Position numbers and translations under genes: made by a program. 64,000 nucleotides of DNA, from assembly GCF_001509835.1 (NCBI RefSeq), contig NZ_JXTJ01000011.1, positions 62,001 to 126,000 of the forward strand, written 5' to 3'. The notes below the pieces were generated by a model, which made no database searches, had not been told where the DNA came from, and saw nothing but the letters and a program-made list of their open reading frames with translations. The stretch is from Allobosea sp. WAO (GTDB lineage Bacteria; Pseudomonadota; Alphaproteobacteria; Rhizobiales; Beijerinckiaceae). Positions 1 to 64,000 of this stretch are shown here, one piece after another (the stretch's first letter is position 1; each line of letters starts with the position of its first letter).

Positions 1-288
1 AATGCGCTGATCCCGGCCTGCGAGCGCGCCCATGTCGAGACCGTGAAGCTGCTCCTGACCAGCGGCATCGATCTCGACCACGTCAACAATCTCGGCTGGA
101 CCTGTCTCCTGGAGATCGTGATCCTCGGCGATGGCGGGCCGCGCCACCAACAGGTCGCCAAGCTGGTGCTCGATGCCGGCGCCAATCCCAATCTCGCCGA
201 CAAGGATGGCATCAGCCCGCTCCAGCATGCCCGCAAGCGCGGCCAGAGCGAGGTTGCCAAGCTGATCGCCGCGAAGGGCGGACGCTGA
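1..288 (+). CDS. Ankyrin-repeat protein, 3' part only (5' end outside window)
   Basis: The reading frame is open from the first base and ends at 286-288, so this is the C-terminal 95 residues of a longer protein. It holds about two and a half ankyrin repeats: one with the ETVKLLL helix and one with the DAGANPNLADKDGISPL signature followed by a closing helix. Ankyrin repeats mediate protein-protein contacts; no catalytic domain is visible. The internal GTG at 43 reads as mid-repeat, so it is not taken as a start. Target and location in the cell cannot be judged from this fragment. Confidence 0.8.
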   Translation, partial: NALIPACERAHVETVKLLLTSGIDLDHVNNLGWTCLLEIVILGDGGPRHQQVAKLVLDAGANPNLADKDGISPLQHARKRGQSEVAKLIAAKGGR

Positions 289-291
289 GCT

Positions 292-645
292 TTATTCCAA
301 CCAGTCGGTGGCGAAGCGCTCGCTGGCGTGGATGTCGATCGTTTCCAGCGTGTCCGGCCCGAGGCTGCGGAACTTGTGCGGCACACCGGCCGGCACCACC
401 AGGATTTCTCCCGGCCCAGCCTCGATCTCCCGGTCGCCGATCGTGTAGAGCGCCCGCCCGGTGCGGACGATGAAGGTCTCGGGATAGGGATGGGTATGCA
501 GTCGCGGTCCATTGCCCGGCTCGGCGCGGACGAAGATCAGCGAGACCTCGCCGCCGAAGCCTTGAACCTCGCCATGCCATTCACCTGGCGTCTCGGACCA
601 GTCCTCGCGGCGAATGGCGTGGGGACCTGCGTTCGTGCCCGTCAT
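292..645 (-). CDS. Small single-domain cupin protein
   Basis: A 117-residue protein that is one cupin barrel. Motif 1 reads HTHPYPE, giving metal ligands His50, His52 and Glu56, and motif 2 ends with PAGVPHKF, giving His90. Such proteins bind a metal and act as isomerases, dioxygenases or simple sensors; the substrate is not predictable here. It starts one base after the stop of the upstream LysE-family gene on the same strand, so the two are probably cotranscribed and translationally coupled. No signal peptide is seen, so it is cytoplasmic. Confidence 0.8.
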   Translation of the reverse strand: MTGTNAGPHAIRREDWSETPGEWHGEVQGFGGEVSLIFVRAEPGNGPRLHTHPYPETFIVRTGRALYTIGDREIEAGPGEILVVPAGVPHKFRSLGPDTLETIDIHASERFATDWLE

Positions 646-646
646 C

Positions 647-1261
647 TCAGCCGCGCGTCGCGATCACGGCCGCTGCGCCGGCCATGACGCCGCCGGTGAA
701 ACGGTTGATCCGGCGCATCGTCTGTGGGCTCGAAACCAGCCGCCGGGCCCGGTCGGCCGCATAGGCGTAGCCGAGCAGCGTGGTGTTGATGATCACCATG
801 GTCAGCACCGCGATCTCGACGAAGAGCAGCGGCGTGATCGCGCTGAGATCGACCACCAGCGGCAGGATCGAGACGAAGAACACCATCACCTTGGGGTTGC
901 CGAGCGTCAGCGCGATGCCGCCGAAGAACAGGCGCCAGCCCTCGCCGGGGATGGCCTCGGGCGCCTTGGTGCTCTCGACCGGCGTGGTCCAGAGCTTCCA
1001 GGCGAGATAGATCAGATAGGCGCAGCCGGCATATTTGATGGCGACGAAGACGCCGTGGAAGCTCTGCATCAGCAGCGACAGGCCGAGCGCCGAGAAGGTC
1101 AGCCAGACGAGGTCGCCGGCGGCGATGCCGAGCACGAAGGGCACGGCGCGGCGAAAGCCGGTCGAGAGCGAGCGGGCCACCAGTGCCGCAATGCCGGGGC
1201 CCGGCGAGGCGACCGCCAGGAAATAGACCCCGGCGAAGACCATGAATCCGGCGATGTCCAT
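647..1261 (-). CDS. LysE/RhtB-family amino-acid exporter
   Basis: A 204-residue integral membrane protein with about six hydrophobic segments and the family hallmark SPGPG at residues 19-23 after the first helix. LysE/RhtB proteins export amino acids or derivatives across the inner membrane by proton exchange. The substrate is unknown. ATG start at 1259-1261. The downstream cupin gene follows after one base, suggesting a two-gene operon. Length is normal for the family. Confidence 0.85.
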   Translation of the reverse strand: MDIAGFMVFAGVYFLAVASPGPGIAALVARSLSTGFRRAVPFVLGIAAGDLVWLTFSALGLSLLMQSFHGVFVAIKYAGCAYLIYLAWKLWTTPVESTKAPEAIPGEGWRLFFGGIALTLGNPKVMVFFVSILPLVVDLSAITPLLFVEIAVLTMVIINTTLLGYAYAADRARRLVSSPQTMRRINRFTGGVMAGAAAVIATRG

Positions 1262-1399
1262 GCGTTCGGTTCCCTGCGTCGTGCAGCTCTGCTGGGCGGC
1301 GAATTTAGCAGCGCGCAGCGCGGCTGTCCCATCGGCATGCGTGATGGCTGCGATCAGCGGGCGTGAGGCCTGCCGGGCCCGTCGTTCGGATACGGACCC

Positions 1400-2527
1400 T
1401 CAGGGCAGGGCGGCGACGTTGCCCGGCGTGACCAGCAGGCGCTGGGATTGCGGCGGCAGGTCGCCGAACAGAGCGGGGTCGGCGCCGGTCATCCAGACCT
1501 GGCAGCCGAGTTCGCCGAGGCCGGCATAGAGCGCGGCGCGCCGGCGCGGGTCGAGATGGGCGGCGATCTCGTCGAGCAGCACCAGGGGCGGCAGGTCGCT
1601 CATGCTCGCCACCAGCCGCGCATGCGCCAGGACGAGCCCGATCAGCAGCGCCTTCTGCTCGCCGGTCGAGCCCTGGCCGGCCGGTATGTCCTTCAAGGCA
1701 TGGCGGACGAGGAGGTCGGAGGCCTGCGGCCCGGCGAGCGTCCGTCCCGCCGCCTTGTCGCGCGGCCGCATCTGCGCGAGCAGTTCGCGGTAGCGGTCCT
1801 CGGCGTCGAGCGCCGGCAAGCTCTCGACCAGCGCGTCGATCTCGCCTTCGAGCCGGATCTGCGCATGCGGGAAGGGCGAGCTCTCGTCGCGGTTCTGCGC
1901 GATGATCGCCGACAGCCTCGCCACGGTTTCGGCGCGGGCGGCGGCGACCGCGACACCGAGCTCGGCGATCTCACGCTCGACCGAGTCGAGCCAGCGCCGC
2001 TCGAAGGGGCTCTCCTCGAGAATGCGGTTGCGCGAGCGCAGCGCCTTTTCGAGCGCGTTGGAGCGCGTGCCATGGGCGGGGTCGACCGCGAGCACCAGCC
2101 GGTCGAGGAAGCGCCGGCGCTCGCCGGCCGAGCCGCGGAACAGGCCATCGAGATCCGGCGTCAGCCAGACCAGGCGCAGATATTCGCTGAAAGCCGTCGC
2201 AGAGCTGGCGGGTGCTCCGTCGATGCGGGCGAGGCGGGTGCGCCGGCCCTCGCCATCGGGCGGCTCCAGCCCGATCCCGAGCCTTGCCCCGTCATCGGCG
2301 AGCCCGACCGAGACGGCAAAGCCGCCATCGCCCGACACCCGCACCATATCGGCGAGGTCGGCCCGCCGCAGGCCGCGGCCGGGCGCGAACAGCGAGAGGG
2401 CCTCGAGCAGGTTGGTCTTGCCGGCGCCGTTCTCGCCGCACAGCGCAACGAGCCGGCCCTCGATCGCAAGATCGAGGGCCGGGTAGGAACGGAAATTCTG
2501 CAGGGTGAGGCGGGCGACCGCGGTCAA
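1400..2527 (-). CDS. recF: DNA replication and repair protein RecF
   Basis: RecF is an ABC/SMC-type ATPase that helps load RecA at gaps and stalled forks, acting with RecO and RecR. The 375-residue protein carries Walker A GENGAGKTN at residues 31-39, an STGEQK signature and a Walker B segment PPLVLLDEIAAHLD near the C-terminus. It follows dnaN after 11 bases in the usual dnaA-dnaN-recF order. The start is TTG at 2525-2527 with no clear ribosome binding site, and I see no in-frame ATG nearby, so translation is probably coupled to dnaN. Confidence 0.95.
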   Translation of the reverse strand: MTAVARLTLQNFRSYPALDLAIEGRLVALCGENGAGKTNLLEALSLFAPGRGLRRADLADMVRVSGDGGFAVSVGLADDGARLGIGLEPPDGEGRRTRLARIDGAPASSATAFSEYLRLVWLTPDLDGLFRGSAGERRRFLDRLVLAVDPAHGTRSNALEKALRSRNRILEESPFERRWLDSVEREIAELGVAVAAARAETVARLSAIIAQNRDESSPFPHAQIRLEGEIDALVESLPALDAEDRYRELLAQMRPRDKAAGRTLAGPQASDLLVRHALKDIPAGQGSTGEQKALLIGLVLAHARLVASMSDLPPLVLLDEIAAHLDPRRRAALYAGLGELGCQVWMTGADPALFGDLPPQSQRLLVTPGNVAALP

Positions 2528-2538
2528 GGCTGGCCGCG

Positions 2539-3657
2539 TCAGACCCGCATCGGCATCAGCACATAGAGTGCCGAGGCGCCCTCGCGGTCCTGGATCACCG
2601 TGGGCGAACCGGGGTCGGCGAGTTTGAGCAGGGCGGTGTCGCCGTCGAGCTGGGCTGCGATGTCCATCAGATAGCGGGCGTTGAAGCCGATATCGAGCGG
2701 GCTCGCATCGTAGTCGACCTCGATCTCCTCGGTCGCCGAGCCGGAATCGGGATTGGTCACCGAGAGCGTCATCCGGCCCTCGGCCATCGACAGTTTCACG
2801 GCGCGGCCGCGCTCGGATGAGATCGTCGAGACGCGGTCGACGGAAGCCGCGAAGTCGCCCCTGTCGACGGTGAGCAACTTGTCGTTGCCGCTCGGGATGA
2901 CGCGCTGGTAGTCGGGGAAGGTGCCGTCGATCAGCTTCGAGGTCAGAACCACCGCCGCCGTCGCGATACGGATCTTGCTGCCGGACAGCTCGACCTGGAC
3001 TTCGCTCTCGCCATCCTCGAGCAGCTTCTGGATCTCGGCGACGGCCTTGCGCGGCACGATCACGCCCGGCATGCCGAGCGCGCCCTGCGGGGCCGCGGTA
3101 TCGACGCGGGCGAGGCGGTGCCCGTCGGTCGCGACCGCGCGCAGCACCGGGCGGCCCTCGACGTCGATGGCGTGCAGATAGATGCCGTTGAGATAGTAGC
3201 GGGTCTCCTCGGTGGAGATCGCGAACTGGGTCTTGTCGATCAGGCGCTTGAGCTCGCCGGCCGGCAGCACGAAGCGATGCGCCATCTCGCCGGCGGTGAT
3301 GTCCGGGAAATCGCTTTCAGGCAGGGTCTGCAGGGTGAAGCGCGAGCGGCCCGAGCGCAGCACCATCTGGCCGCTGTCGCCGGTCGTCTCCAGCGAGACC
3401 TGGGCGCCGTCCGGCAGCTTGCGGACGATGTCGTAGAGCGTGTGGGCCGGCACGGTGGTCGCGCCGGGCTCGACGATGTCGGCCGGAACCGTCTCGACCA
3501 CCTCGATATCGAGATCGGTCGCCTTCAGCTTCAACCCGTCCTCGCTGCCGCGCAGCAGCAGGTTGGACAGGATCGGGATCGTATTGCGGCGTTCCACCAC
3601 CCGATGGACATGCCCGAGCGACTTCAGGAGCGTGGAGCGTTCGACCGTAACCTTCAT
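2539..3657 (-). CDS. dnaN: DNA polymerase III beta subunit (sliding clamp)
   Basis: The clamp tethers the replicative polymerase to DNA as a ring-shaped dimer. The protein is 372 residues, the normal size for three clamp domains, starts MKVTVERSTLL and ends LMPMRV, both typical of alphaproteobacterial DnaN. The frame stays open for 36 codons upstream, but the ATG at 3655-3657 matches the family start and is preferred. It lies 171 bases downstream of dnaA and 11 bases upstream of recF, so dnaN-recF is probably one transcript, perhaps with read-through from dnaA. Confidence 0.97.
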   Translation of the reverse strand: MKVTVERSTLLKSLGHVHRVVERRNTIPILSNLLLRGSEDGLKLKATDLDIEVVETVPADIVEPGATTVPAHTLYDIVRKLPDGAQVSLETTGDSGQMVLRSGRSRFTLQTLPESDFPDITAGEMAHRFVLPAGELKRLIDKTQFAISTEETRYYLNGIYLHAIDVEGRPVLRAVATDGHRLARVDTAAPQGALGMPGVIVPRKAVAEIQKLLEDGESEVQVELSGSKIRIATAAVVLTSKLIDGTFPDYQRVIPSGNDKLLTVDRGDFAASVDRVSTISSERGRAVKLSMAEGRMTLSVTNPDSGSATEEIEVDYDASPLDIGFNARYLMDIAAQLDGDTALLKLADPGSPTVIQDREGASALYVLMPMRV

Positions 3658-3828
3658 GGCGTCTTCTGGCATGTGCTGGCGCCCACCGGACGGCGGGCGA
3701 CGGAATGGCCCGCGACATTGCCGGAGCGCTTGCGCCGGCGCAAGGGTGCGCGCGCCGGCAATCACAGCTTAGCGCCACGTCGTGCCGCTTGCGGCCCGCC
3801 TGGGCCGGTCTGCGCACGGCGCGCGGCC

Positions 3829-5346
3829 TCACTCCTGCAGCATGCGCTTCAGCAGGTCGACCTCGTCATGCAGCAGCCGGTCCTCGCCGATCGCCTTCTC
3901 TATCTTGCGCACGGCATGCAGCACGGTGGTGTGGTCGCGCCCACCGAACCGGCGGCCGATCTCGGGCAGCGAGCGCGGCGTCAGGGCCTTGGCGAGGTAC
4001 ATCGCGATCTGGCGCGGCTTGACCACCGCGGCGGTGCGGCGCTCCGAGAGGATGTCGGCGCGGCTGACATTGTAGCGGGTCGCCACCAGCTTCTGGATTT
4101 CCTCGATCTTGACGCGACGCGGCTCGCGGGTGCGCACCAGGTCGCGGATCGCCGCCTCGGCGGTCTCCATGGTCACGGTCGCCCCGGTCAGGGTCGCATG
4201 CGCCAGGATCCGGTTGGCGGCGCCGTCGAGATCGCGGCCATTGGTGGCGACGGCGCGGGCGACATAGGTGGTGACGTCCGGATTGACCTGGAAGGTCGGA
4301 TGCGCTGCCTGCAGCGCCTCGAGTCGGCTGCCCAGGATCTTGACGCGCAGGCCTTCGTCGAGCTCGCCGATCTCGACCGCGAGGCCGCCGGCGAGGCGCG
4401 AGCGAATGCGCTCCTCCATCGTCTCGAGATCGCCCGGCAGCCGGTCGGCGGCGACGACGATCTGCTTGCCGGCGTCGATCAGCGCGTTGATCGTATGGCC
4501 GAATTCCTGCTGGATCGAGCGGCCCTGGATGAACTGCACATCGTCGACGATCAGCAGGTCGATGCCGCGCAGCTTCTCCTTGAAGGCCAGCGCGGTCTGC
4601 GACTTCAGCGCCGCGACGAAGCCGTACATGAAGCGGTCGGCAGTGAAGTAGGCGACACGCTTGCCGTGCTGACGCGCGTCCTGGGCGATCGCCTGGATCA
4701 GGTGGGTCTTGCCGAGGCCGACCCCGGCATGGATGTAGAGCGGGTTGTAGGGCGCCGAGCCGGCCGGGGCGGCCGCGATGCGCTCGGCGGCGGCGAAGGC
4801 GAGCGCGTTCGACTTGCCGACCACGAAGCTCTGGAAGCTCATGCGGCGGTCGAGCACGGTGCCGCAGGCGTCCATCACGTCGTGCTCGGAGGCCGGGGGC
4901 ATCGCTGCGGCCGGGGCGGCTTCGACATTGACTGCTGCCGGGGCGCGGGCATCCGTGATGCGGGGGCGTTGGGCCGGGCTCTCGGGGCGAGGTTCGGCGC
5001 CGTCACGCGCCACCTGGCGCACGCTCAGCGAGACGCCGTGAGGCGCATCGAGCTCGGCGGTGCAATGGGCCCGCAGGCGCTCGGCATAATGCGCCTCGAG
5101 CCAGCTCTTCAGGAAGCGGGTGGGAACGGTGAGATGGGCGACGCCCTCGACCACGGCGCAGATCTCGACGCGGGCGAACCAGCTCGAGAACACGTCCTCG
5201 CCCAGCTCGGCACGCAGGCGGCGGCGCACGCGGTCCCAGCTCTCCTTCTCCGCGGCGGCAGCCGCGCCTTTGCCCAAACCCAGTTTCGCAACAGACGGAC
5301 CCGACGCAACATCGACAAAATCGCCAGTCTCGATCTGCTCCAGCAT
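3829..5346 (-). CDS. dnaA: Chromosomal replication initiator DnaA
   Basis: DnaA binds origin DnaA boxes as an AAA+ ATPase and melts the origin. The 505-residue protein shows an N-terminal helicase-loading domain (about residues 30-115), a low-complexity Ala/Pro linker (about 115-160), Walker A GVGLGKTHL at 208-216, Walker B LLIVDDVQF at 264-272, and the domain IV DNA-binding signature GGRDHTTVLHAVRK near residue 465. ATG start at 5344-5346. It heads the dnaA-dnaN-recF block. The long upstream region shows no perfect DnaA box. Confidence 0.98.
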   Translation of the reverse strand: MLEQIETGDFVDVASGPSVAKLGLGKGAAAAAEKESWDRVRRRLRAELGEDVFSSWFARVEICAVVEGVAHLTVPTRFLKSWLEAHYAERLRAHCTAELDAPHGVSLSVRQVARDGAEPRPESPAQRPRITDARAPAAVNVEAAPAAAMPPASEHDVMDACGTVLDRRMSFQSFVVGKSNALAFAAAERIAAAPAGSAPYNPLYIHAGVGLGKTHLIQAIAQDARQHGKRVAYFTADRFMYGFVAALKSQTALAFKEKLRGIDLLIVDDVQFIQGRSIQQEFGHTINALIDAGKQIVVAADRLPGDLETMEERIRSRLAGGLAVEIGELDEGLRVKILGSRLEALQAAHPTFQVNPDVTTYVARAVATNGRDLDGAANRILAHATLTGATVTMETAEAAIRDLVRTREPRRVKIEEIQKLVATRYNVSRADILSERRTAAVVKPRQIAMYLAKALTPRSLPEIGRRFGGRDHTTVLHAVRKIEKAIGEDRLLHDEVDLLKRMLQE

Positions 5347-6063
5347 TTTTCTATCGCCCTGTTCAATCGGTTGCGCGCGGCGTCACCCGGCCGGCAAAGC
5401 CGGTCGGCCGCGCTGATTTTGGTGAAAGCAAAGAATCCACGTCCCCCGGACAGGCCGAAGGCTCGGATCGTGCCAATGTTCGTCGTCGGCTCAGGAGTGG
5501 AGGGCTCGTCGCAGGACGAAACCGCTCTTCATCTCAACAAGTATAGCGTCACAAGATAAAGAGCCGCATCCCTCCAACCTCTCTGGTTGTAAGCCAAAAC
5601 GAGTTTCGATCTTTGGAAATCCCGGTCCGACATCTCTGTCCGCCCGGCGATGAGAGGACCTTATAGGGAGCCCTCGGACGGGGGCAATATCCCCCTCTGC
5701 CGGCTATCGGGATTCAGCCGGGAAGCCCCAGCCGTTGCCCCACCGGCAGACCCCCTGCAATAGGTTGGGGAAGTTAAGCTTTTCTTTACAGCTGGGCTGT
5801 CGGGAAGGCCGCGAATCTTTTTTTCGGCGGGGTCGAAAAGCCGCCACGGGAAGCCTCGGGAATCCCGAGCAGCGATTGCTTTGCCTGCTAAGGTGATGAA
5901 AAATATGGCCTAATTTTGCGCGGTCAAAAACCCGTTAAGGACGGTTTTTGCGCCCGGAAAACCGCGATGGAGTCAAGTCCGGAAAGCGATGGAATGATTG
6001 CGGAATCGCCACTGTGGCAGAGATTTTCGTCTCTGCCGGCCGAGCTTTGCGGAGGTGTTCCGG
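5347..6063. other. Intergenic region between dnaA and rpsT, no gene
   Basis: About 720 bases upstream of dnaA without a credible gene. By eye I find no perfect TTATCCACA box on either strand, so this does not look like a classical oriC, though an origin with degenerate boxes cannot be excluded. It does hold A/T-rich stretches, a run of seven T at 5818-5824, a CtrA-like site at 5774-5788, and an 8-bp inverted repeat (5925-5932 with 5943-5950) around TTAA. A weak promoter candidate for dnaA on the minus strand is TTGACC, 16 bases, TATTTT at 5927-5900. Confidence 0.5.
5774..5788. promoter_or_regulatory. CtrA-like site upstream of dnaA
   Basis: TTAA, seven bases, TTTA: one mismatch from the TTAA-N7-TTAA consensus of the alphaproteobacterial cell-cycle regulator CtrA. 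It lies about 430 bases upstream of dnaA. A site of this degeneracy occurs by chance fairly often, so position next to dnaA is the only support. Confidence 0.25.
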
Positions 6064-6094
6064 CCAAAGAAAAACCCGGCCGAAGGGCCGGGTT
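6064..6094 (-). terminator. Intrinsic terminator of rpsT
   Basis: Read on the minus strand, a perfect 9-bp G/C-rich stem (AACCCGGCC with GGCCGGGTT, at 6086-6094 and 6073-6081) closes a CTTC loop and is followed at once by TTTCTTT. It begins 34 bases after the rpsT stop codon, a standard Rho-independent terminator. Confidence 0.9.
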
Positions 6095-6128
6095 GAAACA
6101 CGCTAAAAATCGCTCTGCGGAACGCGGC

Positions 6129-6395
6129 TCAGGAAGCCAGCGCGCCAATGCGATGAGCCAGGCGCGAAACCTTGCGCGAGGCGGTGTTCTTGTGGACCAC
6201 GCCCTTCTGGGCAGCCCGCATGATCTCCGGCTGGGCGGCCTTGAAGGCCTCGGCAGCGGCGCCCTTGTCGCCGGAGGCGATCGCCTCCTCGACCTTGCGC
6301 AGGAAGGTGCGCATGCGGCTGCGGCGAGACTTGTTCACCTCGGTGCGGCGCGCGATCTTGCGAGCGGCTTTCTTGGCCGACGTCGTATTGGCCAT
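6129..6395 (-). CDS. rpsT: 30S ribosomal protein S20
   Basis: S20 binds 16S rRNA early in small-subunit assembly. The 88-residue protein is strongly basic and starts [13 protein letters not shown], the canonical S20 N-terminus, with the [15 protein letters not shown] core and a [13 protein letters not shown] tail. The frame is open further upstream, but the ATG at 6393-6395 has a good ribosome binding site (GAGGACGA) and matches the family. It is monocistronic: its own promoter lies at 6518-6546 and a terminator at 6064-6094. S20 next to dnaA is common in alphaproteobacteria. Confidence 0.97.
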
Positions 6396-6478
6396 CGTTC
6401 GTCCTCGTCCTCGTCGCGGCCGACACCGGGCTTTTTGCCAAGTGACGCGGAGCGCGAACCCTTGCATGAAAAACGTGA

Positions 6479-6507
6479 GCGACGGCCGTGCTGGCGCAGG
6501 CCGTCGC
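6479..6507 (-). promoter_or_regulatory. Hairpin in the rpsT 5' leader
   Basis: A perfect 9-bp inverted repeat (GCGACGGCC at 6479-6487, GGCCGTCGC at 6499-6507) would form at the very 5' end of the predicted rpsT transcript. It may stabilise the mRNA or take part in S20 autoregulation. Function is inferred only from position. Confidence 0.4.
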
Positions 6508-6517
6508 GATCCGTGAG

Positions 6518-6546
6518 CCTATAATCGCTGCCGGTTGCCACGTCAA
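6518..6546 (-). promoter_or_regulatory. Predicted sigma-70-type promoter of rpsT
   Basis: On the minus strand: -35 TTGACG (6546-6541), a 17-base spacer, -10 TATAGG (6523-6518). Transcription would start near 6511, giving a leader of about 115 bases before the rpsT ATG. Spacing and -35 are close to ideal; the -10 matches four of six consensus bases. Confidence 0.55.
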
Positions 6547-6570
6547 CGCGGAAATGCCGACCGGTGGTGA

Positions 6571-6966
6571 TCAACCTTCCCAGCGCCGGATGGCGACCGC
6601 CTCGACCTCGATCAGATAGCCATAATGCAGCTCCGGAACCGGCACCACCGCCCGTGCCGGGCGGTGGTCACCGAAAACCTCGGCATAGATCGCGTTGAAC
6701 TCCGGCCAGTGTCCGCCGCCGACCAGATAGGCGGTGACCTTCAGCACATCGGCCGGACCGGAGCCGGCGGCAGCGAGCACCGCCAGCAGATTGGCCAGCG
6801 CCTGGCGCGCCTGCACCGCGAAAGGCTCGGCCGCGGTAGGGCTGCCGTCCGGGCGCGGAGCGAGCTGGCCGGAGACGAAGACGAGGTCCTTGTAGGCGAC
6901 GGCCTGGGAATAGTGCCCGGCCGGCGCCGGGACCTCGGGCGAGAGGATGGTCTCGATTTCGCTCAT
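6571..6966 (-). CDS. RidA-family enamine/imine deaminase
   Basis: RidA proteins hydrolyse reactive 2-aminoacrylate and related enamines released by PLP enzymes. The 131-residue protein has the RidA fold signature with the catalytic arginine in RPARAVVPV (Arg105) and Glu120. It overlaps the upstream PLP ammonia-lyase by four bases (ATGA), so the two are coupled: the lyase makes enamine intermediates from serine or threonine and this protein clears them. ATG start at 6964-6966. It could be a paralogue with different specificity from housekeeping RidA. Confidence 0.88.
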   Translation of the reverse strand: MSEIETILSPEVPAPAGHYSQAVAYKDLVFVSGQLAPRPDGSPTAAEPFAVQARQALANLLAVLAAAGSGPADVLKVTAYLVGGGHWPEFNAIYAEVFGDHRPARAVVPVPELHYGYLIEVEAVAIRRWEG

Positions 6967-7961
6967 GCGCCCTCGCCGATGAAGCGCGCGAAGCTGGCGA
7001 GGTCGACATTGCCGCCGCTGAGGATGACGCCAACGCGCTTGCCCTCGACGGGGACTGCCCCGGTGAAGGCGGCGGCGGCGGCGAGGCAGCCGGTCGGCTC
7101 GACCACGAGCTTCATGCGCTCGGCGAAGAAGCGCATCGCCGCGACAAGGGCGGCATCCGGCACCGTGACGATGTCCTCGACGAGGTCGCGGATGATCGGG
7201 AAGGTGTAGTTGCCGAGGAAGGGCGTCTGTGCCCCGTCGGCAATGGTCTTGGGCACGTCGATCTTGACGATCTCGCCCTTGCGCAGGGATTGCTGGCCGT
7301 CATTGCCGGCCTCGGGTTCGACGCCATAGACCCGGCAGCCGGGGTTCAGGGCCTTCGCGGCGAGCAAGGCGCCGGCGAGCAGGCCGCCGCCGCCGAGGCA
7401 GACCAGGATGATGTCGAACTCGCCGGCATCCTCGATCAACTCCTTGGTCGCCGTGCCCTGGCCGGCGATCACCGCAGGGTGGTCATAGGGCGGGATCAGG
7501 GTCAGGCCGCGTTCCCTGGCAATGCTGTCGCCGAGCGCCAGCCGGTCCTGGCTGTAGCGGTCATAGGAGACGACCTCGGCGCCATAGCCCTTGGTCGCTG
7601 CGACCTTCGCTGCCGGCGCATCCTGCGGCATGATGATCGTGGTCGGCGCGCCGAGCAGCTTGCCGGCATAGGCGATGGCCTGGGCATGGTTGCCGGAGGA
7701 ATAGGTCAGGACGCCGGCCCTGCGCTGTTCGGCTGTGAGCGCGGCGATGGCGTTGTAGCCGCCGCGGAATTTGAAGGCGCCCATGCGCTGCAGGTTCTCG
7801 GCCTTGAAGACGAGATTGGCGCCGGTGCGCTCATTGGCGGTGCGCGAAGTCAGGGCAGGCGTGTGATGCGCAGCGCCGCGGATGCGTTCCGCCGCTGCCT
7901 CGACATCGGCATAGGTCGGCAGCGTGATGCCGTCGGTGAGGGAACTGGCTGCGGCGGTCAT
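6963..7961 (-). CDS. PLP-dependent threonine/serine ammonia-lyase family
   Basis: A fold-type II PLP enzyme of 332 residues. The PLP lysine is Lys64 in FKFRGGYNA, followed by SSGNHAQ (residues 88-94) and the glycine-rich phosphate loop GGGGLLAG. It has no C-terminal ACT domain, so it is the short catabolic type: threonine or serine dehydratase, serine racemase or hydroxyaspartate ammonia-lyase; sequence alone does not decide. It overlaps the downstream ridA-family gene by four bases. A 16-bp inverted repeat ends 15 bases upstream of the ATG at 7959-7961, and the ribosome binding site is poor. Confidence 0.85.
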   Translation of the reverse strand: MTAAASSLTDGITLPTYADVEAAAERIRGAAHHTPALTSRTANERTGANLVFKAENLQRMGAFKFRGGYNAIAALTAEQRRAGVLTYSSGNHAQAIAYAGKLLGAPTTIIMPQDAPAAKVAATKGYGAEVVSYDRYSQDRLALGDSIARERGLTLIPPYDHPAVIAGQGTATKELIEDAGEFDIILVCLGGGGLLAGALLAAKALNPGCRVYGVEPEAGNDGQQSLRKGEIVKIDVPKTIADGAQTPFLGNYTFPIIRDLVEDIVTVPDAALVAAMRFFAERMKLVVEPTGCLAAAAAFTGAVPVEGKRVGVILSGGNVDLASFARFIGEGA

Positions 7962-7975
7962 GGCAAGGAATCCCG

Positions 7976-8025
7976 TTGACTTGAAGCGCGCATCGTGTGC
8001 GCCGCGGCGGCGCGCTTCAAGTCAA
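7976..8025. repeat. Perfect 16-bp inverted repeat before the ammonia-lyase gene
   Basis: TTGACTTGAAGCGCGC at 7976-7991 is repeated inverted at 8010-8025 with an 18-base loop. It lies between the stop of the enoyl-CoA hydratase gene (8115) and the ammonia-lyase start (7961), both read on minus. No T-run follows on either side. It could be an operator, an mRNA hairpin sequestering the start region, or the 3' end of the hydratase transcript. Confidence 0.75.
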
Positions 8026-8114
8026 ACCATGTCGGGCCGGCCATGCACCAGGCTGATTGGTCGCCCGCCCGGTTCTGCCCCGGGCGGGCGCAGGCCTCTG
8101 CCGAGGCTGCTGCC

Positions 8115-8888
8115 TCAGAGGTTCTTGAACTCGGGCTTCCGCTTCTCGGCGAAGGCGGCCATGCCTTCCTTCTGGTCCTGGGTCGCGAACAGCGCCGAGA
8201 AGACGCGACGCTCGAAGCGCAGCCCCTCGTTCAGCGTCACCTCGAAGGCCCGGTTCACCGCTTCCTTGGCGGTCAGCACCGAAGGCAGCGACTTCGTGGC
8301 GATCTGCTCGGCCGCCTTCAGCGCTTCGCTCATCAGATCGGCGAGCGGCACGATGCGGGCGACGAGCCCGGCGCGTTCGGCCTCGTTCACGTCCATCATC
8401 CGGCCGGTGAGGCAAAGGTCCATCGCCTTGGCCTTGCCGATCGCATGGGTCAGGCGCTGCGTGCCGCCGGCGCCGGGGATGACGGCGAGGTTGATCTCGG
8501 GCTGGCCGAAGCGGGCATTGTCGGCGGCGATGATGAAATCGGCCATCATCGCGAGTTCGCAGCCGCCGCCGAGCGCAAAGCCCGCGACCGCGGCGATGAT
8601 CGGCTTGCGGCGCTGGCCGATCCGGTCCCAATCGGCGAATTTATCGTCGAGATAGGTGCCGGGATAGGTCCGGTCCTGCATCTCCTTGATGTCGGCGCCG
8701 GCCGCGAAGGCCTTCTCCGAGCCGGTGATGACCGTGCAGCCGATGCCGGGATCGCGCTCGAAGCCGTCGAGTGCCGCGTTGACCTCGCCGATAAGCTGGC
8801 CGTTCAGCGCATTCAGCGCCTGCGGCCGGTTCAGCGTGATGACGCCGACCTTGCCCTTAACCTCGACGAGAATGGTCTCATAAGCCAT
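8115..8888 (-). CDS. Enoyl-CoA hydratase (crotonase)
   Basis: Hydrates trans-2-enoyl-CoA to 3-hydroxyacyl-CoA in fatty or branched-chain acid breakdown. The 257-residue protein is full length. Both catalytic glutamates of mitochondrial-type crotonase are present, in GGGCELAMM and in [15 protein letters not shown], and the oxyanion-hole segment AAGADIKEM is intact. The frame is open upstream, but the ATG at 8886-8888 gives the family start MAYETILVE. It appears to be a single gene; the divergent SRPBCC gene lies about 170 bases away. Confidence 0.93.
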
Positions 8889-9060
8889 GGCGGCCTCCCG
8901 GATGCTGCTGTTGCGGCCAGCATTAGCGGGCGGGAGGGGCGCAAGTCCATGCGTGCCGGCGCAAGCCAGGATGGGGCGGGGCGTGCGCGGGCAGGGGAAC
9001 CTCCTGCCGCATTCCCGCATTGTCGCCGTGCTAGCCTCATTGCCCACCAGGAAAGCGCTC

Positions 9061-9534
9061 ATGCCTGCCAGAAACAGGATCGACACGGCTTCGCGGGTGA
9101 TCAGGGCCTCGCCCGGGGCGATCTACCACGCCTTTGTCGATGCCGCTTCGCTGGCGAGGTGGCTGGCGCCGCAAGGCATGCAGGCGCGGGTCGAGCGCTT
9201 CGAGCCTGTTGTCGGCGGGAGCTACCGCATCGTCCTGACCTATGACGATCCGGTCGGCGCGCCCGGCAAGGCGACGGCGGACAGCGATGTCGTGGAGGGC
9301 CGCTTCGTCGCGCTCGGGCCGGGCGAGCGCATCGTCTGGGAGGTCGGCTTCGTCTCGGACGATCCCGCCTTCGCCGGCACGATGACGATGAGCTGGCGCC
9401 TGAAGGAGGTCCGCGACGGCACCGAGGTGACGATCCTCTGCGAGAACGTCCCGGCCGGCATCCGCAAGGAGGACCACGATGTCGGGCTGCGCTCGACGCT
9501 GGAGAACCTCGCCCGCTTTATCGAGACGGCCTGA
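9061..9534 (+). CDS. SRPBCC / AHSA1-like domain protein
   Basis: A 157-residue single-domain protein of the START-like SRPBCC fold, Activator-of-Hsp90-ATPase-1-like group. It shows the typical opening [20 protein letters not shown], the ARWLAPQGM turn, [13 protein letters not shown] and a closing amphipathic helix [13 protein letters not shown]. These bacterial proteins bind hydrophobic ligands in a cavity; the real ligand is unknown. ATG at 9061 preceded by GGAAAG. The frame is open further upstream, but the chosen start fits the fold. Confidence 0.85.
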
Positions 9535-9588
9535 GACGCGCAGCTTTGCCGCTTGTCTGTGAGGAAGGCGAGAGCCGATCGAACACCT

Positions 9589-10479
9589 CTAGCCCCGCTT
9601 CTGGCAGCTCTCGCAATAGAAGGTCGAGCGCCCGGACTGCACCAGCCGCTTGACCAGATGGCCGCATCCCGGCGTGACGCAAGTGCCGCCCTCGCGGTCA
9701 TAGACCTTGAAGCGATGCTGGAAATAGCCGAGCGAGCCGTCGGCATGGGCGAAATCGCGCAAGGTCGAGCCGCCGGCGGCGATCGCCTCCTCCAGCACCT
9801 CGCGGATGATCTGTGCCAGCGCATGCGCTTTTTCACGCGGCCTGCCGGTCGGGGTCGCGATGGTTCCTGCCTCCGCTTCAGGATGCAGCCCGGCCCGGAA
9901 TAGTGCCTCGCAGACATAGATATTGCCGAGCCCGGCGATCAGGCGCTGGTCCAGCAGGGCGGCCTTCAGCGGTGCGGCCTTGCCGGAAAACAGCCTGGCG
10001 ATCAGCTCGCCGGAGAGTTCGTTGCCGAGTGGCTCGATCCCCATGCCGGCGAAGTGTTTGCAGGTCTCGAGCTCGCTACGCGGCATCAGGTCCATGAAGC
10101 CGAAGCGGCGCACGTCATTGTAGGTGACGCGCGCGCCCGAGCCGAGATGGAAGACGACATGGTCGTGCTTCAGATGCCGGCCGATCTCGTTGTAATAGGC
10201 GCCGGGCTCGGTCGCGGGCGTGCCGGGTGCCTCGACGATGAAGCGCCCGCTCATGCCGAGATGCATGATCAGCGCTTCGCCATCGTCGAGATCGGCGATC
10301 AGGTACTTCGCCCGCCGCGACAGCGCCTCGACCCGCCGGCCGGTCAGGCGCTCGGCGAAGTGCTCGGGCAGCGGGAAGCGCAGATCCGGCCGCTTCTGCT
10401 CGACCCGGGCGAAGCGCTCGCCGAGCATGGCCGGCTCGAGCCCGCGCCTGACGGTTTCGACCTCGGGAAGTTCAGGCAT
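9589..10479 (-). CDS. mutM: Formamidopyrimidine-DNA glycosylase
   Basis: MutM (Fpg) removes 8-oxoguanine and formamidopyrimidines and nicks the abasic strand. It starts [13 protein letters not shown], with catalytic Pro after the initiator Met and Glu next to it; Lys58 lies in the RRAKYL loop, and a zinc finger CVTPGC...CESC closes the 296-residue protein. The ATG at 10477-10479 is required, since the N-terminal proline is the nucleophile. It is divergent from ubiE with 96 bases between starts, a common alphaproteobacterial arrangement. Confidence 0.96.
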
Positions 10480-10575
10480 GGCGTTGCGCCCTTCAGCATG
10501 CGTCGAGACGGGCCGCGACAAGCCCCGCCGCATTCGCTATTCATCGCCGCAGCGAACCACAAGAGCAGCCCAGCC

Positions 10576-11337
10576 GTGACAGCAGCTTCCGACTCAACCC
10601 ATTTCGGCTTCGAGACCGTGCCCCTCGCCGAGAAGCAGGCCAAGGTCGACGACGTCTTCCACAAGGTCGCAGGCCGCTACGACCTGATGAACGATCTGAT
10701 GTCGGCGGGGCTGCACCGGCTCTGGAAGGAGGCGCTGCTCACGGCGTTGAAACCGCCGCGCGACCGGGCCTTCGCCCATCTCGACGTGGCCGGAGGCACC
10801 GGCGACGTCGCCTTCAAGGTGCTGGAGGCGGGTGGGCCGCGGGCCGAGGTCACGGTGCTCGACATCAATGCCGAGATGCTCGCCGTCGGCCGCGAGCGCG
10901 CCCAGAAGCGTTTCCCTGGTGACGACCGCATCCACTTCGTCCAGGGCAATGCCGAGGAGCTCGCTCTGCCGGACAACAGCTTCGACGCCTATACGATCGC
11001 CTTCGGCATCCGCAACGTGCCGCGCATCGACAAGGCGCTGAGCGAGGCCTATCGCGTCCTGAAGCGCGGCGGGCGCTTCCTCTGCCTCGAATTCTCGCAT
11101 GTCGACGTGCCGCTGCTCGACAAGGTCTACGAGACCTATTCCTTCAACGTCATCCCGCCCATGGGCAGGATGGTGACCGGCGAGGCCGAGCCCTACCAGT
11201 ACCTCGTCGAGTCGATCCGCAAATTCCCACGGCCGCAGGTCTTCGCCGACATGATCGCGGCTGCCGGCTTCCGCCGCGCCTCGTTCACGCCGATGACCGG
11301 CGGGGTGGTGGCGCTGCATTCCGGCTGGAAGCTGTGA
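10576..11337 (+). CDS. ubiE: Demethylmenaquinone/ubiquinone methyltransferase UbiE
   Basis: C-methylates the benzoquinol ring in ubiquinone (and menaquinone) synthesis using S-adenosylmethionine. The protein has [19 protein letters not shown] and the SAM-binding [13 protein letters not shown], then [20 protein letters not shown] and a closing [15 protein letters not shown] at 10576 is taken as start, giving 253 residues; the open frame further upstream is antisense to mutM. It is followed by ubiB on the same strand, separated by a repeated palindromic element. Confidence 0.95.
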
Positions 11338-11367
11338 CGTTGTTCTCTGACATGATGCGCCTGTCGC

Positions 11368-11458
11368 CGTCATGGTCGGGCTTGTCCCGACCATCCACCT
11401 CTTCCCTTCCTTCACGCCGCAAGGCGTGGATGCTCGGCACAAGGCCGAGCATGACGGG
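11368..11458. repeat. Large dispersed-type palindromic repeat between ubiE and ubiB
   Basis: A 91-base imperfect palindrome. The outer ends CCGTCATG and CATGACGG pair, and each half holds its own hairpin: GGTCGGGCTTGTCCCGACC on the left and GCTCGGCACAAGGCCGAGC on the right. The minus-strand translation has the GLVPSIHALR...VDGRDKPDHDG style that recurs in intergenic palindromes of Rhizobiales genomes. It is a REP-like element, not a gene, and might also attenuate ubiE-ubiB read-through. Confidence 0.75.
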
Positions 11459-11482
11459 GAAGGCTGATACGTACGCCGCCGC

Positions 11483-13039
11483 ATGATCTCGGCCATCGCC
11501 CATCTCGCCCGCTCGGCGCGGGTCGGTTTCGTGCTGGCCCGCGAGGGCGCGCTCGCCCTGGTCGACCCCTCGGTGCTGCCGCCCGCGGCGCGCGGGCTGA
11601 TCGGCCTCGGCCGGCTGATCGAGCGCAAAGGCGCCGGCTCCTCGGCCACGCGGCTCGCCGCCGCGCTGACAAGGCTCGGCCCATCCTATGTGAAGTTCGG
11701 CCAGTTCCTCGCGACGCGCCCGGACGTCGTCGGCATGAAGATCGCCGAGGACCTCTCGGCCTTGCAGGACCGGATGGCGCCCTTCCCGATGGCGCAGGCA
11801 CGCGCCGCCATCGAGGCGGCCCATAACAAGCCGGTCGAGGCGATCTTCGCCGAATTCGGCGAGCCGGTTGCGGCAGCCTCTATCGCGCAGGTCCATCGCG
11901 CCCGGCTGCGCGACGGCTCCGAGGTCGCAGTCAAGATCCTCAGGCCCGGCATCCGCGACCGCTTCCATCGCGACCTCGCCGCCATGCGCTTCGGTGCGGA
12001 GCTGGCCGAGCGACGCTCGCCGGAGGCGCGGCGCCTGCGCTTTGTCGCCATCGTCGAGACGCTGGCGCGCTCCGTCACCATGGAGATGGACCTGCGGCTG
12101 GAGGCGGCTGCGCTCTCCGAATACGCCGAGAACACCAAGGAGGACACGGATTTCCGCGTGCCGGCGCCGGACTGGCAGCTCACGGCGCGCGAAATGCTTG
12201 TGGACGAATGGATCGACGGCATCCGGCTCTCCGATGTCGAGGCCCTGCGCGCTGCCGGCCACGACCTGCCGGCGCTCGGCCGCAACGTCATCCAGTCCTT
12301 CCTCCGGCACGCGATCCGCGACGGCTTCTTCCATGCCGACATGCATCCGGGGAACCTGTTCATCGACGCGCAGGGCAGGCTCGTCGCCGTCGATGGCGGC
12401 ATCATGGGCCGGCTCGGGCACAAGGAGCGGCGATTCCTCGCCGAGATCCTGCTCGGCTTCATCACCCGCGACTACCAGCGCGTCGCCGAGGTGCATTTCG
12501 AGGCGGGCTACGTCCCCGGCCATCACGCGGTCGCCGACTTCGCCCAGGCGATCCGCGCCGTCGGCGAGCCGATCCACGACAAGCGCGCCGACGAGATCTC
12601 GATGGCGAAGGTGCTGACCCTGCTCTTCGAGATCACCGGCCTCTTCGACATGGCGACGCGCACCGAGCTCGTCATGCTGCAGAAGACCATGGTGGTGGTC
12701 GAGGGCGTTGCGCGCACGCTCGATCCCCATCTCGACATGTGGACCACGGCCGAGCCGGTGGTGCGCGAATGGATCACCCGCAATCTCGGCCCGCTCGGCA
12801 GGATCGAGGATGTCGGGCGCGGCATGCATACGCTGGCCTCGAGCCTCGCGAACCTGCCGGCGACGGTCGGCCGGGCGGAGCGTGTGCTCGGCCAGCTCGA
12901 GGACGCCTCCCGCAACGGCTTCTCGCTCGACGAGGCCAGCGTCCAGGCGATCGGCCGGGCGGAAGCCGCGCGCAATCGCTGGGGCAACTGGGCGCTCTGG
13001 CTGATCGCAGGGCTGCTCGCCTATGCGGTGCTGAGTTAG
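11483..13039 (+). CDS. ubiB: Ubiquinone biosynthesis kinase-like protein UbiB
   Basis: UbiB is an atypical ADCK/Abc1-family kinase-like ATPase at the inner membrane that supports ubiquinone synthesis. The 518-residue protein shows KFGQFLATRPD, the KxGQ and AAASIAQVHRA motifs in place of a normal glycine-rich loop, the lysine in VAVKILRPGI, the catalytic segment ADMHPGNLF with a DGG-type metal site, and one C-terminal membrane helix after residue 495. It lies downstream of ubiE on the same strand, as in many proteobacteria. Confidence 0.95.
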   Translation: MISAIAHLARSARVGFVLAREGALALVDPSVLPPAARGLIGLGRLIERKGAGSSATRLAAALTRLGPSYVKFGQFLATRPDVVGMKIAEDLSALQDRMAPFPMAQARAAIEAAHNKPVEAIFAEFGEPVAAASIAQVHRARLRDGSEVAVKILRPGIRDRFHRDLAAMRFGAELAERRSPEARRLRFVAIVETLARSVTMEMDLRLEAAALSEYAENTKEDTDFRVPAPDWQLTAREMLVDEWIDGIRLSDVEALRAAGHDLPALGRNVIQSFLRHAIRDGFFHADMHPGNLFIDAQGRLVAVDGGIMGRLGHKERRFLAEILLGFITRDYQRVAEVHFEAGYVPGHHAVADFAQAIRAVGEPIHDKRADEISMAKVLTLLFEITGLFDMATRTELVMLQKTMVVVEGVARTLDPHLDMWTTAEPVVREWITRNLGPLGRIEDVGRGMHTLASSLANLPATVGRAERVLGQLEDASRNGFSLDEASVQAIGRAEAARNRWGNWALWLIAGLLAYAVLS

Positions 13040-13062
13040 CGCGTCGCCTTAGGCCGGCCGTC

Positions 13063-13701
13063 TCAGCTCACCGGCGCGTATTTGACGGCGCAGCCATAGG
13101 CCTTGGTCGCCGGCTCCGAGACCGGCTTTCCGGCCTTCATCTCGGCCACCGCCTGGCGGACATAGCTCTTGGCGCCGGTCAGGCTGGAGGCGCTGGCGGA
13201 GGGCTTGTCGTCGATCGCCCCGGCATAGGCGAGCTTGCCCTTCGGGTCGATGATGTACATGTGCGGCGTGGTCTGGGCGCCATAGGCGCGCGCCATCACG
13301 CTCTTCGGGTCGAGCAGGATGGTGGCGGGCGCCGCGTCGCGGCTCTTCGTCAGCTCCTTGGCCTTGGCCGCATCGACATGGCCCTGCTCGCCGACGGGCG
13401 AGGAGATCACCGACAGCCAGACGATGCCTTCCCTGGCCATGTCCTTCTGCAGGGTCTGCATTGTCGCGCTGTTGTAGTGCTTACGGACATAGGGGCAGTC
13501 ATGGTTGGTCCACTCGAGGATCACCGTCTTGCCGGCATAGTCGGAGAGCTTTTGGGGCTTGCCGTCGACATCGACGATCGAGAAGGCGGGGGCTGGTGCG
13601 CCCGGCTTCGCTGCGCCCTGGGCGAGCGCCGCACTAGAGGCCAGCGAGAATGCGGTGACGGCGAGGCCGGCGATGAAAGTCTGTCTGCTCATGGCTTTCA
13701 T
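13063..13701 (-). CDS. Periplasmic redoxin (AhpC/TSA, thioredoxin fold)
   Basis: A 212-residue secreted protein: signal peptide with SRQTF then a hydrophobic stretch ending AALAQ, then a redoxin domain (PAPAFSIVDVDGKPQKLSDYAGK). The active-site region is NHDCPYVRKHY, which holds a single cysteine (CPYV) and not CXXC; another cysteine sits near the C-terminus (YGCAVKY). The start at 13699-13701 has GGAGA eight bases upstream. It follows the ScsB-like dsbD gene after 47 bases, so that membrane reductase may supply its electrons. Confidence 0.85.
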   Translation of the reverse strand: MKAMSRQTFIAGLAVTAFSLASSAALAQGAAKPGAPAPAFSIVDVDGKPQKLSDYAGKTVILEWTNHDCPYVRKHYNSATMQTLQKDMAREGIVWLSVISSPVGEQGHVDAAKAKELTKSRDAAPATILLDPKSVMARAYGAQTTPHMYIIDPKGKLAYAGAIDDKPSASASSLTGAKSYVRQAVAEMKAGKPVSEPATKAYGCAVKYAPVS

Positions 13702-13748
13702 GTCTGTCTCCATCTTCCCGGTTGAAGGGCAGTCGTCCCTTGCGGGCC

Positions 13749-15914
13749 TCAACGCTTGCTGGCGGCGGTCTGGACCTCCCGGCCTGCAGCGCGCTCGGCG
13801 GCGCGGATCACGATGTCGGTGGTGAGCAATTGCGGCAGCACTTCCGCCTGCGCGCCCTTGGTGCCGGGATAGACCAGATAGAGCGGCACGCCGGCGCGGC
13901 CATGCTCGGCGAGCGCGGCGGCGATCGTGGCGTTGCGATTGGTCCAGTCGGCCTTGAGATAGACGACGCCGAGCGCGGCGAACGCGTCCTTGACGTCCTG
14001 CCGCGAGAGGGCGACGCGCTCATTGGCGAGGCAGGTGATGCACCAGGCCGCGGTGAAATTGACGAAGACCGGCTTGCCCTGCGCCTGCAACTCGGCGACG
14101 CGCTCCGGCGACCAGACATCGCTCGCGCCGGCGCTGGCCGGCACCTGCTTCGGCGGCACGGCGCTTTCGATGACGAAGGCTGCCGTCGCGGTGACGAACA
14201 GGGCGGCGAGGCCGGCGGCGACGATGCGCAGGACGGCCCCGCGGCGGCGCGTCACGCCGAGCAGCCAAACCGCGAAGCCGGCGACGAGGATCGCGATCAG
14301 CGCGGCGAGCGCGCCGTTCGCGCCGGTCTGCATGGTCGCGACCCAGACCAGCCAGATCGCCGTGGCGAACATCGGGAAGGCGAAGGCCTGCTTCAGCACG
14401 ACCATCCACGGCCCGGGCTTGGGCAGGAGCTGCTGCAGGCCGGGCGCGAAGGAGAGCGCCACCACCGGCAGGGCGAAGCCTAGTGCGAGTGCAAGGAAGA
14501 TCGAGAGCGCAGCGGCGGGCGGCTGCGTCAGCGCGTAGCCCATGGCCGCGCCCATGAAGGGGGCGGTGCAAGGCGTCGCGACCACGACGGCGAGCGCGCC
14601 GGTCATGAAGGCGCCGACCGGTCCGCCGCGGCTGGCGAGCCCGTCGCCCAGCCCCTGGACCTTGCCGCCGATCTCGAAGGCGCCGATCAGGTTGAAGCCG
14701 ATCAGGCTCATCAGCACGGCGAGCAGGATGACGAGCGGCGGCGATTGCAGCTGGAAGCCCCAGCCGGCGCCGAGCGCGATCGCGAGCCCGGCGAGCACCA
14801 TGAAGGTTCCCACCACACCGGCAAGGAAGAGCAGCCCGTGCACGCGCACCTCGGAGCGGCTCGCCTGTGCCGACTGGGCGAAGCCGAGCGCCTTGATGAA
14901 CAGCACCGGCAGCACGCAGGGCATCAGGTTAAGGATCAAGCCTCCGGCAAAGGCGAAGGCCAGCGCCACCCAGATCGTCAGGTCCTCGGCCGGCGGCGCC
15001 GGCAGCGTCGGCAACGTGACCGCAGCGGGCGGGGCAGGCGGGGCGCTCGCCTGCGCCAGCAGATCGGGTGCGACATCGGCGCTCAGCGCCAGCGCCCGCT
15101 TTGTCCCGCCCTGACTGTAGGTGATGACGCCCTCGACGCTCGGCTCCGCGATCCGGAAGGCGCTGGAACGCGACAGGGTCAGTGTGCCGCCTTCGCCCGG
15201 CTGGGCGGCGGCATGCTCGATCAACGTGTCGGAGAGCGGAAAATAGCGCAGCTCGCTGATCCCGGCCGGCAGCTCGGGGATGGCGAGCGTCATCTTGTCC
15301 GGCCCGCTGGCGGTCAGCTTGGCCCGGAACGGCGCCTCCTGCGGCAGCCCCGCCAGCGTCCGCTCGATGCGCGCCTGTGCGGCGCTGTCGATGACGGCTT
15401 CGGCCGCGATGGGCAGATCGAGGCTCAGCACGCCCTCTTCGGGGATGCAGATCTTCTCGCAGACCAGCCAGGTCGCCTTGGCGGTGATGGCAAAGCGCTC
15501 GCCGGGCTTGGCGTCGGCCGGCACGCTGATCTCGACCGGCAGCAGCACCGTTCCGTCGAAGCCGAAATTGACCAGCGGCTCGAAGGCGATCGCCTTCGGC
15601 GCCGGCCACTGGATCGGCCCCGCCGTCGCGCCCTCGGGCAGTTGCCAGTCGATCTTGGTCGGCTCGCCGGAATCGCCGGGGTTGCGCCAATAGGTGTGCC
15701 AGCCCGCGGTGATCTTCTGCGTCAGCGCGAGGTGAAAGCGCTCGCCGGGCGCGACCGCGTCGCGGCTCGACAGCAAGGTGGCGGTGACGCGCGGCGAGGT
15801 CACGGCGCTGGATTCCGCCGCCAGGCTGACAGCGGGGGACAAAAGCGCGAAGCCGAGCGCAAGGCGCCTGACCAGGGCGAAACCGGTCCGGGCGGTGGTA
15901 GCGAGCATAGTCAT
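13749..15914 (-). CDS. ScsB-type protein-disulfide reductase (DsbD family)
   Basis: Carries electrons from cytoplasmic thioredoxin across the inner membrane to periplasmic thiol proteins. After a signal peptide (about 35 residues) comes an N-terminal domain with GWHTYWRNPGDSGEP and the cysteine pair VCEKIC, then eight membrane helices with MPCVLPVL and ATPCTAPF cysteines, and a C-terminal thioredoxin domain with AAWCITCLA. The 721-residue layout matches the copper-tolerance ScsB group more than E. coli DsbD. An upstream in-frame start exists; the ATG at 15912-15914 gives a normal signal peptide. Confidence 0.9.
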   Translation of the reverse strand: MTMLATTARTGFALVRRLALGFALLSPAVSLAAESSAVTSPRVTATLLSSRDAVAPGERFHLALTQKITAGWHTYWRNPGDSGEPTKIDWQLPEGATAGPIQWPAPKAIAFEPLVNFGFDGTVLLPVEISVPADAKPGERFAITAKATWLVCEKICIPEEGVLSLDLPIAAEAVIDSAAQARIERTLAGLPQEAPFRAKLTASGPDKMTLAIPELPAGISELRYFPLSDTLIEHAAAQPGEGGTLTLSRSSAFRIAEPSVEGVITYSQGGTKRALALSADVAPDLLAQASAPPAPPAAVTLPTLPAPPAEDLTIWVALAFAFAGGLILNLMPCVLPVLFIKALGFAQSAQASRSEVRVHGLLFLAGVVGTFMVLAGLAIALGAGWGFQLQSPPLVILLAVLMSLIGFNLIGAFEIGGKVQGLGDGLASRGGPVGAFMTGALAVVVATPCTAPFMGAAMGYALTQPPAAALSIFLALALGFALPVVALSFAPGLQQLLPKPGPWMVVLKQAFAFPMFATAIWLVWVATMQTGANGALAALIAILVAGFAVWLLGVTRRRGAVLRIVAAGLAALFVTATAAFVIESAVPPKQVPASAGASDVWSPERVAELQAQGKPVFVNFTAAWCITCLANERVALSRQDVKDAFAALGVVYLKADWTNRNATIAAALAEHGRAGVPLYLVYPGTKGAQAEVLPQLLTTDIVIRAAERAAGREVQTAASKR

Positions 15915-16008
15915 GGCGGTTTTGATGCCCGTTTTGCCATGTGATTGCCAATGACAAGCCGGTGAGAGCGGCACCACGCCGCAGGCTCCGCCTTGTGCGC
16001 GCTACGCC

Positions 16009-17064
16009 TCAGCCCGCGCCCAGCCTTTCCCCGCGATAGACGCCGCTGCGAATCCTACTCCACCAGTCGCGGTTCTCCAGATACCAGGCGACGGTCTTCC
16101 TGAGCCCGCTCTCGAAGCTCTCCTGCGGCCGCCAGCCGAGCTCGCGCGCGATCTTCGTAGCGTCGATCGCATAGCGCTGGTCATGCCCCGGCCGGTCGGC
16201 GACGAATTCGATCAGCCCGGCGCGCCGGCCGATGCCGGCATCGGGCGCAAGCTCGTCCATCAGCGCGCAGATCGCCTCGACGACCTCCAGATTGCTGCGC
16301 TCGGCGCCGCCTCCGACATTGTAGCTCTCGCCGAGCCGGCCCTTCTCCGCGATCAGGGCGAGCGCGCGCGCATGGTCCTCGACATGCAGCCAGTCGCGAA
16401 CATTGGCGCCGCTGCCGTAGACCGGCAGCTTCTTGCCCTCGAGCGCGTTGAGGATCATCAGCGGAATCAGCTTCTCGGGGAAGTGATAGGGCCCGTAATT
16501 GTTCGAGCAGTTGGAGAGCACGACGGGCAGCCCGTAAGTGTGGTGCCAGGCGCGCGCCAGATGGTCCGAGGCCGCCTTCGAGGCCGAATAGGGCGAGTTG
16601 GGCTGATAGGGCGAGCTCTCCGTGAACAGGCCGTCCGCGCCAAGCGAGCCGAACACCTCGTCGGTCGAGATCTGGTGGAAGCGGAAGCAGGCCTGTTCGT
16701 CGGGAGGGAGCGAGCGATAGTGCCGCAGCGCCTCTTGCAGTAGCACGAAGGAGCCGACGATATTGGTCTCGATGAAGGCGGCCGGCCCGTCGATCGAACG
16801 GTCGACATGGCTCTCGGCCGCGAGATGCATGACGATGTCGGGCGCGAACTCGGTGAAGGCCCGTCGCATCGCCACCGCATCGCCGATGTCCGCCTGCAGG
16901 AAAGCGAACCGCGGATCGTTCGAGACGGGCGCGAGATTGTCGCGATTGCCGGCATAGGTCAGCTTGTCGACGACCAGCACATGATGCGGCGTCTGTCGGA
17001 TCAGGTGGCGCACCACCGCCGAGCCGATGAAGCCGGCGCCGCCGGTGACGAGATAGCGCTTCAC
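16009..17064 (-). CDS. rfbB: dTDP-glucose 4,6-dehydratase
   Basis: Oxidises and dehydrates dTDP-glucose to dTDP-4-keto-6-deoxyglucose, second step of dTDP-rhamnose synthesis. It is an extended SDR with TGGAGFIGS at the N-terminus, the catalytic STDEVFGSL segment and the YSASK motif. The GTG at 17062-17064 gives [14 protein letters not shown] and 351 residues and overlaps the rfbC stop by four bases, so the two are coupled. rfbA and rfbD are not in the window, so the pathway is completed elsewhere. Confidence 0.93.
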
Positions 17065-17639
17065 CGGGCGGCCTCGTAGCTGAAGGGGCTGTCGAAGCCG
17101 GCAAGGCCGGGCAGGACGGCATCCTTGCCCGAGAGCTGCGCCTCTCCGGGCGCGACGGGCCAATCGATGGCGAGAGCAGGGTCGTTCCAGGCGAGGCCGC
17201 CCTCGCATTCCGGCGCATAGGGTCCGTCGACCTTGTAGGCGACCTCGGTGCCGGGCTCGAGCGTGCAGAAGCCATGGGCGAAGCCGTGCGGCACGAAAAG
17301 CTGCTCGCCGCCTTCGGCGGTCAGTGTCGCCGCGCACCATCTGCCATAGCTCGGCGAGCTCCGGCGCAGATCGACAGCGACGTCAAAGATCGAGCCCCTC
17401 AGCACGCGGACAAGCTTGGCCTGCGGCACCGGCGGCGCCTGGAAATGCAGGCCGCGCACCACGCCGCGCGCCGCCGAGAGCGACTGGTTGTCCTGCACGA
17501 AGACGGCGTCGATCCCTGCAGCGGCGAAGGCTTCGACGCTCCAGGTTTCCATGAAGTAGCCGCGCGCATCGCCGAATTTCTTCGGCCGGACCAGGATGAC
17601 GGCCGGGATGGCGAGGGGTTCGAAGGCGAATTTGCTCAT
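17061..17639 (-). CDS. rfbC: dTDP-4-dehydrorhamnose 3,5-epimerase
   Basis: Epimerises C3 and C5 of the 4-keto-6-deoxy sugar, third step of dTDP-L-rhamnose synthesis. The 192-residue cupin-fold protein has [27 protein letters not shown] with the catalytic histidine, [13 protein letters not shown] and [12 protein letters not shown]. Length and motifs are canonical. It lies upstream of and overlaps rfbB; together they supply sugar for envelope polysaccharide. Confidence 0.94.
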
Positions 17640-17671
17640 GGCCGTCGTTCAGCCCCGCCGCGCTGCCGCTG

Positions 17672-18793
17672 TCAACGCCCCCTTGCGATCCGCCCGCCGC
17701 TCATCGGCTCGGGGACGCCCGTGGTGAGCGGGAAGCTGATCGGCAGGCCGGCCTTGGCGCGCATGGCCAGGAAGGCGAACAGCTCCGCTTCGATCGCGTC
17801 GCCGCGCCAGCCCACGGCTTCCGCGGGAATCGCCTCTACACCGCTGCGGGCATTGAGCGCGGCCATGATCGCCGGATTGCGCCGCCCGCCACCGCAGACG
17901 ATCAGCCGCTGCGGCCGGATCGGCAGGAGGTCGAGCCCGCGCCCGACGGCTCCGGCGGTGAAGGCGGTCAGCGTCGCCGCCCCATCCTCGAAGGAGAGCC
18001 CGTCGGCCATCGCCGCGGTGAAATCATGCCGGTCGAGCGATTTCGGATAGGGCGCGAACAGGTAAGGATGTTCGAGCAGCCGGGCGAGCCTTGCCTCGTC
18101 GACATTGCCGGCCAGTGAGAAGGCGCCGTCGCGATCCATCTCGCCCTTGCCGTGGCGTTTGATCCAGTCGTTGAGGGGCGCATTGCCCGGGCCGGTATCG
18201 AAGGCGAGCACTTGTCCGTTGGCGTCGAGCGCGCTGAGATTGCCGACGCCGCCGAGATTGAGCACCGCCGTCTCGCTGCCGGCGCCGAGGCCGCGCAGCA
18301 GCGCCGCATGATAGCTTGCCGCCAGAGGCGCGCCCTGGCCGCCGGCGCGAACATCGGCGCTGCGAAGATCATAGACCACGTCGATGCCGAGCCGTTTCGC
18401 CATCAAGGCGCCATCGCCGAGCTGGCGGGTATCGCCCTTGCGCAACGGCGTCGGCGCGCGGTGGAGCACGGTCTGGCCGTGGAAACCGATCGCGGCGACG
18501 TCGCTGGCGGCGATCCCCTCCTCCGCCAGAAACTGCGCGACGGCATCGCTCTGAGCCAGGGTCAGCGCACGCGTCGCCTCGGCGAAGATTGCAGGCTCAG
18601 GCCCTTCGAAGCGCCAGGACAGTGCCGCCTCGACCGCCTGCCCCAGCAAAGCGCGGACGTCGGCGGTATAGGGCGCGAGCCGCCAGGGGCCGAATTCGGT
18701 GACCGTCTCGCCATCGCTGCGGATCGCCGCGATGTCGATATTGCCGTCGAGGACGGTGCCGGTCATCAATCCGATCGCCCAAAGCGGCTGCAT
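17672..18793 (-). CDS. anmK: Anhydro-N-acetylmuramic acid kinase
   Basis: Phosphorylates and opens 1,6-anhydro-MurNAc released during peptidoglycan turnover, giving MurNAc-6-phosphate. The 373-residue ASKHA-fold protein has the start [15 protein letters not shown], the FHGQTVLHR and [10 protein letters not shown] segments, [11 protein letters not shown], and the C-terminal [14 protein letters not shown] at 18791-18793 is preferred over an earlier in-frame start because it begins right at the fold. It seems to stand alone; other recycling genes are not adjacent. Confidence 0.93.
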
Positions 18794-18898
18794 CGGGTTC
18801 TCTCCCGCGAATCTGCTTGCAGCGATGGTTCGCATGGGCGGCGTGCCGGCGCTAGCCGCGTCGAGATCGACCCAGGCCAGAGGGGTCTTGCTCGGCCT

Positions 18899-19108
18899 TC
18901 AGCCGACCATCAGAGCCGCGTCGAACGCGTCCTGCAGCATCTGCTGGCACTGCCGCGCCTGCTCGCGGGCGCCCTCGTGCAGGATATGCGGGGCGATGTC
19001 CTTGAGGTCGCGCAGCGCGAAGTCGATCGCCGACAACAGGTCGAGCGCGTCGCCATCGCTTTCGGCGACGACCGGCTTCAACGGACGGAACTGAAGAACC
19101 TGACCCAT
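18899..19108 (-). CDS. Small hypothetical protein, 69 residues
   Basis: An ATG at 19106-19108 with GAGAG nearby opens a 69-residue frame. The protein starts MGQVLQFRPLKP, then two predicted amphipathic helices (about residues 22-38 and 45-68) with a cysteine at residue 53. I do not recognise a family. The helix-rich, mildly acidic composition and ribosome binding site make it a likely real gene; no signal peptide or membrane helix. It lies between anmK and the frameshifted peptide-binding gene, on the same strand. Confidence 0.6.
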   Translation of the reverse strand: MGQVLQFRPLKPVVAESDGDALDLLSAIDFALRDLKDIAPHILHEGAREQARQCQQMLQDAFDAALMVG

Positions 19109-19217
19109 AACGCTCTCACGGACTGCAACGATTCGCTCGCAACAGTGTCGTCCGGCATGGGTCATGAACTGGTTAACGCCGCGCTTCGGGCCGGTTAACG
19201 CGGCGCATATCGGCGCC

Positions 19218-20797
19218 TCAGTTCTTCTGCACGTTCCAGAACAGCATGACAGGTGCGGCGAGCACGCCCGAGACATTGCCGCGCCTGGCATAGGGCTGGT
19301 CGAACTGGCCGAGCACCCGGTAGGGCTGCATCTCCGCGAGCCTCTTGTGCAGCGTCTCGATTGCCGCCTTGCGCGCGGTATCGTCGGGCGCATCGACCAC
19401 GGCACCGCGCAGTTTCTCGGCTTCGGCGTCGCAGGGCCAGCCGGCCCAGGCGCGCTCACAGGCCATATTGGTGCCGATATTGGTCATCGGCACTGCATGG
19501 TCGCGCCCGAGGCATAGGTGACGAACAGGTTCCAGCCGCCCTGGTCAGGCGGGTTCTTGTTCTGCTGGCGCGTGGTGACGGTGCCCCAGTCGGAGAACTG
19601 CACGTCGACATTGACGCCGGCCTTCTTCAGCTGGGCGGCGGCGACCTCGGCCATCCGGCCGATCGCGGCGATGTCGTTGCTGGTGGTCAGCACGAGCTTT
19701 TCGCCCTTGTAGCCGGCTTCGGCGAGGAGCTGCTTGGCCTTCTCGGGATCGGGCTTGGCGAAGGCGTCCGTGCCCGCCTCGGTCCCGTTCGGGCCGCCGC
19801 AGATGAAATAGGCGTTGCAGCGCTTCCACCACTCCTCGTCGCCGAAGCCGCCGGCCAGGAATTCGGCCTGGTCGGTGGCGAAGGCCAGCGCAAGCCGGGC
19901 CTTGGGGTTGTCGAAGGGCGGGTGCAGGCTGTTGGGGCGCAGCATCACCTGGTTGGCGAGGTTGGAGTAGCGCTCGACCTTGACGTCCCTGGCGCTGGCG
20001 ACGACCGGGATCAGGTCCTGGCTCGGCTGCTCCCAGATGTCGATCTCGCCGGTCTGCAGGGCCGCGGCGGCCGTCGCAGCATCCGGCATGATCACCCATT
20101 CGACCCGGTCGACCTTGACGACGCGCCCGCCCGCGAGCCCGTCGGCCGCCTCGGAACGCGGCACATAGTCGGGGTTCTTGTCGTAGACGACCTTGGCGCC
20201 GCTGCGCCATTCGGCGCGGTTGAACTTGAACGGGCCGGAGCCGATCGCCTCCGTCACCGGCTTCATCGGGTCGGTCGCGGCATCGGCCTCGCGCATGATC
20301 ACCGGGATCTGGCCGACCGCCGAGCCGAGCGCGAAGGGCACCAGCGCCATCGGCTTCTTCAGCTTGAGCACGAAGCTCTTGTCGTCCTTCGCCTCTATGC
20401 CATCGGTGTATTCGCCGAGCTTGCCGCCGATCGTGTCGCGCTTCATCCAGCGCGTCAGCGAGGCGATGACGTCGCGCGTCGTCACCGGCTGGCCGTCATG
20501 GAATTTCAGGCCCGGCCGCAGGGTGAAGGTCCAGGACAAGCCGTCCGGTGCGGTCGAAAAGCTCTCGACCATCTGCGGCTTCGGCTGGAGATTGGCGTCC
20601 CAGGCGAACAGGGTTTCGTAGATCATCAGCCCGTGCATGCGGGTGATGACGATCGAGGCCGCCACGGGATCGAGCGTCTTGAGGTCGGCATGCGGGGCGA
20701 CGCGCAGCACGTTCTTCGGCGCCGGCTGGGCCTGCACCGGTGTGGTCAGGAGCAGCGCGGCCGCGCCGATGAGCGCGGCGAAACGGGAAGCGGTCAT
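19218..20797 (-). pseudogene. Peptide/solute ABC transporter binding protein (family 5), frameshifted
   Basis: A periplasmic SBP_bac_5 protein with a clean signal peptide (MTASRFAALIGAAALLL...VQAQ), ADLKTLDPVAASIV, and GPFKFNRAEWRSG. The main frame stops at 19484-19486 after VTYASGATMQCR. The missing tail, PMTNIGTNMACERAW to LFWNVQKN, continues in another minus frame from about 19493 to 19218. Restoring one base near 19494 joins the two into a normal-length protein of about 525 residues. It is either a recent pseudogene or a sequencing error. It overlaps the D-aminopeptidase gene by four bases, so it belongs to that operon. Confidence 0.85.
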
Positions 20798-22317
20798 AGC
20801 GTGGCTCTGTCAGTGAGGCGGTCGAAATGCAGGATGCGCGAGCGGTGACCGGCGAGGCGCAAGGTTCCGTCCGGCTGCAGCCATAAGCAAGGCCGGTGCC
20901 GCCAGGGGCCATGCGGGAGGTCTGCGAGCGCCCGCCCGCGGGGCAGTGGCGTCAGCGCCGTCTCGATGGCAGAGCCCGCCCAGGGCAGGCGGGCGCTGCC
21001 ATCGCCACGGATCAGGATCTCGGTGCCGAGGTTTCTGTCGCGCCAGCGCCCCGGCAGGCGCGGATCGAGTGCCGTGGCATCGGGGACGCGGGTGAGCCGG
21101 CGCGGCACGCCGCCGATCAGGCCTTCGACCGTATCGGCGCCGCTGCGCTTCAACCTGATGTCGAGATAGGCTGGCAGGCTGCGCATCCCGCCGGAGCCAT
21201 CGGCGACGAGCTTCTCATAGCCGCCCATGAAGCTGATCGCGCCCGCGCCGAATTCGGCCCAGAACGGTCCTTCCTCCGCCGCGAACAGCCCGTCGGGCAT
21301 CTCTTCGGCCGGTGCCGGCAGGGTTTGCCCGAGCAGGGCGGCCAGCACGCGCAGCGCCGGCCACAGCGTCTCCTCCTCGCGATTGCCGAGCAGGACGACG
21401 CCGACGCCCTGTTCCGGCGCGATCAGAAAATGGTTGCGATAGCCGGGCAACGAGCCGCCGTGACCGAGCAATTGAACATCGCCGAGCGTGCTGGCGACGA
21501 GGCCAAGCCGGTAGACGCTGGCGCTGCCATCGGCGAAGGTCCGCGGCGCCGCCAGTTGTTCGAGCAGGCCGGCGAGCGGCTCGCGGCCGGCAAGCAGGGC
21601 GCAGGCCCAGCGCGCCAATGCCGCGGCACTGCCGGCCATGCCGCCCGAGCCCGAGAAGTTGAAGCCATAGCGCCCGCGGCGCCAGGCATCGCCCTCGCGC
21701 CAATAGCCGGTCGCCAACCCATCGATCACCTCGCTCTCGTCGCGGGCGAAGCGGATCGGCAGGCCTAGTGCCCCCATCAGCCTATCGACCAGCCGGGTAT
21801 AGCTTTTGCCGCTGTGCTGCTCCAGCACCGCCTGGGCGAGGCGCCAGCCGGTGTTGGAATAGGCCATCTCGGTGCCGGGCTCGCCGTTCAGCGCCGGAAA
21901 CAGCCGGGCGCGCGCCAAGATCTCGTCCGCGCCGAGGCTGGTGGTGAACGGCACGCCCTGCTGCCAGAAGGCCTCCATTGTGTCGGGCAGGGCGCCGGTC
22001 ATGTCGAGCGCTCGCGCAAGCGGCACGGCGGCAAGCGCCGGCGGCGCCTCGGCGAGGAGCTTGCCGAGCGGTTCGTCCAGAGGCACGCCGGCGCGCAGCA
22101 GCAATGCGGCGCAGATATGCTTGCTGATCGAGGCGAGCCGGTTCGGCGTGTCCGGCGTGAAGGGCAAACGGTGCTCGATCGCGGCGAAACCGCCGCTCGC
22201 GACCTCGCGGATGCCGTCGCGGTCGAACAATACGATCGCGCCGCCCGGTCCACCTTCGCGCGTCCAGGCCTCGGCGATCGCCGCCGCTTCGTTCCGCGCG
22301 CCGCTCCAGTCGAGCAT
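20794..22317 (-). CDS. D-aminopeptidase (DAP-like, penicillin-binding fold serine hydrolase)
   Basis: A 507-residue serine hydrolase of the beta-lactamase/penicillin-recognising fold. Catalytic motifs: SISK (Ser63, Lys66), YSN (Tyr153-Asn155) and HGG (286-288). The long C-terminal part (about 330-507) fits the extra beta-barrel domains of Ochrobactrum D-aminopeptidase, which releases N-terminal D-amino acids. No signal peptide, so cytoplasmic. Start at 22315-22317 with GGGAGGA upstream. The stop overlaps the start of the peptide-binding gene (ATGA), consistent with uptake and hydrolysis of small D-peptides. A plain esterase is possible. Confidence 0.8.
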   Translation of the reverse strand: MLDWSGARNEAAAIAEAWTREGGPGGAIVLFDRDGIREVASGGFAAIEHRLPFTPDTPNRLASISKHICAALLLRAGVPLDEPLGKLLAEAPPALAAVPLARALDMTGALPDTMEAFWQQGVPFTTSLGADEILARARLFPALNGEPGTEMAYSNTGWRLAQAVLEQHSGKSYTRLVDRLMGALGLPIRFARDESEVIDGLATGYWREGDAWRRGRYGFNFSGSGGMAGSAAALARWACALLAGREPLAGLLEQLAAPRTFADGSASVYRLGLVASTLGDVQLLGHGGSLPGYRNHFLIAPEQGVGVVLLGNREEETLWPALRVLAALLGQTLPAPAEEMPDGLFAAEEGPFWAEFGAGAISFMGGYEKLVADGSGGMRSLPAYLDIRLKRSGADTVEGLIGGVPRRLTRVPDATALDPRLPGRWRDRNLGTEILIRGDGSARLPWAGSAIETALTPLPRGRALADLPHGPWRHRPCLWLQPDGTLRLAGHRSRILHFDRLTDRATL

Positions 22318-22456
22318 CCCGATCCTCCCGCCGATTCCGGAGCGAAGCCCGAGCGGATGTTCAGCGCAATGCCGTCTCGGGCGCAATCGCATGGCCATGC
22401 GTCCGCGGCAAGGCCAGGCGACATTCCCGGCTCGTCGCGCTTCGCGTCGGAAGTGT

Positions 22457-22466
22457 TTGTATGCAA
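22457..22466. promoter_or_regulatory. Candidate GntR operator TTGTATGCAA (copy 1)
   Basis: The ten bases TTGTATGCAA lie in the 245-base divergent region between the D-aminopeptidase and the hydroxyacid dehydrogenase genes. The same ten bases occur at 24220-24229, beside the GntR gene. GntR/FCD regulators commonly bind short palindromes with GTAT-type cores. Confidence 0.5.
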
Positions 22467-22562
22467 GAATGCGGCGGTGCTCTCTGCTGCGGCCCGGCCG
22501 CACCGTAGGCGCAGAACAACAGCAAGAGGCGGCGGAAGCCGCGGGGGATCGGAGACATCGGG

Positions 22563-23444
22563 ATGAGCGAAGCGGTCGGTTTCATCGGGCTGGGATTGAT
22601 GGGGGCGGGCTTCTGCAAGCGCCTTGTCGCGAGCGGTCGCAAAGTCGTCGGCTATGACATCGATCCCAATCGCCGGAGCGAGGCGCAGGCCCTCGGTGTC
22701 GAAATCGTCGGCTCGCCGGCCGAAGTCGCGCGCGGGGTGCGGCAGATCTGCATTGCCGTCACCACCACCAAGGCGGTCGATACGGTGATCGCCGGGAACA
22801 ACGGCGTGCTCGGCGCGGCCCCGGGGGGGGCCGTCGTCATCGATTTCTCGACCACCGAGATCGCCGTGACCAAGAAGCTCGCCGCCGCGCTGGCGGCCAA
22901 GGGCATCGGCTTCATCGACGCGCCGGTCTCGGGCGGGCCGCCGGCGGCGGAGGCTGGCACGCTCGCCATCATGGCAGGCGGGACCAAGGAGGCGGTCGAG
23001 GCGGCGCGGCCGCTCGTCGAGCTCTTCGGGCTCTTCACCCATATGGGCGATGTCGGCGCCGGCCAGGCGACCAAGCTGGTCAACCAGGCGCTCTGCCTGA
23101 CCAATTATTGCATCGTCGCCGAAGGCCTGCGCCTCGCCGAAGCCTATGGCGTCGATGCCAGCCGCATCCCTGCCGCCCTGGCACCCGGGCTCGGCAATTC
23201 GGCGGTGCTGCAGGCCATGCTGCCGCGCATGATCGCGCAGGATTTCGCGCCGCGCGGCTATGCCCGCCAGGTGCTGAAGGACCTGGAAATGCTGACCGAG
23301 GCCGGCCGCGAGCACCATCTGGCCATGCCGATGGTGGCGCAGGCGACGACGCTCTACCGCATGCTGGTCGGCCAGGGCCACAGCGAGCTCGACGCCATCG
23401 CCGTGGTCAAGGTGTTGCCGGAGGTCGCGCCTCCCGCCGCCTAA
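22563..23444 (+). CDS. 3-hydroxyisobutyrate dehydrogenase-family oxidoreductase
   Basis: NAD(P)-dependent beta-hydroxyacid dehydrogenase, 293 residues. The N-terminal Rossmann motif is GFIGLGLMGAGF, the substrate-binding signature is DAPVSGGPPAAEAGTLAIMAGG, and the catalytic lysine is in GQATKLVNQ. Members oxidise 3-hydroxyisobutyrate or reduce tartronate semialdehyde to glycerate; the choice is open here. It ends 9 bases from the convergent GntR gene, and shares a putative operator with the TRAP operon, so it likely handles the TRAP-imported acid. Confidence 0.88.
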   Translation: MSEAVGFIGLGLMGAGFCKRLVASGRKVVGYDIDPNRRSEAQALGVEIVGSPAEVARGVRQICIAVTTTKAVDTVIAGNNGVLGAAPGGAVVIDFSTTEIAVTKKLAAALAAKGIGFIDAPVSGGPPAAEAGTLAIMAGGTKEAVEAARPLVELFGLFTHMGDVGAGQATKLVNQALCLTNYCIVAEGLRLAEAYGVDASRIPAALAPGLGNSAVLQAMLPRMIAQDFAPRGYARQVLKDLEMLTEAGREHHLAMPMVAQATTLYRMLVGQGHSELDAIAVVKVLPEVAPPAA

Positions 23445-23453
23445 GTCGAGCCT

Positions 23454-24158
23454 TCAGTCGGCGGGTCCGCGATCCGTTCCCGCCGACTGCACGACGGCAA
23501 GCCCATTGGCGAAATGCTGGCGCATCAGCGCGGCGAGGCTCTCGCCATCGCGCTCCTGCAGCGCGGCGACCATCGCCTCATGCTCGCGCATCGCTTCGTG
23601 CCAGCGCTGGCCGTGGAGATTGGGCAGGTATTTGGCGCGCTCGACCCGCGGCGCCATTCGCTCCCAGACGTCGAGAAGCACGGGATTGCGGGCCGCCTCG
23701 ATCATCGCCCGGTGGATCCGCTGGTTCAGCGCGAAGTACTCGGGCAATTCGCCGCGCGCATGGTGCCCCCGCATCTGCTCGTGCAGCGCAGCGATCTCCT
23801 CGATCTCCTCGTCGGAGACCGCCTTGCAGGCGAGGCGAGCCGCTAGAGCCTCCAGCGTCGAGACGACATCGAACAGCGCGGTGATGTCGTCGAGGCTCAA
23901 GGCCGCGACCTCGGCCCCGCGGTTCTGCGAGAGCGTGACCAGGCCCTGCGCCGCCAGCGTCCGCAGGGCCTCGCGCAGCGGGGTGCGGGAGACGCCGAGT
24001 CGGTCGCAGAGTTCCTGTTCGCGCAGCTTCTGCCCGGGCTTGAGCGCGCCGCTGACGATCATCTGGCGCAAGGCCTCGACGGTCGCGACATGAAGCCGGC
24101 CCTTGCGGCGCGGCGCCGTCTCTACCCCCTCGGCGCCTTCCGTGACCGTGACGCTCAT
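23454..24158 (-). CDS. GntR/FadR-subfamily transcriptional regulator
   Basis: A 234-residue regulator: N-terminal winged helix (KPGQKLREQELCDRLGVSRTPLREALRTLAAQGLV split over residues 35-75) and a C-terminal FCD ligand domain with the metal-binding pattern and the ARNPVLLDVWERM segment. Ligands of this subfamily are usually small organic acids. Start ATG at 24156-24158, giving MSVTVTEGAEG. It is divergent from the TRAP operon and convergent with the dehydrogenase gene; TTGTATGCAA motifs lie in both promoter regions. Confidence 0.9.
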   Translation of the reverse strand: MSVTVTEGAEGVETAPRRKGRLHVATVEALRQMIVSGALKPGQKLREQELCDRLGVSRTPLREALRTLAAQGLVTLSQNRGAEVAALSLDDITALFDVVSTLEALAARLACKAVSDEEIEEIAALHEQMRGHHARGELPEYFALNQRIHRAMIEAARNPVLLDVWERMAPRVERAKYLPNLHGQRWHEAMREHEAMVAALQERDGESLAALMRQHFANGLAVVQSAGTDRGPAD

Positions 24159-24460
24159 CTGCGCGCTCCCCCGGCGGAGCGGGTCTTGATCGCCGCTCCT
24201 GCTTGACGCTTCGTCAAACTTGTATGCAAAATACCAGTGCTCAACAAGGACCGCGCAAAGCGGCGAAGGGGAGAGAAGCGTCCGGGCCGCCATGCCGCAG
24301 CAGATCCGCCGTTGCACGCCGCCATTCCGCGCCGCACCGGGCCATGCGCCCGCTCGCGCGCCGATCGCGGTGGCCAGTAACGGACATCTCTGCCGGCGCG
24401 ACGGCCGGGTTTCGCTGCAATCATAACGGCACAAGCCAAGCGAGAACGGGAGGAGTTGTC
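24159..24460. other. Divergent promoter region between GntR gene and dctPQM
   Basis: About 300 bases without a gene. It holds the second TTGTATGCAA motif (24220-24229) and the dctP ribosome binding site GGGAGGAG just before 24461. I see nothing else in it that I can name. Confidence 0.5.
24220..24229. promoter_or_regulatory. Candidate GntR operator TTGTATGCAA (copy 2)
   Basis: Identical in ten bases to 22457-22466. It lies 62 bases upstream of the GntR start and 231 bases upstream of dctP, in a position suited to control both the regulator and the transporter. Confidence 0.5.
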
Positions 24461-25465
24461 ATGCTGCGTCGGCGCGAACTCTTAGTGGGCGCGGGTGCGC
24501 TCGCAAGTGCCCAATTCGTAGGCCTCCGTGGCGCGTCGGCGCAGCAGGTGAAACTGCGCTACGCCCATGTCGGCTCGGAAGGCGATATCCAGTACTGGTA
24601 TGGCGACGAGGCCGGCAAGCGCATCCCCAAGGCGACCGTCGACCGCGTCCAGGTCCAGGTCTTCCCGAATTCGCAGCTCGGCGGCGTGCAGGAACTGATC
24701 GACGGCGTACGGTCCGGCGCGATCTCGATGGGCCATCACGAATTCGCCTCGCTCGCCCGTCTCTCCAAGGACATCGCCGTCTTCAACGCGCCCTTCATCT
24801 ACCGCGATGGCGCCCATGCCCTGGCGGCGACCGATCCGCAGAAGTCGGAAGTCCTGATCGAGTTCAACGACAAGCTCGCCAAGGATGGCGGCATGCGCAT
24901 TGTCGGGCGGCTCTTCCGCGGCGCGCGCCAGATGACCGCGAAGATGGCCGTGCGCTCGCCGGCCGACCTGCAGGGCAAGCCCTTCCGCGGCGTGCCGCTG
25001 CAGCTCTGGACCACGATGATCAAGGGTTTCGGCGCGATCCCGACCCCGGTCGAGGTCGCCGAGCTGCCGACCGCGCTGATGACCGGCATGGTCGTCGGCC
25101 AGGAAAACCCGCTGACCATGATCAACGCCAACAAGCTCTACGAGGTGCAGACCCATGTGATGCTGACCGGGCACATGCAGAACGTGCTGCCCGTCTTCAT
25201 CAACGAGCGCGTCTGGCAGGGCATGGGCGCCGACGATCGCAAGGCGGTCTACGAGGTCTTCGAGGTGCTGGCACAGGACACGTTGCAGCAGGCCAACAAG
25301 GCCGAGCAGGACCTGATCGGCGAGCTCAAGAAGAAAGGCATGACCTTCGTCACCGAGCAGGACGGGCTCAAGCTCGTCGAGTTCCGCGAGCGGGTGATCG
25401 CCGAGGTCAACAAGGACTTCCCGAGCTGGAAGCCCTATATCGAGCGCATCGCCGCGGTGAAGTGA
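24461..25465 (+). CDS. dctP: TRAP transporter solute-binding protein DctP
   Basis: Periplasmic binding protein of a tripartite ATP-independent transporter for organic acids. 334 residues with a signal peptide carrying twin arginines (MLRRRELLVGAGALASAQF, then GASAQ), YAHVGSEGDIQYW, FPNSQLGG, and the conserved carboxylate-binding arginine region in GRLFRGARQMTAK. ATG 24461 with GGGAGGAG upstream. First gene of dctP-dctQ-dctM. The substrate is unknown; the neighbouring dehydrogenase suggests a hydroxy or sugar acid. Confidence 0.9.
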   Translation: MLRRRELLVGAGALASAQFVGLRGASAQQVKLRYAHVGSEGDIQYWYGDEAGKRIPKATVDRVQVQVFPNSQLGGVQELIDGVRSGAISMGHHEFASLARLSKDIAVFNAPFIYRDGAHALAATDPQKSEVLIEFNDKLAKDGGMRIVGRLFRGARQMTAKMAVRSPADLQGKPFRGVPLQLWTTMIKGFGAIPTPVEVAELPTALMTGMVVGQENPLTMINANKLYEVQTHVMLTGHMQNVLPVFINERVWQGMGADDRKAVYEVFEVLAQDTLQQANKAEQDLIGELKKKGMTFVTEQDGLKLVEFRERVIAEVNKDFPSWKPYIERIAAVK

Positions 25466-25479
25466 CGCTTCGCCAAGCT

Positions 25480-25501
25480 GCCGGGCGGTCTGCCGCCCGG
25501 C
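25480..25501 (+). terminator. Intercistronic hairpin between dctP and dctQ
   Basis: A perfect 9-bp stem (GCCGGGCGG with CCGCCCGGC) and a four-base loop just after the dctP stop, with no T-run. Such hairpins protect the 3' end of the binding-protein message, so that it is made in excess over the permeases. Partial termination is also possible. Confidence 0.55.
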
Positions 25502-25526
25502 TCCTCCGCTCCAGCCGGCGAGTTCC

Positions 25527-26096
25527 ATGACCGATCAGCATGTCCAGCCGCAGGACGTCGGCGCGCCCCTCGCGATCGACCGCCTCCTGCGGCCGCTCCG
25601 CAATGCCTTCCGCTACGCCGCCGTCGCAATGCTGGTGCTGATGCTGACACTGCCGGCGCTGCAGGTGGTGCTGCGGCAGATATTCCAGGCGCCCTTCATC
25701 GGCTCGGAGGAACTGACCCGCTTCATGCTGATCGGCGTCGTCTTCACGGCGCTGCCCTATGTCGTCGCCTCCGGCACCAATATCCGCATGGAGGAGGTGC
25801 TGATCATGCTGTCGGAGCGGACACGCTCCCTCTTCGCAGCGGCGATTTCGCTGACGGCCGTGCTCGGCTTCGGCATCGCCGGCATGGCGGTGATGGTCGC
25901 GACGCTGGCCAATCTCGACAATGCGACGCCGACGCTCGGCATCCCCTACTGGATCTTCTTCTCCGCGGCCCTGTTCGGCTTCGTCCTCGCGGCGGTCGAA
26001 TCCGCCGTCCAGCTCTGGAAGGCGCTGAAGGGTCACCCGCCCTATGTGCGCTTCTCCGACGAGATCAGCGACGAGCCCGAGCCGCATATCACCTGA
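25527..26096 (+). CDS. dctQ: TRAP transporter small permease DctQ
   Basis: The small membrane subunit of the TRAP transporter, 189 residues with four predicted membrane helices (about residues 30-55, 65-85, 105-125 and 145-165) and the FIGSEELTRFMLIGVVF segment typical of the family. It works with DctM in sodium- or proton-driven uptake of the acid bound by DctP. It lies between dctP and dctM on the same strand. Confidence 0.9.
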   Translation: MTDQHVQPQDVGAPLAIDRLLRPLRNAFRYAAVAMLVLMLTLPALQVVLRQIFQAPFIGSEELTRFMLIGVVFTALPYVVASGTNIRMEEVLIMLSERTRSLFAAAISLTAVLGFGIAGMAVMVATLANLDNATPTLGIPYWIFFSAALFGFVLAAVESAVQLWKALKGHPPYVRFSDEISDEPEPHIT

Positions 26097-26147
26097 GGCC
26101 AGGCCGGCCGGCTCACCCCTCCCGCCACGCAGGAACGCGACGGCACG

Positions 26148-27422
26148 ATGACGCTCCTTCTCCTCGGCTCCTTCACGCTGTTTTTCCTGTTCGGCTGGCC
26201 CGTCGTGCTCGCCGTGATGCTGCCGGCGATCGCCTACGTGCTCTGGAACGGCTTCCCGCTCGAGCTCGTCGGCCAGCGCATGGTCTATGCGCTCGATTCC
26301 TTCCCGCTGGTCGCGGTGCCGATCTTCATTTTCGTCGGCAACCTGATGAACCAGGCGGGCATCACCGAGCGGATCTACCGCTTCTCCTCGACGCTCGTGG
26401 CGCGCATCCATGGCGGGCTCGCGCAGGTCAATATCTTCGCCAGCCTCGTCTTCTCCGGGATGAGCGGGGCGGCGCTGGCCGATATCGGCGGGCTCGGCCG
26501 CATCGAGGTCAAGGCGATGACCAGCCATGGCTTCAAGCGTGAGTTCGCGGGGGCGCTGACCTGCGCCTCGGCGATCGTCGGGCCGATCTTCCCGCCGAGC
26601 ATCCCGCTGATCATCTACGGCTCGGTCACCAATGTCTCGATCGTGCAATTGCTGATCGCCGGCATTGTCCCGGCGTTGATCTGCGTCGCCATGCTGATGA
26701 TCACCGTCGCCATCCTGGCCTGGATCCGCAAATACCCACGCGCCGAACGCTGGCCGACCTGGCGTGAGCTCTGGGACAGCTTCCTGCCGGCTTTGCCGGC
26801 GCTGCTGACGCCGGTGCTGCTGATCTCCGGCATGCTGGTCGGCTGGTTCACGCCGACCGAGGCGGCCTCTATCACCGTGGTCTACGTCATCTTCATCAGC
26901 GCGGTGATCTACCGGACGCTGACCTGGCACCATCTTCTTGTCTCGGCCTATGAGACGCTGAAAAGCACCTCGGCGATCCTGATCATCGTCTCCGCCGCCG
27001 CCCTGTTCGGCTGGATCATGGCGATTGAGCAGATCCCGCAGACCGTGGCGCGAGAACTGCTCTCGCTCAGCCGCGACCCGCTGATGCTGCTCCTGATCGT
27101 CAACCTGCTGCTGCTCGTCGTCGGCATGTTCCTTGACTCGACGACGGCGACTTTGCTGGTGATCCCGATCATCGCCGGCCCGCTGCACATGGCAGGCGTC
27201 GATCCCGTCCATCTCGGCATCGTTGCGATCTTCAACCTGATGCTCGGCCTGCTGACCCCGCCCATGGGGCTGGCGCTCTTCCTGATCTCGGACATCGCCA
27301 AGGTCTCGATGCGCGCCGTGCTCAAGGAGCTGCTCCCTTTCTACATCCCGCTTGTGGGCACCCTCGTGATCATCACGCTCTTCCCCGAGCTGACGCTCTG
27401 GCTGCCCAAGATGCTGCGCTGA
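26148..27422 (+). CDS. dctM: TRAP transporter large permease DctM
   Basis: The large channel subunit, 424 residues, with about eleven to twelve membrane helices. Family features: AVPIFIFVGNLMNQAG, FSGMSGAALADIGGLG, GPIFPPSIPLIIYG, SGMLVGWFTPTEAASITVVY and LGLLTPPMGLALFLISDIA. Last gene of the dctPQM operon. It ends 36 bases before the stop of the LacI-family gene, which is convergent. Confidence 0.93.
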   Translation: MTLLLLGSFTLFFLFGWPVVLAVMLPAIAYVLWNGFPLELVGQRMVYALDSFPLVAVPIFIFVGNLMNQAGITERIYRFSSTLVARIHGGLAQVNIFASLVFSGMSGAALADIGGLGRIEVKAMTSHGFKREFAGALTCASAIVGPIFPPSIPLIIYGSVTNVSIVQLLIAGIVPALICVAMLMITVAILAWIRKYPRAERWPTWRELWDSFLPALPALLTPVLLISGMLVGWFTPTEAASITVVYVIFISAVIYRTLTWHHLLVSAYETLKSTSAILIIVSAAALFGWIMAIEQIPQTVARELLSLSRDPLMLLLIVNLLLLVVGMFLDSTTATLLVIPIIAGPLHMAGVDPVHLGIVAIFNLMLGLLTPPMGLALFLISDIAKVSMRAVLKELLPFYIPLVGTLVIITLFPELTLWLPKMLR

Positions 27423-27458
27423 TGAAAATGCCGCGCTGAGCAGCCGAGGCGGGGCTGA

Positions 27459-28472
27459 TCAGACGTCGCTCCGGTATTCGACGAGCTGCGCGCTGGCCAT
27501 GCTGGAATGGGCCTCGATGGGCGCGCCGGTATCTAGGCGCTCGATCAGCCAGCCGCCGCAGGCCTGCGCCAGTTCCTGGATCGGCATGGCGATCGCGGTC
27601 AGCTCGCCCCGCCACCAGGAGAAGGAAGGCTCGTCGCCGAAGCCGACGATCGCAGGCTCGCGCCCGTCGGAATGCGGGCGGCCGGCAATTGCCTGCAGCA
27701 CCGCTCCGGTCAGCTGCACGGCGCCGGTGATGATAGCACTCGGCGGCTCGGCGTCCGCGAATAGGGCGGCGGTGGCCGTGGCCCCGAAGCGCGGATCGGC
27801 CGGCGGTCCGAGATGCTCGGTCGCAAGTGCCGGGTCGAGCCCGGCTTCCGCGAAGGCGCGGCGGAAGCCGGCGAGGCGGTCGGCGCCGGTGGAATAGTCG
27901 CCGGTTCCGCCGATATAGGCGATGCGGCGATGGCCGCGGGCGATGAGATGGCCGGTGCCGGCGCGCAGGCACTCCATGTCGTCTATGCCGAACCAGGCTG
28001 GCGAGAGCTGGGGCACGCGGCGTAGCAGCTGGACATGCGGGATGCGCGCCAGCATCGCGCAGGTCTCAGGTTGCGGGTCGGGGGTGGGAACGATGACGAT
28101 GCCCGCCGCCCGGGCGCTCGCCAGCTGCCGGACATGGCGGCTTTCCGCCTCGGGATTGTCGGCGAGCGAGACCACGAGCTGGTAGCCGGCGGCATCGCAG
28201 CAGGCCGACAGGGCGTCCGCGATGGTGGCGTAGAAGCTGTTGCGGATGTCGGGCAGCATCAGCCCGATCAGCCGGCTCGATCCGCCGCGCATCATCTGGG
28301 CCGGCAGGTTCTCGACATAGCCCAGCCGCTGCGCCGCCTCGCGCACCATGAGCTTCATGCGCTGGCTGATGCGCGGATCATCGGCGAGGGCCCGGCCGAC
28401 CGTGGAGACGGCGACGCCGAGGCTTTCCGCCACCTGCCGCGCCGTCACCATGCCCGGCCCGCGCGTTGGCAT
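27459..28472 (-). CDS. LacI-family transcriptional regulator
   Basis: 337 residues: N-terminal helix-turn-helix (ARQVAESLGVAVSTVGRALADD, residues 10-31) with the hinge helix LPAQMMRGGSS, then a periplasmic-binding-like ligand domain (IGLMLPDIRNSFYATIADAL). Such regulators sense sugars or sugar acids. It starts four bases after the 2-hydroxyacid dehydrogenase stop, so it is the last gene of the kinase-enolase-dehydrogenase operon. A palindromic site at 31769-31786 before the first gene is the likely operator. The ATG at 28449-28451 is an alternative start. Confidence 0.9.
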   Translation of the reverse strand: MPTRGPGMVTARQVAESLGVAVSTVGRALADDPRISQRMKLMVREAAQRLGYVENLPAQMMRGGSSRLIGLMLPDIRNSFYATIADALSACCDAAGYQLVVSLADNPEAESRHVRQLASARAAGIVIVPTPDPQPETCAMLARIPHVQLLRRVPQLSPAWFGIDDMECLRAGTGHLIARGHRRIAYIGGTGDYSTGADRLAGFRRAFAEAGLDPALATEHLGPPADPRFGATATAALFADAEPPSAIITGAVQLTGAVLQAIAGRPHSDGREPAIVGFGDEPSFSWWRGELTAIAMPIQELAQACGGWLIERLDTGAPIEAHSSMASAQLVEYRSDV

Positions 28473-28476
28473 CGGC

Positions 28477-29430
28477 TTAGGCCGCAGCTTCGGGCGCGAT
28501 CTGGTGCAGCAGGGGTTCGCCGGCCGCGAGGCGGCGGCAATTCTCCAGCGCCACGGCGAGGCTGCGTTCGAAGGTCTGCGGCGTCAGCCAGGCGATATGC
28601 GGCGTCGCGACCAGGGTCGGGCAGGCGGCGAGAGGGCCGGGCTCCGTCATCGGCTCGCGCTCGAACACGTCGAGCCCGGCGCCGGCGAGATGGCCGCTCC
28701 GCAGGGCCTCGGCGAGGGCGTTCTCGTCGATTAGCTCGCCGCGGGCGGTATTGATCAGGATTGCGCCCTTCTTCAATTGCGCGAGGCGCGCGCAATCGAA
28801 CATCCCCCTGGTCTCGGCGGTCAGCGGCAGATGCAGCGAGAGGATGTCGCTCGTCGCCAGCACTTCGTCGAACGGCAGGGAAGTCGCCGCTGCATCCGGC
28901 CTCAGGCTGCGGTTCCAGAAGCAGACCTCCGCGCCGAGCGCCTGTAAGGCCGGCGTCAGCCGCTGCGGCACGCCGCCATAGCCGACGAAGCCGATCCGGC
29001 TGCCGCCGATCTCGCCGAGGCCGATCGCGTTCTCGACGCCGATCTGCCAGCCGCGTCCGGCGCGTGTCGCCGCGTCGAAGGCCGCGACCCGGCGCAAGGT
29101 CGCGAGCATCAGCGCCAGCGTGTGCTCGGCGACCGCCGCCGTATTGGTTCCCGGCATGTTGGCGACGGCAACCCCGGCATCTGCCGCGGCGGCGCGGTCG
29201 ATCGTGTTGACGCCGACGCCGATCTTCTGGATCAGCCGCAGTTTCGGCGCCATCGCGATCATCGCTGCGCTCACCGGCGTCAGCACGTGCAGCAGCACCT
29301 CGCAATCGGCAATCTCGCGGGCGAACCCAGCCTCGTCGCGCTGGTCGACGACGGCGATCCGCGGCGAGGCGACCTCAGCGAGCCGCGCTTGCAGGGCTGC
29401 GCCGGGCGAGAAATGGAACAGCGCCTTCAT
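28477..29430 (-). CDS. D-2-hydroxyacid dehydrogenase family protein
   Basis: NAD-dependent reductase/oxidase of 2-keto and D-2-hydroxy acids, 317 residues. It has the dinucleotide loop GFVGYGGVPQRL, which departs slightly from GxGxxG, and the catalytic triad: Arg in NTARGELIDE, Glu in FEREPM and His in TPHIAWLT. Phosphoglycerate, hydroxypyruvate and glyoxylate reductases are in this family; specificity is unknown. It starts four bases after the enolase-like gene in the same operon, which suggests a substrate of glycerate type. Confidence 0.87.
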   Translation of the reverse strand: MKALFHFSPGAALQARLAEVASPRIAVVDQRDEAGFAREIADCEVLLHVLTPVSAAMIAMAPKLRLIQKIGVGVNTIDRAAAADAGVAVANMPGTNTAAVAEHTLALMLATLRRVAAFDAATRAGRGWQIGVENAIGLGEIGGSRIGFVGYGGVPQRLTPALQALGAEVCFWNRSLRPDAAATSLPFDEVLATSDILSLHLPLTAETRGMFDCARLAQLKKGAILINTARGELIDENALAEALRSGHLAGAGLDVFEREPMTEPGPLAACPTLVATPHIAWLTPQTFERSLAVALENCRRLAAGEPLLHQIAPEAAA

Positions 29431-29434
29431 CGGC

Positions 29435-30730
29435 TCAGCTCGGGCCGTGGGCGAAGGGCAGGGCGTGCCAGCCGGCGAAGCGCGCCTCGCTGCCGAGCTC
29501 TTCCTCAATGCGCAGCATCTCGTTCCATTTCGCCATGCGCTCGGAGCGGGTGAAGGAGCCGACCTTGAACTGGCCGGCATCCCAGCCGACCGCAAGATGG
29601 GCGATGGTGACGTCCTCGGTCTCGCCGGAGCGGGCCGAGACGATGGTACCGAAGCCGGCGGCCTTGCCGGCCTCGAGTGCGGCGCGGGTGCCGCTGACCG
29701 TGCCGGACTGGTTCGGCTTGATCAGTACGGCGTTCAGCGCCTTGCTCGCCGCCGCCGCCTCGACACGGCCCGCATTGGTGACGAGGAAATCATCGCCGAT
29801 GATCTGGCAGCGCTCGCCGTAGAGCGCGGTGAAGGCCTTGAAGCCCTCGGCATCATCCTCGGCCAGCGGGTCCTCGATCGAGATGATCGGGTAGCTCTCT
29901 AGCCAGCGGCCGAGCAGCGCGATCATCCCGGCGGAATCGAGCTCGCGTTGCTCCAGCGCCAGCTTGTAGGCGCCGTTGCGGCCGAATTCGGAGGCGGCGA
30001 TGTCGAGCGAGATCGCTACCTCCTCGCCGGGCTTGAAGCCGGCACTCTCGATGGCGCGCATCAGCGTGTCCAGCGCTTCCTCATTGGAGGCGAAGGCTGG
30101 CCAGAAGCCGCCCTCGTCGGCGACGCCCTGGAGCTTGCCGGCCTGCTTCATCAGCGCGCCGGCAGAGCGGTAGACCTCGGCCGTCCAGTCCAATGCCTGG
30201 GCGAAGGAATTCGCCGCCGGGCACATCACCATGAAGTCCTGCACGTCGACGCGCCGCGCCGCATGCGCGCCGCCGCCAAAAATCTGGATCTCCGGTACTG
30301 GGATGCGCACCGGCCTGCCACTCGACAAATGGCGCCAGAGCGGTTGCCCGCTCGCATTTGCCGCGGCATGCAGCACGGCCATCGAGGTCGCGACCACGGC
30401 ATTGCCGCCGAGCCGGCCGAGATTCTCCGAGCCGTCGAGCGCGATCAAGGCGGAGTCGATGGCAGCCTGATCGCCGGCGTCTCGTCCGGCGAGCGCCGCC
30501 GCGATCTCGCCATTGACCGCGGCGACCGCACCGGTGACGTCGAGCCCGCCAAAGGCTGCGCCGCCATCGCGCCGGTCGAGCGCCTCGCCGCTGCCGGTCG
30601 AGGCGCCGGCCGGTGCGATGGCGCGGCCGCGAACGCCGCTTTCAAGCACGACATCGGCTTCGACGGTCGGCCGTCCCCTGGAATCCCAGACCCGGCGGCC
30701 GCGGACGGCAGCAATCCTCGTATCGGTCAT
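29435..30730 (-). CDS. Divergent enolase-family protein
   Basis: 431 residues with the full enolase fold, like housekeeping enolase that interconverts 2-phosphoglycerate and PEP. Metal ligands (Asp243, Glu286, Asp313), Glu206 and lysines Lys338 and Lys389 are present, as is the GAST loop. But the HRS motif is ARS: the active-site His (E. coli His369) is Ala366. The QEFM glutamate is Asp165, and the loop after NQ reads SGTVSGT with Gly for the usual Glu. It overlaps the kinase gene by four bases. It may be a paralogue with another substrate. Confidence 0.85.
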   Translation of the reverse strand: MTDTRIAAVRGRRVWDSRGRPTVEADVVLESGVRGRAIAPAGASTGSGEALDRRDGGAAFGGLDVTGAVAAVNGEIAAALAGRDAGDQAAIDSALIALDGSENLGRLGGNAVVATSMAVLHAAANASGQPLWRHLSSGRPVRIPVPEIQIFGGGAHAARRVDVQDFMVMCPAANSFAQALDWTAEVYRSAGALMKQAGKLQGVADEGGFWPAFASNEEALDTLMRAIESAGFKPGEEVAISLDIAASEFGRNGAYKLALEQRELDSAGMIALLGRWLESYPIISIEDPLAEDDAEGFKAFTALYGERCQIIGDDFLVTNAGRVEAAAASKALNAVLIKPNQSGTVSGTRAALEAGKAAGFGTIVSARSGETEDVTIAHLAVGWDAGQFKVGSFTRSERMAKWNEMLRIEEELGSEARFAGWHALPFAHGPS

Positions 30731-31740
30731 CGGGAAATCTCCTCGGTCCAGAGCTGGCGGATGGCCGCAAGACGCGCCACCGGCTTTACGATCAGCGGGC
30801 GGGCGACACGCCGGATACGGTCCTTGTCGGCTTCCGCGGTGATGTATTCGGCCGGCGACTTGCCATCGACCCGCGCCAGGAACAGCGCCGGCAGCAGCCG
30901 TGCAACCCGCGCCTCGATTGCCGCGCGCGGTTCCCAGTCGACACCCGCGAGATAGTTCTCCGCCAGAGCGTCGAAGCAGGCGAGAAAGCCGGCGCTCGCG
31001 GAGGGCGTCCACAGGCACTTCAGCAGGAGATGGTTGAGGCAGAAGGCGAGATCGAAAGCCGGCTCACCATACCAGGCGCACTCGGCGTCGAGGATCACCG
31101 GGCCCTTTGGGCCGACCAGGATGTTCTTCGGGCTGATGTCGCCATGGACGAGCGCGACCTTGGCGGCGAGGGTCTCGCCGGCCAGTGCCATCAGGGGGGC
31201 TGCGAGGTCGGAATGGACGCGCGCCGTCGCCTCCAGATAGGGCTCGATGCGAATCGAGTGGAAGGTGTCGTCATTGGCGAAGCGCCGGGCGATCTCGGCC
31301 GAGCCATGCGTGCCGGCATGGATGGCCGCGATCACCGCCCCGAGCCTGGCCGCGAAGGCCGGATCGGCGCGGCCGGCCCGCAGCTCCTGCTTCCAGACAG
31401 GATGGTCGGCAGGATCGAGATAGCTCATCGCGAAGATGCCGGCCTCGGCATCGCTCGCGAGAATATCGGGCACGACATCGGGCAGGATGCGGCCGGCCGC
31501 CTTCAGCCACTCGACCTCGCTGGCATTGCGCGAGACCGGCGCCAGCCAGGTCTGAGCGACACGCAACTGCGCCAGCGCCTTCTTGACGACGAAGACCCGC
31601 CGGCCGTTCTCGCTCTCGACTTTCCAGATGTCGGAGGCGACGCCGCCCGTCAGCGGCATCAGGCGCGCGCGGGTGGGGTCATCGACCAGTCCCGTGACCC
31701 GCAGGAAGTCGGAGACGGTCTCTGCCGGAATCTGAGCCAA
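30727..31740 (-). CDS. APH-fold small-molecule kinase
   Basis: 337 residues of the aminoglycoside phosphotransferase/choline-kinase fold. It shows the ATP lysine in FVVKKALAQLR, the catalytic loop HGDISPKNIL and the metal-binding DAECAWYGEPAFDLA. Such kinases phosphorylate hydroxyls of choline, methylthioribose, fructosamine, homoserine or antibiotics. Start is TTG at 31738-31740, with GAGGGG upstream; no in-frame ATG is close by. First gene of an operon with enolase-like, hydroxyacid dehydrogenase and LacI genes, so it probably phosphorylates a metabolite and not a drug. Confidence 0.8.
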   Translation of the reverse strand: MAQIPAETVSDFLRVTGLVDDPTRARLMPLTGGVASDIWKVESENGRRVFVVKKALAQLRVAQTWLAPVSRNASEVEWLKAAGRILPDVVPDILASDAEAGIFAMSYLDPADHPVWKQELRAGRADPAFAARLGAVIAAIHAGTHGSAEIARRFANDDTFHSIRIEPYLEATARVHSDLAAPLMALAGETLAAKVALVHGDISPKNILVGPKGPVILDAECAWYGEPAFDLAFCLNHLLLKCLWTPSASAGFLACFDALAENYLAGVDWEPRAAIEARVARLLPALFLARVDGKSPAEYITAEADKDRIRRVARPLIVKPVARLAAIRQLWTEEISR

Positions 31741-32103
31741 CTCGCCCCTCGCATTTATCGCATGATGCTGTGCTAACGATAGCGCAACGCTTGTCGCAAT
31801 GGCCCGATCGTAGGCGCTCCTGTCAAGCGCCAGTCATGCGTCGGCGCCATGCTGGCCGGCGTTTTGCGGGCCGAGATCGCCCTGTTCAGGCTTTGCCGGC
31901 AGCGGCGAAGGTTTGCGGAATGGCGCCGGGGACGGCAGATTGCCGTTTCGGCAGGGGCGGTCCGGCGATTCGGGAAACCCCGGGGATGGCCCGCCGACTG
32001 TAGAGCTAGGAGGCTTGCGGCCGTCCTTGCGGTGCCCGGATGGGCGCCCGGACGGCGGATGTCCGCGAGCCGGTTGGAAACCACGATCGTGCGAGAGGTG
32101 ATG
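31741..32103. other. Intergenic region between kinase operon and lipoprotein gene
   Basis: About 360 bases. It holds the palindromic LacI-type operator at 31769-31786 and the ribosome binding site for the lipoprotein gene (GAGAGG at 32093-32098). Open frames here have atypical composition and no family resemblance. I see no other feature. Confidence 0.5.
31769..31786. promoter_or_regulatory. LacI-type palindromic operator of the kinase-enolase operon
   Basis: TGTGCTA ACGA TAGCGCA: an 18-base palindrome with one mismatch in the arms and a central CG, the typical architecture of a LacI-family site. It begins 29 bases upstream of the TTG start of the APH-fold kinase, the first gene of the operon that ends in a LacI-family regulator. 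Confidence 0.6.
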
Positions 32104-32397
32104 ATGACACGCGCTTTCCGTTTTACCGCCGTTGCGGCCCTCGCGGCTTTGGCTGCGGGCTGCGTCTCGCAGTCGCGGCAGGTCGCTCCGCAGGTCTCCC
32201 CGCAAGCCAAGCGCATCGTCAGCGACGGTGCCGGCGGTTATGTCTTGCCTGACGGCACCCGCGTGCAGGTCGACCCCGCCGGCGGCTTCACCTTGCCCAA
32301 CGGAGCCTATGTCCGCCGCGACGCTTCGGGTGCCCTGAACCTGCCGAATGGATCGCGCTGCGTTCCTGACAGCCGCAGCAGCTTCGCCTGCCCCTGA
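32104..32397 (+). CDS. Small lipoprotein with LPxG-type repeats
   Basis: 97 residues: a lipoprotein signal peptide ending in the lipobox LAAGC (Cys at about residue 19), then a 75-residue periplasmic part. The latter holds three imperfect repeats of the form GG-Y/F-x-LP-D/N-G, namely GGYVLPDG, GGFTLPNG and GALNLPNG, spaced about 16-20 residues. Two cysteines near the C-terminus could form a disulfide. I do not recognise a named family. An ATG at 32101 is three bases upstream, but the one at 32104 has better spacing to GAGAGG. Confidence 0.7.
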   Translation: MTRAFRFTAVAALAALAAGCVSQSRQVAPQVSPQAKRIVSDGAGGYVLPDGTRVQVDPAGGFTLPNGAYVRRDASGALNLPNGSRCVPDSRSSFACP

Positions 32398-32449
32398 CGG
32401 AGGAGTTCAGCCTCCTCGATCGCCGTCTCGGCTTTCGTTGGACGATCAA

Positions 32450-32472
32450 GGGCGCGACGCAAAGTCGCGCCC
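32450..32472. terminator. 9-bp hairpin after the lipoprotein gene
   Basis: GGGCGCGAC and GTCGCGCCC pair around a GCAAA loop, 53 bases after the lipoprotein stop. There is no T-run, so it would be a weak or Rho-assisted terminator separating this gene from nap. Confidence 0.4.
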
Positions 32473-32690
32473 AAAGCGTGCGAAGCCATAAAATCGGTAT
32501 TTTGAAGGTATATTTGCGAGTCTGACTGACTCTGCATCCGTTGGCCGCCTCGGATACGGGCTTCCCCGCGGGAAATTCGCGCCTGGACGGCTGGACAGTG
32601 TCGCCTCCCGGTCACATACTCACATTAGAAAAGATACAGTTTGAGGCCCAGTTAGCGAGGCGTATGGCCTGCGATCGGGGAGCTGCGGCG

Positions 32691-32870
32691 ATGTCCGAGA
32701 ATGTCAGTGCTGGAACTGGTGAGACCCGCACCCGGCGCGATGAGATCCTGGCATTCATCATCCTTGCCGTCGTGATCTGGCCGCTCATCGCCGTTGGCGT
32801 CGTCGGCGGCTACGGCTTCCTCGTCTGGATGTCGCAACTGGTCTTCGGACCGCCCGGCCCTCCGGCGTGA
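32691..32870 (+). CDS. napE: Periplasmic nitrate reductase small membrane protein NapE
   Basis: 59 residues with one long hydrophobic helix (AFIILAVVIWPLIAVGVVGG region, residues 18-45), the usual form of NapE, an accessory membrane protein of unknown exact role in the Nap system. The start ATG 32691 has GGGAG upstream. It is the first gene of napEFDABC and the next gene begins 10 bases after its stop. Confidence 0.85.
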   Translation: MSENVSAGTGETRTRRDEILAFIILAVVIWPLIAVGVVGGYGFLVWMSQLVFGPPGPPA

Positions 32871-32880
32871 GGCGCCGGTC

Positions 32881-33390
32881 ATGGCCACCGAAACCCCGGA
32901 TCTCGGCAGACGCGGCTTCCTGACGGGGCGTCTTGCGCCGCCGCGCGACGCCGTCCAGCCACCCTGGACCCGCTTCGAGAAACTTGCAGCCGCCTGCACC
33001 GGGTGCGGCGCCTGCATCGACGCCTGCCCGCAGGCGATCGTCCGTATGGGCCCGGGGCGCTGGCCCCAGATCGATTTCAGCCGCAATGAATGCACCTTCT
33101 GCGGCAAATGCGCGGAGGCCTGCCCCGAGCCGGTGTTCGACCGGGCCTTGCCGGCCTTCCCACATGTGGTCTCGATCGGCGAGGCCTGTTTCGCCGTGCG
33201 CGGCGTGGTCTGCCAGAGCTGTGGCGATGCCTGTCCCGAGGGCGCGATCCGCTTCCGCCCCCGGCTCGGCGGGCCGGCGCTACCTTCGCTCGACGCTGAT
33301 CGCTGCAACAGCTGCGGCGCCTGCGTCTCGACCTGCCCTGCGGACGCGATCGTCATGGCGGCCCCGCTGGTGGAGGCAGCCCATGCCTGA
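32881..33390 (+). CDS. napF: Ferredoxin-type protein NapF
   Basis: 169 residues with an N-terminal RRGFLTGR segment and four cysteine clusters for [4Fe-4S] centres: CTGCGACIDACP, CTFCGKCAEACP, CQSCGDACP and CNSCGACVSTCP. NapF is cytoplasmic and helps assemble the iron-sulfur or molybdenum centre of NapA before export. It overlaps napD by 8 bases. Confidence 0.92.
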   Translation: MATETPDLGRRGFLTGRLAPPRDAVQPPWTRFEKLAAACTGCGACIDACPQAIVRMGPGRWPQIDFSRNECTFCGKCAEACPEPVFDRALPAFPHVVSIGEACFAVRGVVCQSCGDACPEGAIRFRPRLGGPALPSLDADRCNSCGACVSTCPADAIVMAAPLVEAAHA

Positions 33391-33661
33391 GCGTACACAA
33401 GCCGGCCTCGTCCACATCTCGAGCGCCGTGGTCTCGGCCTTTCCGGAGCGCTGCGCCGAGGTGGTCGCCCGGATCGAAGCCATGCCCGACACCGAGGTCC
33501 ATCGGGTCGAGGGCGGCAAGATCGTGATCGTCATGGAAGGCGCGAGCACCGGCGAGATCGGTGGGCGCCTTACCGAGATCGCGCTTCTCGACGGCGTTCT
33601 GTCCGCCAACATGGTTTTCGAACAGATCGAAGAACTCGACGACATCGGAGTGAACTCATGA
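33383..33661 (+). CDS. napD: NapA signal-peptide chaperone NapD
   Basis: 92 residues, cytoplasmic. NapD binds the Tat signal peptide of NapA and holds it back until the cofactors are inserted. The protein shows the NapD pattern [23 protein letters not shown] and the closing [19 protein letters not shown] at 33383 inside the end of napF, and its stop overlaps the napA start (ATGA), so expression is tightly coupled. Confidence 0.92.
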
Positions 33662-36159
33662 CCCTGTCCCGTCGCGAGATGCTGAAGGCACAGGCGGCCG
33701 GCGTTGCCGCTCTGGCCGCCAATATGAGCGTTCCCGCCGAGGCCCAGCCGGTCACCGGCGGCGTCGACAGCCTCCAGATCAAATGGTCGAAGGCGCCCTG
33801 TCGCTTCTGCGGCACCGGTTGCGGCGTCATGGTCGGCGTCAAGGAAGGCAAGGTCATCGCCACCCACGGCGACATGAAGGCCGACGTCAACCGCGGCCTC
33901 AACTGCATCAAGGGCTATTTCCTCTCCAAGATCATGTATGGCAGCGACCGGCTGACCCAGCCGCTGCTGCGCAAGAAGAACGGCGTCTACGCCAAGGACG
34001 GCGAGTTCACGCCGGTCTCCTGGCAGGAAGCCTTCGACACCATGGCCACCAAGGCCAAGGAGACGCTGAAGGCCAAGGGGCCGACGGCGCTCGGCATGTT
34101 CGGCTCAGGCCAGTGGACGATCTTTGAGGGCTATGCCGCTACCAAGCTGATGCGGGCCGGCTTCCGCTCGAACAATCTCGATCCGAATGCACGCCACTGC
34201 ATGGCCTCGGCCGCCTATGCCTTCATGCGCACCTTCGGCATGGACGAGCCGATGGGCTGCTATGACGATTTCGAGCATGCCGACGCCTTCGTGCTCTGGG
34301 GCTCGAACATGGCGGAGATGCACCCGATCCTCTGGACGAGGGTGACCGACCGGCGGCTCGGCCAGCCGCATGTCAAGGTCGCGGTGCTCTCGACCTTCAC
34401 CCATCGCAGCTCCGACCTCGCCGACATTCCGATCGTCTTCAAGCCGGGCACGGACCTCGCGATCCTGAACTACATCGCCAACCACATCATCTCGACCGGA
34501 CGGGTGAACAAGGAGTTCGTCGAGAAGCACACCACCTTCGTCAAGGGCGCGACCGAGATCGGCTATGGCCTGCGGCCGGATGATCCGCGCGAGGTCAAGG
34601 CCAGGAAGGCGGCTGATCCCGGCGCGACCACGCCGAGCGACTTCCAGGCCTATGCCGACTTCGTCAAGGACTATACGCTGGAGAAGGTCTCGGCGCTGAC
34701 CGGGGTCGAGCCCGGTTTCCTGCAGCAGCTCGCCGAGCTCTATGCCGACCCCAAGCGCAAGGTCGTCTCGTTCTGGACTATGGGCTTCAACCAGCATGTG
34801 CGCGGCGTCTGGGCCAACCAGCTCGTCTACAACCTGCACCTGCTCACCGGTAAGATCTCCGAGCCCGGCAACAGCCCGTTCTCGCTGACCGGCCAGCCCT
34901 CGGCCTGCGGCACGGCGCGCGAGGTCGGCACCTTCGCCCACCGCCTGCCGGCGGACATGACGGTGACCAACCCCGAGCATCGCAAGCACACAGAGGAGAT
35001 CTGGCGCGTCCCGCCCGGCATCATCCCGGACAAGCCCGGCTACCACGCCGTCGAGCAGGACCGGATGCTCAAGGACGGTAAGCTCAATTTCTACTGGATC
35101 CAGGTCAACAACAACCTCCAGGCGGCTCCCAACAGCTCCGGCGAGACCTATCCGGGCTATCGCAATCCCGAGAACTTCATCGTCGTCTCCGACGCCTACC
35201 CGACCGTCACCGCGATGGCGGCGGATCTGATCCTGCCGGCGGCGATGTGGGTCGAGAAGGAGGGCGCCTACGGCAATGCCGAGCGGCGCACCCATGTCTG
35301 GCACCAGCTCGTCAATGCGCCCGGCCAGGCCCGCTCCGATCTCTGGCAGCTGATGGAGTTCTCCAAGCGCTTCACCACCGACGAGGTCTGGCCGCCGGAG
35401 ATCCTCGACGCCAATCCGAACTATCGCGGCAAGACCCTGTTCGACGTGCTGTTCCGCAACGGCAATGTCGACAAGTTCCCGCTCTCGGAGACCAGCCCCG
35501 AATACGAGAACCAGGAATCCAAGGATTTCGGCTTCTACGTCCACAAGGGCCTGTTCGAGGAATACGCCACCTTCGGCCGCGGCCATGGCCATGATCTCGG
35601 ACCGTACGAGCTCTATCACGAGGTCCGCGGCCTGCGCTGGCCGGTGGTCGACGGCAAGGAGACGCTCTGGCGCTATCGCGAGGGCCTCGACCCCTATGTG
35701 AAGCCGGGCAAGGGCGTCGAGTTCTACGGCAACAAGGACGGCAAGGCCCGCATCATCGCGGTGCCCTACGAGCCGCCGGCGGAATCGCCGGATGGCGAAT
35801 ACGACCTCTGGCTGGTCACCGGCCGCGTGCTCGAGCACTGGCATTCCGGCTCGATGACGATGCGCGTGCCCGAGCTCTACAAGGCCTTCCCGGGGGCGCG
35901 CTGCTTCATGCATCCCGAGGACGCCCGCAAGCGCGGGCTCAACCAGGGCGCCGAGATCAGGCTGATCTCGCGGCGCGGCGAGATGCGCACCCGTGTCGAG
36001 ACCCGCGGGCGCAACCGCATGCCGCCCGGCGTCGTCTTCGTGCCCTGGTTCGACGCCAGCCAGCTGATCAACAAGACGACGCTCGACGCCACAGATCCCA
36101 TCTCCAAGCAGACGGATTTCAAGAAATGCGCGGTCAAGATCGTTCCGGTCACCGCCTGA
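33658..36159 (+). CDS. napA: Periplasmic nitrate reductase catalytic subunit NapA
   Basis: Reduces nitrate to nitrite in the periplasm at a molybdenum bis-MGD centre. 833 residues: a Tat signal (SRREMLK at residues 4-10), a [4Fe-4S] site from Cys48, Cys51, Cys55 and Cys83, and the molybdenum ligand Cys181 in ARHCMASA. The molybdopterin domains run to the C-terminus ([21 protein letters not shown] split over the last 35 residues). Length is normal. Electrons come from NapB and NapC, encoded directly downstream. Confidence 0.97.
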
Positions 36160-36629
36160 TGCGCGCGCGGACCGTTCTCGGGGCCGCGCTGGCGGCCTGC
36201 ATCGTCCTGGTCTTCGGGGCGGCCTTCTCGCAGGAGGGCGCGCCGGTGAAGATCGTCCCGCGGCTGACCGGTACGGCCCAGCCCATGGAACTCGACAGGG
36301 TCCCGGCGCTTGGCCGGCCGATCGTCGACGACGTCAAGCGCATGCGGAATTATCCCGAGCAGCCCCCGGTGATCCCGCATTCGATCGATGGCTACCAGCT
36401 GACGCTGAACACCAATCGCTGCATGGACTGCCACAAGCGCGAATTCACCGAGGGCTCTGGCGCCCCGATGATCAGCATCACGCATTTCCAGGATCGCGAC
36501 GGTCAGGTTCTCTCCGACGTGACGCCGCGGCGCTATTTCTGCACCGCCTGCCATGTCCAGCAGACCGATGTGCCGCCTTTGGTCCAGAATACCTTCCAGG
36601 ACGCCAAAGACATTGGCCGCAAGCGGTAA
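36159..36629 (+). CDS. napB: Periplasmic nitrate reductase diheme cytochrome NapB
   Basis: 156 residues with a signal peptide ([19 protein letters not shown]) and two c-type heme sites, CMDCH and CTACH, with histidines for bis-His ligation. It passes electrons from NapC to NapA. The ATG overlaps the napA stop by one base (TGATG). An earlier in-frame ATG exists inside napA but would spoil the signal peptide. Confidence 0.94.
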   Translation: MRARTVLGAALAACIVLVFGAAFSQEGAPVKIVPRLTGTAQPMELDRVPALGRPIVDDVKRMRNYPEQPPVIPHSIDGYQLTLNTNRCMDCHKREFTEGSGAPMISITHFQDRDGQVLSDVTPRRYFCTACHVQQTDVPPLVQNTFQDAKDIGRKR

Positions 36630-36638
36630 CGGGGCGGC

Positions 36639-37352
36639 ATGATGGCAAAGCTCAAGGCTCTGTTTCTCTGGTGCTGGAACCGGGTTCTCTGGTTCTGGCG
36701 CATCATCAGCCGGCCCAGCGCCTATCTCAGCCTCGGCTTCCTGACGGTCGGCGGCTTCATCTGCGGCGTGCTGTTCTGGGGTGGCTTCAACACCGCGCTC
36801 GAGGTCACCAATACCGAGAAGTTTTGCATCTCCTGTCACGAGATGCGCGACAACGTCTATCAGGAGCTGACCCAGACGGTACACTTCTCCAACCGTTCGG
36901 GCGTGCGCGCCAGCTGCCCGGACTGTCATGTCCCGCATAACTGGACCGACAAGATCGCCCGCAAGATGCAGGCCTCGAAGGAGGTCTGGGGCAAGATCTT
37001 CGGCACCATCTCGACGCGCGAGAAGTTCCTCGGCATGCGCCTCGAACTCGCCAAGCACGAATGGTCGCGCCTCAAGGCCAACGACTCCCTGGAATGCCGC
37101 AACTGCCATTCCTCGGTGGCGATGGACTTCACCAAGCAGACGCGCCGGGCGGCCGATATCCATAGCCGCTTCCTGACCACGGGCGAGAAGACCTGCATCG
37201 ACTGCCACAAGGGCATCGCGCATCTGCTCCCCGACATGACCGGGGTCGAACCCGGCTGGAAGGACAAGCCGGAGCTGCAGGGCAAGGGCGCCGCCTGGCA
37301 TGGACCCGAGCGGGAGATGCGGGCCTATCTCGCCGATCTGCCCTCAAAGTAA
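36639..37352 (+). CDS. napC: Tetraheme quinol dehydrogenase NapC
   Basis: NapC/NirT-family membrane-anchored cytochrome, 237 residues. One N-terminal membrane helix (about residues 25-50) is followed by four heme sites: CISCH, CPDCH, CRNCH and CIDCH. It oxidises quinol and feeds NapB-NapA. A second ATG three bases further in is an equal candidate start. It closes the nap operon, and a strong hairpin follows at 37388-37419. No napG or napH is present, as usual for the NapC-type alphaproteobacterial form. Confidence 0.95.
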
Positions 37353-37387
37353 AGGCGGCGTGCTTTCAGCAAATCGGCGTGAAAGCG

Positions 37388-37419
37388 AAGACGGCCCCGG
37401 TGTGTGCCGGGGCCGTCTT
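37388..37419. terminator. Strong hairpin between napC and the convergent binding-protein gene
   Basis: AAGACGGCCCCGG and CCGGGGCCGTCTT form a perfect 13-bp stem around a TGTGTG loop, midway between the two convergent stop codons. T-richness after it is modest on both strands (GCTTCATTTC on plus). Its position suits a bidirectional terminator. Confidence 0.75.
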
Positions 37420-37445
37420 GCTTCATTTCAGGGCTGAGCCGGTGG

Positions 37446-38495
37446 TCAGTTCTTCGGCGCCTGCTGCTGGGCCTTCTTGCGCTCCAGCGCCTCGGCCTCG
37501 CGCTTGGCCTCGGCCTCGTAGCTGCGCTTGTTGAACGGCGTGCCGGATTTCTCGGCTACCTCGCGCACCACGCCCCATTTCTCCTTGTAGGTGATCGGGA
37601 CGTAGCGATCCTCGCCGTTGAACTCCTTCTTCTCCTCATCGGTGAACTTGTAGCTGAAGAAGCATTCGCGGATCTTCGCCGCCAGTTCCGGCTTCAGGTC
37701 GTGGGCGTGGACATAGCCGTTCGTCGGGAAGACCTCGCTGGTGTAGAGCACGCGGAAATCGTCGCGCTTGATCGTGCCGCGCGCCACCATCCGCTCGAAG
37801 ACGTCGTCCGCGATCGCCGCCATGTCGTAGTCGCCATGGTTGATCCCGAGGATAGACTTGTCGTGCCCGCCCGACATCAGCGGCTTGTAGTCGGTGTCCG
37901 GGGTCAGGCCGAGCGGCGGGAACAGCACGCGCGGGGCGAGATTGCCGGAGTTCGAGGAGGGCGAGGTATGCGCGACCTTCTTGCCCTTGAGATCTGCCAT
38001 CGTCTTGTAGGGACTGTTCGCCTTGACCAGCGCGATCAGCTTGTAGCCGCGCGGCCCGGCTTCCGAGCCGCCAGCGGCGAAGGGCACCGCACCGGCCATG
38101 TTGACGGCAAAGGCGGTCGGGCCGGTCGAGAAACCAGCGATGTGAAGCCGGCCCGAGCGCATCGCCTCGATCTGCGAGGTGTTCGACTGGACCGAGAAAT
38201 ACACCACCTTGCGGCCGATGCAGGTGTTGAGATGCGTCACGAACGGCTTGAGCAGGTTGGCATAGATCGCGGGATCCTCGACCGGCGTATAGGCGAAGAC
38301 CAGCGTCGATGGGTCCTTCTGCTTGGCGGCGTCGGTCGGCGTGTCGGCGACGAGATCATTGTTGGCGTCGCAATACTGGTCGTCGAGCTGCCCGCGATTG
38401 GGGCAAGCATCCTGGGCGCTGGCGCCGAGCGGCGAGAGAATGGCTGCGGCAAGCGAGCCGACGATGGCGGCTTTCGCCAAGTTTACGATCTTCAT
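37446..38495 (-). CDS. PhnD-like phosphate/phosphite/phosphonate binding protein, orphan
   Basis: 349 residues with a signal peptide (MKIVNLAKAAIVGSLAAAIL...ASAQ) and the PhnD-family domain: VFAYTPVEDPAIYANLLKPF, GRKVVYFSVQSNTSQIEAMR, AHTSPSSNSGNLAPR. It would bind phosphonate, phosphite or a related oxyanion. No ABC permease or ATPase gene is nearby. The C-terminal 25 residues are a charged, alanine-rich helix ending in KKAQQQAPKN, unusual for the family. ATG at 38493-38495 with GGAGG upstream. It may serve a distant transporter or a sensor. Confidence 0.85.
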   Translation of the reverse strand: MKIVNLAKAAIVGSLAAAILSPLGASAQDACPNRGQLDDQYCDANNDLVADTPTDAAKQKDPSTLVFAYTPVEDPAIYANLLKPFVTHLNTCIGRKVVYFSVQSNTSQIEAMRSGRLHIAGFSTGPTAFAVNMAGAVPFAAGGSEAGPRGYKLIALVKANSPYKTMADLKGKKVAHTSPSSNSGNLAPRVLFPPLGLTPDTDYKPLMSGGHDKSILGINHGDYDMAAIADDVFERMVARGTIKRDDFRVLYTSEVFPTNGYVHAHDLKPELAAKIRECFFSYKFTDEEKKEFNGEDRYVPITYKEKWGVVREVAEKSGTPFNKRSYEAEAKREAEALERKKAQQQAPKN

Positions 38496-38836
38496 TCTGT
38501 TCCTCCAGAGGCATTTCAGCACGGCTATTCTTGCTCGCCGCTGGCGCGGTTCTCTTAATTTGCCGGCGCACTGACCCAAGTTCTCGGACAAATGTCTTGC
38601 GGTCAACACTTATGTTCGAATGCGCCGCGCTTGCTACGGCGGTTCGGTTGGGGCAGGGCGCTCGATGACGTGTCGTTCGCCGCTCCATGGGCCGGCCATG
38701 GAGCCGCGGTCTCTACGGAGAGCCGGCCGACCCAGATGGTTCGCGAGGAGAGGCGCACTCGCGGCGATGAAGCCACGTGTCGCGGAGAAATCGGCGCTGC
38801 GGATCGGATGGGATGCACTCCGGCGGTCGACCCGGA
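38496..38836. other. Intergenic region, nothing identified
   Basis: 340 bases between the PhnD-like gene start and the LysR gene stop. Several short open frames cross it but none resembles a protein family or has a good ribosome binding site. No repeat or clear hairpin seen. Confidence 0.4.
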
Positions 38837-39754
38837 TCACTGCACGGGGCGCGTTGCGAACTCACGACGCAGATTGCGTACGGCGCCGACCAGTTCCCTG
38901 ATCATCGGCATGGCCCGATATTGCCGTGCATAGAACAGGCCGAAGCTCGGGCACCAGTAGCTCGTGTCGAGCGGAACGCGGGCCATTGCCTCGGACGCAC
39001 GCATCCGCGGCGATGGCGGCATGTTGAACAGCGAATAGCCGAGGCCGGCGGTGACGAGCTCGGCGGCCAGCTCCCTTGAACTCACGACATAGCGCAGCGC
39101 CGGCTTCAGGCCATGCTGTTCGAACAGGCCGGCGTAATAGGCCCGGGCGCCGGGGAAATCGAGCAGGATGTACGGCTCCTCCCGCAACTCCCCCAGTGTC
39201 ACCGAAGCGGCGCCCGCCAGCCTATGGCCGCGATGCAGGCCGGCATGGATCGGCGCGCGCATGATCGGGACGAAGGAGAGGTCGACCGTCATGGCGTCGT
39301 TGAAGGCGAGGCCGGCGAGCAGTTCGCCCGACCTCACCCGCGTCGCGACCTCCTCGGAGCTCATCTCCTCGAGACGGAAGCGGGCCTGCGGCGCGCGGGC
39401 GGCGAGATGGAGCAGCAGGGGCGGGATGATCGCCGCTGCGGCGGTGGCGACGACGCCGATCCGCATCTCGGTCTGCCATTCATGCGGAATGCGCAAGGCG
39501 GCGTGCTCAAAGGCATCGTGAGCTGCCAGGAACTGCTCGGCGAGCGCAGCAAAATGCTGGCCTTCCGCGGTCAAGGCGACGCCGCGGGCGGGGGTGCGGC
39601 GAAACAGGGGGGCGGCAAGCTTGGCCTCGGCGAAGGCGATGGCCTCGCGAATCGAGGAGGCCGAGATCGCATGGGCCTCCGCCGCCTCGGCGATCGAGCC
39701 TCCGGCCGCGACCGTCACGATGTAGCGCAGCTGCTTGAGCGTGAAGTTCTTCAT
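38837..39754 (-). CDS. LysR-family transcriptional regulator
   Basis: 305 residues: N-terminal helix-turn-helix (LKQLRYIVTVAAGGSIAEAAEAHAISASSIREAI over residues 5-40) and a substrate-binding effector domain. Start ATG 39752-39754 giving MKNFTLKQLRY. It is divergent from the M20 amidohydrolase gene, and a palindromic ACATTC-TAT-GAATGT site with a further GAATGT repeat lies in between, so it probably controls that gene in response to its substrate or product. Confidence 0.9.
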   Translation of the reverse strand: MKNFTLKQLRYIVTVAAGGSIAEAAEAHAISASSIREAIAFAEAKLAAPLFRRTPARGVALTAEGQHFAALAEQFLAAHDAFEHAALRIPHEWQTEMRIGVVATAAAAIIPPLLLHLAARAPQARFRLEEMSSEEVATRVRSGELLAGLAFNDAMTVDLSFVPIMRAPIHAGLHRGHRLAGAASVTLGELREEPYILLDFPGARAYYAGLFEQHGLKPALRYVVSSRELAAELVTAGLGYSLFNMPPSPRMRASEAMARVPLDTSYWCPSFGLFYARQYRAMPMIRELVGAVRNLRREFATRPVQ

Positions 39755-39765
39755 CGCCGGAACAT

Positions 39766-39797
39766 ACATTCTATGAATGTTTCAGCCAGATGAATGT
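39766..39797. promoter_or_regulatory. LysR-type operator before the M20 amidohydrolase gene
   Basis: ACATTC TAT GAATGT (39766-39780) is a perfect 15-base palindrome. A third half-site GAATGT lies at 39792-39797, 17 bases on. This is the usual design of a LysR recognition plus activation site, between divergent regulator and target genes. Confidence 0.6.
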
Positions 39798-39850
39798 ATT
39801 TTACCGTCGCCTGGAACGGAATGATCCTCCGCGCCAGGAGACTGATCACC

Positions 39851-41044
39851 GTGACCCAATGCCTGATCGAAACACTGCGCGGCCAGGAAGCCGAGATGAT
39901 CGCGATCCGACGTGATCTGCACCGGCATCCCGAAATCGCATTCAAGGAATTCAGGACCGCCGCCCTGGTTGCCGAGAAACTGCGCGGCTGGGGCATCGCA
40001 GTCAGCGAAGGGCTCGCCGGTACCGGCGTCGTCGGCGCCTTGCGCGGGCGTCTGCCGGGCGCGGGCGCGATCGGCCTGCGTGCCGACATGGATGCGTTGC
40101 CGATCCGCGAAGCGACCGGCCTGCCTTACGCCTCCGTCCATGACGGCTTGATGCACGCCTGCGGCCATGATGGCCATACGGCGATGCTGCTCGGCGCCGC
40201 GCGCCATCTCGCGATGAACCCCGATTTCGCCGGCACCGTCCATTTCATCTTCCAGCCGGCTGAGGAAGGTGGCGGGGGCGGCAAGGTGATGGTCGAGGAG
40301 GGCCTCTTCCGGCGCTTCCCCTGCGACGCCGTCTATGGCCTGCACAACGAGCCGGGGCTCGAAATCGGCCGGTTCGGCATCCGCAGCGGGCCGATGCTCG
40401 CGGCTATGGACAGCTGGCGGGTCGTCTTCAGGGGCACTGGCGGCCATGGCGGGCGCCCCCATCGCGCCACCGACCCGACGATGGCGCAGGCTCAGTTCGT
40501 GCTGACGCTTCAGAGCGTGATCGGGCGCAACATCCCCGGCCACGAGACCGCCGTGATCAGCGTCGGGCATATCGGCGCGGGGGCGGCGGATGCACCCAAC
40601 AACATCCCCGCGCAGGTGCTGCTCACCGGGACGATGCGGACCTACCGCCCCGAAGTGCGCGAGGTCGTCATCCGGCGCCTGAACGAACTCGCGGCTTCGG
40701 CGGCGAGCGGTCACAACTGCATGGCCGAGGTCATGATCGACTCGCACTATCCGCCTTTGGTCAACAGCCGCGACGAGACCAACCGCGCCGCCGACGCCGC
40801 TGCTTCCGCCTTCGGAGAGGGCGCAATAGATCGCGATTTCCCGCAGATCACGGCGGCCGAGGACTTCGCCTTCATGCTGCGCGAACGGCCCGGCGCATTC
40901 ATGCTGATCGGCAATGGCTTCGCGCCCGACGGGGCCCTCCATCACGTCCACACGCCGCATTACGACTTCAACGACGCGCTCGTGACGATCGGCTCGGCCT
41001 ATTGGGTGACGCTCGCCCGGCGCGAGCTGCGGGCTGAAGCATAA
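39851..41044 (+). CDS. M20-family metal-dependent amidohydrolase
   Basis: 397 residues, peptidase family M20D, relatives of hippurate and N-acyl-amino-acid hydrolases. Visible motifs: IRRDLHRHPEIAFKE, ADMDALPI with the metal-bridging Asp, HACGHDGHTAMLLGAA with the metal Cys/His, QPAEEGGGG with catalytic Glu, HNEPG, GGHGGRPH and the closing AAEDFAFML. It releases an amino acid from an amide. GTG at 39851 is chosen because it sits about 17 residues before RRDLH as in relatives; an in-frame ATG upstream is possible. A Bug binding protein gene follows. Confidence 0.87.
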   Translation: MTQCLIETLRGQEAEMIAIRRDLHRHPEIAFKEFRTAALVAEKLRGWGIAVSEGLAGTGVVGALRGRLPGAGAIGLRADMDALPIREATGLPYASVHDGLMHACGHDGHTAMLLGAARHLAMNPDFAGTVHFIFQPAEEGGGGGKVMVEEGLFRRFPCDAVYGLHNEPGLEIGRFGIRSGPMLAAMDSWRVVFRGTGGHGGRPHRATDPTMAQAQFVLTLQSVIGRNIPGHETAVISVGHIGAGAADAPNNIPAQVLLTGTMRTYRPEVREVVIRRLNELAASAASGHNCMAEVMIDSHYPPLVNSRDETNRAADAAASAFGEGAIDRDFPQITAAEDFAFMLRERPGAFMLIGNGFAPDGALHHVHTPHYDFNDALVTIGSAYWVTLARRELRAEA

Positions 41045-41060
41045 AAGGGGGAGTTATCCG

Positions 41061-42029
41061 ATGCGCCGCAGAACCTTCCTGACAGGTGCCGCCGGCCTCG
41101 GCTGGAGCAGCTCGAGCCTCGCCCAGGGGCAGGCCTGGCCGACCAGGCCGATTCGTCTCGTCGTCGGCTTCGCCGCCGGTGGCGCATCCGACATCGTCGG
41201 ACGCCAGATCAGCCCAGGCCTGGGTGAGCGTCTCGGCCAGACGGTCTATGTCGAGAATCGGGCCGGCGCCGGCGGAAACCTCGCCGCCGCCAGCGTCGCC
41301 CAGGCGGAGCCGGATGGCTACACGCTGATGCTGGCGACGCCAGGGCCCGAGACGATCAACCCGACGGTCTACGACAAGCTGCCTTTCGATCCGCAGAAAG
41401 ACTTCGCGCCGATCGCGTTGCTCTGCTCGATCCTCGATGTGCTCGCCGTGCCGGCCGATCGGCCCTGGAAGACCGTCAAGGATTTGGTCGACGACGCCCG
41501 TGCCAGGCCGGGCGCGATCACCTTCTCATCCTCCGGCATCGGCTCGCCGAGCCATGTCGCCCTGCTGCTGCTGCAGTCGCTGACGGGCATCAATGTCGTG
41601 CATGTGCCCTATCGCGGCGGCGGGCCGATGATGGGTGACTTCCTGGCCGGCCGGATCGATGCGACGATCGGAACCGGCCCGGTGCTGATGCCGCTCGGCG
41701 AGGGGGGGCAACTGCGCATTCTCGGCGTCGCCACGGCCGAGCGCTCGCCGCTCGCACCGCACATCCCGGCGATCTCGGAAACGGTTCCCGGCTACGCGGT
41801 GGCCAACTGGCTCGGCCTCGCCGCTCCGGCCAAAACGCCTCCGGCCCTGATCGAAAAAATCCATCAGGCTGCCCTGGCAACGCTGGCCGACCCGGCGGTG
41901 CGCGCCAAGCTCACGCAGCAATCGGCCGTGCCGACGCCGCTCAGCCCGCAGGACTACGCGGCGCATATCAAGGCGGAGTATGCGCGTTGGACGCCTCTGC
42001 TGAAAGCGGCGAAGGCCAAGGTGGAGTAA
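41061..42029 (+). CDS. Bug-family (TctC) tripartite tricarboxylate binding protein
   Basis: 322 residues, secreted: signal peptide MRRRTFLTGAAGLGWSSSSLAQ, then the Bug fold with WPTRPIRLVVGFAAGGASDIVGRQ, ENRAGAGGNLAAASVAQAEPDGYTLM and FAPIALL. Bug proteins bind carboxylates or amides, often aromatic or amidated. It follows the amidohydrolase after 16 bases with GGGGGAG upstream, so they share an operon: capture of the amide and its hydrolysis. The TctA/TctB partners are not adjacent; it might use those at 46.9-49.0 kb or others. Confidence 0.9.
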   Translation: MRRRTFLTGAAGLGWSSSSLAQGQAWPTRPIRLVVGFAAGGASDIVGRQISPGLGERLGQTVYVENRAGAGGNLAAASVAQAEPDGYTLMLATPGPETINPTVYDKLPFDPQKDFAPIALLCSILDVLAVPADRPWKTVKDLVDDARARPGAITFSSSGIGSPSHVALLLLQSLTGINVVHVPYRGGGPMMGDFLAGRIDATIGTGPVLMPLGEGGQLRILGVATAERSPLAPHIPAISETVPGYAVANWLGLAAPAKTPPALIEKIHQAALATLADPAVRAKLTQQSAVPTPLSPQDYAAHIKAEYARWTPLLKAAKAKVE

Positions 42030-42243
42030 GAGCACAAGGCGATCGACGGTGCCGCCGGGCGGCCAACGTGGCCAGCTGCGCCTCGAACCGCGCGCCGAGA
42101 TCGGCGACCGACCCCGCCGGTCTTCCGTGGCCGAAGAGGATGGCCGCGCGCGCAGCGCGCCGATATCGTGGCCGGCGGTGATGTGCTGCCGAGGCCTTGG
42201 ATCAGAAATGCTGCGTCCGGTGAGAGCCGCCTCGACGGGCGCG

Positions 42244-43053
42244 TTAAGGCCGCAATCCGGAAAATGACGGCGCCCGTTTCTCGAGGAAGGCGTTCATCCC
42301 TTCCCTGAAGTCGCCGCTCATGTAGCACATCAGGATTAGGCGATCGCCTTCGTCGCGCGGGATCGCGGGCCTGAGACGGCGTAGGGCCTGCTTCGTCGCT
42401 TGCAAGGTCAGCGGCGCATGCCCGGCAACGAGACGCGCCAGTTCCTGCGCGCGCGGCATGAGGTCGGCCGGCTCCGCCACCACTTCGCTGACGAGTCCGA
42501 TCGCCAGCGCCTCCTGCGCCTCGAACAGGCGCGCCGTGAAGATCAGTTCCTTCAGCCGCGCGGTTCCGAGCAGTTCGGCGAAGCGGGCATAGTTGGACAT
42601 CGACAGGCAGTTGCCGAGCGTGCGCGCGATCGGGAAGCCGAATTTGGAGTTGCTCGCCGCGATGCGCAGGTCGCAGCAGCCGGCGATCGCCGCCCCGCCA
42701 CCGGTGCAGGCGCCTGCGATAGCTGCGATGGTCGGGGCCCGGCAAGTCTCCAGCGCGCCGAGCACGCGGTCGATGCGCGCCTCGTATCCGAGCGCGTCCT
42801 CCGGGGTGCTGAACGCGCGGAACTGCGCGATGTCGGTGCCCGCAGCGAAGGCCCGCCCCCCCGCGCCGGTAAGGACCACCGCCCGGGTCGAGCTGTCGGC
42901 GTTCACCGTCTCGCAGATCTCGACGAGCCGGTCATACATCTCGAAGGTGAAGGCGTTGCGCGCTTCGGGGCGGTTGAAGGTGACCGTCGCGATGCCATCG
43001 GCGACGTCGTAGAGGATGGTCGGCAGGGCTTCCGTCTGGGCGCCGTCGGACAT
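42244..43053 (-). CDS. Crotonase-family protein lacking both catalytic glutamates (1)
   Basis: 269 residues of the enoyl-CoA hydratase/isomerase superfamily with the oxyanion-hole segment FAAGTDIAQF and GACTGGGAAIAGCCD. The positions of the two hydratase glutamates are not Glu (GGGAAIAG and FGFPIARTLGN), so water addition by the classical mechanism is unlikely; isomerase, racemase, hydrolase or decarboxylase activity is possible. Third gene of an operon with a CoA-transferase and another crotonase. ATG at 43051-43053. Confidence 0.85.
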   Translation of the reverse strand: MSDGAQTEALPTILYDVADGIATVTFNRPEARNAFTFEMYDRLVEICETVNADSSTRAVVLTGAGGRAFAAGTDIAQFRAFSTPEDALGYEARIDRVLGALETCRAPTIAAIAGACTGGGAAIAGCCDLRIAASNSKFGFPIARTLGNCLSMSNYARFAELLGTARLKELIFTARLFEAQEALAIGLVSEVVAEPADLMPRAQELARLVAGHAPLTLQATKQALRRLRPAIPRDEGDRLILMCYMSGDFREGMNAFLEKRAPSFSGLRP

Positions 43054-43067
43054 CGTCGTTCCCTTGC

Positions 43068-43853
43068 TCAGCGGCCCTTGAAGTTCGGCTTGCGCTTCTC
43101 GGCAAAGGCGCGGCGGCCTTCGGCATAGTCCTCGCTGTCGAAGCAGGCCTTCACCAGCCTGTCGCAGAAGGCGAGATTGCGGTCCGCCTCATCCTTCAGC
43201 GCCTCGTTCACGATCTGCTTGATCGCGGTCACCGTCAGCGGTGCATTGCCGGCAATGGTGCGCGCATAATCGGTGACGTAGGTCTCTAGCTCCGTCTGCG
43301 GGACGATACGGTTGGCGAGCCCCATGGTCCGCGCTTCCTCGGCGTCGAACTGGCGGGCCGTGAAGAAGATTTCCTTGGCGAAGGATGGGTGCACCACCTC
43401 AAGCAGCCGCCGGATACGGGCATAGCCGTAGCCGAGGCCGAGCTTGGCGGCGGGAATAGCGAATTTCGCGGTCTCGCTGCATAGGCGCAGATCGCAGCAG
43501 ACGGCGAGGTTTGCGCCGCCGCCGATGCAGTAGCCATGGATCATCGCGATGGTCGGCTTTTCGATGGCCCGCAGCGCGCTGTAGGTGCCCTCGGTTGCTA
43601 CCTCATAGCGCTTCACCGCCTCTTCCTGCGCACGCTCGTCGTCGAATTTCGAGATATCCGCGCCGGAGACGAAGGATTTCTCGCCGGCGCCGCGCACCAC
43701 CACGACCCGCACGTCCGGATCGGCCCGGAAACCGGCGATGATTCTGATCGCTGCCTCCCACATCTCCAGTGAGACGGCGTTGTGGCGCTCGGGATTGTTG
43801 AAGATCAGCCAGCCGATACCATCGGCCTTTCGGGCGATCATCTTGTCGGTCAT
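43068..43853 (-). CDS. Crotonase-family protein lacking both catalytic glutamates (2)
   Basis: 261 residues, same superfamily. It has FVSGADISKF and GYCIGGGANLAVCCDLRL, but Asn stands where the first hydratase glutamate belongs and AAKLGLGYG replaces the PE segment, so the second glutamate is absent too. It ends FAEKRKPNFKGR, typical of the family. Start ATG 43851-43853; the longer open frame upstream is antisense noise of the CoA-transferase. Gene order CoA-transferase, this gene, crotonase 1 suggests that both act on the same CoA ester. Confidence 0.85.
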   Translation of the reverse strand: MTDKMIARKADGIGWLIFNNPERHNAVSLEMWEAAIRIIAGFRADPDVRVVVVRGAGEKSFVSGADISKFDDERAQEEAVKRYEVATEGTYSALRAIEKPTIAMIHGYCIGGGANLAVCCDLRLCSETAKFAIPAAKLGLGYGYARIRRLLEVVHPSFAKEIFFTARQFDAEEARTMGLANRIVPQTELETYVTDYARTIAGNAPLTVTAIKQIVNEALKDEADRNLAFCDRLVKACFDSEDYAEGRRAFAEKRKPNFKGR

Positions 43854-43884
43854 TTTGGGGAAATCCTGACTGCGGTCGCTTCGG

Positions 43885-45081
43885 TTAGATCGTGCCATTG
43901 GCGTGGAAGGCGGCGATATCCGCGGGCGAGAAGCCGATCTCGCGCAGGATCTCGTCGGATTGCTCGCCTTGTTCCGGCGGCGGCACGCGGATGGAGCTCG
44001 GCGTGCCGCTGAGCTGGACCGGCTGGCCGACGAGCGTGATCTCGCGGGCGAGCGCCGGCGAATGGATGCTCTGCGCAATGCCCAGATGCTGCACCTGCGG
44101 GTCTGCGAAGACCTCGTCGATGCTGTTGATCGAGCCGCAGGGCACGCCGAACTGGCTGAAACGCGCGATCCAGTAGCTGCAATTCTGCGTAGTGAGGATC
44201 GCGTTGATCTCCTGCCCCAACGCGTCGCGGTTGCGGGAGCGCAGTGCCGAAGTGGCATAGTCCGGATGCGTGATCAGGTCGGTGCGATCGACCGAGCGGC
44301 AGAAGCGCTCCCAGATCGCCTGCCCGGTCGCGGCGATGTTGATATGGCCGTCCGCAGTCTGGAAAACGCCGGTGGGGATACTGGTCGGGTGATTGTTGCC
44401 GGCCTGCTTGGGGACCTCGCCATCCATCAGCCAGCGCGCCGCCTGGAAATCGAGCATCGCGATCTGGGCCTGGAGCAATGAGGTCTGGACCCATTGGCCC
44501 TTGCCGGTTTCCTCGCGCGCCAGCAGCGCCACCATGATGCCGAGCGAACAATAGAGCCCGGCCGTCAGGTCGGCCACCGGAATGCCGACGCGGACCGGCC
44601 CCTGCCCGGGCAGGCCGGTGATCGACATCAGCCCGCCAAGGCCCTGTGCGATCTGGTCGAAGCCCGGCCGCGCCGCATAGGGCCCATCCTGTCCGAAGCC
44701 CGAGATGCTGGCATAGACGAGGCGCGGGTTGAGCTCGGCCAACTGCTCATAGGCGATGCCGAGCCGATGCTTCACGTCCGGGCGATAGTTCTCGACGATC
44801 ACATCGGCCTTCTCGACGAGCCTGCGCAGGATCACCTTGCCCTCCTCGGATTTGAGATTGAGCGTCAGGCTGCGCTTGTTGCGATGCAGGTTCTGGAAGT
44901 CGGGCCCATGGCGCGGTCCGCCCGGCCCCTCGCCCGGCTCGAGCTCAGGCGGCGTCTCGATCTTGATGACGTTCGCCCCCCAGTCGGCGAGCTGGCGGAC
45001 GGCTGTGGGTCCGGATCTGACGCGGGTCAGATCGAGCACGGTGAAGCGGGACAGGGCTTGCGAGGCGGGTTCGAAAGGCAT
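43885..45081 (-). CDS. CaiB/BaiF-type (class III) CoA-transferase
   Basis: Moves CoA from a donor such as succinyl-CoA to a carboxylate. 398 residues with the family opening LDLTRVRSGPTAVRQLADWGANVIKIE, NLHRNKRSLTLNLKSEEGK, ADVIVENYRPDV and the catalytic aspartate in GIPVADLTAGLY. First gene of a minus-strand operon with two crotonases, divergent from a GntR regulator and a TctCBA transporter. The likely role is to activate the carboxylate brought in by that transporter. Confidence 0.92.
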   Translation of the reverse strand: MPFEPASQALSRFTVLDLTRVRSGPTAVRQLADWGANVIKIETPPELEPGEGPGGPRHGPDFQNLHRNKRSLTLNLKSEEGKVILRRLVEKADVIVENYRPDVKHRLGIAYEQLAELNPRLVYASISGFGQDGPYAARPGFDQIAQGLGGLMSITGLPGQGPVRVGIPVADLTAGLYCSLGIMVALLAREETGKGQWVQTSLLQAQIAMLDFQAARWLMDGEVPKQAGNNHPTSIPTGVFQTADGHINIAATGQAIWERFCRSVDRTDLITHPDYATSALRSRNRDALGQEINAILTTQNCSYWIARFSQFGVPCGSINSIDEVFADPQVQHLGIAQSIHSPALAREITLVGQPVQLSGTPSSIRVPPPEQGEQSDEILREIGFSPADIAAFHANGTI

Positions 45082-45120
45082 GGCCTTCTCCTTGTCAGCA
45101 GCCTGCCGAGCAGAATGCAG

Positions 45121-45153
45121 ACTGTCAACAATGTTTCGTCAACTGTTGACAGT
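45121..45153. promoter_or_regulatory. Double palindromic operator between CoA-transferase and GntR genes
   Basis: Two overlapping perfect palindromes: ACTGTCAACA (45121-45130) with TGTTGACAGT (45144-45153), and GTCAACTGTTGAC (45138-45150). GTCAAC/GTTGAC is thus present three times. It lies 39 bases upstream of the CoA-transferase start and 27 bases upstream of the GntR start, ideal for control of both directions by the GntR protein. Confidence 0.7.
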
Positions 45154-45180
45154 TGCTCTTTGCAGGTCAAGGATCGGGCC

Positions 45181-45873
45181 ATGAACGACGTCATGTCAGC
45201 CATCGCCCAGCGCCGCACGCAGACCCTGACCGATATCGTCCAGGACGAGATCGAGCGCATGATCCTGAGCGGGGAGCTGGCGGCCGGCGAGCGCATCAAC
45301 GAGCAGGCGCTGGCTGCCCGCCTCGGTGTCAGCCGCGGGCCGATTCGCGAGGCGACGCGCGGTCTGGTCCGCTCCGGGCTGCTCAACTCGGTCGTCAATC
45401 TCGGCGTGTTCGTCCGCCAGATTACGGACGAGGAGGCCAACGAGATCTACGATCTACGCGCCGTCGTCTTCGGCTTCGTTTGCCAGAGACTGGCGAACCT
45501 GATCACGCCGCAGCAGCTCGCGGCACTGTCGGGGCTGGTGGCGCAGATGGACGACGCCATCGAGCGGGACGATGGCGCGAGCTACTATCGCCTCAACCTC
45601 GAATTTCACGATGTGGTCCTGGACTTCGCCGCCCATGGTCGCGCCAGGCAAACCTATGAAGCGCTGATCAAGGAGACCCATCTCCTGCGTCAGAGCGCGC
45701 TCAGCACGGCGCCACGCATGCGCGAATCCAACGCCGAGCACAGGGCAATCGTCGAGGCCATGGCCGCCGGCGATGCCGATCGTGCCCGCAGGCTCGCCGA
45801 AGATCACGCCCATGGCGGCAAACGCCGCTGGCTGCTCTCGCGCCAGGAAGCGGAGGAACGCAAAGAAGGCTGA
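45181..45873 (+). CDS. GntR/FadR-subfamily transcriptional regulator
   Basis: 230 residues. N-terminal winged helix with IERMILSGELAAGERINEQ and AARLGVSRGPIREATRGLVR, then a C-terminal FCD domain with the histidine/aspartate metal pattern (NLEFHDVVLD, NAEHRAIVEAM). ATG 45181. It lies between the divergent CoA-transferase operon and the tctCBA genes on its own strand. The palindromic site 45121-45153 is the presumed operator. Confidence 0.9.
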   Translation: MNDVMSAIAQRRTQTLTDIVQDEIERMILSGELAAGERINEQALAARLGVSRGPIREATRGLVRSGLLNSVVNLGVFVRQITDEEANEIYDLRAVVFGFVCQRLANLITPQQLAALSGLVAQMDDAIERDDGASYYRLNLEFHDVVLDFAAHGRARQTYEALIKETHLLRQSALSTAPRMRESNAEHRAIVEAMAAGDADRARRLAEDHAHGGKRRWLLSRQEAEERKEG

Positions 45874-45924
45874 AGAAGGGAACGAGCCCGAATGGGCCGG
45901 CCCACAATGGAGGAGGGAACGACA

Positions 45925-46893
45925 ATGCCAGCACATCAGAAGACGTGCCTTGCGCTGGGCCTCGGCCTCGCTGTCCTGGCCGCGGGAGCAGTCAGGGCCC
46001 AGGAGGCGTTTCCGTCAAAGCCGATCGAGGTCGTCACCCACGCCGGTGTTGGCGGTGGCACCGACATCACCGCCCGGATGATGATGGTTCAGGCACCCGC
46101 CGCGTTGAAGACCGAGCTCGCGGTCGCCAACAAGACCGGCGGCAGCGGGGCGGCCTCGCTTGGATATGCCGTCTCCCGTCCCAAGGATGGGCACACCATC
46201 ATGCTGATCACGCAGACCCATCTGCTGACCTTGCTGCAAGGCAAGGGCGCTGGAGTGAAGGTCGGCGATCTCGTCGGCATCGCCCGTGCCACCGAAGATC
46301 CGCAAGTCCTGATGGTCGGGGCCAATAGCCCCTACAAGACGGCGCAGGACTTCATCGCGGCTGCCAAGACCAAGTCCTTGAAGTTCGGCACCACACAGAT
46401 CGGCAGCGTCGACCACATCGCGGTCGTCGGCTTCGCCGAGAAGGCCGGGCTGCTGAAGCCGATCGTGGTGCCCTTCCGCGGCGGAGGCGACATTGTCGTC
46501 AATCTCGTCGGCGGCAATCTCGATGGCGCGCTGCTGAACTACGCCGAGGCTGAATCGCAGATCAAGGCGAATGAGGTCAGGGCGCTGATCGCGTTCTCCA
46601 AGAACAAGATGGATTCGCTGCCGCAGACCCCGACGGCGGCTGAGATCGGCATCCCGGCGGTCTACTCGACGACGCGCGGCTTCGCCGTTCTGAAGGGCAC
46701 GCCGGAGGACCGGATCAAGGTGCTGGAAGAGGGCCTGATCAAGGCCATGAAAGGCCAGATCTATCAGGATTATCTGAAAAGCTCCGGCCAATCCCGGGAC
46801 AGCGTCGTCGGCCGCGCCGAATGGCAGGCGGAGATCGATGAATTCCTGAAAACCGGCGACGCCGCCCTGACCTCGATCGGGATCAAGAAATGA
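45925..46893 (+). CDS. tctC: Tripartite tricarboxylate transporter binding protein (TctC/Bug)
   Basis: 322 residues, secreted (signal MPAHQKTCLALGLGLAVLAAG...VRAQ). Bug-fold motifs: FPSKPIEVVTHAGVGGGTDI, ANKTGGSGAASLGYA, SPYKTAQDFI, KFGTTQIGSVDH. It delivers a carboxylate to TctA/TctB. The ATG at 45925 has GGAGGAGGG upstream. Its stop overlaps the tctB start by four bases (ATGA). Confidence 0.9.
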   Translation: MPAHQKTCLALGLGLAVLAAGAVRAQEAFPSKPIEVVTHAGVGGGTDITARMMMVQAPAALKTELAVANKTGGSGAASLGYAVSRPKDGHTIMLITQTHLLTLLQGKGAGVKVGDLVGIARATEDPQVLMVGANSPYKTAQDFIAAAKTKSLKFGTTQIGSVDHIAVVGFAEKAGLLKPIVVPFRGGGDIVVNLVGGNLDGALLNYAEAESQIKANEVRALIAFSKNKMDSLPQTPTAAEIGIPAVYSTTRGFAVLKGTPEDRIKVLEEGLIKAMKGQIYQDYLKSSGQSRDSVVGRAEWQAEIDEFLKTGDAALTSIGIKK

Positions 46894-47444
46894 TGGCCCG
46901 GCAGCTTCCGTCGCCGGCGGCCTCGCTTGCGGCGTCGACGACGGAACGGGACGACGAGGCATCCGCTGCGGCCGGGGCCGTGCCCGGCCGTGTCCGCCCG
47001 GATGTTGCGACCGCCCTTGTCATCATCGCGCTGTCCCTCGCGGTCTGGGGCCTGACACTGGCCTTCGACGACGTCCCGGCGGCGATTTCCACGGGCATGA
47101 GTCCGGCGGCTTTTCCGCAGCTCGTGCTCGGCGTCATCATCGTGCTGGCGTGCTGGCTGGCCTGGACAGCCAGCAGCCGTTGCCAGCCGGAGATCGAGGC
47201 GGTGCATCCGATGGTCTACGCCACGGCGGCGGCGATCGGTGGCGTGATGGCGGCCATGGCGGTGTTCGGCATCCACGGCGCCGTCGTCGCATCGATCATC
47301 GGCATCGGGCGTCTCTGGGGCGAGCGGCGGTTGTTGCTGCTGGCGACGATCGCCGTCGGCATGTCGCTCTCTCTGCATTTCGCCTTCGTGCGCGGCTTTG
47401 GCATCGGCCTGCCCCGCGGATTTCTTCAGACCTGGTTGAGCTGA
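46890..47444 (+). CDS. tctB: Tripartite tricarboxylate transporter small subunit TctB
   Basis: 184 residues with four predicted membrane helices (about 40-60, 75-92, 105-130, 140-165) after a hydrophilic N-terminus. The pattern FPQLVLGVIIVLACWLAW is typical of the TctB domain. It works with TctA and TctC in secondary uptake of the carboxylate. It overlaps tctC and is followed by tctA after 54 bases. Confidence 0.88.
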   Translation: MMARQLPSPAASLAASTTERDDEASAAAGAVPGRVRPDVATALVIIALSLAVWGLTLAFDDVPAAISTGMSPAAFPQLVLGVIIVLACWLAWTASSRCQPEIEAVHPMVYATAAAIGGVMAAMAVFGIHGAVVASIIGIGRLWGERRLLLLATIAVGMSLSLHFAFVRGFGIGLPRGFLQTWLS

Positions 47445-47498
47445 GCAGCGCGCGCATCGCGCCTGCTGGAGCGTTGTGCAACCCGCTACGAGGACCAG

Positions 47499-49004
47499 AT
47501 GGACGCTTTTCTTGCCGGCATGGCGATCCTCGCCGACCCCTATATGGTCGGCATCATCCTCGCGGGAACTGTGCTCGGCGTCATCGTTGGTGCGCTGCCG
47601 GGCCTCAGCGGCAGCACGACGGCGGCGCTTCTGCTGCCGATCACCATCACCATGAGCCCGGTCGCCAGTATCGCCTTCCTCGGCGCGATCTATTGCGCCG
47701 CAAATTTCGGCGGCTCGATCACCGCGATCCTGATCAACACGCCCGGTGACCCGTCCGCCTCGGCGACCGCCTATGACGGCTATCCGATGGCGCGGCGCGG
47801 CGAGGCCGGGCGAGCCCTGGGCATATCGACGATCGCAAGCGCGATCGGCGGCATATTCAGCGTCTTCGTGCTGATCGTCGCGGCCCCGCTGCTGGCGAAG
47901 GCCGCATACAGCTTCGGCCCGCCCGAATATTTCGCGCTCGCCATCTTCGGTCTGTCGATGCTGGCTGCCGTGGGCAGCTCGACGGGCATCAAGAACCTGA
48001 TGGTCGGGGCCTTCGGCGTGCTGTTGGCAACGGTCGGGCTCGATCTGATGACCGGCGTCGACCGCTTCACCTTCGGCGTTCCCGAACTGAGCGAGGGGCT
48101 CGGCCTGGTGCCGGTGCTGACCGGATTGTTCGCGATCAGCGAATTGCTGGTGCAGGCCGGCAGGCTGCAGATCATTCCCGAGCGGCTCGGCCTTGGGGTG
48201 ATGAAGCTGCCCACCATGGCCGATTATCGCAAATGCGCCAAGGCGATTGGCCTGTCGAGCGTGCTGGGCACCTTCATCGGCATCCTGCCGGCGTTGGGCG
48301 CGACCACTGCCGCCCTGATCTCCTATAACGAGACCAGGCGCTGGTCGAAATACAAGGACGAGTTCGGCAAGGGCTCGATCGAGGGCATCGCCGGGCCCGA
48401 GGCCGCCAACAACGCTGCCGTGGGCGGCAGCATGGTGCCGACGCTCGCGCTCGGCATCCCCGGTAGCGCGACCACCGCGATCATCCTCGCCGGCCTGATC
48501 GTGCAGGGCGTGCGGCCCGGCCCGCATCTGTTCAACGAACAGCCTACTCTGCTCTATGCCGTCTTCGCCTCGATGCTGGCCTCGAACCTGATCTATGTCT
48601 TCCTCGGCCTGTTCGCCGCCAAACTCTTCGCCCGGATCACGCTGATCCCCGACGCGATCCTGTGGCCGGGCGTGCTGGTCTTCGCGATCGTCGGCGCCTA
48701 CGGTCCCAACCAGTCGCTGGTCGATGTCTTGGTCATGCTCGGCTTCGGCGTGATCGGCTTCGTGATGCGCCGCTACGGATTCTCGCCTGCGCCCCTGGTG
48801 ATGGGCCTGGTGCTCGGCACGATGGTCGAGGAGACATTGAAGCAGTCCCTGCTGATCTTCGACCACAACTGGCTGTTGTTCTTCACCCGGCCGATCGTGG
48901 TCGCCCTGTTCGTGGTGACGGCGCTGAGTGTCTGCGCGCCCTGGCTCGCACGGACAGTCAGAGGCGCAATGGCATCGGCGCGCCTGCGCGCTGCTCAGAA
49001 ATAG
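47499..49004 (+). CDS. tctA: Tripartite tricarboxylate transporter large subunit TctA
   Basis: 501 residues, about twelve membrane helices. Signature regions: GALPGLSGSTTAALLLPIT near residue 40, FGGSITAILINTPGDPSA near 70, and GIPGSATTAIILAGLIVQG near 325. It is the transport channel of the TctCBA system and the last gene of gntR-tctC-tctB-tctA. Substrate unknown; the divergent CoA-transferase suggests a carboxylate that is then activated with CoA. Confidence 0.95.
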   Translation: MDAFLAGMAILADPYMVGIILAGTVLGVIVGALPGLSGSTTAALLLPITITMSPVASIAFLGAIYCAANFGGSITAILINTPGDPSASATAYDGYPMARRGEAGRALGISTIASAIGGIFSVFVLIVAAPLLAKAAYSFGPPEYFALAIFGLSMLAAVGSSTGIKNLMVGAFGVLLATVGLDLMTGVDRFTFGVPELSEGLGLVPVLTGLFAISELLVQAGRLQIIPERLGLGVMKLPTMADYRKCAKAIGLSSVLGTFIGILPALGATTAALISYNETRRWSKYKDEFGKGSIEGIAGPEAANNAAVGGSMVPTLALGIPGSATTAIILAGLIVQGVRPGPHLFNEQPTLLYAVFASMLASNLIYVFLGLFAAKLFARITLIPDAILWPGVLVFAIVGAYGPNQSLVDVLVMLGFGVIGFVMRRYGFSPAPLVMGLVLGTMVEETLKQSLLIFDHNWLLFFTRPIVVALFVVTALSVCAPWLARTVRGAMASARLRAAQK

Positions 49005-49137
49005 TCGCCTGGCGGGGGCGGCTGGCGCACGACCGAGAATGACGTGCCGTATCGTGCGGATGTCAGGCAGGCCCGCTTTCACCGCGGGCGGGCGGTGAGA
49101 GAGGCGAAGCCCCGTAGCCGGTACGCGAACGATGGCT

Positions 49138-49185
49138 TAGGCTACACCCGGCGCAAGGAAGCCGCCTTGCGTCGGGCGTAGCCTA
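49138..49185. repeat. 21-bp inverted repeat between tctA and pqqB
   Basis: The arms at 49138-49158 and 49165-49185 start TAGGCTAC and end GTAGCCTA, with two mismatches in 21 bp and a six-base loop. It lies 134 bases after tctA and 113 before pqqB. It resembles dispersed REP-type palindromes; it may also terminate tctA transcription. Confidence 0.65.
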
Positions 49186-49297
49186 CGGTGCAACCGAAGG
49201 AGCCGGGCATGTCCTGGATCGAATGCGGGCGACAGCGTCGGAAGCCGGCGCGCTCGCCCTTTGCGTTCGCGACAAGGCGGTGAGCTGAGGGGCGCCG

Positions 49298-50185
49298 GTG
49301 AAGGCCATCGTTCTCGGTGCGGCGGCTGGTGGCGGCTTCCCGCAATGGAATTGCCGCTGCCCGGCCTGTGCGCTGGCCTGGAACAGGGATCCTCGTGCGC
49401 CCTGGCGGACGCAAGCGAGCCTCGCGGTTAGCCTCGACAGCGAGAGCTGGACCGTGCTGAACGCCTCGCCCGATCTCGGCGGCCAGATCCGCGCGACGCC
49501 GGCGCTGTGGCCGCGCGGGGAGCGACATTCTCCGATCGGCGCGGTCATCCTGAGCAGCGCCGAGATCGACCATGTCGCCGGACTGCTCAGCCTGCGCGAG
49601 CGGCATGCGTTCGATCTGGTCGCGCTGCCGCCGGTCCTCGATGCGATCGCCGCCAATCCGATCTTCGCCGCGGTGCCGGCGCGCCGCGTGGCAGCGAGCG
49701 CCTCGGTGCCAATCATGCTGGCTGGCGGCCTCGAGGCAGAGCTCTTTCCCGTTCCCGGCAAGGCGCCGCTCTATCTCGAGGACAACGACCCGAAGCTCGA
49801 ATCCGAGGCCGGAGAAACGGCGGGCGTCCGGATTAGCGGAAACGGGCGCTCCATCGTCTACATTCCGGGCTGCGCCGCCCTGTCCGACGATCTGCGCGCC
49901 AAGGTGGACGGCGCGGATTTGCTGTTCTTCGACGGCACCTTGTTCACCGATGACGAGATGATCCGGGCTGGCGTCGGCCAGAAAACTGGCCGCCGCATGG
50001 GGCACCTGCCGATCTCCGGTGACGATGGCTCGCTGGCCTGGCTTGCCGGGCTCCCGGTCGCGCGAAAGGTCTACATCCACCTCAACAACACCAATCCGGC
50101 GTTGATCGAGGGATCGCCAGAGCGTCTGATGATCGAATCCGCCGGTGTCGCGGTGGCCCATGACGGCATGGAGATGACGCTGTGA
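49298..50185 (+). CDS. pqqB: PQQ biosynthesis protein PqqB
   Basis: 295 residues, metallo-beta-lactamase fold, acting in hydroxylation of the PQQ precursor. The start KAIVLGAAAGGGFPQWNC with the cysteine pair CRCPAC is canonical, as are ILSSAEIDHVAGLLSLRE, GHLPISGDDG and HLNNTNPAL near the C-terminus. GTG at 49298 with GAGGGG upstream. Its stop overlaps the pqqC start (GTGA). Confidence 0.95.
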   Translation: MKAIVLGAAAGGGFPQWNCRCPACALAWNRDPRAPWRTQASLAVSLDSESWTVLNASPDLGGQIRATPALWPRGERHSPIGAVILSSAEIDHVAGLLSLRERHAFDLVALPPVLDAIAANPIFAAVPARRVAASASVPIMLAGGLEAELFPVPGKAPLYLEDNDPKLESEAGETAGVRISGNGRSIVYIPGCAALSDDLRAKVDGADLLFFDGTLFTDDEMIRAGVGQKTGRRMGHLPISGDDGSLAWLAGLPVARKVYIHLNNTNPALIEGSPERLMIESAGVAVAHDGMEMTL

Positions 50186-50913
50186 GCGCTATGCTATCGC
50201 CCGAGGAACTGGAACGGCGCCTGCGCGAGGTCGGCGAGGCCCGCTATCACGACAAGCATCCCTTCCATGCGCGCCTGCATTCCGGCCAATGCAGCAAAGG
50301 CGAGGTCCAGGCCTGGGCGCTGAACCGCTTCACCTACCAGGCCCATATCCCGGTGAAGGATGCCTATCTCATCGCCCGGACCAATGATCCCGCGCTCCGG
50401 CGAGCCTGGCGCCAGCGCCTCGTCGACCATGACGGCGACCATGATGGCGAAGGCGGGATCGAGCGTTGGCTGCGGCTCTGCGAAAGCCTGGGACTGGCGC
50501 GGGCGGATGTGCAGGCCCATCGTGGCGTCCTGCCGGCGACCCGCTTCGCGGTCGAGGCCTATGTCAATTTCGTGCGCGAGCGGCCTCTGCTCGAAGCCGT
50601 CGCTTCCTCGCTGACCGAGCTGTTCTCGCCAAAAATCATCCGCAACCGCGTCGAAGGCATGCTGGCGCATTACGATTTCGTCAGCCCGGAAAGCCTGAGC
50701 TATTTCACCGCCCGCCCGGAGCAGGCGCGGCGCGATGTCGAGACCGCCCTCGGCTATGTGACAGTCCATGCCCGCACGCCGGCGGAGCAGCACGCGGTGA
50801 TCGCGGCGCTGGAGTTCAAATGCGACGTGCTCTGGGCGATGCTGGACGCGCTGCATCACGCCTATGTCGCGCCCGGCCATGTTCCGCCGGGCGCTTTCGT
50901 GCCGGGGCCTTAG
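50182..50913 (+). CDS. pqqC: Pyrroloquinoline-quinone synthase PqqC
   Basis: The final enzyme of PQQ synthesis: cofactorless ring closure and eight-electron oxidation by O2. 243 residues, all-helical heme-oxygenase-like fold. Motifs: YHDKHPFHARLHSG, WALNRFTYQAHIPVKDA, DHDGDHDGEGGIERWL and ALEFKCDVLWAMLDALHHAY. GTG start coupled to pqqB. It is convergent with pqqE, 49 bases apart. Confidence 0.96.
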   Translation: MSAMLSPEELERRLREVGEARYHDKHPFHARLHSGQCSKGEVQAWALNRFTYQAHIPVKDAYLIARTNDPALRRAWRQRLVDHDGDHDGEGGIERWLRLCESLGLARADVQAHRGVLPATRFAVEAYVNFVRERPLLEAVASSLTELFSPKIIRNRVEGMLAHYDFVSPESLSYFTARPEQARRDVETALGYVTVHARTPAEQHAVIAALEFKCDVLWAMLDALHHAYVAPGHVPPGAFVPGP

Positions 50914-50962
50914 CGGAGTTTCAGAGGGAGGCAAGCTACTCCGGCGCGAATGGCGGCTTTCG

Positions 50963-52093
50963 TCAAACGCCCTGATAGCCCCGGTAGATGAAATCGCTGC
51001 GCTCCGAGGCCGCTTCGGCTTCCGCCAGCGCAACCAGCTTGTCGTGCAGCGGTGACAGGGAGCAGGCGGGGTCGGTCGCCGCCGGGTCCCCCGCGAGCGC
51101 CATGGCCTGGCAACGGCAACCCCCGAAATCCTGTTCCTTACGCGCACAGCTGCGGCACGGCTCCTTCATCCAGTCCGTGCCCCGGAAGGCGTTGAACGCC
51201 GCGCCGCGATACCAGATCTCCGACAGGCTGGCGTCGCGCACATTGTCGAAGGCTAGCCCCGCGATCGTCTCGGCGGCGTGGCAGGGCAAGGCGCGCCCCG
51301 AGGGCGTCACATTCATCAGCCGTGCGCCCCAGCCGCCCATGCAGGCCTTAGGATAGCGGGCATAGTAGTCGGGCAGCACGCTATCTATGACGAGGCGCCC
51401 GGCCGTGCGGTTTCGTGCCTCCTCGACCTGCAGCATCGCGGTTTCGACCTGCCGGCGCGTCGGCATCAGCCTGGCGCGGTTGACCAGGCCCCAGCCGTAG
51501 TACTGCACATGGGCAATCTCGATCCGCGCTGCGCCCCAGGCTTCGGCAAGCTCAACAAAGGCAGGGATCTCGTGCACGTTCTCGCGATGGATGACAGCGT
51601 TGACGGTGAGGCGCAGGCCGAGCCGGGCGATGGCGGCGGCGACGGCGTGCTTGCGCTCCGCAGCGCCCTCATAGCCGGCGACACGATCGCAGGTCTTGGC
51701 GTCGATCGCCTGTACCGAGAGTTGGATATGGTCGAGGCCGGCCTCGGCCACCGCGTCCAGCACGGCTGGCTGAAAGCCGACGCCGGAGGTGATCATGTTG
51801 GTGTAGAGGCCGGCATGACGCGCATGCGCGACAAGCTCGGCGATATCGCGCCGCAGCATCGGTTCGCCGCCGGAAAAGTAGATATGCAGGACGCCGAGGG
51901 CGGCAGCCTCATCGATCAGCCGCTTCCACTCAGCAGTCGAGAGTTCCTGCGAGCGCCGGTCGAGCTCGATCGGGTTGGAGCAATAGGGGCAGCGCAGGGA
52001 GCAGCGATGGGTCAGCTCCGCCAGCAGGCCCATGGGCGGCGGCAAGGTCGGGCGGGCGGGCGTGGCTTGCGGGAGCGTCTCGACATCGCTCAC
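50963..52093 (-). CDS. pqqE: PqqA peptide radical-SAM cyclase PqqE
   Basis: Radical SAM/SPASM enzyme that forms the Glu-Tyr carbon-carbon bond in PqqA, the first step of PQQ synthesis. 376 residues with the cluster motif CSLRCPYC (Cys31, Cys35, Cys38), [10 protein letters not shown], and the C-terminal SPASM cysteines ([28 protein letters not shown]). GTG start overlaps the pqqD stop by four bases. It lies on the strand opposite to pqqBC, an unusual arrangement. Confidence 0.96.
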
Positions 52094-52383
52094 AGATCGA
52101 CCATCCTCTGATCGGCGAGGCCGCGCAGAAACGCCATGATGTCGCCGGCGATCTCGTCGCGGTCCGCCTCGAACGCCGTCGCCAGTTCCTGCGCTATCGC
52201 TTCGACACTGCGCGCGCCATCGACACGCTTCAGGATTTCGAGCGCGATCTCGTCGGGCTCGAAGACGCGCTCAGGGCCGAGAAGGAACCATTGCTGGCGG
52301 CTCTCGTCGAAACGCAGGCGAACCCCGCGAGGCAGGGCCGGGACAATGGCTGCGCTATCGATTTGCGTGGCGTCGGCGTTCAT
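52090..52383 (-). CDS. pqqD: PqqA-binding chaperone PqqD
   Basis: 97 residues. PqqD binds the precursor peptide and presents it to PqqE. It shows the family features [25 protein letters not shown] (residues 17-41 region), LDxxG-like [20 protein letters not shown] and a closing [11 protein letters not shown]. It overlaps pqqE by four bases, and lies 205 bases downstream of pqqA with a strong hairpin in between. Confidence 0.94.
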
Positions 52384-52458
52384 GGGGCGGCGGCTCGCGC
52401 GAACTCGTCAAGCAGCAGATCAGGCGACGATGCGGAACGCATCGCACAAAAGCGCGAG

Positions 52459-52497
52459 GATCGACCTCCCGCCAGCCTCGCGGACGGGAGGTCGATC
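52459..52497 (-). terminator. Hairpin (attenuator) between pqqA and pqqD
   Basis: GATCGACCTCCCG and CGGGAGGTCGATC form a perfect 13-bp stem with a 13-base loop in the 205-base gap. On the minus strand GCTTTT follows a few bases after, then a small GATGCG/CGCATC hairpin. pqqA messages are usually far more abundant than those for the enzymes, so partial termination here fits. Confidence 0.6.
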
Positions 52498-52588
52498 GTC
52501 ATGCCGCAACACTCATTGCTCGGCGCCAATCCGAGAAGGCGCCTCTGCGTCCCGCCTGGGACAATAGCTTTGCCGCTGAACTGAAACG

Positions 52589-52669
52589 TCAGAGCTTGGC
52601 GGGAGCGTAGGACGTCACTTCGCAGCCGACCGTCACTTCGATGATCGTGGGCTTTTTCCACTTGCGCAT
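52589..52669 (-). CDS. pqqA: PQQ precursor peptide PqqA (26 residues)
   Basis: A 26-residue peptide MRKWKKPTIIEVTVGCEVTS followed by YAPAKL. The conserved Glu and Tyr of the EVTxGxEVTSY motif, which are joined to make PQQ, are present at residues 17 and 21. ATG at 52667-52669 has GGAGAT upstream. It is followed by pqqD and pqqE on the same strand and preceded by cytochrome c and PQQ dehydrogenase genes. Only one copy was seen. Confidence 0.95.
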   Translation of the reverse strand: MRKWKKPTIIEVTVGCEVTSYAPAKL

Positions 52670-52854
52670 GATCGGTATCTCCAGATCGTCGCCAGCTTTC
52701 GCTCCGGAAAGCAGGCGAAGGTTACACCCGGCTCCAGCGTGTTGCAAACGAGGCCGACGGCCGGGCGGCGTCATCTCGCTGTGTCGACGAAGAACGAGCC
52801 GTCCTTCGAAATCGGCCCGCGTCACCTCCTCGCGGGACCGACACTCAGGTTTCG

Positions 52855-53166
52855 CTACTGGGCGAGAATCCACTTCACGAGAATTTCGGCGTCCTCCGGC
52901 GAAACGGCCGGTTGCGGCGGCATCGGCGTTTGTCCCCAAACGCCACCACCGCCTTTCACGACCTTCTCGCTCAACGTCTTGATCGCGGCCTCGTCCTTGC
53001 CATAGCGCTCGGCGACGGCCTTGAAGGCCGGGCCGATCATCTTGCGTTCGAGATGGTGGCAGGCCACGCAGTTCTTGCTCCGCGCCAGCTCGGGGCTCGC
53101 GACGGCGCTCGACGAGGTCAAAAGCACGACGAAGAAGGCTGTCGCGCAGCGGCGAAAGTCAGGCAT
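52855..53166 (-). CDS. Periplasmic monoheme cytochrome c (class I)
   Basis: 103 residues: signal peptide (about residues 1-24, ending AVAS), heme site CVACH (33-37), and a distal methionine in TPMPPQP (Met82), as in cytochromes c-551 and c5-like carriers. Located between the PQQ dehydrogenase gene and pqqA on the same strand, it is the natural electron acceptor of that dehydrogenase. ATG at 53164-53166. Confidence 0.9.
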   Translation of the reverse strand: MPDFRRCATAFFVVLLTSSSAVASPELARSKNCVACHHLERKMIGPAFKAVAERYGKDEAAIKTLSEKVVKGGGGVWGQTPMPPQPAVSPEDAEILVKWILAQ

Positions 53167-53236
53167 GGGCAGAGTTCCCTCATATGCGATCCGGGCCGGG
53201 CGGGATCGCAGGGGCGGTACCTCAGGACAGGAGAGG

Positions 53237-53270
53237 CCAGCCGCGCCGCCGGCTTCTGCGGCGCGGCTGG
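53237..53270 (-). terminator. Hairpin after the PQQ dehydrogenase gene
   Basis: CCAGCCGCGCCGC and GCGGCGCGGCTGG form a perfect 13-bp stem with an eight-base loop, just after the dehydrogenase stop and before the cytochrome gene. There is no T-run after it, so termination would be partial; it may stabilise the dehydrogenase message. Confidence 0.55.
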
Positions 53271-53279
53271 CGGATGCCC

Positions 53280-54554
53280 TCAGTTGGGCTTGAGCTGGTA
53301 GACGTCACCCTGGTCGGTCGCCACGTACATGCTGCCGTCAGGCGCCTGCACGACGGAGCGGAAGCGCCCGGCCGGCATAGGCAGGGAGATCGTGGTGCGC
53401 TTGGCGGACGAGCCGTCGGGCGTGATGTCGAGCACGTCGAGACGGTTGCCGACCGGTGTTCCATGGATGCCGATACCCATGAAGGTCACCACCATCCGGC
53501 CGTTCCAGTCCTTCCACTGCGGGCCGTTCAGGAACACGCACGACGACATGCCCTGCGAGAGCATTTCGTTGTTCCAGGCCGGCTTCATCGCATTGGGGTA
53601 GGTCTTGGTGTCGGTCATCGGCATGAACGCCGAGCGATCCTTCGGATCGACCGCGCCCATCTGGTTCGGCGAGTAGCCGCAGTAGTTGTCGGGACAGTCG
53701 GCGCGTCCCGCCATGTTGGGGCGCGGATCCCAGCCGGCATTGCCGCCGGCGGTCAGCGCCGTCACCTCGTCGCTGTGCCAGGGGCCGTTCTCCGCGGTGT
53801 ACGGCTGGTTGGTGCCCGGGCGGAAGCAGATGCCCTGCGGGTTGCGATGGCCATAGGTGAAGATGCGGGCATCGAAGCCCTGCGGCGCATTGTTGCCGGG
53901 CGCGGCCTTGCCGTCCCGGTCGATACGCAGGACCTTGCCACCCATGCGGGTCGGGCTTTGCGGCACCTCGCCATTATGGGTGTCGCCCGTCGTCACATAG
54001 AGAAAGCCGTCCCCGGGGCCGAAGCGCAGGCGCCCGCCATTATGCGCGCCGGGATCGCCGAAGGGATGGTTGCTGGGCAGGGGCTTGTAGGCGATGTCGG
54101 TGACGATATCCTGCCGGTTCGAAACCTTGGTCAGATCGGGACTGACCGTCAGCCGCAGCACCCGATTGGTTCCCGGCGCGGTCATGTTCGACGCCGAGGC
54201 CACGTAGATGAAGCGGTTGGTAGCGAATTCCGGGTCGATCGCGACACCGTACATTCCAGCCTGACCACCGCAGAAGAGGTCGGATGCTGTGTCGGGGTAG
54301 TTTTTGGAATCCTTGATGCCGAGCAAGGCGTTGATCTTGCCGGATGGTAGCCGGACCGAGAGTCCACTGCACTTCTCGGTGAAGAACATCGTGCCGTCGG
54401 GCAGGAAGGCCATGTCCCAGGTCAGGTCGCGGCCGGACATCACGGTAGTGCTGGTGAGACCGGGAGTTCCGCCGCTTTGGGCTGCTGCCATTCCGGGCAG
54501 GGCGACTGAGGCCAGTAAGGCGTAGGGCAACACGAAGCGAACACGTCGAGTCAT
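53280..54554 (-). CDS. Soluble PQQ-dependent sugar dehydrogenase
   Basis: 424 residues, periplasmic: signal peptide MTRRVRFVLPYALLASVALP...AAAQ, then a six-bladed propeller of the soluble glucose/aldose (sorbosone) dehydrogenase family. Typical segments: LTWDMAFLPDGTMFFTE, GLYGVAIDPEF-like GMYGVAIDPEF, GDPGAHNGGRLRFGP with the catalytic His, and YGHRNPQGICF with the PQQ-binding Arg. It oxidises a sugar or alcohol and passes electrons to cytochrome c. PQQ and cytochrome genes are directly downstream. ATG at 54552-54554. Confidence 0.88.
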   Translation of the reverse strand: MTRRVRFVLPYALLASVALPGMAAAQSGGTPGLTSTTVMSGRDLTWDMAFLPDGTMFFTEKCSGLSVRLPSGKINALLGIKDSKNYPDTASDLFCGGQAGMYGVAIDPEFATNRFIYVASASNMTAPGTNRVLRLTVSPDLTKVSNRQDIVTDIAYKPLPSNHPFGDPGAHNGGRLRFGPGDGFLYVTTGDTHNGEVPQSPTRMGGKVLRIDRDGKAAPGNNAPQGFDARIFTYGHRNPQGICFRPGTNQPYTAENGPWHSDEVTALTAGGNAGWDPRPNMAGRADCPDNYCGYSPNQMGAVDPKDRSAFMPMTDTKTYPNAMKPAWNNEMLSQGMSSCVFLNGPQWKDWNGRMVVTFMGIGIHGTPVGNRLDVLDITPDGSSAKRTTISLPMPAGRFRSVVQAPDGSMYVATDQGDVYQLKPN

Positions 54555-55120
54555 CGATGCTTCCTCCGAGCTAGTGAGCGTCTCCCTGGAAAAAAGGCCC
54601 GCAATCGGCTGGCCTGGGCCGAAATCGTTGTTCGGCCGAACGATTATTATGCGACTGCCCAAGTATGCGCAACATCGTTTCGTCGCGATCTCGATCGACG
54701 ATTGCATGGAGAAGATCTGCATGCCTTTAGGTCATAATCTGTTTAGGTCGCCTGGTATTCAGATCATTGTTGATGATGGCGAGAAGACGTCCAGCAACAG
54801 GATCGACTTCTGGATGAAGCGCGAAGAGGACCGATGAGGTCGGCTGACAGCTGATAGGTGGCTGAGGCCTTTGCGATCTCGGAGACGTGTTTGCCGGCCG
54901 TATGGCTGTCTTCGCGGTTGGCTCCGGCGGCGGCATGATCGCGCCCTGATCCCCGAACTGATCGATCCGCCCCTCCCTCAGTATGTCTCTCGGCAGAACA
55001 GCGTGGACGAAGGGCTTGAAGAGACTGCAAGGCTCCGGGATCACTGTTACGGTCGCCGCGTCAACCGCCACGGCCCGATCGGAAGCCGGGAATTCAACGC
55101 ATCTTCGGGGGCCGAGTGCC
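54555..55120. other. Intergenic region between PQQ dehydrogenase gene and mgsA
   Basis: 566 bases with lower GC than the surroundings around 54620-54780. No credible intact gene. On the minus strand between about 54990 and 54730, two frames read in succession (SEIAKASATYQLSADL, then EVDPVAGRLLAII) in a way that recalls the C-terminal end of a chemotaxis receptor, possibly a decayed remnant. The promoter of the PQQ dehydrogenase gene should lie in the A/T-richer part near 54600-54700. Confidence 0.35.
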
Positions 55121-55513
55121 ATGACTCTCACGATCGGTATGGTGGCCCATGACAGGAAGAAGGCCGACCTGGCTGCCTGGGCCGAACAGCACGCTGACTT
55201 GATCGAACATCACACCATCGTCGCGACCGCGACGACCGGAGGTATTCTCAGATCCGCCTTGCCCAATCTTGCCATTCGCCTCGTCAAGAGCGGGCCGCTC
55301 GGTGGCGACCAGCAGATCGGCGCCATGATTGCCCAAGGAGAGCTGGACGCGCTCCTGTTCTTTCCCGATCCACTCGCCGCCCAGCCTCACGACGTCGATG
55401 TCAAAGCGCTGCTCAGGCTGGTGCTGGTGTATGATGTCCCCGCAGCGTTCAGCCCCAGCACGGCGAGTGCTCTGGCTCGGTCAGGTCTTTTTGATCGACA
55501 GCCCACCGCCTGA
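55121..55513 (+). CDS. mgsA: Methylglyoxal synthase
   Basis: Converts dihydroxyacetone phosphate to methylglyoxal and phosphate, an overflow route out of glycolysis. 130 residues with IGMVAHDRKKADLAAW, ATATTGGIL, the family signature GPLGGDQQIGAMIAQGELD and FFPDPLAAQPHDVDVKALLRL. It is shorter than the E. coli enzyme, mostly at the C-terminus, but within the family range. ATG at 55121; the ribosome binding site is weak. No partner genes are adjacent. Confidence 0.92.
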   Translation: MTLTIGMVAHDRKKADLAAWAEQHADLIEHHTIVATATTGGILRSALPNLAIRLVKSGPLGGDQQIGAMIAQGELDALLFFPDPLAAQPHDVDVKALLRLVLVYDVPAAFSPSTASALARSGLFDRQPTA

Positions 55514-55746
55514 TCTGGTGCAGGTCGAGCTCGGGCGTAGCCGGAGCATCTCGGTCATAGCCACGGTTCGCGACCTCAATCGATTTCGGTTCGAGTGGGC
55601 GCGGCCGGTGCCTGTGATGGCGGCCATGTAACGCGCCTTGGCGGGCAGGTCCGTGCCGGGCCCGCTCTGCGGCAATGCCCGGAGTGCGCCGGACCGCACC
55701 AAAAGCGAGGGATGAGCACGTCGGCCCCGAGTGAGGCCGCTTTGCC

Positions 55747-56583
55747 TTAGACAGGTGCGAGCCCCAGCATTGCCCGCGCCTCTGCCGGCGTCGCGGCGCG
55801 CGCGCCATGCCGGCCGATCGCCTCGACGGCCATCTCGACCAGTTCGGCATTGCCGGAGGCCAGCCGGTCCTTGGCGGCGCGGATATTGTCCTCCATCCCG
55901 GTCCGGACGGCACTTGCTCCGCGGGCCAGCGCCCACTCCATCACCCGCATCTGCTCGCGCCCGATGCCGGCGGCGGTCCAGCTCGCGCCGGGAATGACCC
56001 GCTTCGTCTCGGCGAGCAGGATGTCGAGCAGCACCTCATCGGCCGGCATCGCGTTCTTGACGCCCATCACGAACTGGATGTGTGGACGCGGTCCGATCAG
56101 CCCCTCATCGACGAGGCGGCGCGCTGCGTGGATATGCGACAGGTCGAAGATCTCGATCTCGGGGGCGATACCGTGCTCCTGCATCCGCGCCGCCAGATCG
56201 CTCACCAGGCTCGTCGGGTTCTCGTAGACGATGGTCGGGAAATTCACCGAGCCGGTCGAGAGCGAGGCCATGTCGGGGCGGTGCACCAGGGAGAGGCCAC
56301 GCGCCGCCGGATCGCGTCCCCGGCCGCCGGTCGAGAACTGGATGATCATCCCCGGGCAGGCTTCGCGAATCCCGGCCTGGACCTCGGCAAAGCGGTCCGG
56401 ATCGGAGGAGGGTGTCTCGTCGTCATTGCGGACATGGATGTGGACGAGGCTGGCGCCTGCCTCGAAGGCCGCGCGGGTCGAGGCGATCTGCTCGGCCGGC
56501 AGCACGGGCAGGTTGGGATTGTCCTTCTTGCGCGGCACGGAGCCGGTGATGGCGACGGCCACCACGACGGGACGCTTGCTCAT
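55747..56583 (-). CDS. BKACE-family beta-keto acid cleavage enzyme
   Basis: 278 residues of the DUF849/Kce family. These zinc enzymes condense a beta-keto acid with acetyl-CoA and split it into acetoacetate and a new acyl-CoA. The zinc motif VHIHVRND (His48, His50), QFSTGGRGRD and NFPTIVYEN are visible. It is the last gene of catB-catC-catA-benD-this gene, 8 bases after benD. In this setting the likely substrate is 3-oxoadipate, giving succinyl-CoA; the window has no pcaI, pcaJ or pcaF. ATG at 56581-56583. Confidence 0.88.
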   Translation of the reverse strand: MSKRPVVVAVAITGSVPRKKDNPNLPVLPAEQIASTRAAFEAGASLVHIHVRNDDETPSSDPDRFAEVQAGIREACPGMIIQFSTGGRGRDPAARGLSLVHRPDMASLSTGSVNFPTIVYENPTSLVSDLAARMQEHGIAPEIEIFDLSHIHAARRLVDEGLIGPRPHIQFVMGVKNAMPADEVLLDILLAETKRVIPGASWTAAGIGREQMRVMEWALARGASAVRTGMEDNIRAAKDRLASGNAELVEMAVEAIGRHGARAATPAEARAMLGLAPV

Positions 56584-56591
56584 GATCACTG

Positions 56592-57395
56592 TCACCCCTG
56601 GTCGCCGCCGCCGGCCGGCAGCACCGTTCCATTGATATAGGACGCATCGTCGGAAGCCAGGAACAGGATCGCTGCGGCGATCTCCTTCAGCTCGCCATAG
56701 CGACCGAGATGTGAGGCACGCAGGGTCTGGTCGACGACCTCCTGCATCCACTGCTTGTCCGCTTCGGTCTGAGCGTCGGTCCCCCGCGGGATCCGGCGCG
56801 GCGGCGCTGTCACGCCGCCCGGAGCGACGGCATTGACGCGGATGTTCGTTCCGGCGAGCTCGAAGGCGAGCGATGCCGTCAGCGCGTTCACGCCGCCCTT
56901 GGCCGCCGAATAGGGAATGCGGTTAATCCCTTTGGTCGCGATCGAGGAGACGTTGACGATGGCGCCGCGGCCCTGGGTCTGCATATAGGGCAGCACCGCC
57001 CGGCAGCCCCACAGCGTCGGGAACAGCGAGCGGTTGATCTCCGCGACGATCTGGCGTTCGTCGAATTCCTGGAAAGGCCGCATCCAGATCGCGCCGCCGA
57101 TATTCGTCACCAGCACGTCGATGGCGCCAAAATTCTCCTTGGCGCGTGCCATCACCTTTTCGTTCCCGGCGAAGGTCTCAAGATCCTCTTCGAGCGCGAC
57201 GACGCGTTCGGCGCCGTAGGCCGAGGCGATCTCCTGCGCGACCTCCTGGATGATCGCCGAGCGATCGACGATCGTCAGCCTGGCTCCCTCGGCCGCCGCG
57301 TCGAGCGCCACCTGCTTGCCGACGCCCTGCGCGGCACCGGTGACGATGAGGCTGCGTCCTTCGAACCGGCCGGCGCGGGAGGATTGCAAAGCCAT
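56592..57395 (-). CDS. benD: Benzoate cis-diol dehydrogenase BenD (SDR)
   Basis: Oxidises 1,6-dihydroxycyclohexa-2,4-diene-1-carboxylate to catechol with NAD and loss of CO2. 267 residues, classical SDR: TGAAQGVGKQVA, NIGGAIW, NVSSIATKG and YSAAK. The stretches RSLFPTLWGC and APPRRIPRG, plus the SYINGTVLPAGGGD end, are those of BenD/XylL. The dioxygenase genes benABC are not in the window. It lies between catA (130 bases upstream) and the BKACE gene. Confidence 0.85.
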   Translation of the reverse strand: MALQSSRAGRFEGRSLIVTGAAQGVGKQVALDAAAEGARLTIVDRSAIIQEVAQEIASAYGAERVVALEEDLETFAGNEKVMARAKENFGAIDVLVTNIGGAIWMRPFQEFDERQIVAEINRSLFPTLWGCRAVLPYMQTQGRGAIVNVSSIATKGINRIPYSAAKGGVNALTASLAFELAGTNIRVNAVAPGGVTAPPRRIPRGTDAQTEADKQWMQEVVDQTLRASHLGRYGELKEIAAAILFLASDDASYINGTVLPAGGGDQG

Positions 57396-57525
57396 GGCGT
57401 ATCTCCGGAAAATGGCTGCCGTGAAGGCAAGTATCTGGCGAGGCTATTCATGCGGCCGGCGGCGCAAAGGGGCTGGCCCCTCGCACCGCTGGCGTCTTCC
57501 GTCGCGGCCTCTGAAGGCGAAGGCG

Positions 57526-58455
57526 TCAGCCGGCCGTGACGTGGGCGCGGCTGACCACGGTCTGCGGCACGTCCGCGCGCTCCTTCGTCAGCACGACATC
57601 GAAGGTCGTGCGGGCGAACGGGCGGTTGAGCCCGGCATTGCGGATGGCATCGGCGTCGACGACACGGTCGAGCGTGACGACGAGTTCCTCACGCGTGCCG
57701 AAGGCGAAGTCCGTGTAGAGATACTTGTCGCCGGTGAAGTTGAACTGCGTCGTCAGCTGGCGGTGTCCGGGTGCCGAGATGAAGTAATGGACATGGGCCG
57801 GGCGTTCCGCGTGCCGGCCGAGGGCTGTCATCAGCTGGCGCGTCGCGCTCTCGGGCGGGCAGCCATAGCCGTTGGGAACGATGGTCTGGGCGCGGTAGCG
57901 GCCCTGCTCGTCCGTCTCGATGCGGCGGCGCAGATTGTAGGGCGCCTGCTCGCCGTCGATGAAGGAATAGCCGCCCTTGGAGTTGGCGTGCCAGATGTCG
58001 ACGATCGCGCCGGCTATCGGCTTGCCGTCCTCATCCGAAACCTGGCCCTCGATGATGAAGACTTCGCCGGGGTCGGTGCCGTCATCCATGCGCGCTTCGC
58101 CCTTGGAAAGCGGTGCGTCCGGCACGTAGAGCGGCCCTTCGATGGTCCGCATCGTGCCGCCGTTGAGGCCGGCAAGCCGCTCGGCTTCATCGAGCCGCAG
58201 ATCGAGGAAATGCTCGAGCGCGGTGCCCGGGACGAGCAGGCCGAGCTCCTCGTTCTTCGCTGCCTTGCCGATGAAGGCGACAGCGGCCCAGAACTCGTCC
58301 ATCGAGACGTCGCACTCATCGATCACCTGCATGAGCCGGTAGAGCAGCTGGGCGGTGACTTCCTTGGTCCGGGCATCGCCCTTGTCGCTGTCGATGCCGG
58401 CCGCACTGTTGGCGAGATTCTTCTTGTCCGCGTCGGAGATCAGATTGGTGGGCAT
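57526..58455 (-). CDS. catA: Catechol 1,2-dioxygenase
   Basis: Intradiol ring cleavage of catechol to cis,cis-muconate with Fe(III). 309 residues. Iron ligands: Tyr163 (KGGYSF), Tyr197 (NGYGCP), His221 and His223 (RPAHVHYFI). An N-terminal helical dimer domain (residues 1-100) precedes the beta-sandwich. ATG at 58453-58455, giving MPTNLISDADKK. Middle gene of the catB-catC-catA-benD-BKACE operon; 56 bases after catC. Confidence 0.95.
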   Translation of the reverse strand: MPTNLISDADKKNLANSAAGIDSDKGDARTKEVTAQLLYRLMQVIDECDVSMDEFWAAVAFIGKAAKNEELGLLVPGTALEHFLDLRLDEAERLAGLNGGTMRTIEGPLYVPDAPLSKGEARMDDGTDPGEVFIIEGQVSDEDGKPIAGAIVDIWHANSKGGYSFIDGEQAPYNLRRRIETDEQGRYRAQTIVPNGYGCPPESATRQLMTALGRHAERPAHVHYFISAPGHRQLTTQFNFTGDKYLYTDFAFGTREELVVTLDRVVDADAIRNAGLNRPFARTTFDVVLTKERADVPQTVVSRAHVTAG

Positions 58456-58511
58456 GGCGTTTCCTCGTTCTTTGATTGTTGGCGGGCATTCGCGAAGGGA
58501 TCGCGGCGTTC

Positions 58512-58802
58512 CTATCGGTCGTCGTCGCGGACGGATGAGGGGTGGCGGCAAAGCGCCGTGACCTTCACGTCCATGAAGGGGAAGAGGGGCAGGCCGGAGA
58601 GGATGTCGTGCAGGGCCTGCGGGCTCTCGACATCGAAGACGCTGGTGTTGGCATAGCGCCCGGCATGACGCCAGAGATGCCGCCAAATGCCGGCCCGCTG
58701 CAGCTCCTGGGCGCGCTCGCGCTCCGCCGCCTTCAGCGCATTCGCCGTCTCCGCGGGCAGATCGTGCGGGATCCGGACATCCATTTCGACTTGAAAGATC
58801 AT
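58512..58802 (-). CDS. catC: Muconolactone delta-isomerase
   Basis: Converts muconolactone to 3-oxoadipate enol-lactone. 96 residues, ferredoxin-like fold, forming a decamer in known cases. It has the family start MIFQVEMDVRIPHDLP, the AQELQRAGIWRHLWRHAGRY segment and FDVESPQALHDILSGLPLFP. ATG at 58800-58802, four bases after the catB stop, so they are coupled. Length is normal. Confidence 0.95.
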   Translation of the reverse strand: MIFQVEMDVRIPHDLPAETANALKAAERERAQELQRAGIWRHLWRHAGRYANTSVFDVESPQALHDILSGLPLFPFMDVKVTALCRHPSSVRDDDR

Positions 58803-58806
58803 CGGT

Positions 58807-59979
58807 TCAGGATCCCATCTTGGCGCGCGGCAGCACATGGAGCGAAGGCTCGGCGCGGTCGCGCCGGAACCGGTTCAGCTGGGTCTCGGACAAAGTGACG
58901 CCGAGACCCGGCCCGGTCGGCACGGCGAGGCCGAAATCGGCATAGTCGAGCGGCGTCTCGAGAATTTCTTCGGTCAGCAGCAAGGGGCCGAAGAGCTCGG
59001 TGCCCCATTCCAGCTTGCCGATGGTCGAGAACAGATGGGCCGAGGCAGCGGTGCCGATGCCGCCTTCCAGCATGGTCCCGCCATAGAGCCCGATGCCGGC
59101 CGCCTCGGCGATCGCCGCCACTTTGGCCGCGGCGAAGAGGCCGCCGGACTGCTCGATCTTCAGCGCGAAGACATCGGCGCCCGCCTGGGTCGCGATGGCG
59201 AATGCGGTTTCGGGGCCGTTCAGGGCCTCATCGGCCATGATCGCGACCGGCGTCTCGCGGGCCAGCCGGGCGAGGGCGCCAAGATTGCGCAGCGCGACCG
59301 GCTGCTCGATCAGCTCGACGCCGGCGGCGGCCAGCGCCGGCAGCATGGCCGAGGCAGTCGCTTCCGACCAGGCCTGGTTGATGTCGACCCGCACCGAGGC
59401 GCGGTGGCCGAGCGCCCGCTTGATCGCGGCGACATGGGCGACATTCGCGGCCGGGTCGCCCTTGCCGATTTTCAGCTTGAAGATGTTGTGGCGGCGGCGC
59501 GCCAGCATCTCCTCGGCTTCCTCGATGTCGCGCCCGGTATCGCCGCTGGCGAGGGTCCAGGCCACGGGCAGCCGGTCGTGCTGGCGGCCGCCGAGGAGCT
59601 CGGAAATCGGCAGGCCGACACGCTGGCCGAGAGCATCGAGCAGTGCCGTCTCGACCGCGCATTTCGCGAAGTGGTTGCCCTGCACCGAGGTCGCGATGGT
59701 CGCCATCGTCCTGGCTACGCGATTGGGATCGCTGGCGAGTAGGATCGGCGCGAAATAGGCGTCGATGGCGAGCTTCATGCCTTCGGGGCTCTCGGGGCCA
59801 TAGGCGAGGCCGCCGATCGTGGTACCTTCGCCGGTGCCGACGAGGCCGTCCGACATATGCAGCCGCACGATCATCAGCGTCTGGCGGTGCATGGTCGTCA
59901 TCGCCAGCTGGTGCGGGCGGATGGTCGGCAGATCGACCAGAATCGTCTCGACCTGTTGAATCCGCGGGCCTTCAGACAC
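58807..59979 (-). CDS. catB: Muconate cycloisomerase
   Basis: Lactonises cis,cis-muconate to muconolactone, manganese-dependent, enolase superfamily. 390 residues with the catalytic KLK pair (Lys168, Lys170), metal ligands Asp199 (VDIN), Glu225 (LIEQPV) and Asp250 (MADEAL), and Lys274 (LKIEQSGG). GTG at 59977-59979 with GGGAGCG upstream. First gene of its operon; the 41-bp promoter/operator copy lies at 60031-60071. Confidence 0.94.
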   Translation of the reverse strand: MSEGPRIQQVETILVDLPTIRPHQLAMTTMHRQTLMIVRLHMSDGLVGTGEGTTIGGLAYGPESPEGMKLAIDAYFAPILLASDPNRVARTMATIATSVQGNHFAKCAVETALLDALGQRVGLPISELLGGRQHDRLPVAWTLASGDTGRDIEEAEEMLARRRHNIFKLKIGKGDPAANVAHVAAIKRALGHRASVRVDINQAWSEATASAMLPALAAAGVELIEQPVALRNLGALARLARETPVAIMADEALNGPETAFAIATQAGADVFALKIEQSGGLFAAAKVAAIAEAAGIGLYGGTMLEGGIGTAASAHLFSTIGKLEWGTELFGPLLLTEEILETPLDYADFGLAVPTGPGLGVTLSETQLNRFRRDRAEPSLHVLPRAKMGS

Positions 59980-60030
59980 GTTTCGCTCCCATATTCATTG
60001 CCGAAAAGGCTAGGGCGCAGGGTCCGCGAA

Positions 60031-60071
60031 GGACAGGATCGATTGGGTGTATTTTTATACCCGAAGGGTAT
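60031..60071 (-). promoter_or_regulatory. CatR-type operator/promoter of catB (copy 1 of a 41-bp element)
   Basis: On plus it begins GGACAGGATCG and ends ATACCCGAAGGGTAT (60057-60071), a T-N11-A LysR palindrome, with GGTGTA-N4-TATACC overlapping it. It matches 62621-62661 in 33 of 41 bases without a gap. The layout, recognition site then activation site then core promoter, faces catB, whose start is 52 bases away. Confidence 0.7.
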
Positions 60072-60136
60072 GGAGGCGGCTGGCAGGCCAGTTGGTCCGG
60101 GCGCGATCGCATGAGGCGTTACGTCGCCGCCCGGCC

Positions 60137-60177
60137 AAAGAAAAAGGACGCGGCCGGCCTTTCGGGCGGTCGCGTCC
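60137..60177 (-). terminator. Intrinsic terminator after the aromatic-acid transporter gene
   Basis: On minus: stem GGACGCG...CGCGTCC (60171-60177 with 60146-60152, extended by a few inner pairs), then TTTTTCTTT. It ends the pcaD-transporter transcript 50 bases after the stop and isolates it from the catB promoter. Confidence 0.85.
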
Positions 60178-60225
60178 GTGATCGTTGTCGCCGCTGCGTC
60201 TATGCCGCGCGCAGCACTATGGAGC

Positions 60226-61596
60226 CTATCGGGCGGCCGGGGCGGCGGCCGCTGGCGCGGCTGCGGTCGCGATAGCGCCGGCCGTGCTCCGCACCGTCAG
60301 TGTCGCGAGCGCCGCGATCACCAGCGGAATGGCCAGGGTCATGAAGTAGCCCGACGGCCCGGCGGTCGAAAGCAGCGTCCCGCCGATCGCTGAGCCGACG
60401 ATCGCTCCCGAACGCCCGACGCCGATGCCCCAGCCGGTCGCCGTGGCGCGAAGCTGCGTCGGATAGGTGTTCGAGATCAGGTAGTTCAGCACGAGCTGCT
60501 GGCCGCCGATGCCGAAGCCGGCAAGCGCGATCAGGGCGAAGACCACCGGCCAGCGGTCGCCCGCGAAGCCCAGTCCGAGCGCGACCGCGATTCCGACGGC
60601 GAACATGCCGATCAGGAGCTTGCGCGGGTCGACTTTCGGGAGGAAGGACGACAGCGGCAGGGCCATGGTGATGAAGGCGGCGTTGACGACGACGGTGCCG
60701 TAGGCGGCCTGGGCCTTTTCGAGGCCGAGCGTGGTCAGCGCGGTCGGCAGCCACTGCAGCAGCAGGAACCAGGCGATCCAGTTGAACAGATAGATCGCCG
60801 AGATCGCGATGGTGACATTGCGATAGCCGGACTCGAACAGGCCGGCGATCGACCCGCCATTCGAGACCTTGCCGGCGCTGACGAGCCGCACATGGTCGGG
60901 GATCGCCTGGCCGGTCATCTGGCGGAGCAGGCGGCGCGCCTCGTCCTGGCCGTCATTCTGCTTGCGCGAGACGAGATAGGCGGGCGATTCCGGCAGCAGG
61001 AAATAGGTCACGACCATCAGCGCGAGCGGCAGGATGCCGCCGATCAGGAAGATGCCGCGCCAGCCCATGACGGGCAGCCAGCTCGCGGCGATCAGACCGC
61101 CGAGCATGGCGCCGGCAGGCAGGCCGAGCAGCACGCCGGTGATCATCATGCCGCGCTTGGAGGCCGGGCTGTATTCACCGGTCAGCGCCAGCAGCGAAGG
61201 CGTCGCTCCGCCCATGCCGAGGCCGATCAGGAAGCGCAGCACGATGATCTGCGTCGGCGAGGTGGCGTAGGCGCCCATCAGCGAGAACACGCCGAACAGG
61301 AAGATCGCGATCAGGATCGCCTTGCGACGGCCATAGCGGTCGCCGAAGCTGCCGAGGCCGATCGCGCCAAGCGTCATGCCGATGGTGCTGGCGGTGATGA
61401 CCCAGGTCATGTCGGAGGGCTTCATGCCGAAATCCTGCGCGATCGCAGGTCCGATGAAGGCGATCGACTGGGTATCGAAACCGTCGAGCAGGGCGATGAT
61501 GAAGCAGAGACCGACGACCGCCCAGCGGCGGCCGGTCATCGTGCCTTCGTCGATGATGGTCTTGATATCTCTGGTGCTGGCGGGTGGGCTGGACAT
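60226..61596 (-). CDS. MFS aromatic acid:H+ symporter (AAHS family)
   Basis: 456 residues, twelve predicted membrane helices. The AAHS signature LDGFDTQSIAFIGPAI lies in the first helix (the DGFD acidic residue is needed for aromatic acid uptake), and GSFGDRYGRRKAI is the MFS loop motif. Relatives carry benzoate, 4-hydroxybenzoate, muconate and others. It follows pcaD after 33 bases and is ended by its own terminator. It probably brings in the aromatic acid, or muconate, degraded by the cat genes. Confidence 0.9.
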   Translation of the reverse strand: MSSPPASTRDIKTIIDEGTMTGRRWAVVGLCFIIALLDGFDTQSIAFIGPAIAQDFGMKPSDMTWVITASTIGMTLGAIGLGSFGDRYGRRKAILIAIFLFGVFSLMGAYATSPTQIIVLRFLIGLGMGGATPSLLALTGEYSPASKRGMMITGVLLGLPAGAMLGGLIAASWLPVMGWRGIFLIGGILPLALMVVTYFLLPESPAYLVSRKQNDGQDEARRLLRQMTGQAIPDHVRLVSAGKVSNGGSIAGLFESGYRNVTIAISAIYLFNWIAWFLLLQWLPTALTTLGLEKAQAAYGTVVVNAAFITMALPLSSFLPKVDPRKLLIGMFAVGIAVALGLGFAGDRWPVVFALIALAGFGIGGQQLVLNYLISNTYPTQLRATATGWGIGVGRSGAIVGSAIGGTLLSTAGPSGYFMTLAIPLVIAALATLTVRSTAGAIATAAAPAAAAPAAR

Positions 61597-61629
61597 GGAC
61601 GCTCCTCAGGATTGTGATTTTTGATGGAG

Positions 61630-62415
61630 TTAGGCGGTGAGATCGCGGCGCAGCTCGGCGACGACGTGCTCGGGCTGCTCGACGGCGAGCAGATGCGCGG
61701 CGGGCGAAAGCACGACGAGGCGGGAGCCGGCGATGCCGGTGTGCAGGGCCTGCGCCATTTCGACGGGCGTCGCGGGATCCTCGCGGCCGGCGATCACGGT
61801 CGTCGGGGTGTCGATCCGGTGCAGCAGCGGGCGCAGATCCATGCGGCCGATCGCCTCGCAGCAGGCCGCGTAGCCGTCACGGTCGATGGTCCGGAACTCT
61901 TCAGCCACCTTGCCGGCGACCTCGGGACGGCTGTCGCGGAAGCCCGCGGTGAACCAGCGCTGCATCGTCGCTGTGAGGATCGCCTGCGTGCCCTCGCGCC
62001 GCACCAGCGCGGCGCGTTCCTCCCAGACCTCGCGCGTCGGCATGCAGGCTGCCGTCGCCATCAGGGTCAGGCCGGCGAGGCGCGCCGGGTGCCGGATGGC
62101 GAAGGCCTGACCGGTCATGCCTCCTAGCGAGAGCCCGGCGAGATGAACGCGCGCGAGATCGAGATGGTCGAGCAGCGCGGCGAGATCATCGGCGAGGTCG
62201 GCGATCTCGAAAGGCTTGGAGCCGCCGCTGGAGCCGCCATGGCCGCGCGTATCGTAGCGCACGCAGCGATACTCGGCGGAGAGTTCGCCGACGACGGCGT
62301 CCCACATCCGGTGAGTGGTGCCGAGCGAATTGGAGAAGACGACGGCGGGAGCACTGCCCGGCCCGGTGACCGTGTAGAACAGGCGCACGCCCGAGCCGGT
62401 TTCGACATAGGGCAT
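61630..62415 (-). CDS. pcaD: 3-oxoadipate enol-lactonase
   Basis: Hydrolyses 3-oxoadipate enol-lactone to 3-oxoadipate. 261 residues, alpha/beta hydrolase. The nucleophile Ser96 is in AGLSLGGM, the oxyanion segment FSNSLGTTHRMWD and the RYDTRGHGGSS region are those of PcaD, and the catalytic Asp and His follow (GREDPATP, SPAAHL). First gene of pcaD-transporter. The second 41-bp operator copy lies about 206 bases upstream. Confidence 0.93.
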   Translation of the reverse strand: MPYVETGSGVRLFYTVTGPGSAPAVVFSNSLGTTHRMWDAVVGELSAEYRCVRYDTRGHGGSSGGSKPFEIADLADDLAALLDHLDLARVHLAGLSLGGMTGQAFAIRHPARLAGLTLMATAACMPTREVWEERAALVRREGTQAILTATMQRWFTAGFRDSRPEVAGKVAEEFRTIDRDGYAACCEAIGRMDLRPLLHRIDTPTTVIAGREDPATPVEMAQALHTGIAGSRLVVLSPAAHLLAVEQPEHVVAELRRDLTA

Positions 62416-62798
62416 GATCAGGCCTTCGGGCTTTTGCCGCAGCGCATGAGCGCTGGCGTGGGCATGCCTGTCGGAAGCCGCGCCGGAGCGGACCGCAGGA
62501 TTTCGATGTCAGACATGGCCCTCCGACGGCTCTGGCGGCCGGTTCAAGTCCGCGGCGGAGCTTGATCTCCCGCGCGGACGCTTCTTCCCTGCTCGAAGGG
62601 TAGGGAGCCAGGCTGCTGCTGGACAGGATCGTTTTGGTGTAAGTTAATACCCTCACGGTATGAAGCGGGTGCGCCGATGCAAAAGGCGGCGCGCAAACCG
62701 GGGTGTTTGGCCCGGAGCGTTCGACAACCGCCGGGCCGGGCCCTCGGGAATGCAGGCAGCTGCATAATCGGGGAGGCAGGAAGCAGGAGCAGGCAGCG
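62416..62798. other. Divergent promoter region between pcaD and the CatR-like gene
   Basis: 383 bases without a gene. It holds the second 41-bp operator/promoter element (62621-62661) and the ribosome binding site of the LysR gene. A GGTTCAAGTCC string at about 62541 recalls a tRNA T-arm, but no tRNA folds around it. Confidence 0.5.
62621..62661 (-). promoter_or_regulatory. CatR-type operator/promoter of pcaD (copy 2 of a 41-bp element)
   Basis: Begins GGACAGGATCG and ends ATACCCTCACGGTAT (62647-62661). Orientation and spacing are as in copy 1 at 60031, so the promoter faces pcaD. It also lies 138 bases upstream of the LysR gene, and so may mediate its autoregulation. Confidence 0.7.
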
Positions 62799-63701
62799 AT
62801 GGATCTGCGCCATCTGCGCTATTTCACCACCGTTGCGGCGGAGGGCTCGTTCAGCCGGGCCGCCGAGAAGCTCAACATCGCCCAGCCGCCGCTGAGCCGG
62901 CAGATCCAGCAGCTGGAGGAAGAGCTCGGCGTGCGCCTGCTCGATCGCGGCCGGCCGATAACGATGACCGAGGCCGGGCGTTATCTCTTCGACCAGGGAC
63001 TGCAGGTGCTGCAGCGCGTCGAGGAGATGCGGGCCATGACCACGCGCATCGGCAAGCGCATGGTGCTCCAGTTCAACATCGGCTTCGTCGCCTCGACACT
63101 CTACGACACGCTGCCCGAGCTGATCCGCGATTTCCGCATCCTGGCGCCGGATGTCGAGGTCCAGCTCCTCGAGATGACGACGCTGGAGCAGATCTCGGCG
63201 CTGAAAGATGGCCGCATCGATGTCGGCTTCGGGCGCCTGCGCTTCGACGACGAGGCGCTGGTGCGCGCCGTGTTGCGCGAGGAGGGGCTGTGCGTCGCGG
63301 TCAGCTCGTCTCATGCGCTGCTGAAAGGAGGCAGCAGGCCGAAGCTGGCCGATCTCGAGGCGGAGCCGCTGATCCTGTATCCGAAGGCGCCGCGGCCGAG
63401 CTATGCCGACCAGGTCCTGGCCTTCTATCGCGAGGCTGGGGTGACGCCGCGCATCGGCATGGAGGTGCGCGACGTCCAGACTGCGCTTGGCCTCGTGGCC
63501 TCCGGTGTCGGCATCTGCGTCGTTCCGGCATCGGTGCGGCGCTTCGGGCGCGACGACGTCCATTTCCTCGATCTCGACGAGGCGTTCTCCAGCCCGATCA
63601 TCGTCAGCTACCGCAAGAACGACACCGCGCCGTTGCTGCGTCAGATCATCGCCCTGGCAGGTCTGGGGCAGTCATCATCGCAGGCTCTCCCGCGTGTTTG
63701 A
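62799..63701 (+). CDS. LysR-family regulator of the catechol genes (CatR/CatM-like)
   Basis: 300 residues. N-terminal helix-turn-helix MDLRHLRYFTTVAAEGSFSR / AAEKLNIAQPPLSRQIQQLE is of the CatR/BenM/CatM type, followed by the effector domain with SALKDGRIDVGFGRL. Known relatives sense cis,cis-muconate. ATG at 62799 with GCAGGAGCAGG upstream. It is divergent from pcaD; the two 41-bp sites upstream of pcaD and catB are its likely targets. Confidence 0.88.
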   Translation: MDLRHLRYFTTVAAEGSFSRAAEKLNIAQPPLSRQIQQLEEELGVRLLDRGRPITMTEAGRYLFDQGLQVLQRVEEMRAMTTRIGKRMVLQFNIGFVASTLYDTLPELIRDFRILAPDVEVQLLEMTTLEQISALKDGRIDVGFGRLRFDDEALVRAVLREEGLCVAVSSSHALLKGGSRPKLADLEAEPLILYPKAPRPSYADQVLAFYREAGVTPRIGMEVRDVQTALGLVASGVGICVVPASVRRFGRDDVHFLDLDEAFSSPIIVSYRKNDTAPLLRQIIALAGLGQSSSQALPRV

Positions 63702-63740
63702 TTTCTGATCACGCGAGCCGGAGCGACCGGTCCTCGAAGC

Positions 63741-64000
63741 TTACACGACGGCCTTCGAGCCGAGCGGGGGCTGGGCGATCAGACCTGCGAGCAGCGTCAG
63801 ACCGTCTTCGAGGGCTCCTCGATCTGGCGCGACACCCAGCGATATCCTGACGGCCTCGATCGGATGGGGCGTCACGGCGAAGGCCGAGCTCGGCACGATC
63901 GAGACGCCGGCACGGTCGGCATGTTCGGCAAAGTCGGACGCGCGCCAATGCTCCGGCAACCGTAGCCAGAGATGATGCCCCTGGGGATCGGCCGCGAACG
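63741..64000 (-). CDS. MocR/aminotransferase-like protein, C-terminal part only
   Basis: The frame is open to the window edge and stops at 63741-63743, so only the last 85 residues or so are seen. They read [36 protein letters not shown], and [20 protein letters not shown], which is the C-terminal small domain of fold-type I PLP aminotransferases, most like GntR-aminotransferase (MocR/PdxR) fusions. Whether an N-terminal DNA-binding domain exists cannot be seen. It is convergent with the LysR gene. Confidence 0.75.

Follow-up and report, generated by a model that had tools for sequence, protein, structure and literature searches.

A BKACE enzyme as the predicted end of a self-contained catechol gene set in Allobosea sp. 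WAO

The stretch of Allobosea sp. WAO DNA analyzed here (the window, 64,000 nucleotides) carries a catechol gene set whose last gene encodes a BKACE enzyme. We put the probability at roughly 85% that this enzyme forms an integral final step of a self-contained catechol gene set and, as predicted from its subfamily and gene context, cleaves 3-oxoadipate together with acetyl-CoA. In the model that we propose, the set would comprise catB-catC-catA, its own enol-lactonase, a transporter and the BKACE as its end, and the zinc-dependent BKACE would convert 3-oxoadipate and acetyl-CoA to succinyl-CoA and acetoacetate.

Results

The structural genes lie on the minus strand and are preceded by a divergent LysR regulator gene of the CatM/BenM kind (62799 to 63701, plus strand), for which the highest-scoring models are CatM (NF040710) and BenM (NF040709), both below cut-off. 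From there, the set runs through pcaD/catD for 3-oxoadipate enol-lactonase (61630 to 62415; TIGR02427, 276 bits against a cut-off of 256) and a transporter of the aromatic-acid type in the MFS family (60226 to 61596; TIGR00895, 291 bits, below the cut-off of 419; PF07690, 193 bits) to catB for muconate cycloisomerase (58807 to 59979; TIGR02534, 548 bits against 335) and catC for muconolactone isomerase (58512 to 58802; TIGR03221, 147 bits against 131). Then follow catA for catechol 1,2-dioxygenase (57526 to 58455), which scores just under the cut-off of TIGR02439 (383 against 392) and far above that of the Pfam dioxygenase family (PF00775, 218 bits), benD for benzoate diol dehydrogenase (56592 to 57395; NF040811, 403 bits against 380), and finally the intact BKACE gene (55747 to 56583), the candidate for a 3-oxoadipate:acetyl-CoA acetyltransferase. 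The start codons of catA, catC, the BKACE gene and the LysR gene were checked. Coordinates and family profiles agree with the order catB-catC-catA-benD-BKACE given by the sequence-only reading, including the gap of exactly 8 bases from the benD stop to the BKACE ATG. In its proposal, the cat genes and pcaD take catechol to 3-oxoadipate; catB, catC and pcaD are all above their family cut-offs. The genes may be co-transcribed; a promoter scan, uninformative on the whole, found none.

benD follows catA directly, benABC being missing between them, and a benA query against the whole genome returned only a 55-residue, 29-bit match. benD is thus orphaned, with no benABC beside it and no benA in the genome. 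Because benA is absent genome-wide, benzoate does not suggest itself as the substrate.

The BKACE protein (278 amino acids from the ATG) belongs to Pfam PF05853 (DUF849, COG3246), which it matches over its full length with 304.5 bits against a gathering threshold of 24.8. It also passes the NCBIfam equivalog NF053568, "3-oxoadipate:acetyl-CoA acetyltransferase", with 439.3 bits against a cut-off of 350. The zinc motif noticed in the original reading is complete: H48, H50 and E231 of the 278-residue form make up an HxH...E pattern in columns that are at least 95% conserved in a 129-row alignment, and we take these three residues to be the metal ligands by analogy with Kce. The dN/dS ratio against the orthologue of a second species of the genus (G009) is 0.18 for BKACE and 0.20 for catB, which indicates that BKACE is under purifying selection resembling that on catB.

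Given the loss of benABC, might the enzyme act on a beta-keto diacid other than 3-oxoadipate, or on a 3-oxoadipate that carries a substituent? The absence of benA would fit, and so would the longer tree branch (0.34, against 0.12 for the G009 orthologue) and a difference beside the metal site that marks the window's clade, which reads GASAVRTG there, near kin GADAVRTG and the more distant rows shown GGH-xRTG. However, this change is common to the window's enzyme and the pca-linked one of Methylobacterium, only 1 of 84 near-invariant columns of the 129-row alignment deviates (a conservative L to M), and catB and catC score above their family cut-offs. We consider such a substrate quite improbable. 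In the tree, the window and G009 proteins group with the BKACE of M. nonmethylotrophicum (SH-aLRT 86, not starred), and a 24-row clade has a support of 100. The genome carries three further BKACE paralogues, and no reference pathway gene was matched in their 15-kb stretches.

The neighborhoods of the subfamily speak for a role in 3-oxoadipate metabolism. Among 129 labelled loci, 43 have genes of a route through 3-oxoadipate close by: pcaH and/or pcaG occur within 7 kb in 33 loci, cat genes in 5, genes of the hydroxyquinol route in 4 (names checked against solved structures for G057) and pcaIJF in 1. By the thresholds used, the other 86 have no pathway gene nearby, so that the subfamily may have other roles as well. 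This majority is also what could make the window's BKACE a chance neighbor of benD, an unrelated enzyme such as the Kce of lysine fermentation. The lysine-Kce model, however, gives only 244 bits, far below its cut-off of 382, and the 8-base spacing and the similar order in four other genomes argue further against coincidence, which we regard as very improbable.

These four genomes are G009, G415 from another alphaproteobacterial family, Paracraurococcus ruber and Cupriavidus sp. P-10, each with the order cat/ben-BKACE. In G009 and G415, catBCA, benABCD and a terminal BKACE gene are complete, with benABC between catA and benD in G009, against catBCA-benD-BKACE in the window. In G007, G009 and 2SD, a gene that by eye resembles a flavin monooxygenase lies close to the cat cluster; it has no match in the searched stretches of the window's own genome.

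The protocatechuate genes of the same genus point in the same direction. A pcaD-C-H-G series is followed by BKACE in G003, G005, G014, G036 and G024 (in the last with pcaI- and pcaJ-like genes after it) and by pcaF-I-J in G002 and G023, an exchange at one position. M. nonmethylotrophicum has the order pcaH-pcaG-BKACE-pcaB-pcaD-pcaC. On the opposing side, BKACE and pcaIJF or pcaF occur together in some clusters (Acetobacter fallax, Marinobacterium, Nitratireductor). Taken together, the equivalog match, the gene context of the subfamily and the exchange of BKACE with pcaF-I-J in the genus make it very likely that BKACE, as predicted, cleaves the 3-oxoadipate of the catechol branch.

The initial reading held that BKACE may replace PcaIJ and PcaF, and that neither is encoded in the window. 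The latter is confirmed by a genome-wide search, which found no PF01144 CoA-transferase and no PcaF-model thiolase on C3, the contig of the window. For the genome as a whole, the picture is divided. The PcaF equivalog is absent, the best thiolase reaching 394 bits against a cut-off of 597, and together with the NF053568 match and the recurrent gene order this favors replacement. pcaIJ, on the other hand, is present on another contig (C40), beside pcaHG and facing a gene for a PcaR/PcaU-family regulator, which rules out the idea that the cell has no pcaIJ and leaves a genome-wide replacement unsupported. This pair shares 73-76% identity with the two genes located before pcaF in Sinorhizobium meliloti; no NCBIfam model matches it at E 1e-20, and its name is based on Pfam CoA_trans, identity and gene order. 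A further contig (C1) carries pcaB (in locus L158) and a second pcaD with pcaC; the protein of L157 on the same contig was rejected as pcaB because it is dehydratase-like, and no locus label used pcaB.

Two other CoA-transferase pairs were found. The best PDB matches of the pair on C9 are SCOT subunits (3cdk, a SCOT subunit, for the ScoA-like protein), and we predict that it is ScoAB-like rather than a second PcaIJ, the family models not separating PcaIJ from ScoAB. A pair on C7 lies with a thiolase, and neither of its subunits matches an NCBIfam family at E 1e-40.

Across the genus, PcaF is absent in 12 of 21 genomes with BKACE and in 6 of 16 without, an association that is not significant (Fisher p = 0.32, also when two sub-cut-off pcaF fragments count as present). 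There is, however, a clear exclusion between PcaF and pcaIJ of the C40 type: PcaF occurs in 1 of 17 genomes with that pcaIJ and in 18 of 20 without. The PcaF matches include thiolases of phenylacetate clusters (G005, G007).

Discussion

The most serious alternative is that catechol-derived 3-oxoadipate is mainly handled by the C40 PcaIJ and a general thiolase, with BKACE as an accessory or overflow enzyme. The C40 genes are present and conserved (dN/dS 0.16 and 0.20 against G009), and 16 of the 17 genomes of the genus with this pcaIJ lack PcaF over cut-off (15 if a contig-end fragment in G028 is taken as PcaF). Five of these relatives, with a pcaIJ-pcaHG operon, have neither PcaF nor an NF053568 BKACE over cut-off; in them, the final step is presumably taken over by some other thiolase. 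Moreover, inactivation of pcaF in Roseovarius nubinhibens is described as having no observable effect on growth, the step being credited to beta-oxidation thiolases (PMC12442348). PcaIJ and another thiolase could thus cover for BKACE. Against them as the main route, pcaIJ adjoins pcaHG and the PcaR/PcaU-family regulator gene on a different contig from the cat operon, the catechol set has its own enol-lactonase and BKACE, and no thiolase scores above the PcaF cut-off. We consider this alternative possible, but clearly the less probable one.

Under the preferred reading, in which BKACE ends the catechol branch, the protocatechuate branch, which is encoded apart (pcaIJ-pcaHG on C40, pcaB and pcaD-pcaC on C1), would use a CoA-transferase instead. 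It is an evenly balanced question whether the branches in this lineage no longer share an ending, with catechol going through BKACE and acetoacetate and protocatechuate through PcaIJ and a non-PcaF thiolase, the dedicated PcaF having been lost and BKACE having been gained more than once by cat clusters. The acetoacetate would probably be re-activated by the ScoAB-like transferase of C9 and then cut by a general thiolase, and the net balance would equal that of PcaIJ and PcaF. Since acetoacetate must be re-activated, the "shortened end" of the sequence-only reading is doubtful and BKACE offers no real shortcut. An energetic gain was discarded, as balancing the textbook reactions by hand leads to an identical net equation. 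Compared with the canonical PcaIJ/CatIJ and PcaF/CatF, the substrate is the same, and so is the net balance once acetoacetate is recycled; a one-step, acetyl-CoA-dependent cleavage would replace CoA transfer and thiolysis, without 3-oxoadipyl-CoA.

The BKACE family was reportedly surveyed by Bastard et al. in 2014. Citing that survey, one later source places beta-ketoadipate among the substrates of group G3 (PMC4922564, Table 7) and another gives G4 as predicted (PMC8963497). Neither the chemistry nor the idea of a BKACE ending of the catechol pathway is new, both being in print for other bacteria. In Ralstonia eutropha (Cupriavidus necator) H16, a COG3246 gene was predicted to belong to the CatM/BenM regulon with catA-benABCD and catBCD, and its product was already suggested to cleave beta-ketoadipate in the metabolism of catechol (PMC6449761, 2019); as in the window, BKACE is tied to cat/ben genes, a likeness that we draw from the description of the H16 protein. 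A Cupriavidus plasmid has catA-benABCD-MFS-BKACE, and the BKACE of Cupriavidus sp. P-10 is about 56% identical to the window's. Cupriavidus is, however, a betaproteobacterium with intact benABC, which the window lacks. For Methylobacterium, a "kce" in pca clusters was proposed in 2022 and 2025 (PMC8963497, PMC12379598), and clusters of the Mnod_2085 kind are described as being without pcaIJF (PMC12379598). According to the same account, M. nodulans pcaHGBL and kce, with van genes, gave growth of M. extorquens PA1 on protocatechuate; the M. nodulans locus tags imply the order pcaH-pcaG-kce-pcaB-pcaL. These enzymes are of the same subfamily, and the M. nonmethylotrophicum BKACE, 78% identical, is the nearest pca-linked relative in the tree, but, going by the description of Mnod_2085, they serve the protocatechuate branch and not, as in the window, the catechol branch.

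What the window adds is a clean alphaproteobacterial case of a BKACE ending a catechol operon. It makes a published prediction easy to test genetically, for which the accounts cited here, as far as they bear on this step, give neither a knock-out nor an assay. The genus also offers a natural comparison: its pca clusters end variously with BKACE, with pcaFIJ, or with pcaIJ and no pcaF. More generally, an annotation without pcaF or pcaIJ does not mean a broken pathway.

The catechol operon and its BKACE gene

In the window, a catechol gene set runs on the minus strand from pcaD (61630-62415) through a transporter gene of the aromatic-acid type (60226-61596), catB (58807-59979), catC (58512-58802), catA (57526-58455) and benD (56592-57395) to a gene of the DUF849/BKACE family (55747-56583); a LysR gene (62799-63701) is divergent. 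Coordinates and family matches confirm the sequence-only reading in its observation of catB-catC-catA-benD followed, after 8 bases, by BKACE. The BKACE protein scores 439.3 bits against NF053568 (cut-off 350), the equivalog model for 3-oxoadipate:acetyl-CoA acetyltransferase, and 244 bits against the model for Kce, the lysine-fermentation member, below that model's cut-off of 382. The names of its best solved structures (3no5, 3chv, 3fa5) carry no function. In an alignment with 128 relatives, whose residue numbering begins one residue ahead of the BKACE ATG, the protein deviates at one of 84 near-invariant columns (L to M) and keeps the metal motif H, H, E. Compared with the relative G009, dN/dS is 0.18 for BKACE, similar for catB (0.20) and catC (0.18), and higher for benD (0.28), catA (0.30) and the pcaD pair (0.44). 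It is very likely (probability about 0.85) that the enzyme has its predicted function, the cleavage of 3-oxoadipate.

Between catA and benD (57396-57525), benABC are missing at the place where the relatives G009, G007 and G415 have them. As the benA protein of G009 found nothing real in the whole genome, only a 55-residue, 29-bit match, benD is an orphan, which is still conserved by its dN/dS of 0.28. The 246-base gap before catB (59980-60225) contains, by eye, a G+C-rich inverted repeat and then T's; a separate transcript may therefore begin at catB. A promoter and terminator scan listed nothing within this gap.

Beyond the operon, 49298-54722 holds pqqB and pqqC (plus strand) and pqqE and pqqD (minus strand), each above its NCBIfam cut-off. 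These are followed by a small gene that by eye resembles a c-type cytochrome and by one resembling a PQQ dehydrogenase, which scores under its cut-off. On the plus strand, a methylglyoxal synthase gene (54983-55513; NF003559 159 bits, cut-off 84; TIGR00160 139 bits, cut-off 147) converges on the operon at its BKACE end.

The proposed reaction

By the known BKACE reaction, carbons 1-2 of 3-oxoadipate would combine with acetyl-CoA to acetoacetate, and carbons 3-6 would be released as succinyl-CoA. The acetoacetate:succinyl-CoA CoA-transferase ScoAB (SCOT) would turn these two products into acetoacetyl-CoA and succinate, and a thiolase would convert acetoacetyl-CoA to two acetyl-CoA. The net sum, 3-oxoadipate plus CoA to succinate plus acetyl-CoA, would equal that of PcaIJ plus PcaF. 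The idea of a shortened end to the beta-ketoadipate pathway is doubtful, since by established chemistry the net reaction is the classical one once acetoacetate is re-activated; the BKACE route would be different, not shorter, unless acetoacetate goes elsewhere, for example into polyhydroxybutyrate.

Pathway genes elsewhere in the genome

The window lies on contig C3 of a genome (G000; 6.1 Mb, 42 contigs) that is rated 100% complete. The PcaF model finds five full-length thiolases in it, none above the cut-off; the best (394 of 597 bits) passes a BktB subfamily model. CoA-transferase pairs lie on contigs C9, C40 and C7, and C42 encodes one further CoA-transferase, a single protein of 530 aa. 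The C9 pair is above cut-off for both joint models, PcaI/ScoA and PcaJ/ScoB, with SCOT as nearest PDB match of its first subunit, and the C7 pair adjoins a thiolase. On C40 (L021:5190-8962), a pcaR-like gene (PcaR/PcaU family, 326 bits, cut-off 285) diverges from pcaI-pcaJ-pcaH-pcaG without pcaF (pcaH 373 bits, cut-off 296; pcaG 233, cut-off 126). The C40 pair matches no NCBIfam model at E 1e-20; it matches Pfam CoA_trans (57 and 143 bits) and is 73 and 76% identical to a Sinorhizobium meliloti pair (73.6% for the first subunit in a separate comparison). The latter sits behind a pcaR-like gene and ahead of pcaF; these S. meliloti genes have been reported as pcaIJF. Similar pairs followed by pcaF occur in the same genus in G051 and in one copy in G028. 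Contig C1 carries, on one strand, pcaB (384 bits, cut-off 356), a dehydratase-like gene, a second pcaD (316, cut-off 256) and pcaC (168, cut-off 156).

The protocatechuate branch thus seems to be separate, using a CoA-transferase and having its own enol-lactonase; this counts against the claim that BKACE replaces PcaIJ and PcaF. Genome-wide, the claim is not supported, given the pcaIJ pair beside pcaHG, although no thiolase passes the PcaF cut-off; for the catechol branch alone, BKACE remains a plausible stand-in for both.

BKACE and cat clusters among relatives

With NF053568, 28 of 61 genomes have a protein above cut-off (21 of the 37 of the same genus), and a sample of 385 genomes from the class gives matches in 23 (E <= 1e-90). 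In the 28 genomes, BKACE lies in a cat operon in two (G000, G009), adjoins pcaHG in ten, and has no reference gene nearby in 15; in the remaining one, G057, a hydroxyquinol-dioxygenase gene precedes it, and a gene for maleylacetate reductase lies 8 kb away (names from PDB matches). Relatives of catB are present in 3/61 genomes (E <= 1e-60) and 3/385 (E <= 1e-80), five clusters altogether, as the window's genome is counted in both samples.

The gene order sought in relatives does recur. G009 has catB-catC-catA-benA-B-C-D-BKACE, G415, from a different family, shares this order, and G000 has it minus benABC (the benABC reference proteins score above the BenA, BenB and BenC cut-offs). Two cases lie outside both samples: benABCD-catA-catB-catC-MFS-BKACE in Paracraurococcus ruber and catA-benABCD-MFS-BKACE in Cupriavidus sp. 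P-10. G007 has catBCA-benABCD without BKACE at that cluster; an NF053568 protein and a PcaF next to paaA are encoded elsewhere. In G386, pcaI-pcaJ-pcaF-pcaD diverge from catBCA, and in Rhizobiales 2SD roughly 5 kb separate BKACE from a cat cluster, so that it is near the cluster but outside it.

Other combinations were seen at loci L281, L283 and L242: Marinobacterium sedimentorum and Acetobacter fallax have BKACE and pcaIJF in one cluster, and a Nitratireductor MAG has BKACE and pcaF, with no pcaIJ seen in the cluster. In G008 (C11, L225:6500-9132), a BKACE of another subfamily (NF053568 173 bits; best model Kce, 239 of 382) follows a gene whose product resembles hydroxyquinol 1,2-dioxygenase (1tmx is its best PDB match), and by coordinates G003, G013 and G020 have similar pairs; the substrate could perhaps be another beta-keto diacid of the hydroxyquinol pathway.

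A tree of 131 rows was built by a quick maximum-likelihood method; its 129 labelled rows are a non-random sample (the best 80 relatives of one search, the 28 over-cut-off proteins and 21 fetched). The enzyme of G000 groups with that of G009 (SH-aLRT 95), their neighbour being the pca-linked one from Methylobacterium nonmethylotrophicum (86), within a 24-row clade (100). Because the "cat" label, whose five rows include the merely nearby 2SD, needs four changes, at least two of them forced by starred branches, BKACE appears to have entered cat clusters more than once.

Exchange with pcaFIJ in the genus

The strongest genomic sign that BKACE is able to substitute for pcaF, pcaI and pcaJ is an exchange at one position. 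Behind pcaD-pcaC-pcaH-pcaG, G003, G005, G014, G036 and also G024 have BKACE (in G024 followed by pcaI- and pcaJ-like genes), and G002 and G023, of the same genus, have pcaF-pcaI-pcaJ. C40-type PcaIJ is found in none of the genus's eight genomes with BKACE beside pcaHG, and all 37 hold at least one of BKACE, C40-type PcaIJ or a thiolase above the PcaF cut-off. A strict replacement is made less likely by three observations: BKACE presence and PcaF absence show no significant association (p = 0.32), at least one genome with BKACE beside pcaHG (G005) has pcaF-pcaI-pcaJ at another place, and G010, G011, G019, G032 and G035 have pcaIJ-pcaHG with neither PcaF nor NF053568 BKACE above cut-off. Sub-cut-off pcaF fragments in G003 (to model position 325 of 400) and G028 (contig end) were scored absent; scoring them as present alters neither conclusion. 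As 16 of 17 genus genomes with C40-type PcaIJ have no PcaF above cut-off (one has a contig-end fragment), the final step probably falls to a thiolase that the PcaF model does not recognise.

Relation to published cases

A study of R. eutropha H16 places a COG3246 gene with catBCD in the predicted CatM/BenM regulon and suggests beta-ketoadipate cleavage in catechol metabolism for it (PMC6449761). Another describes Methylobacterium pca clusters that have DUF849 but lack pcaIJF, and raises replacement (PMC8963497); in a third, the gene is named kce, and M. extorquens PA1 given pcaHGBL, kce and van genes of M. nodulans grows on protocatechuate (PMC12379598). Beta-ketoadipate appears in a table of BKACE substrates from Bastard et al. 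2014 (PMC4922564). According to a further study, a Roseovarius grows without pcaF, and its pcaI-deficient strain consumes 4-hydroxybenzoate poorly (PMC12442348); if that Roseovarius carries BKACE, this would argue against BKACE sufficing there. The BKACE of the catechol operon in Allobosea sp. WAO is a further case of an already known kind.
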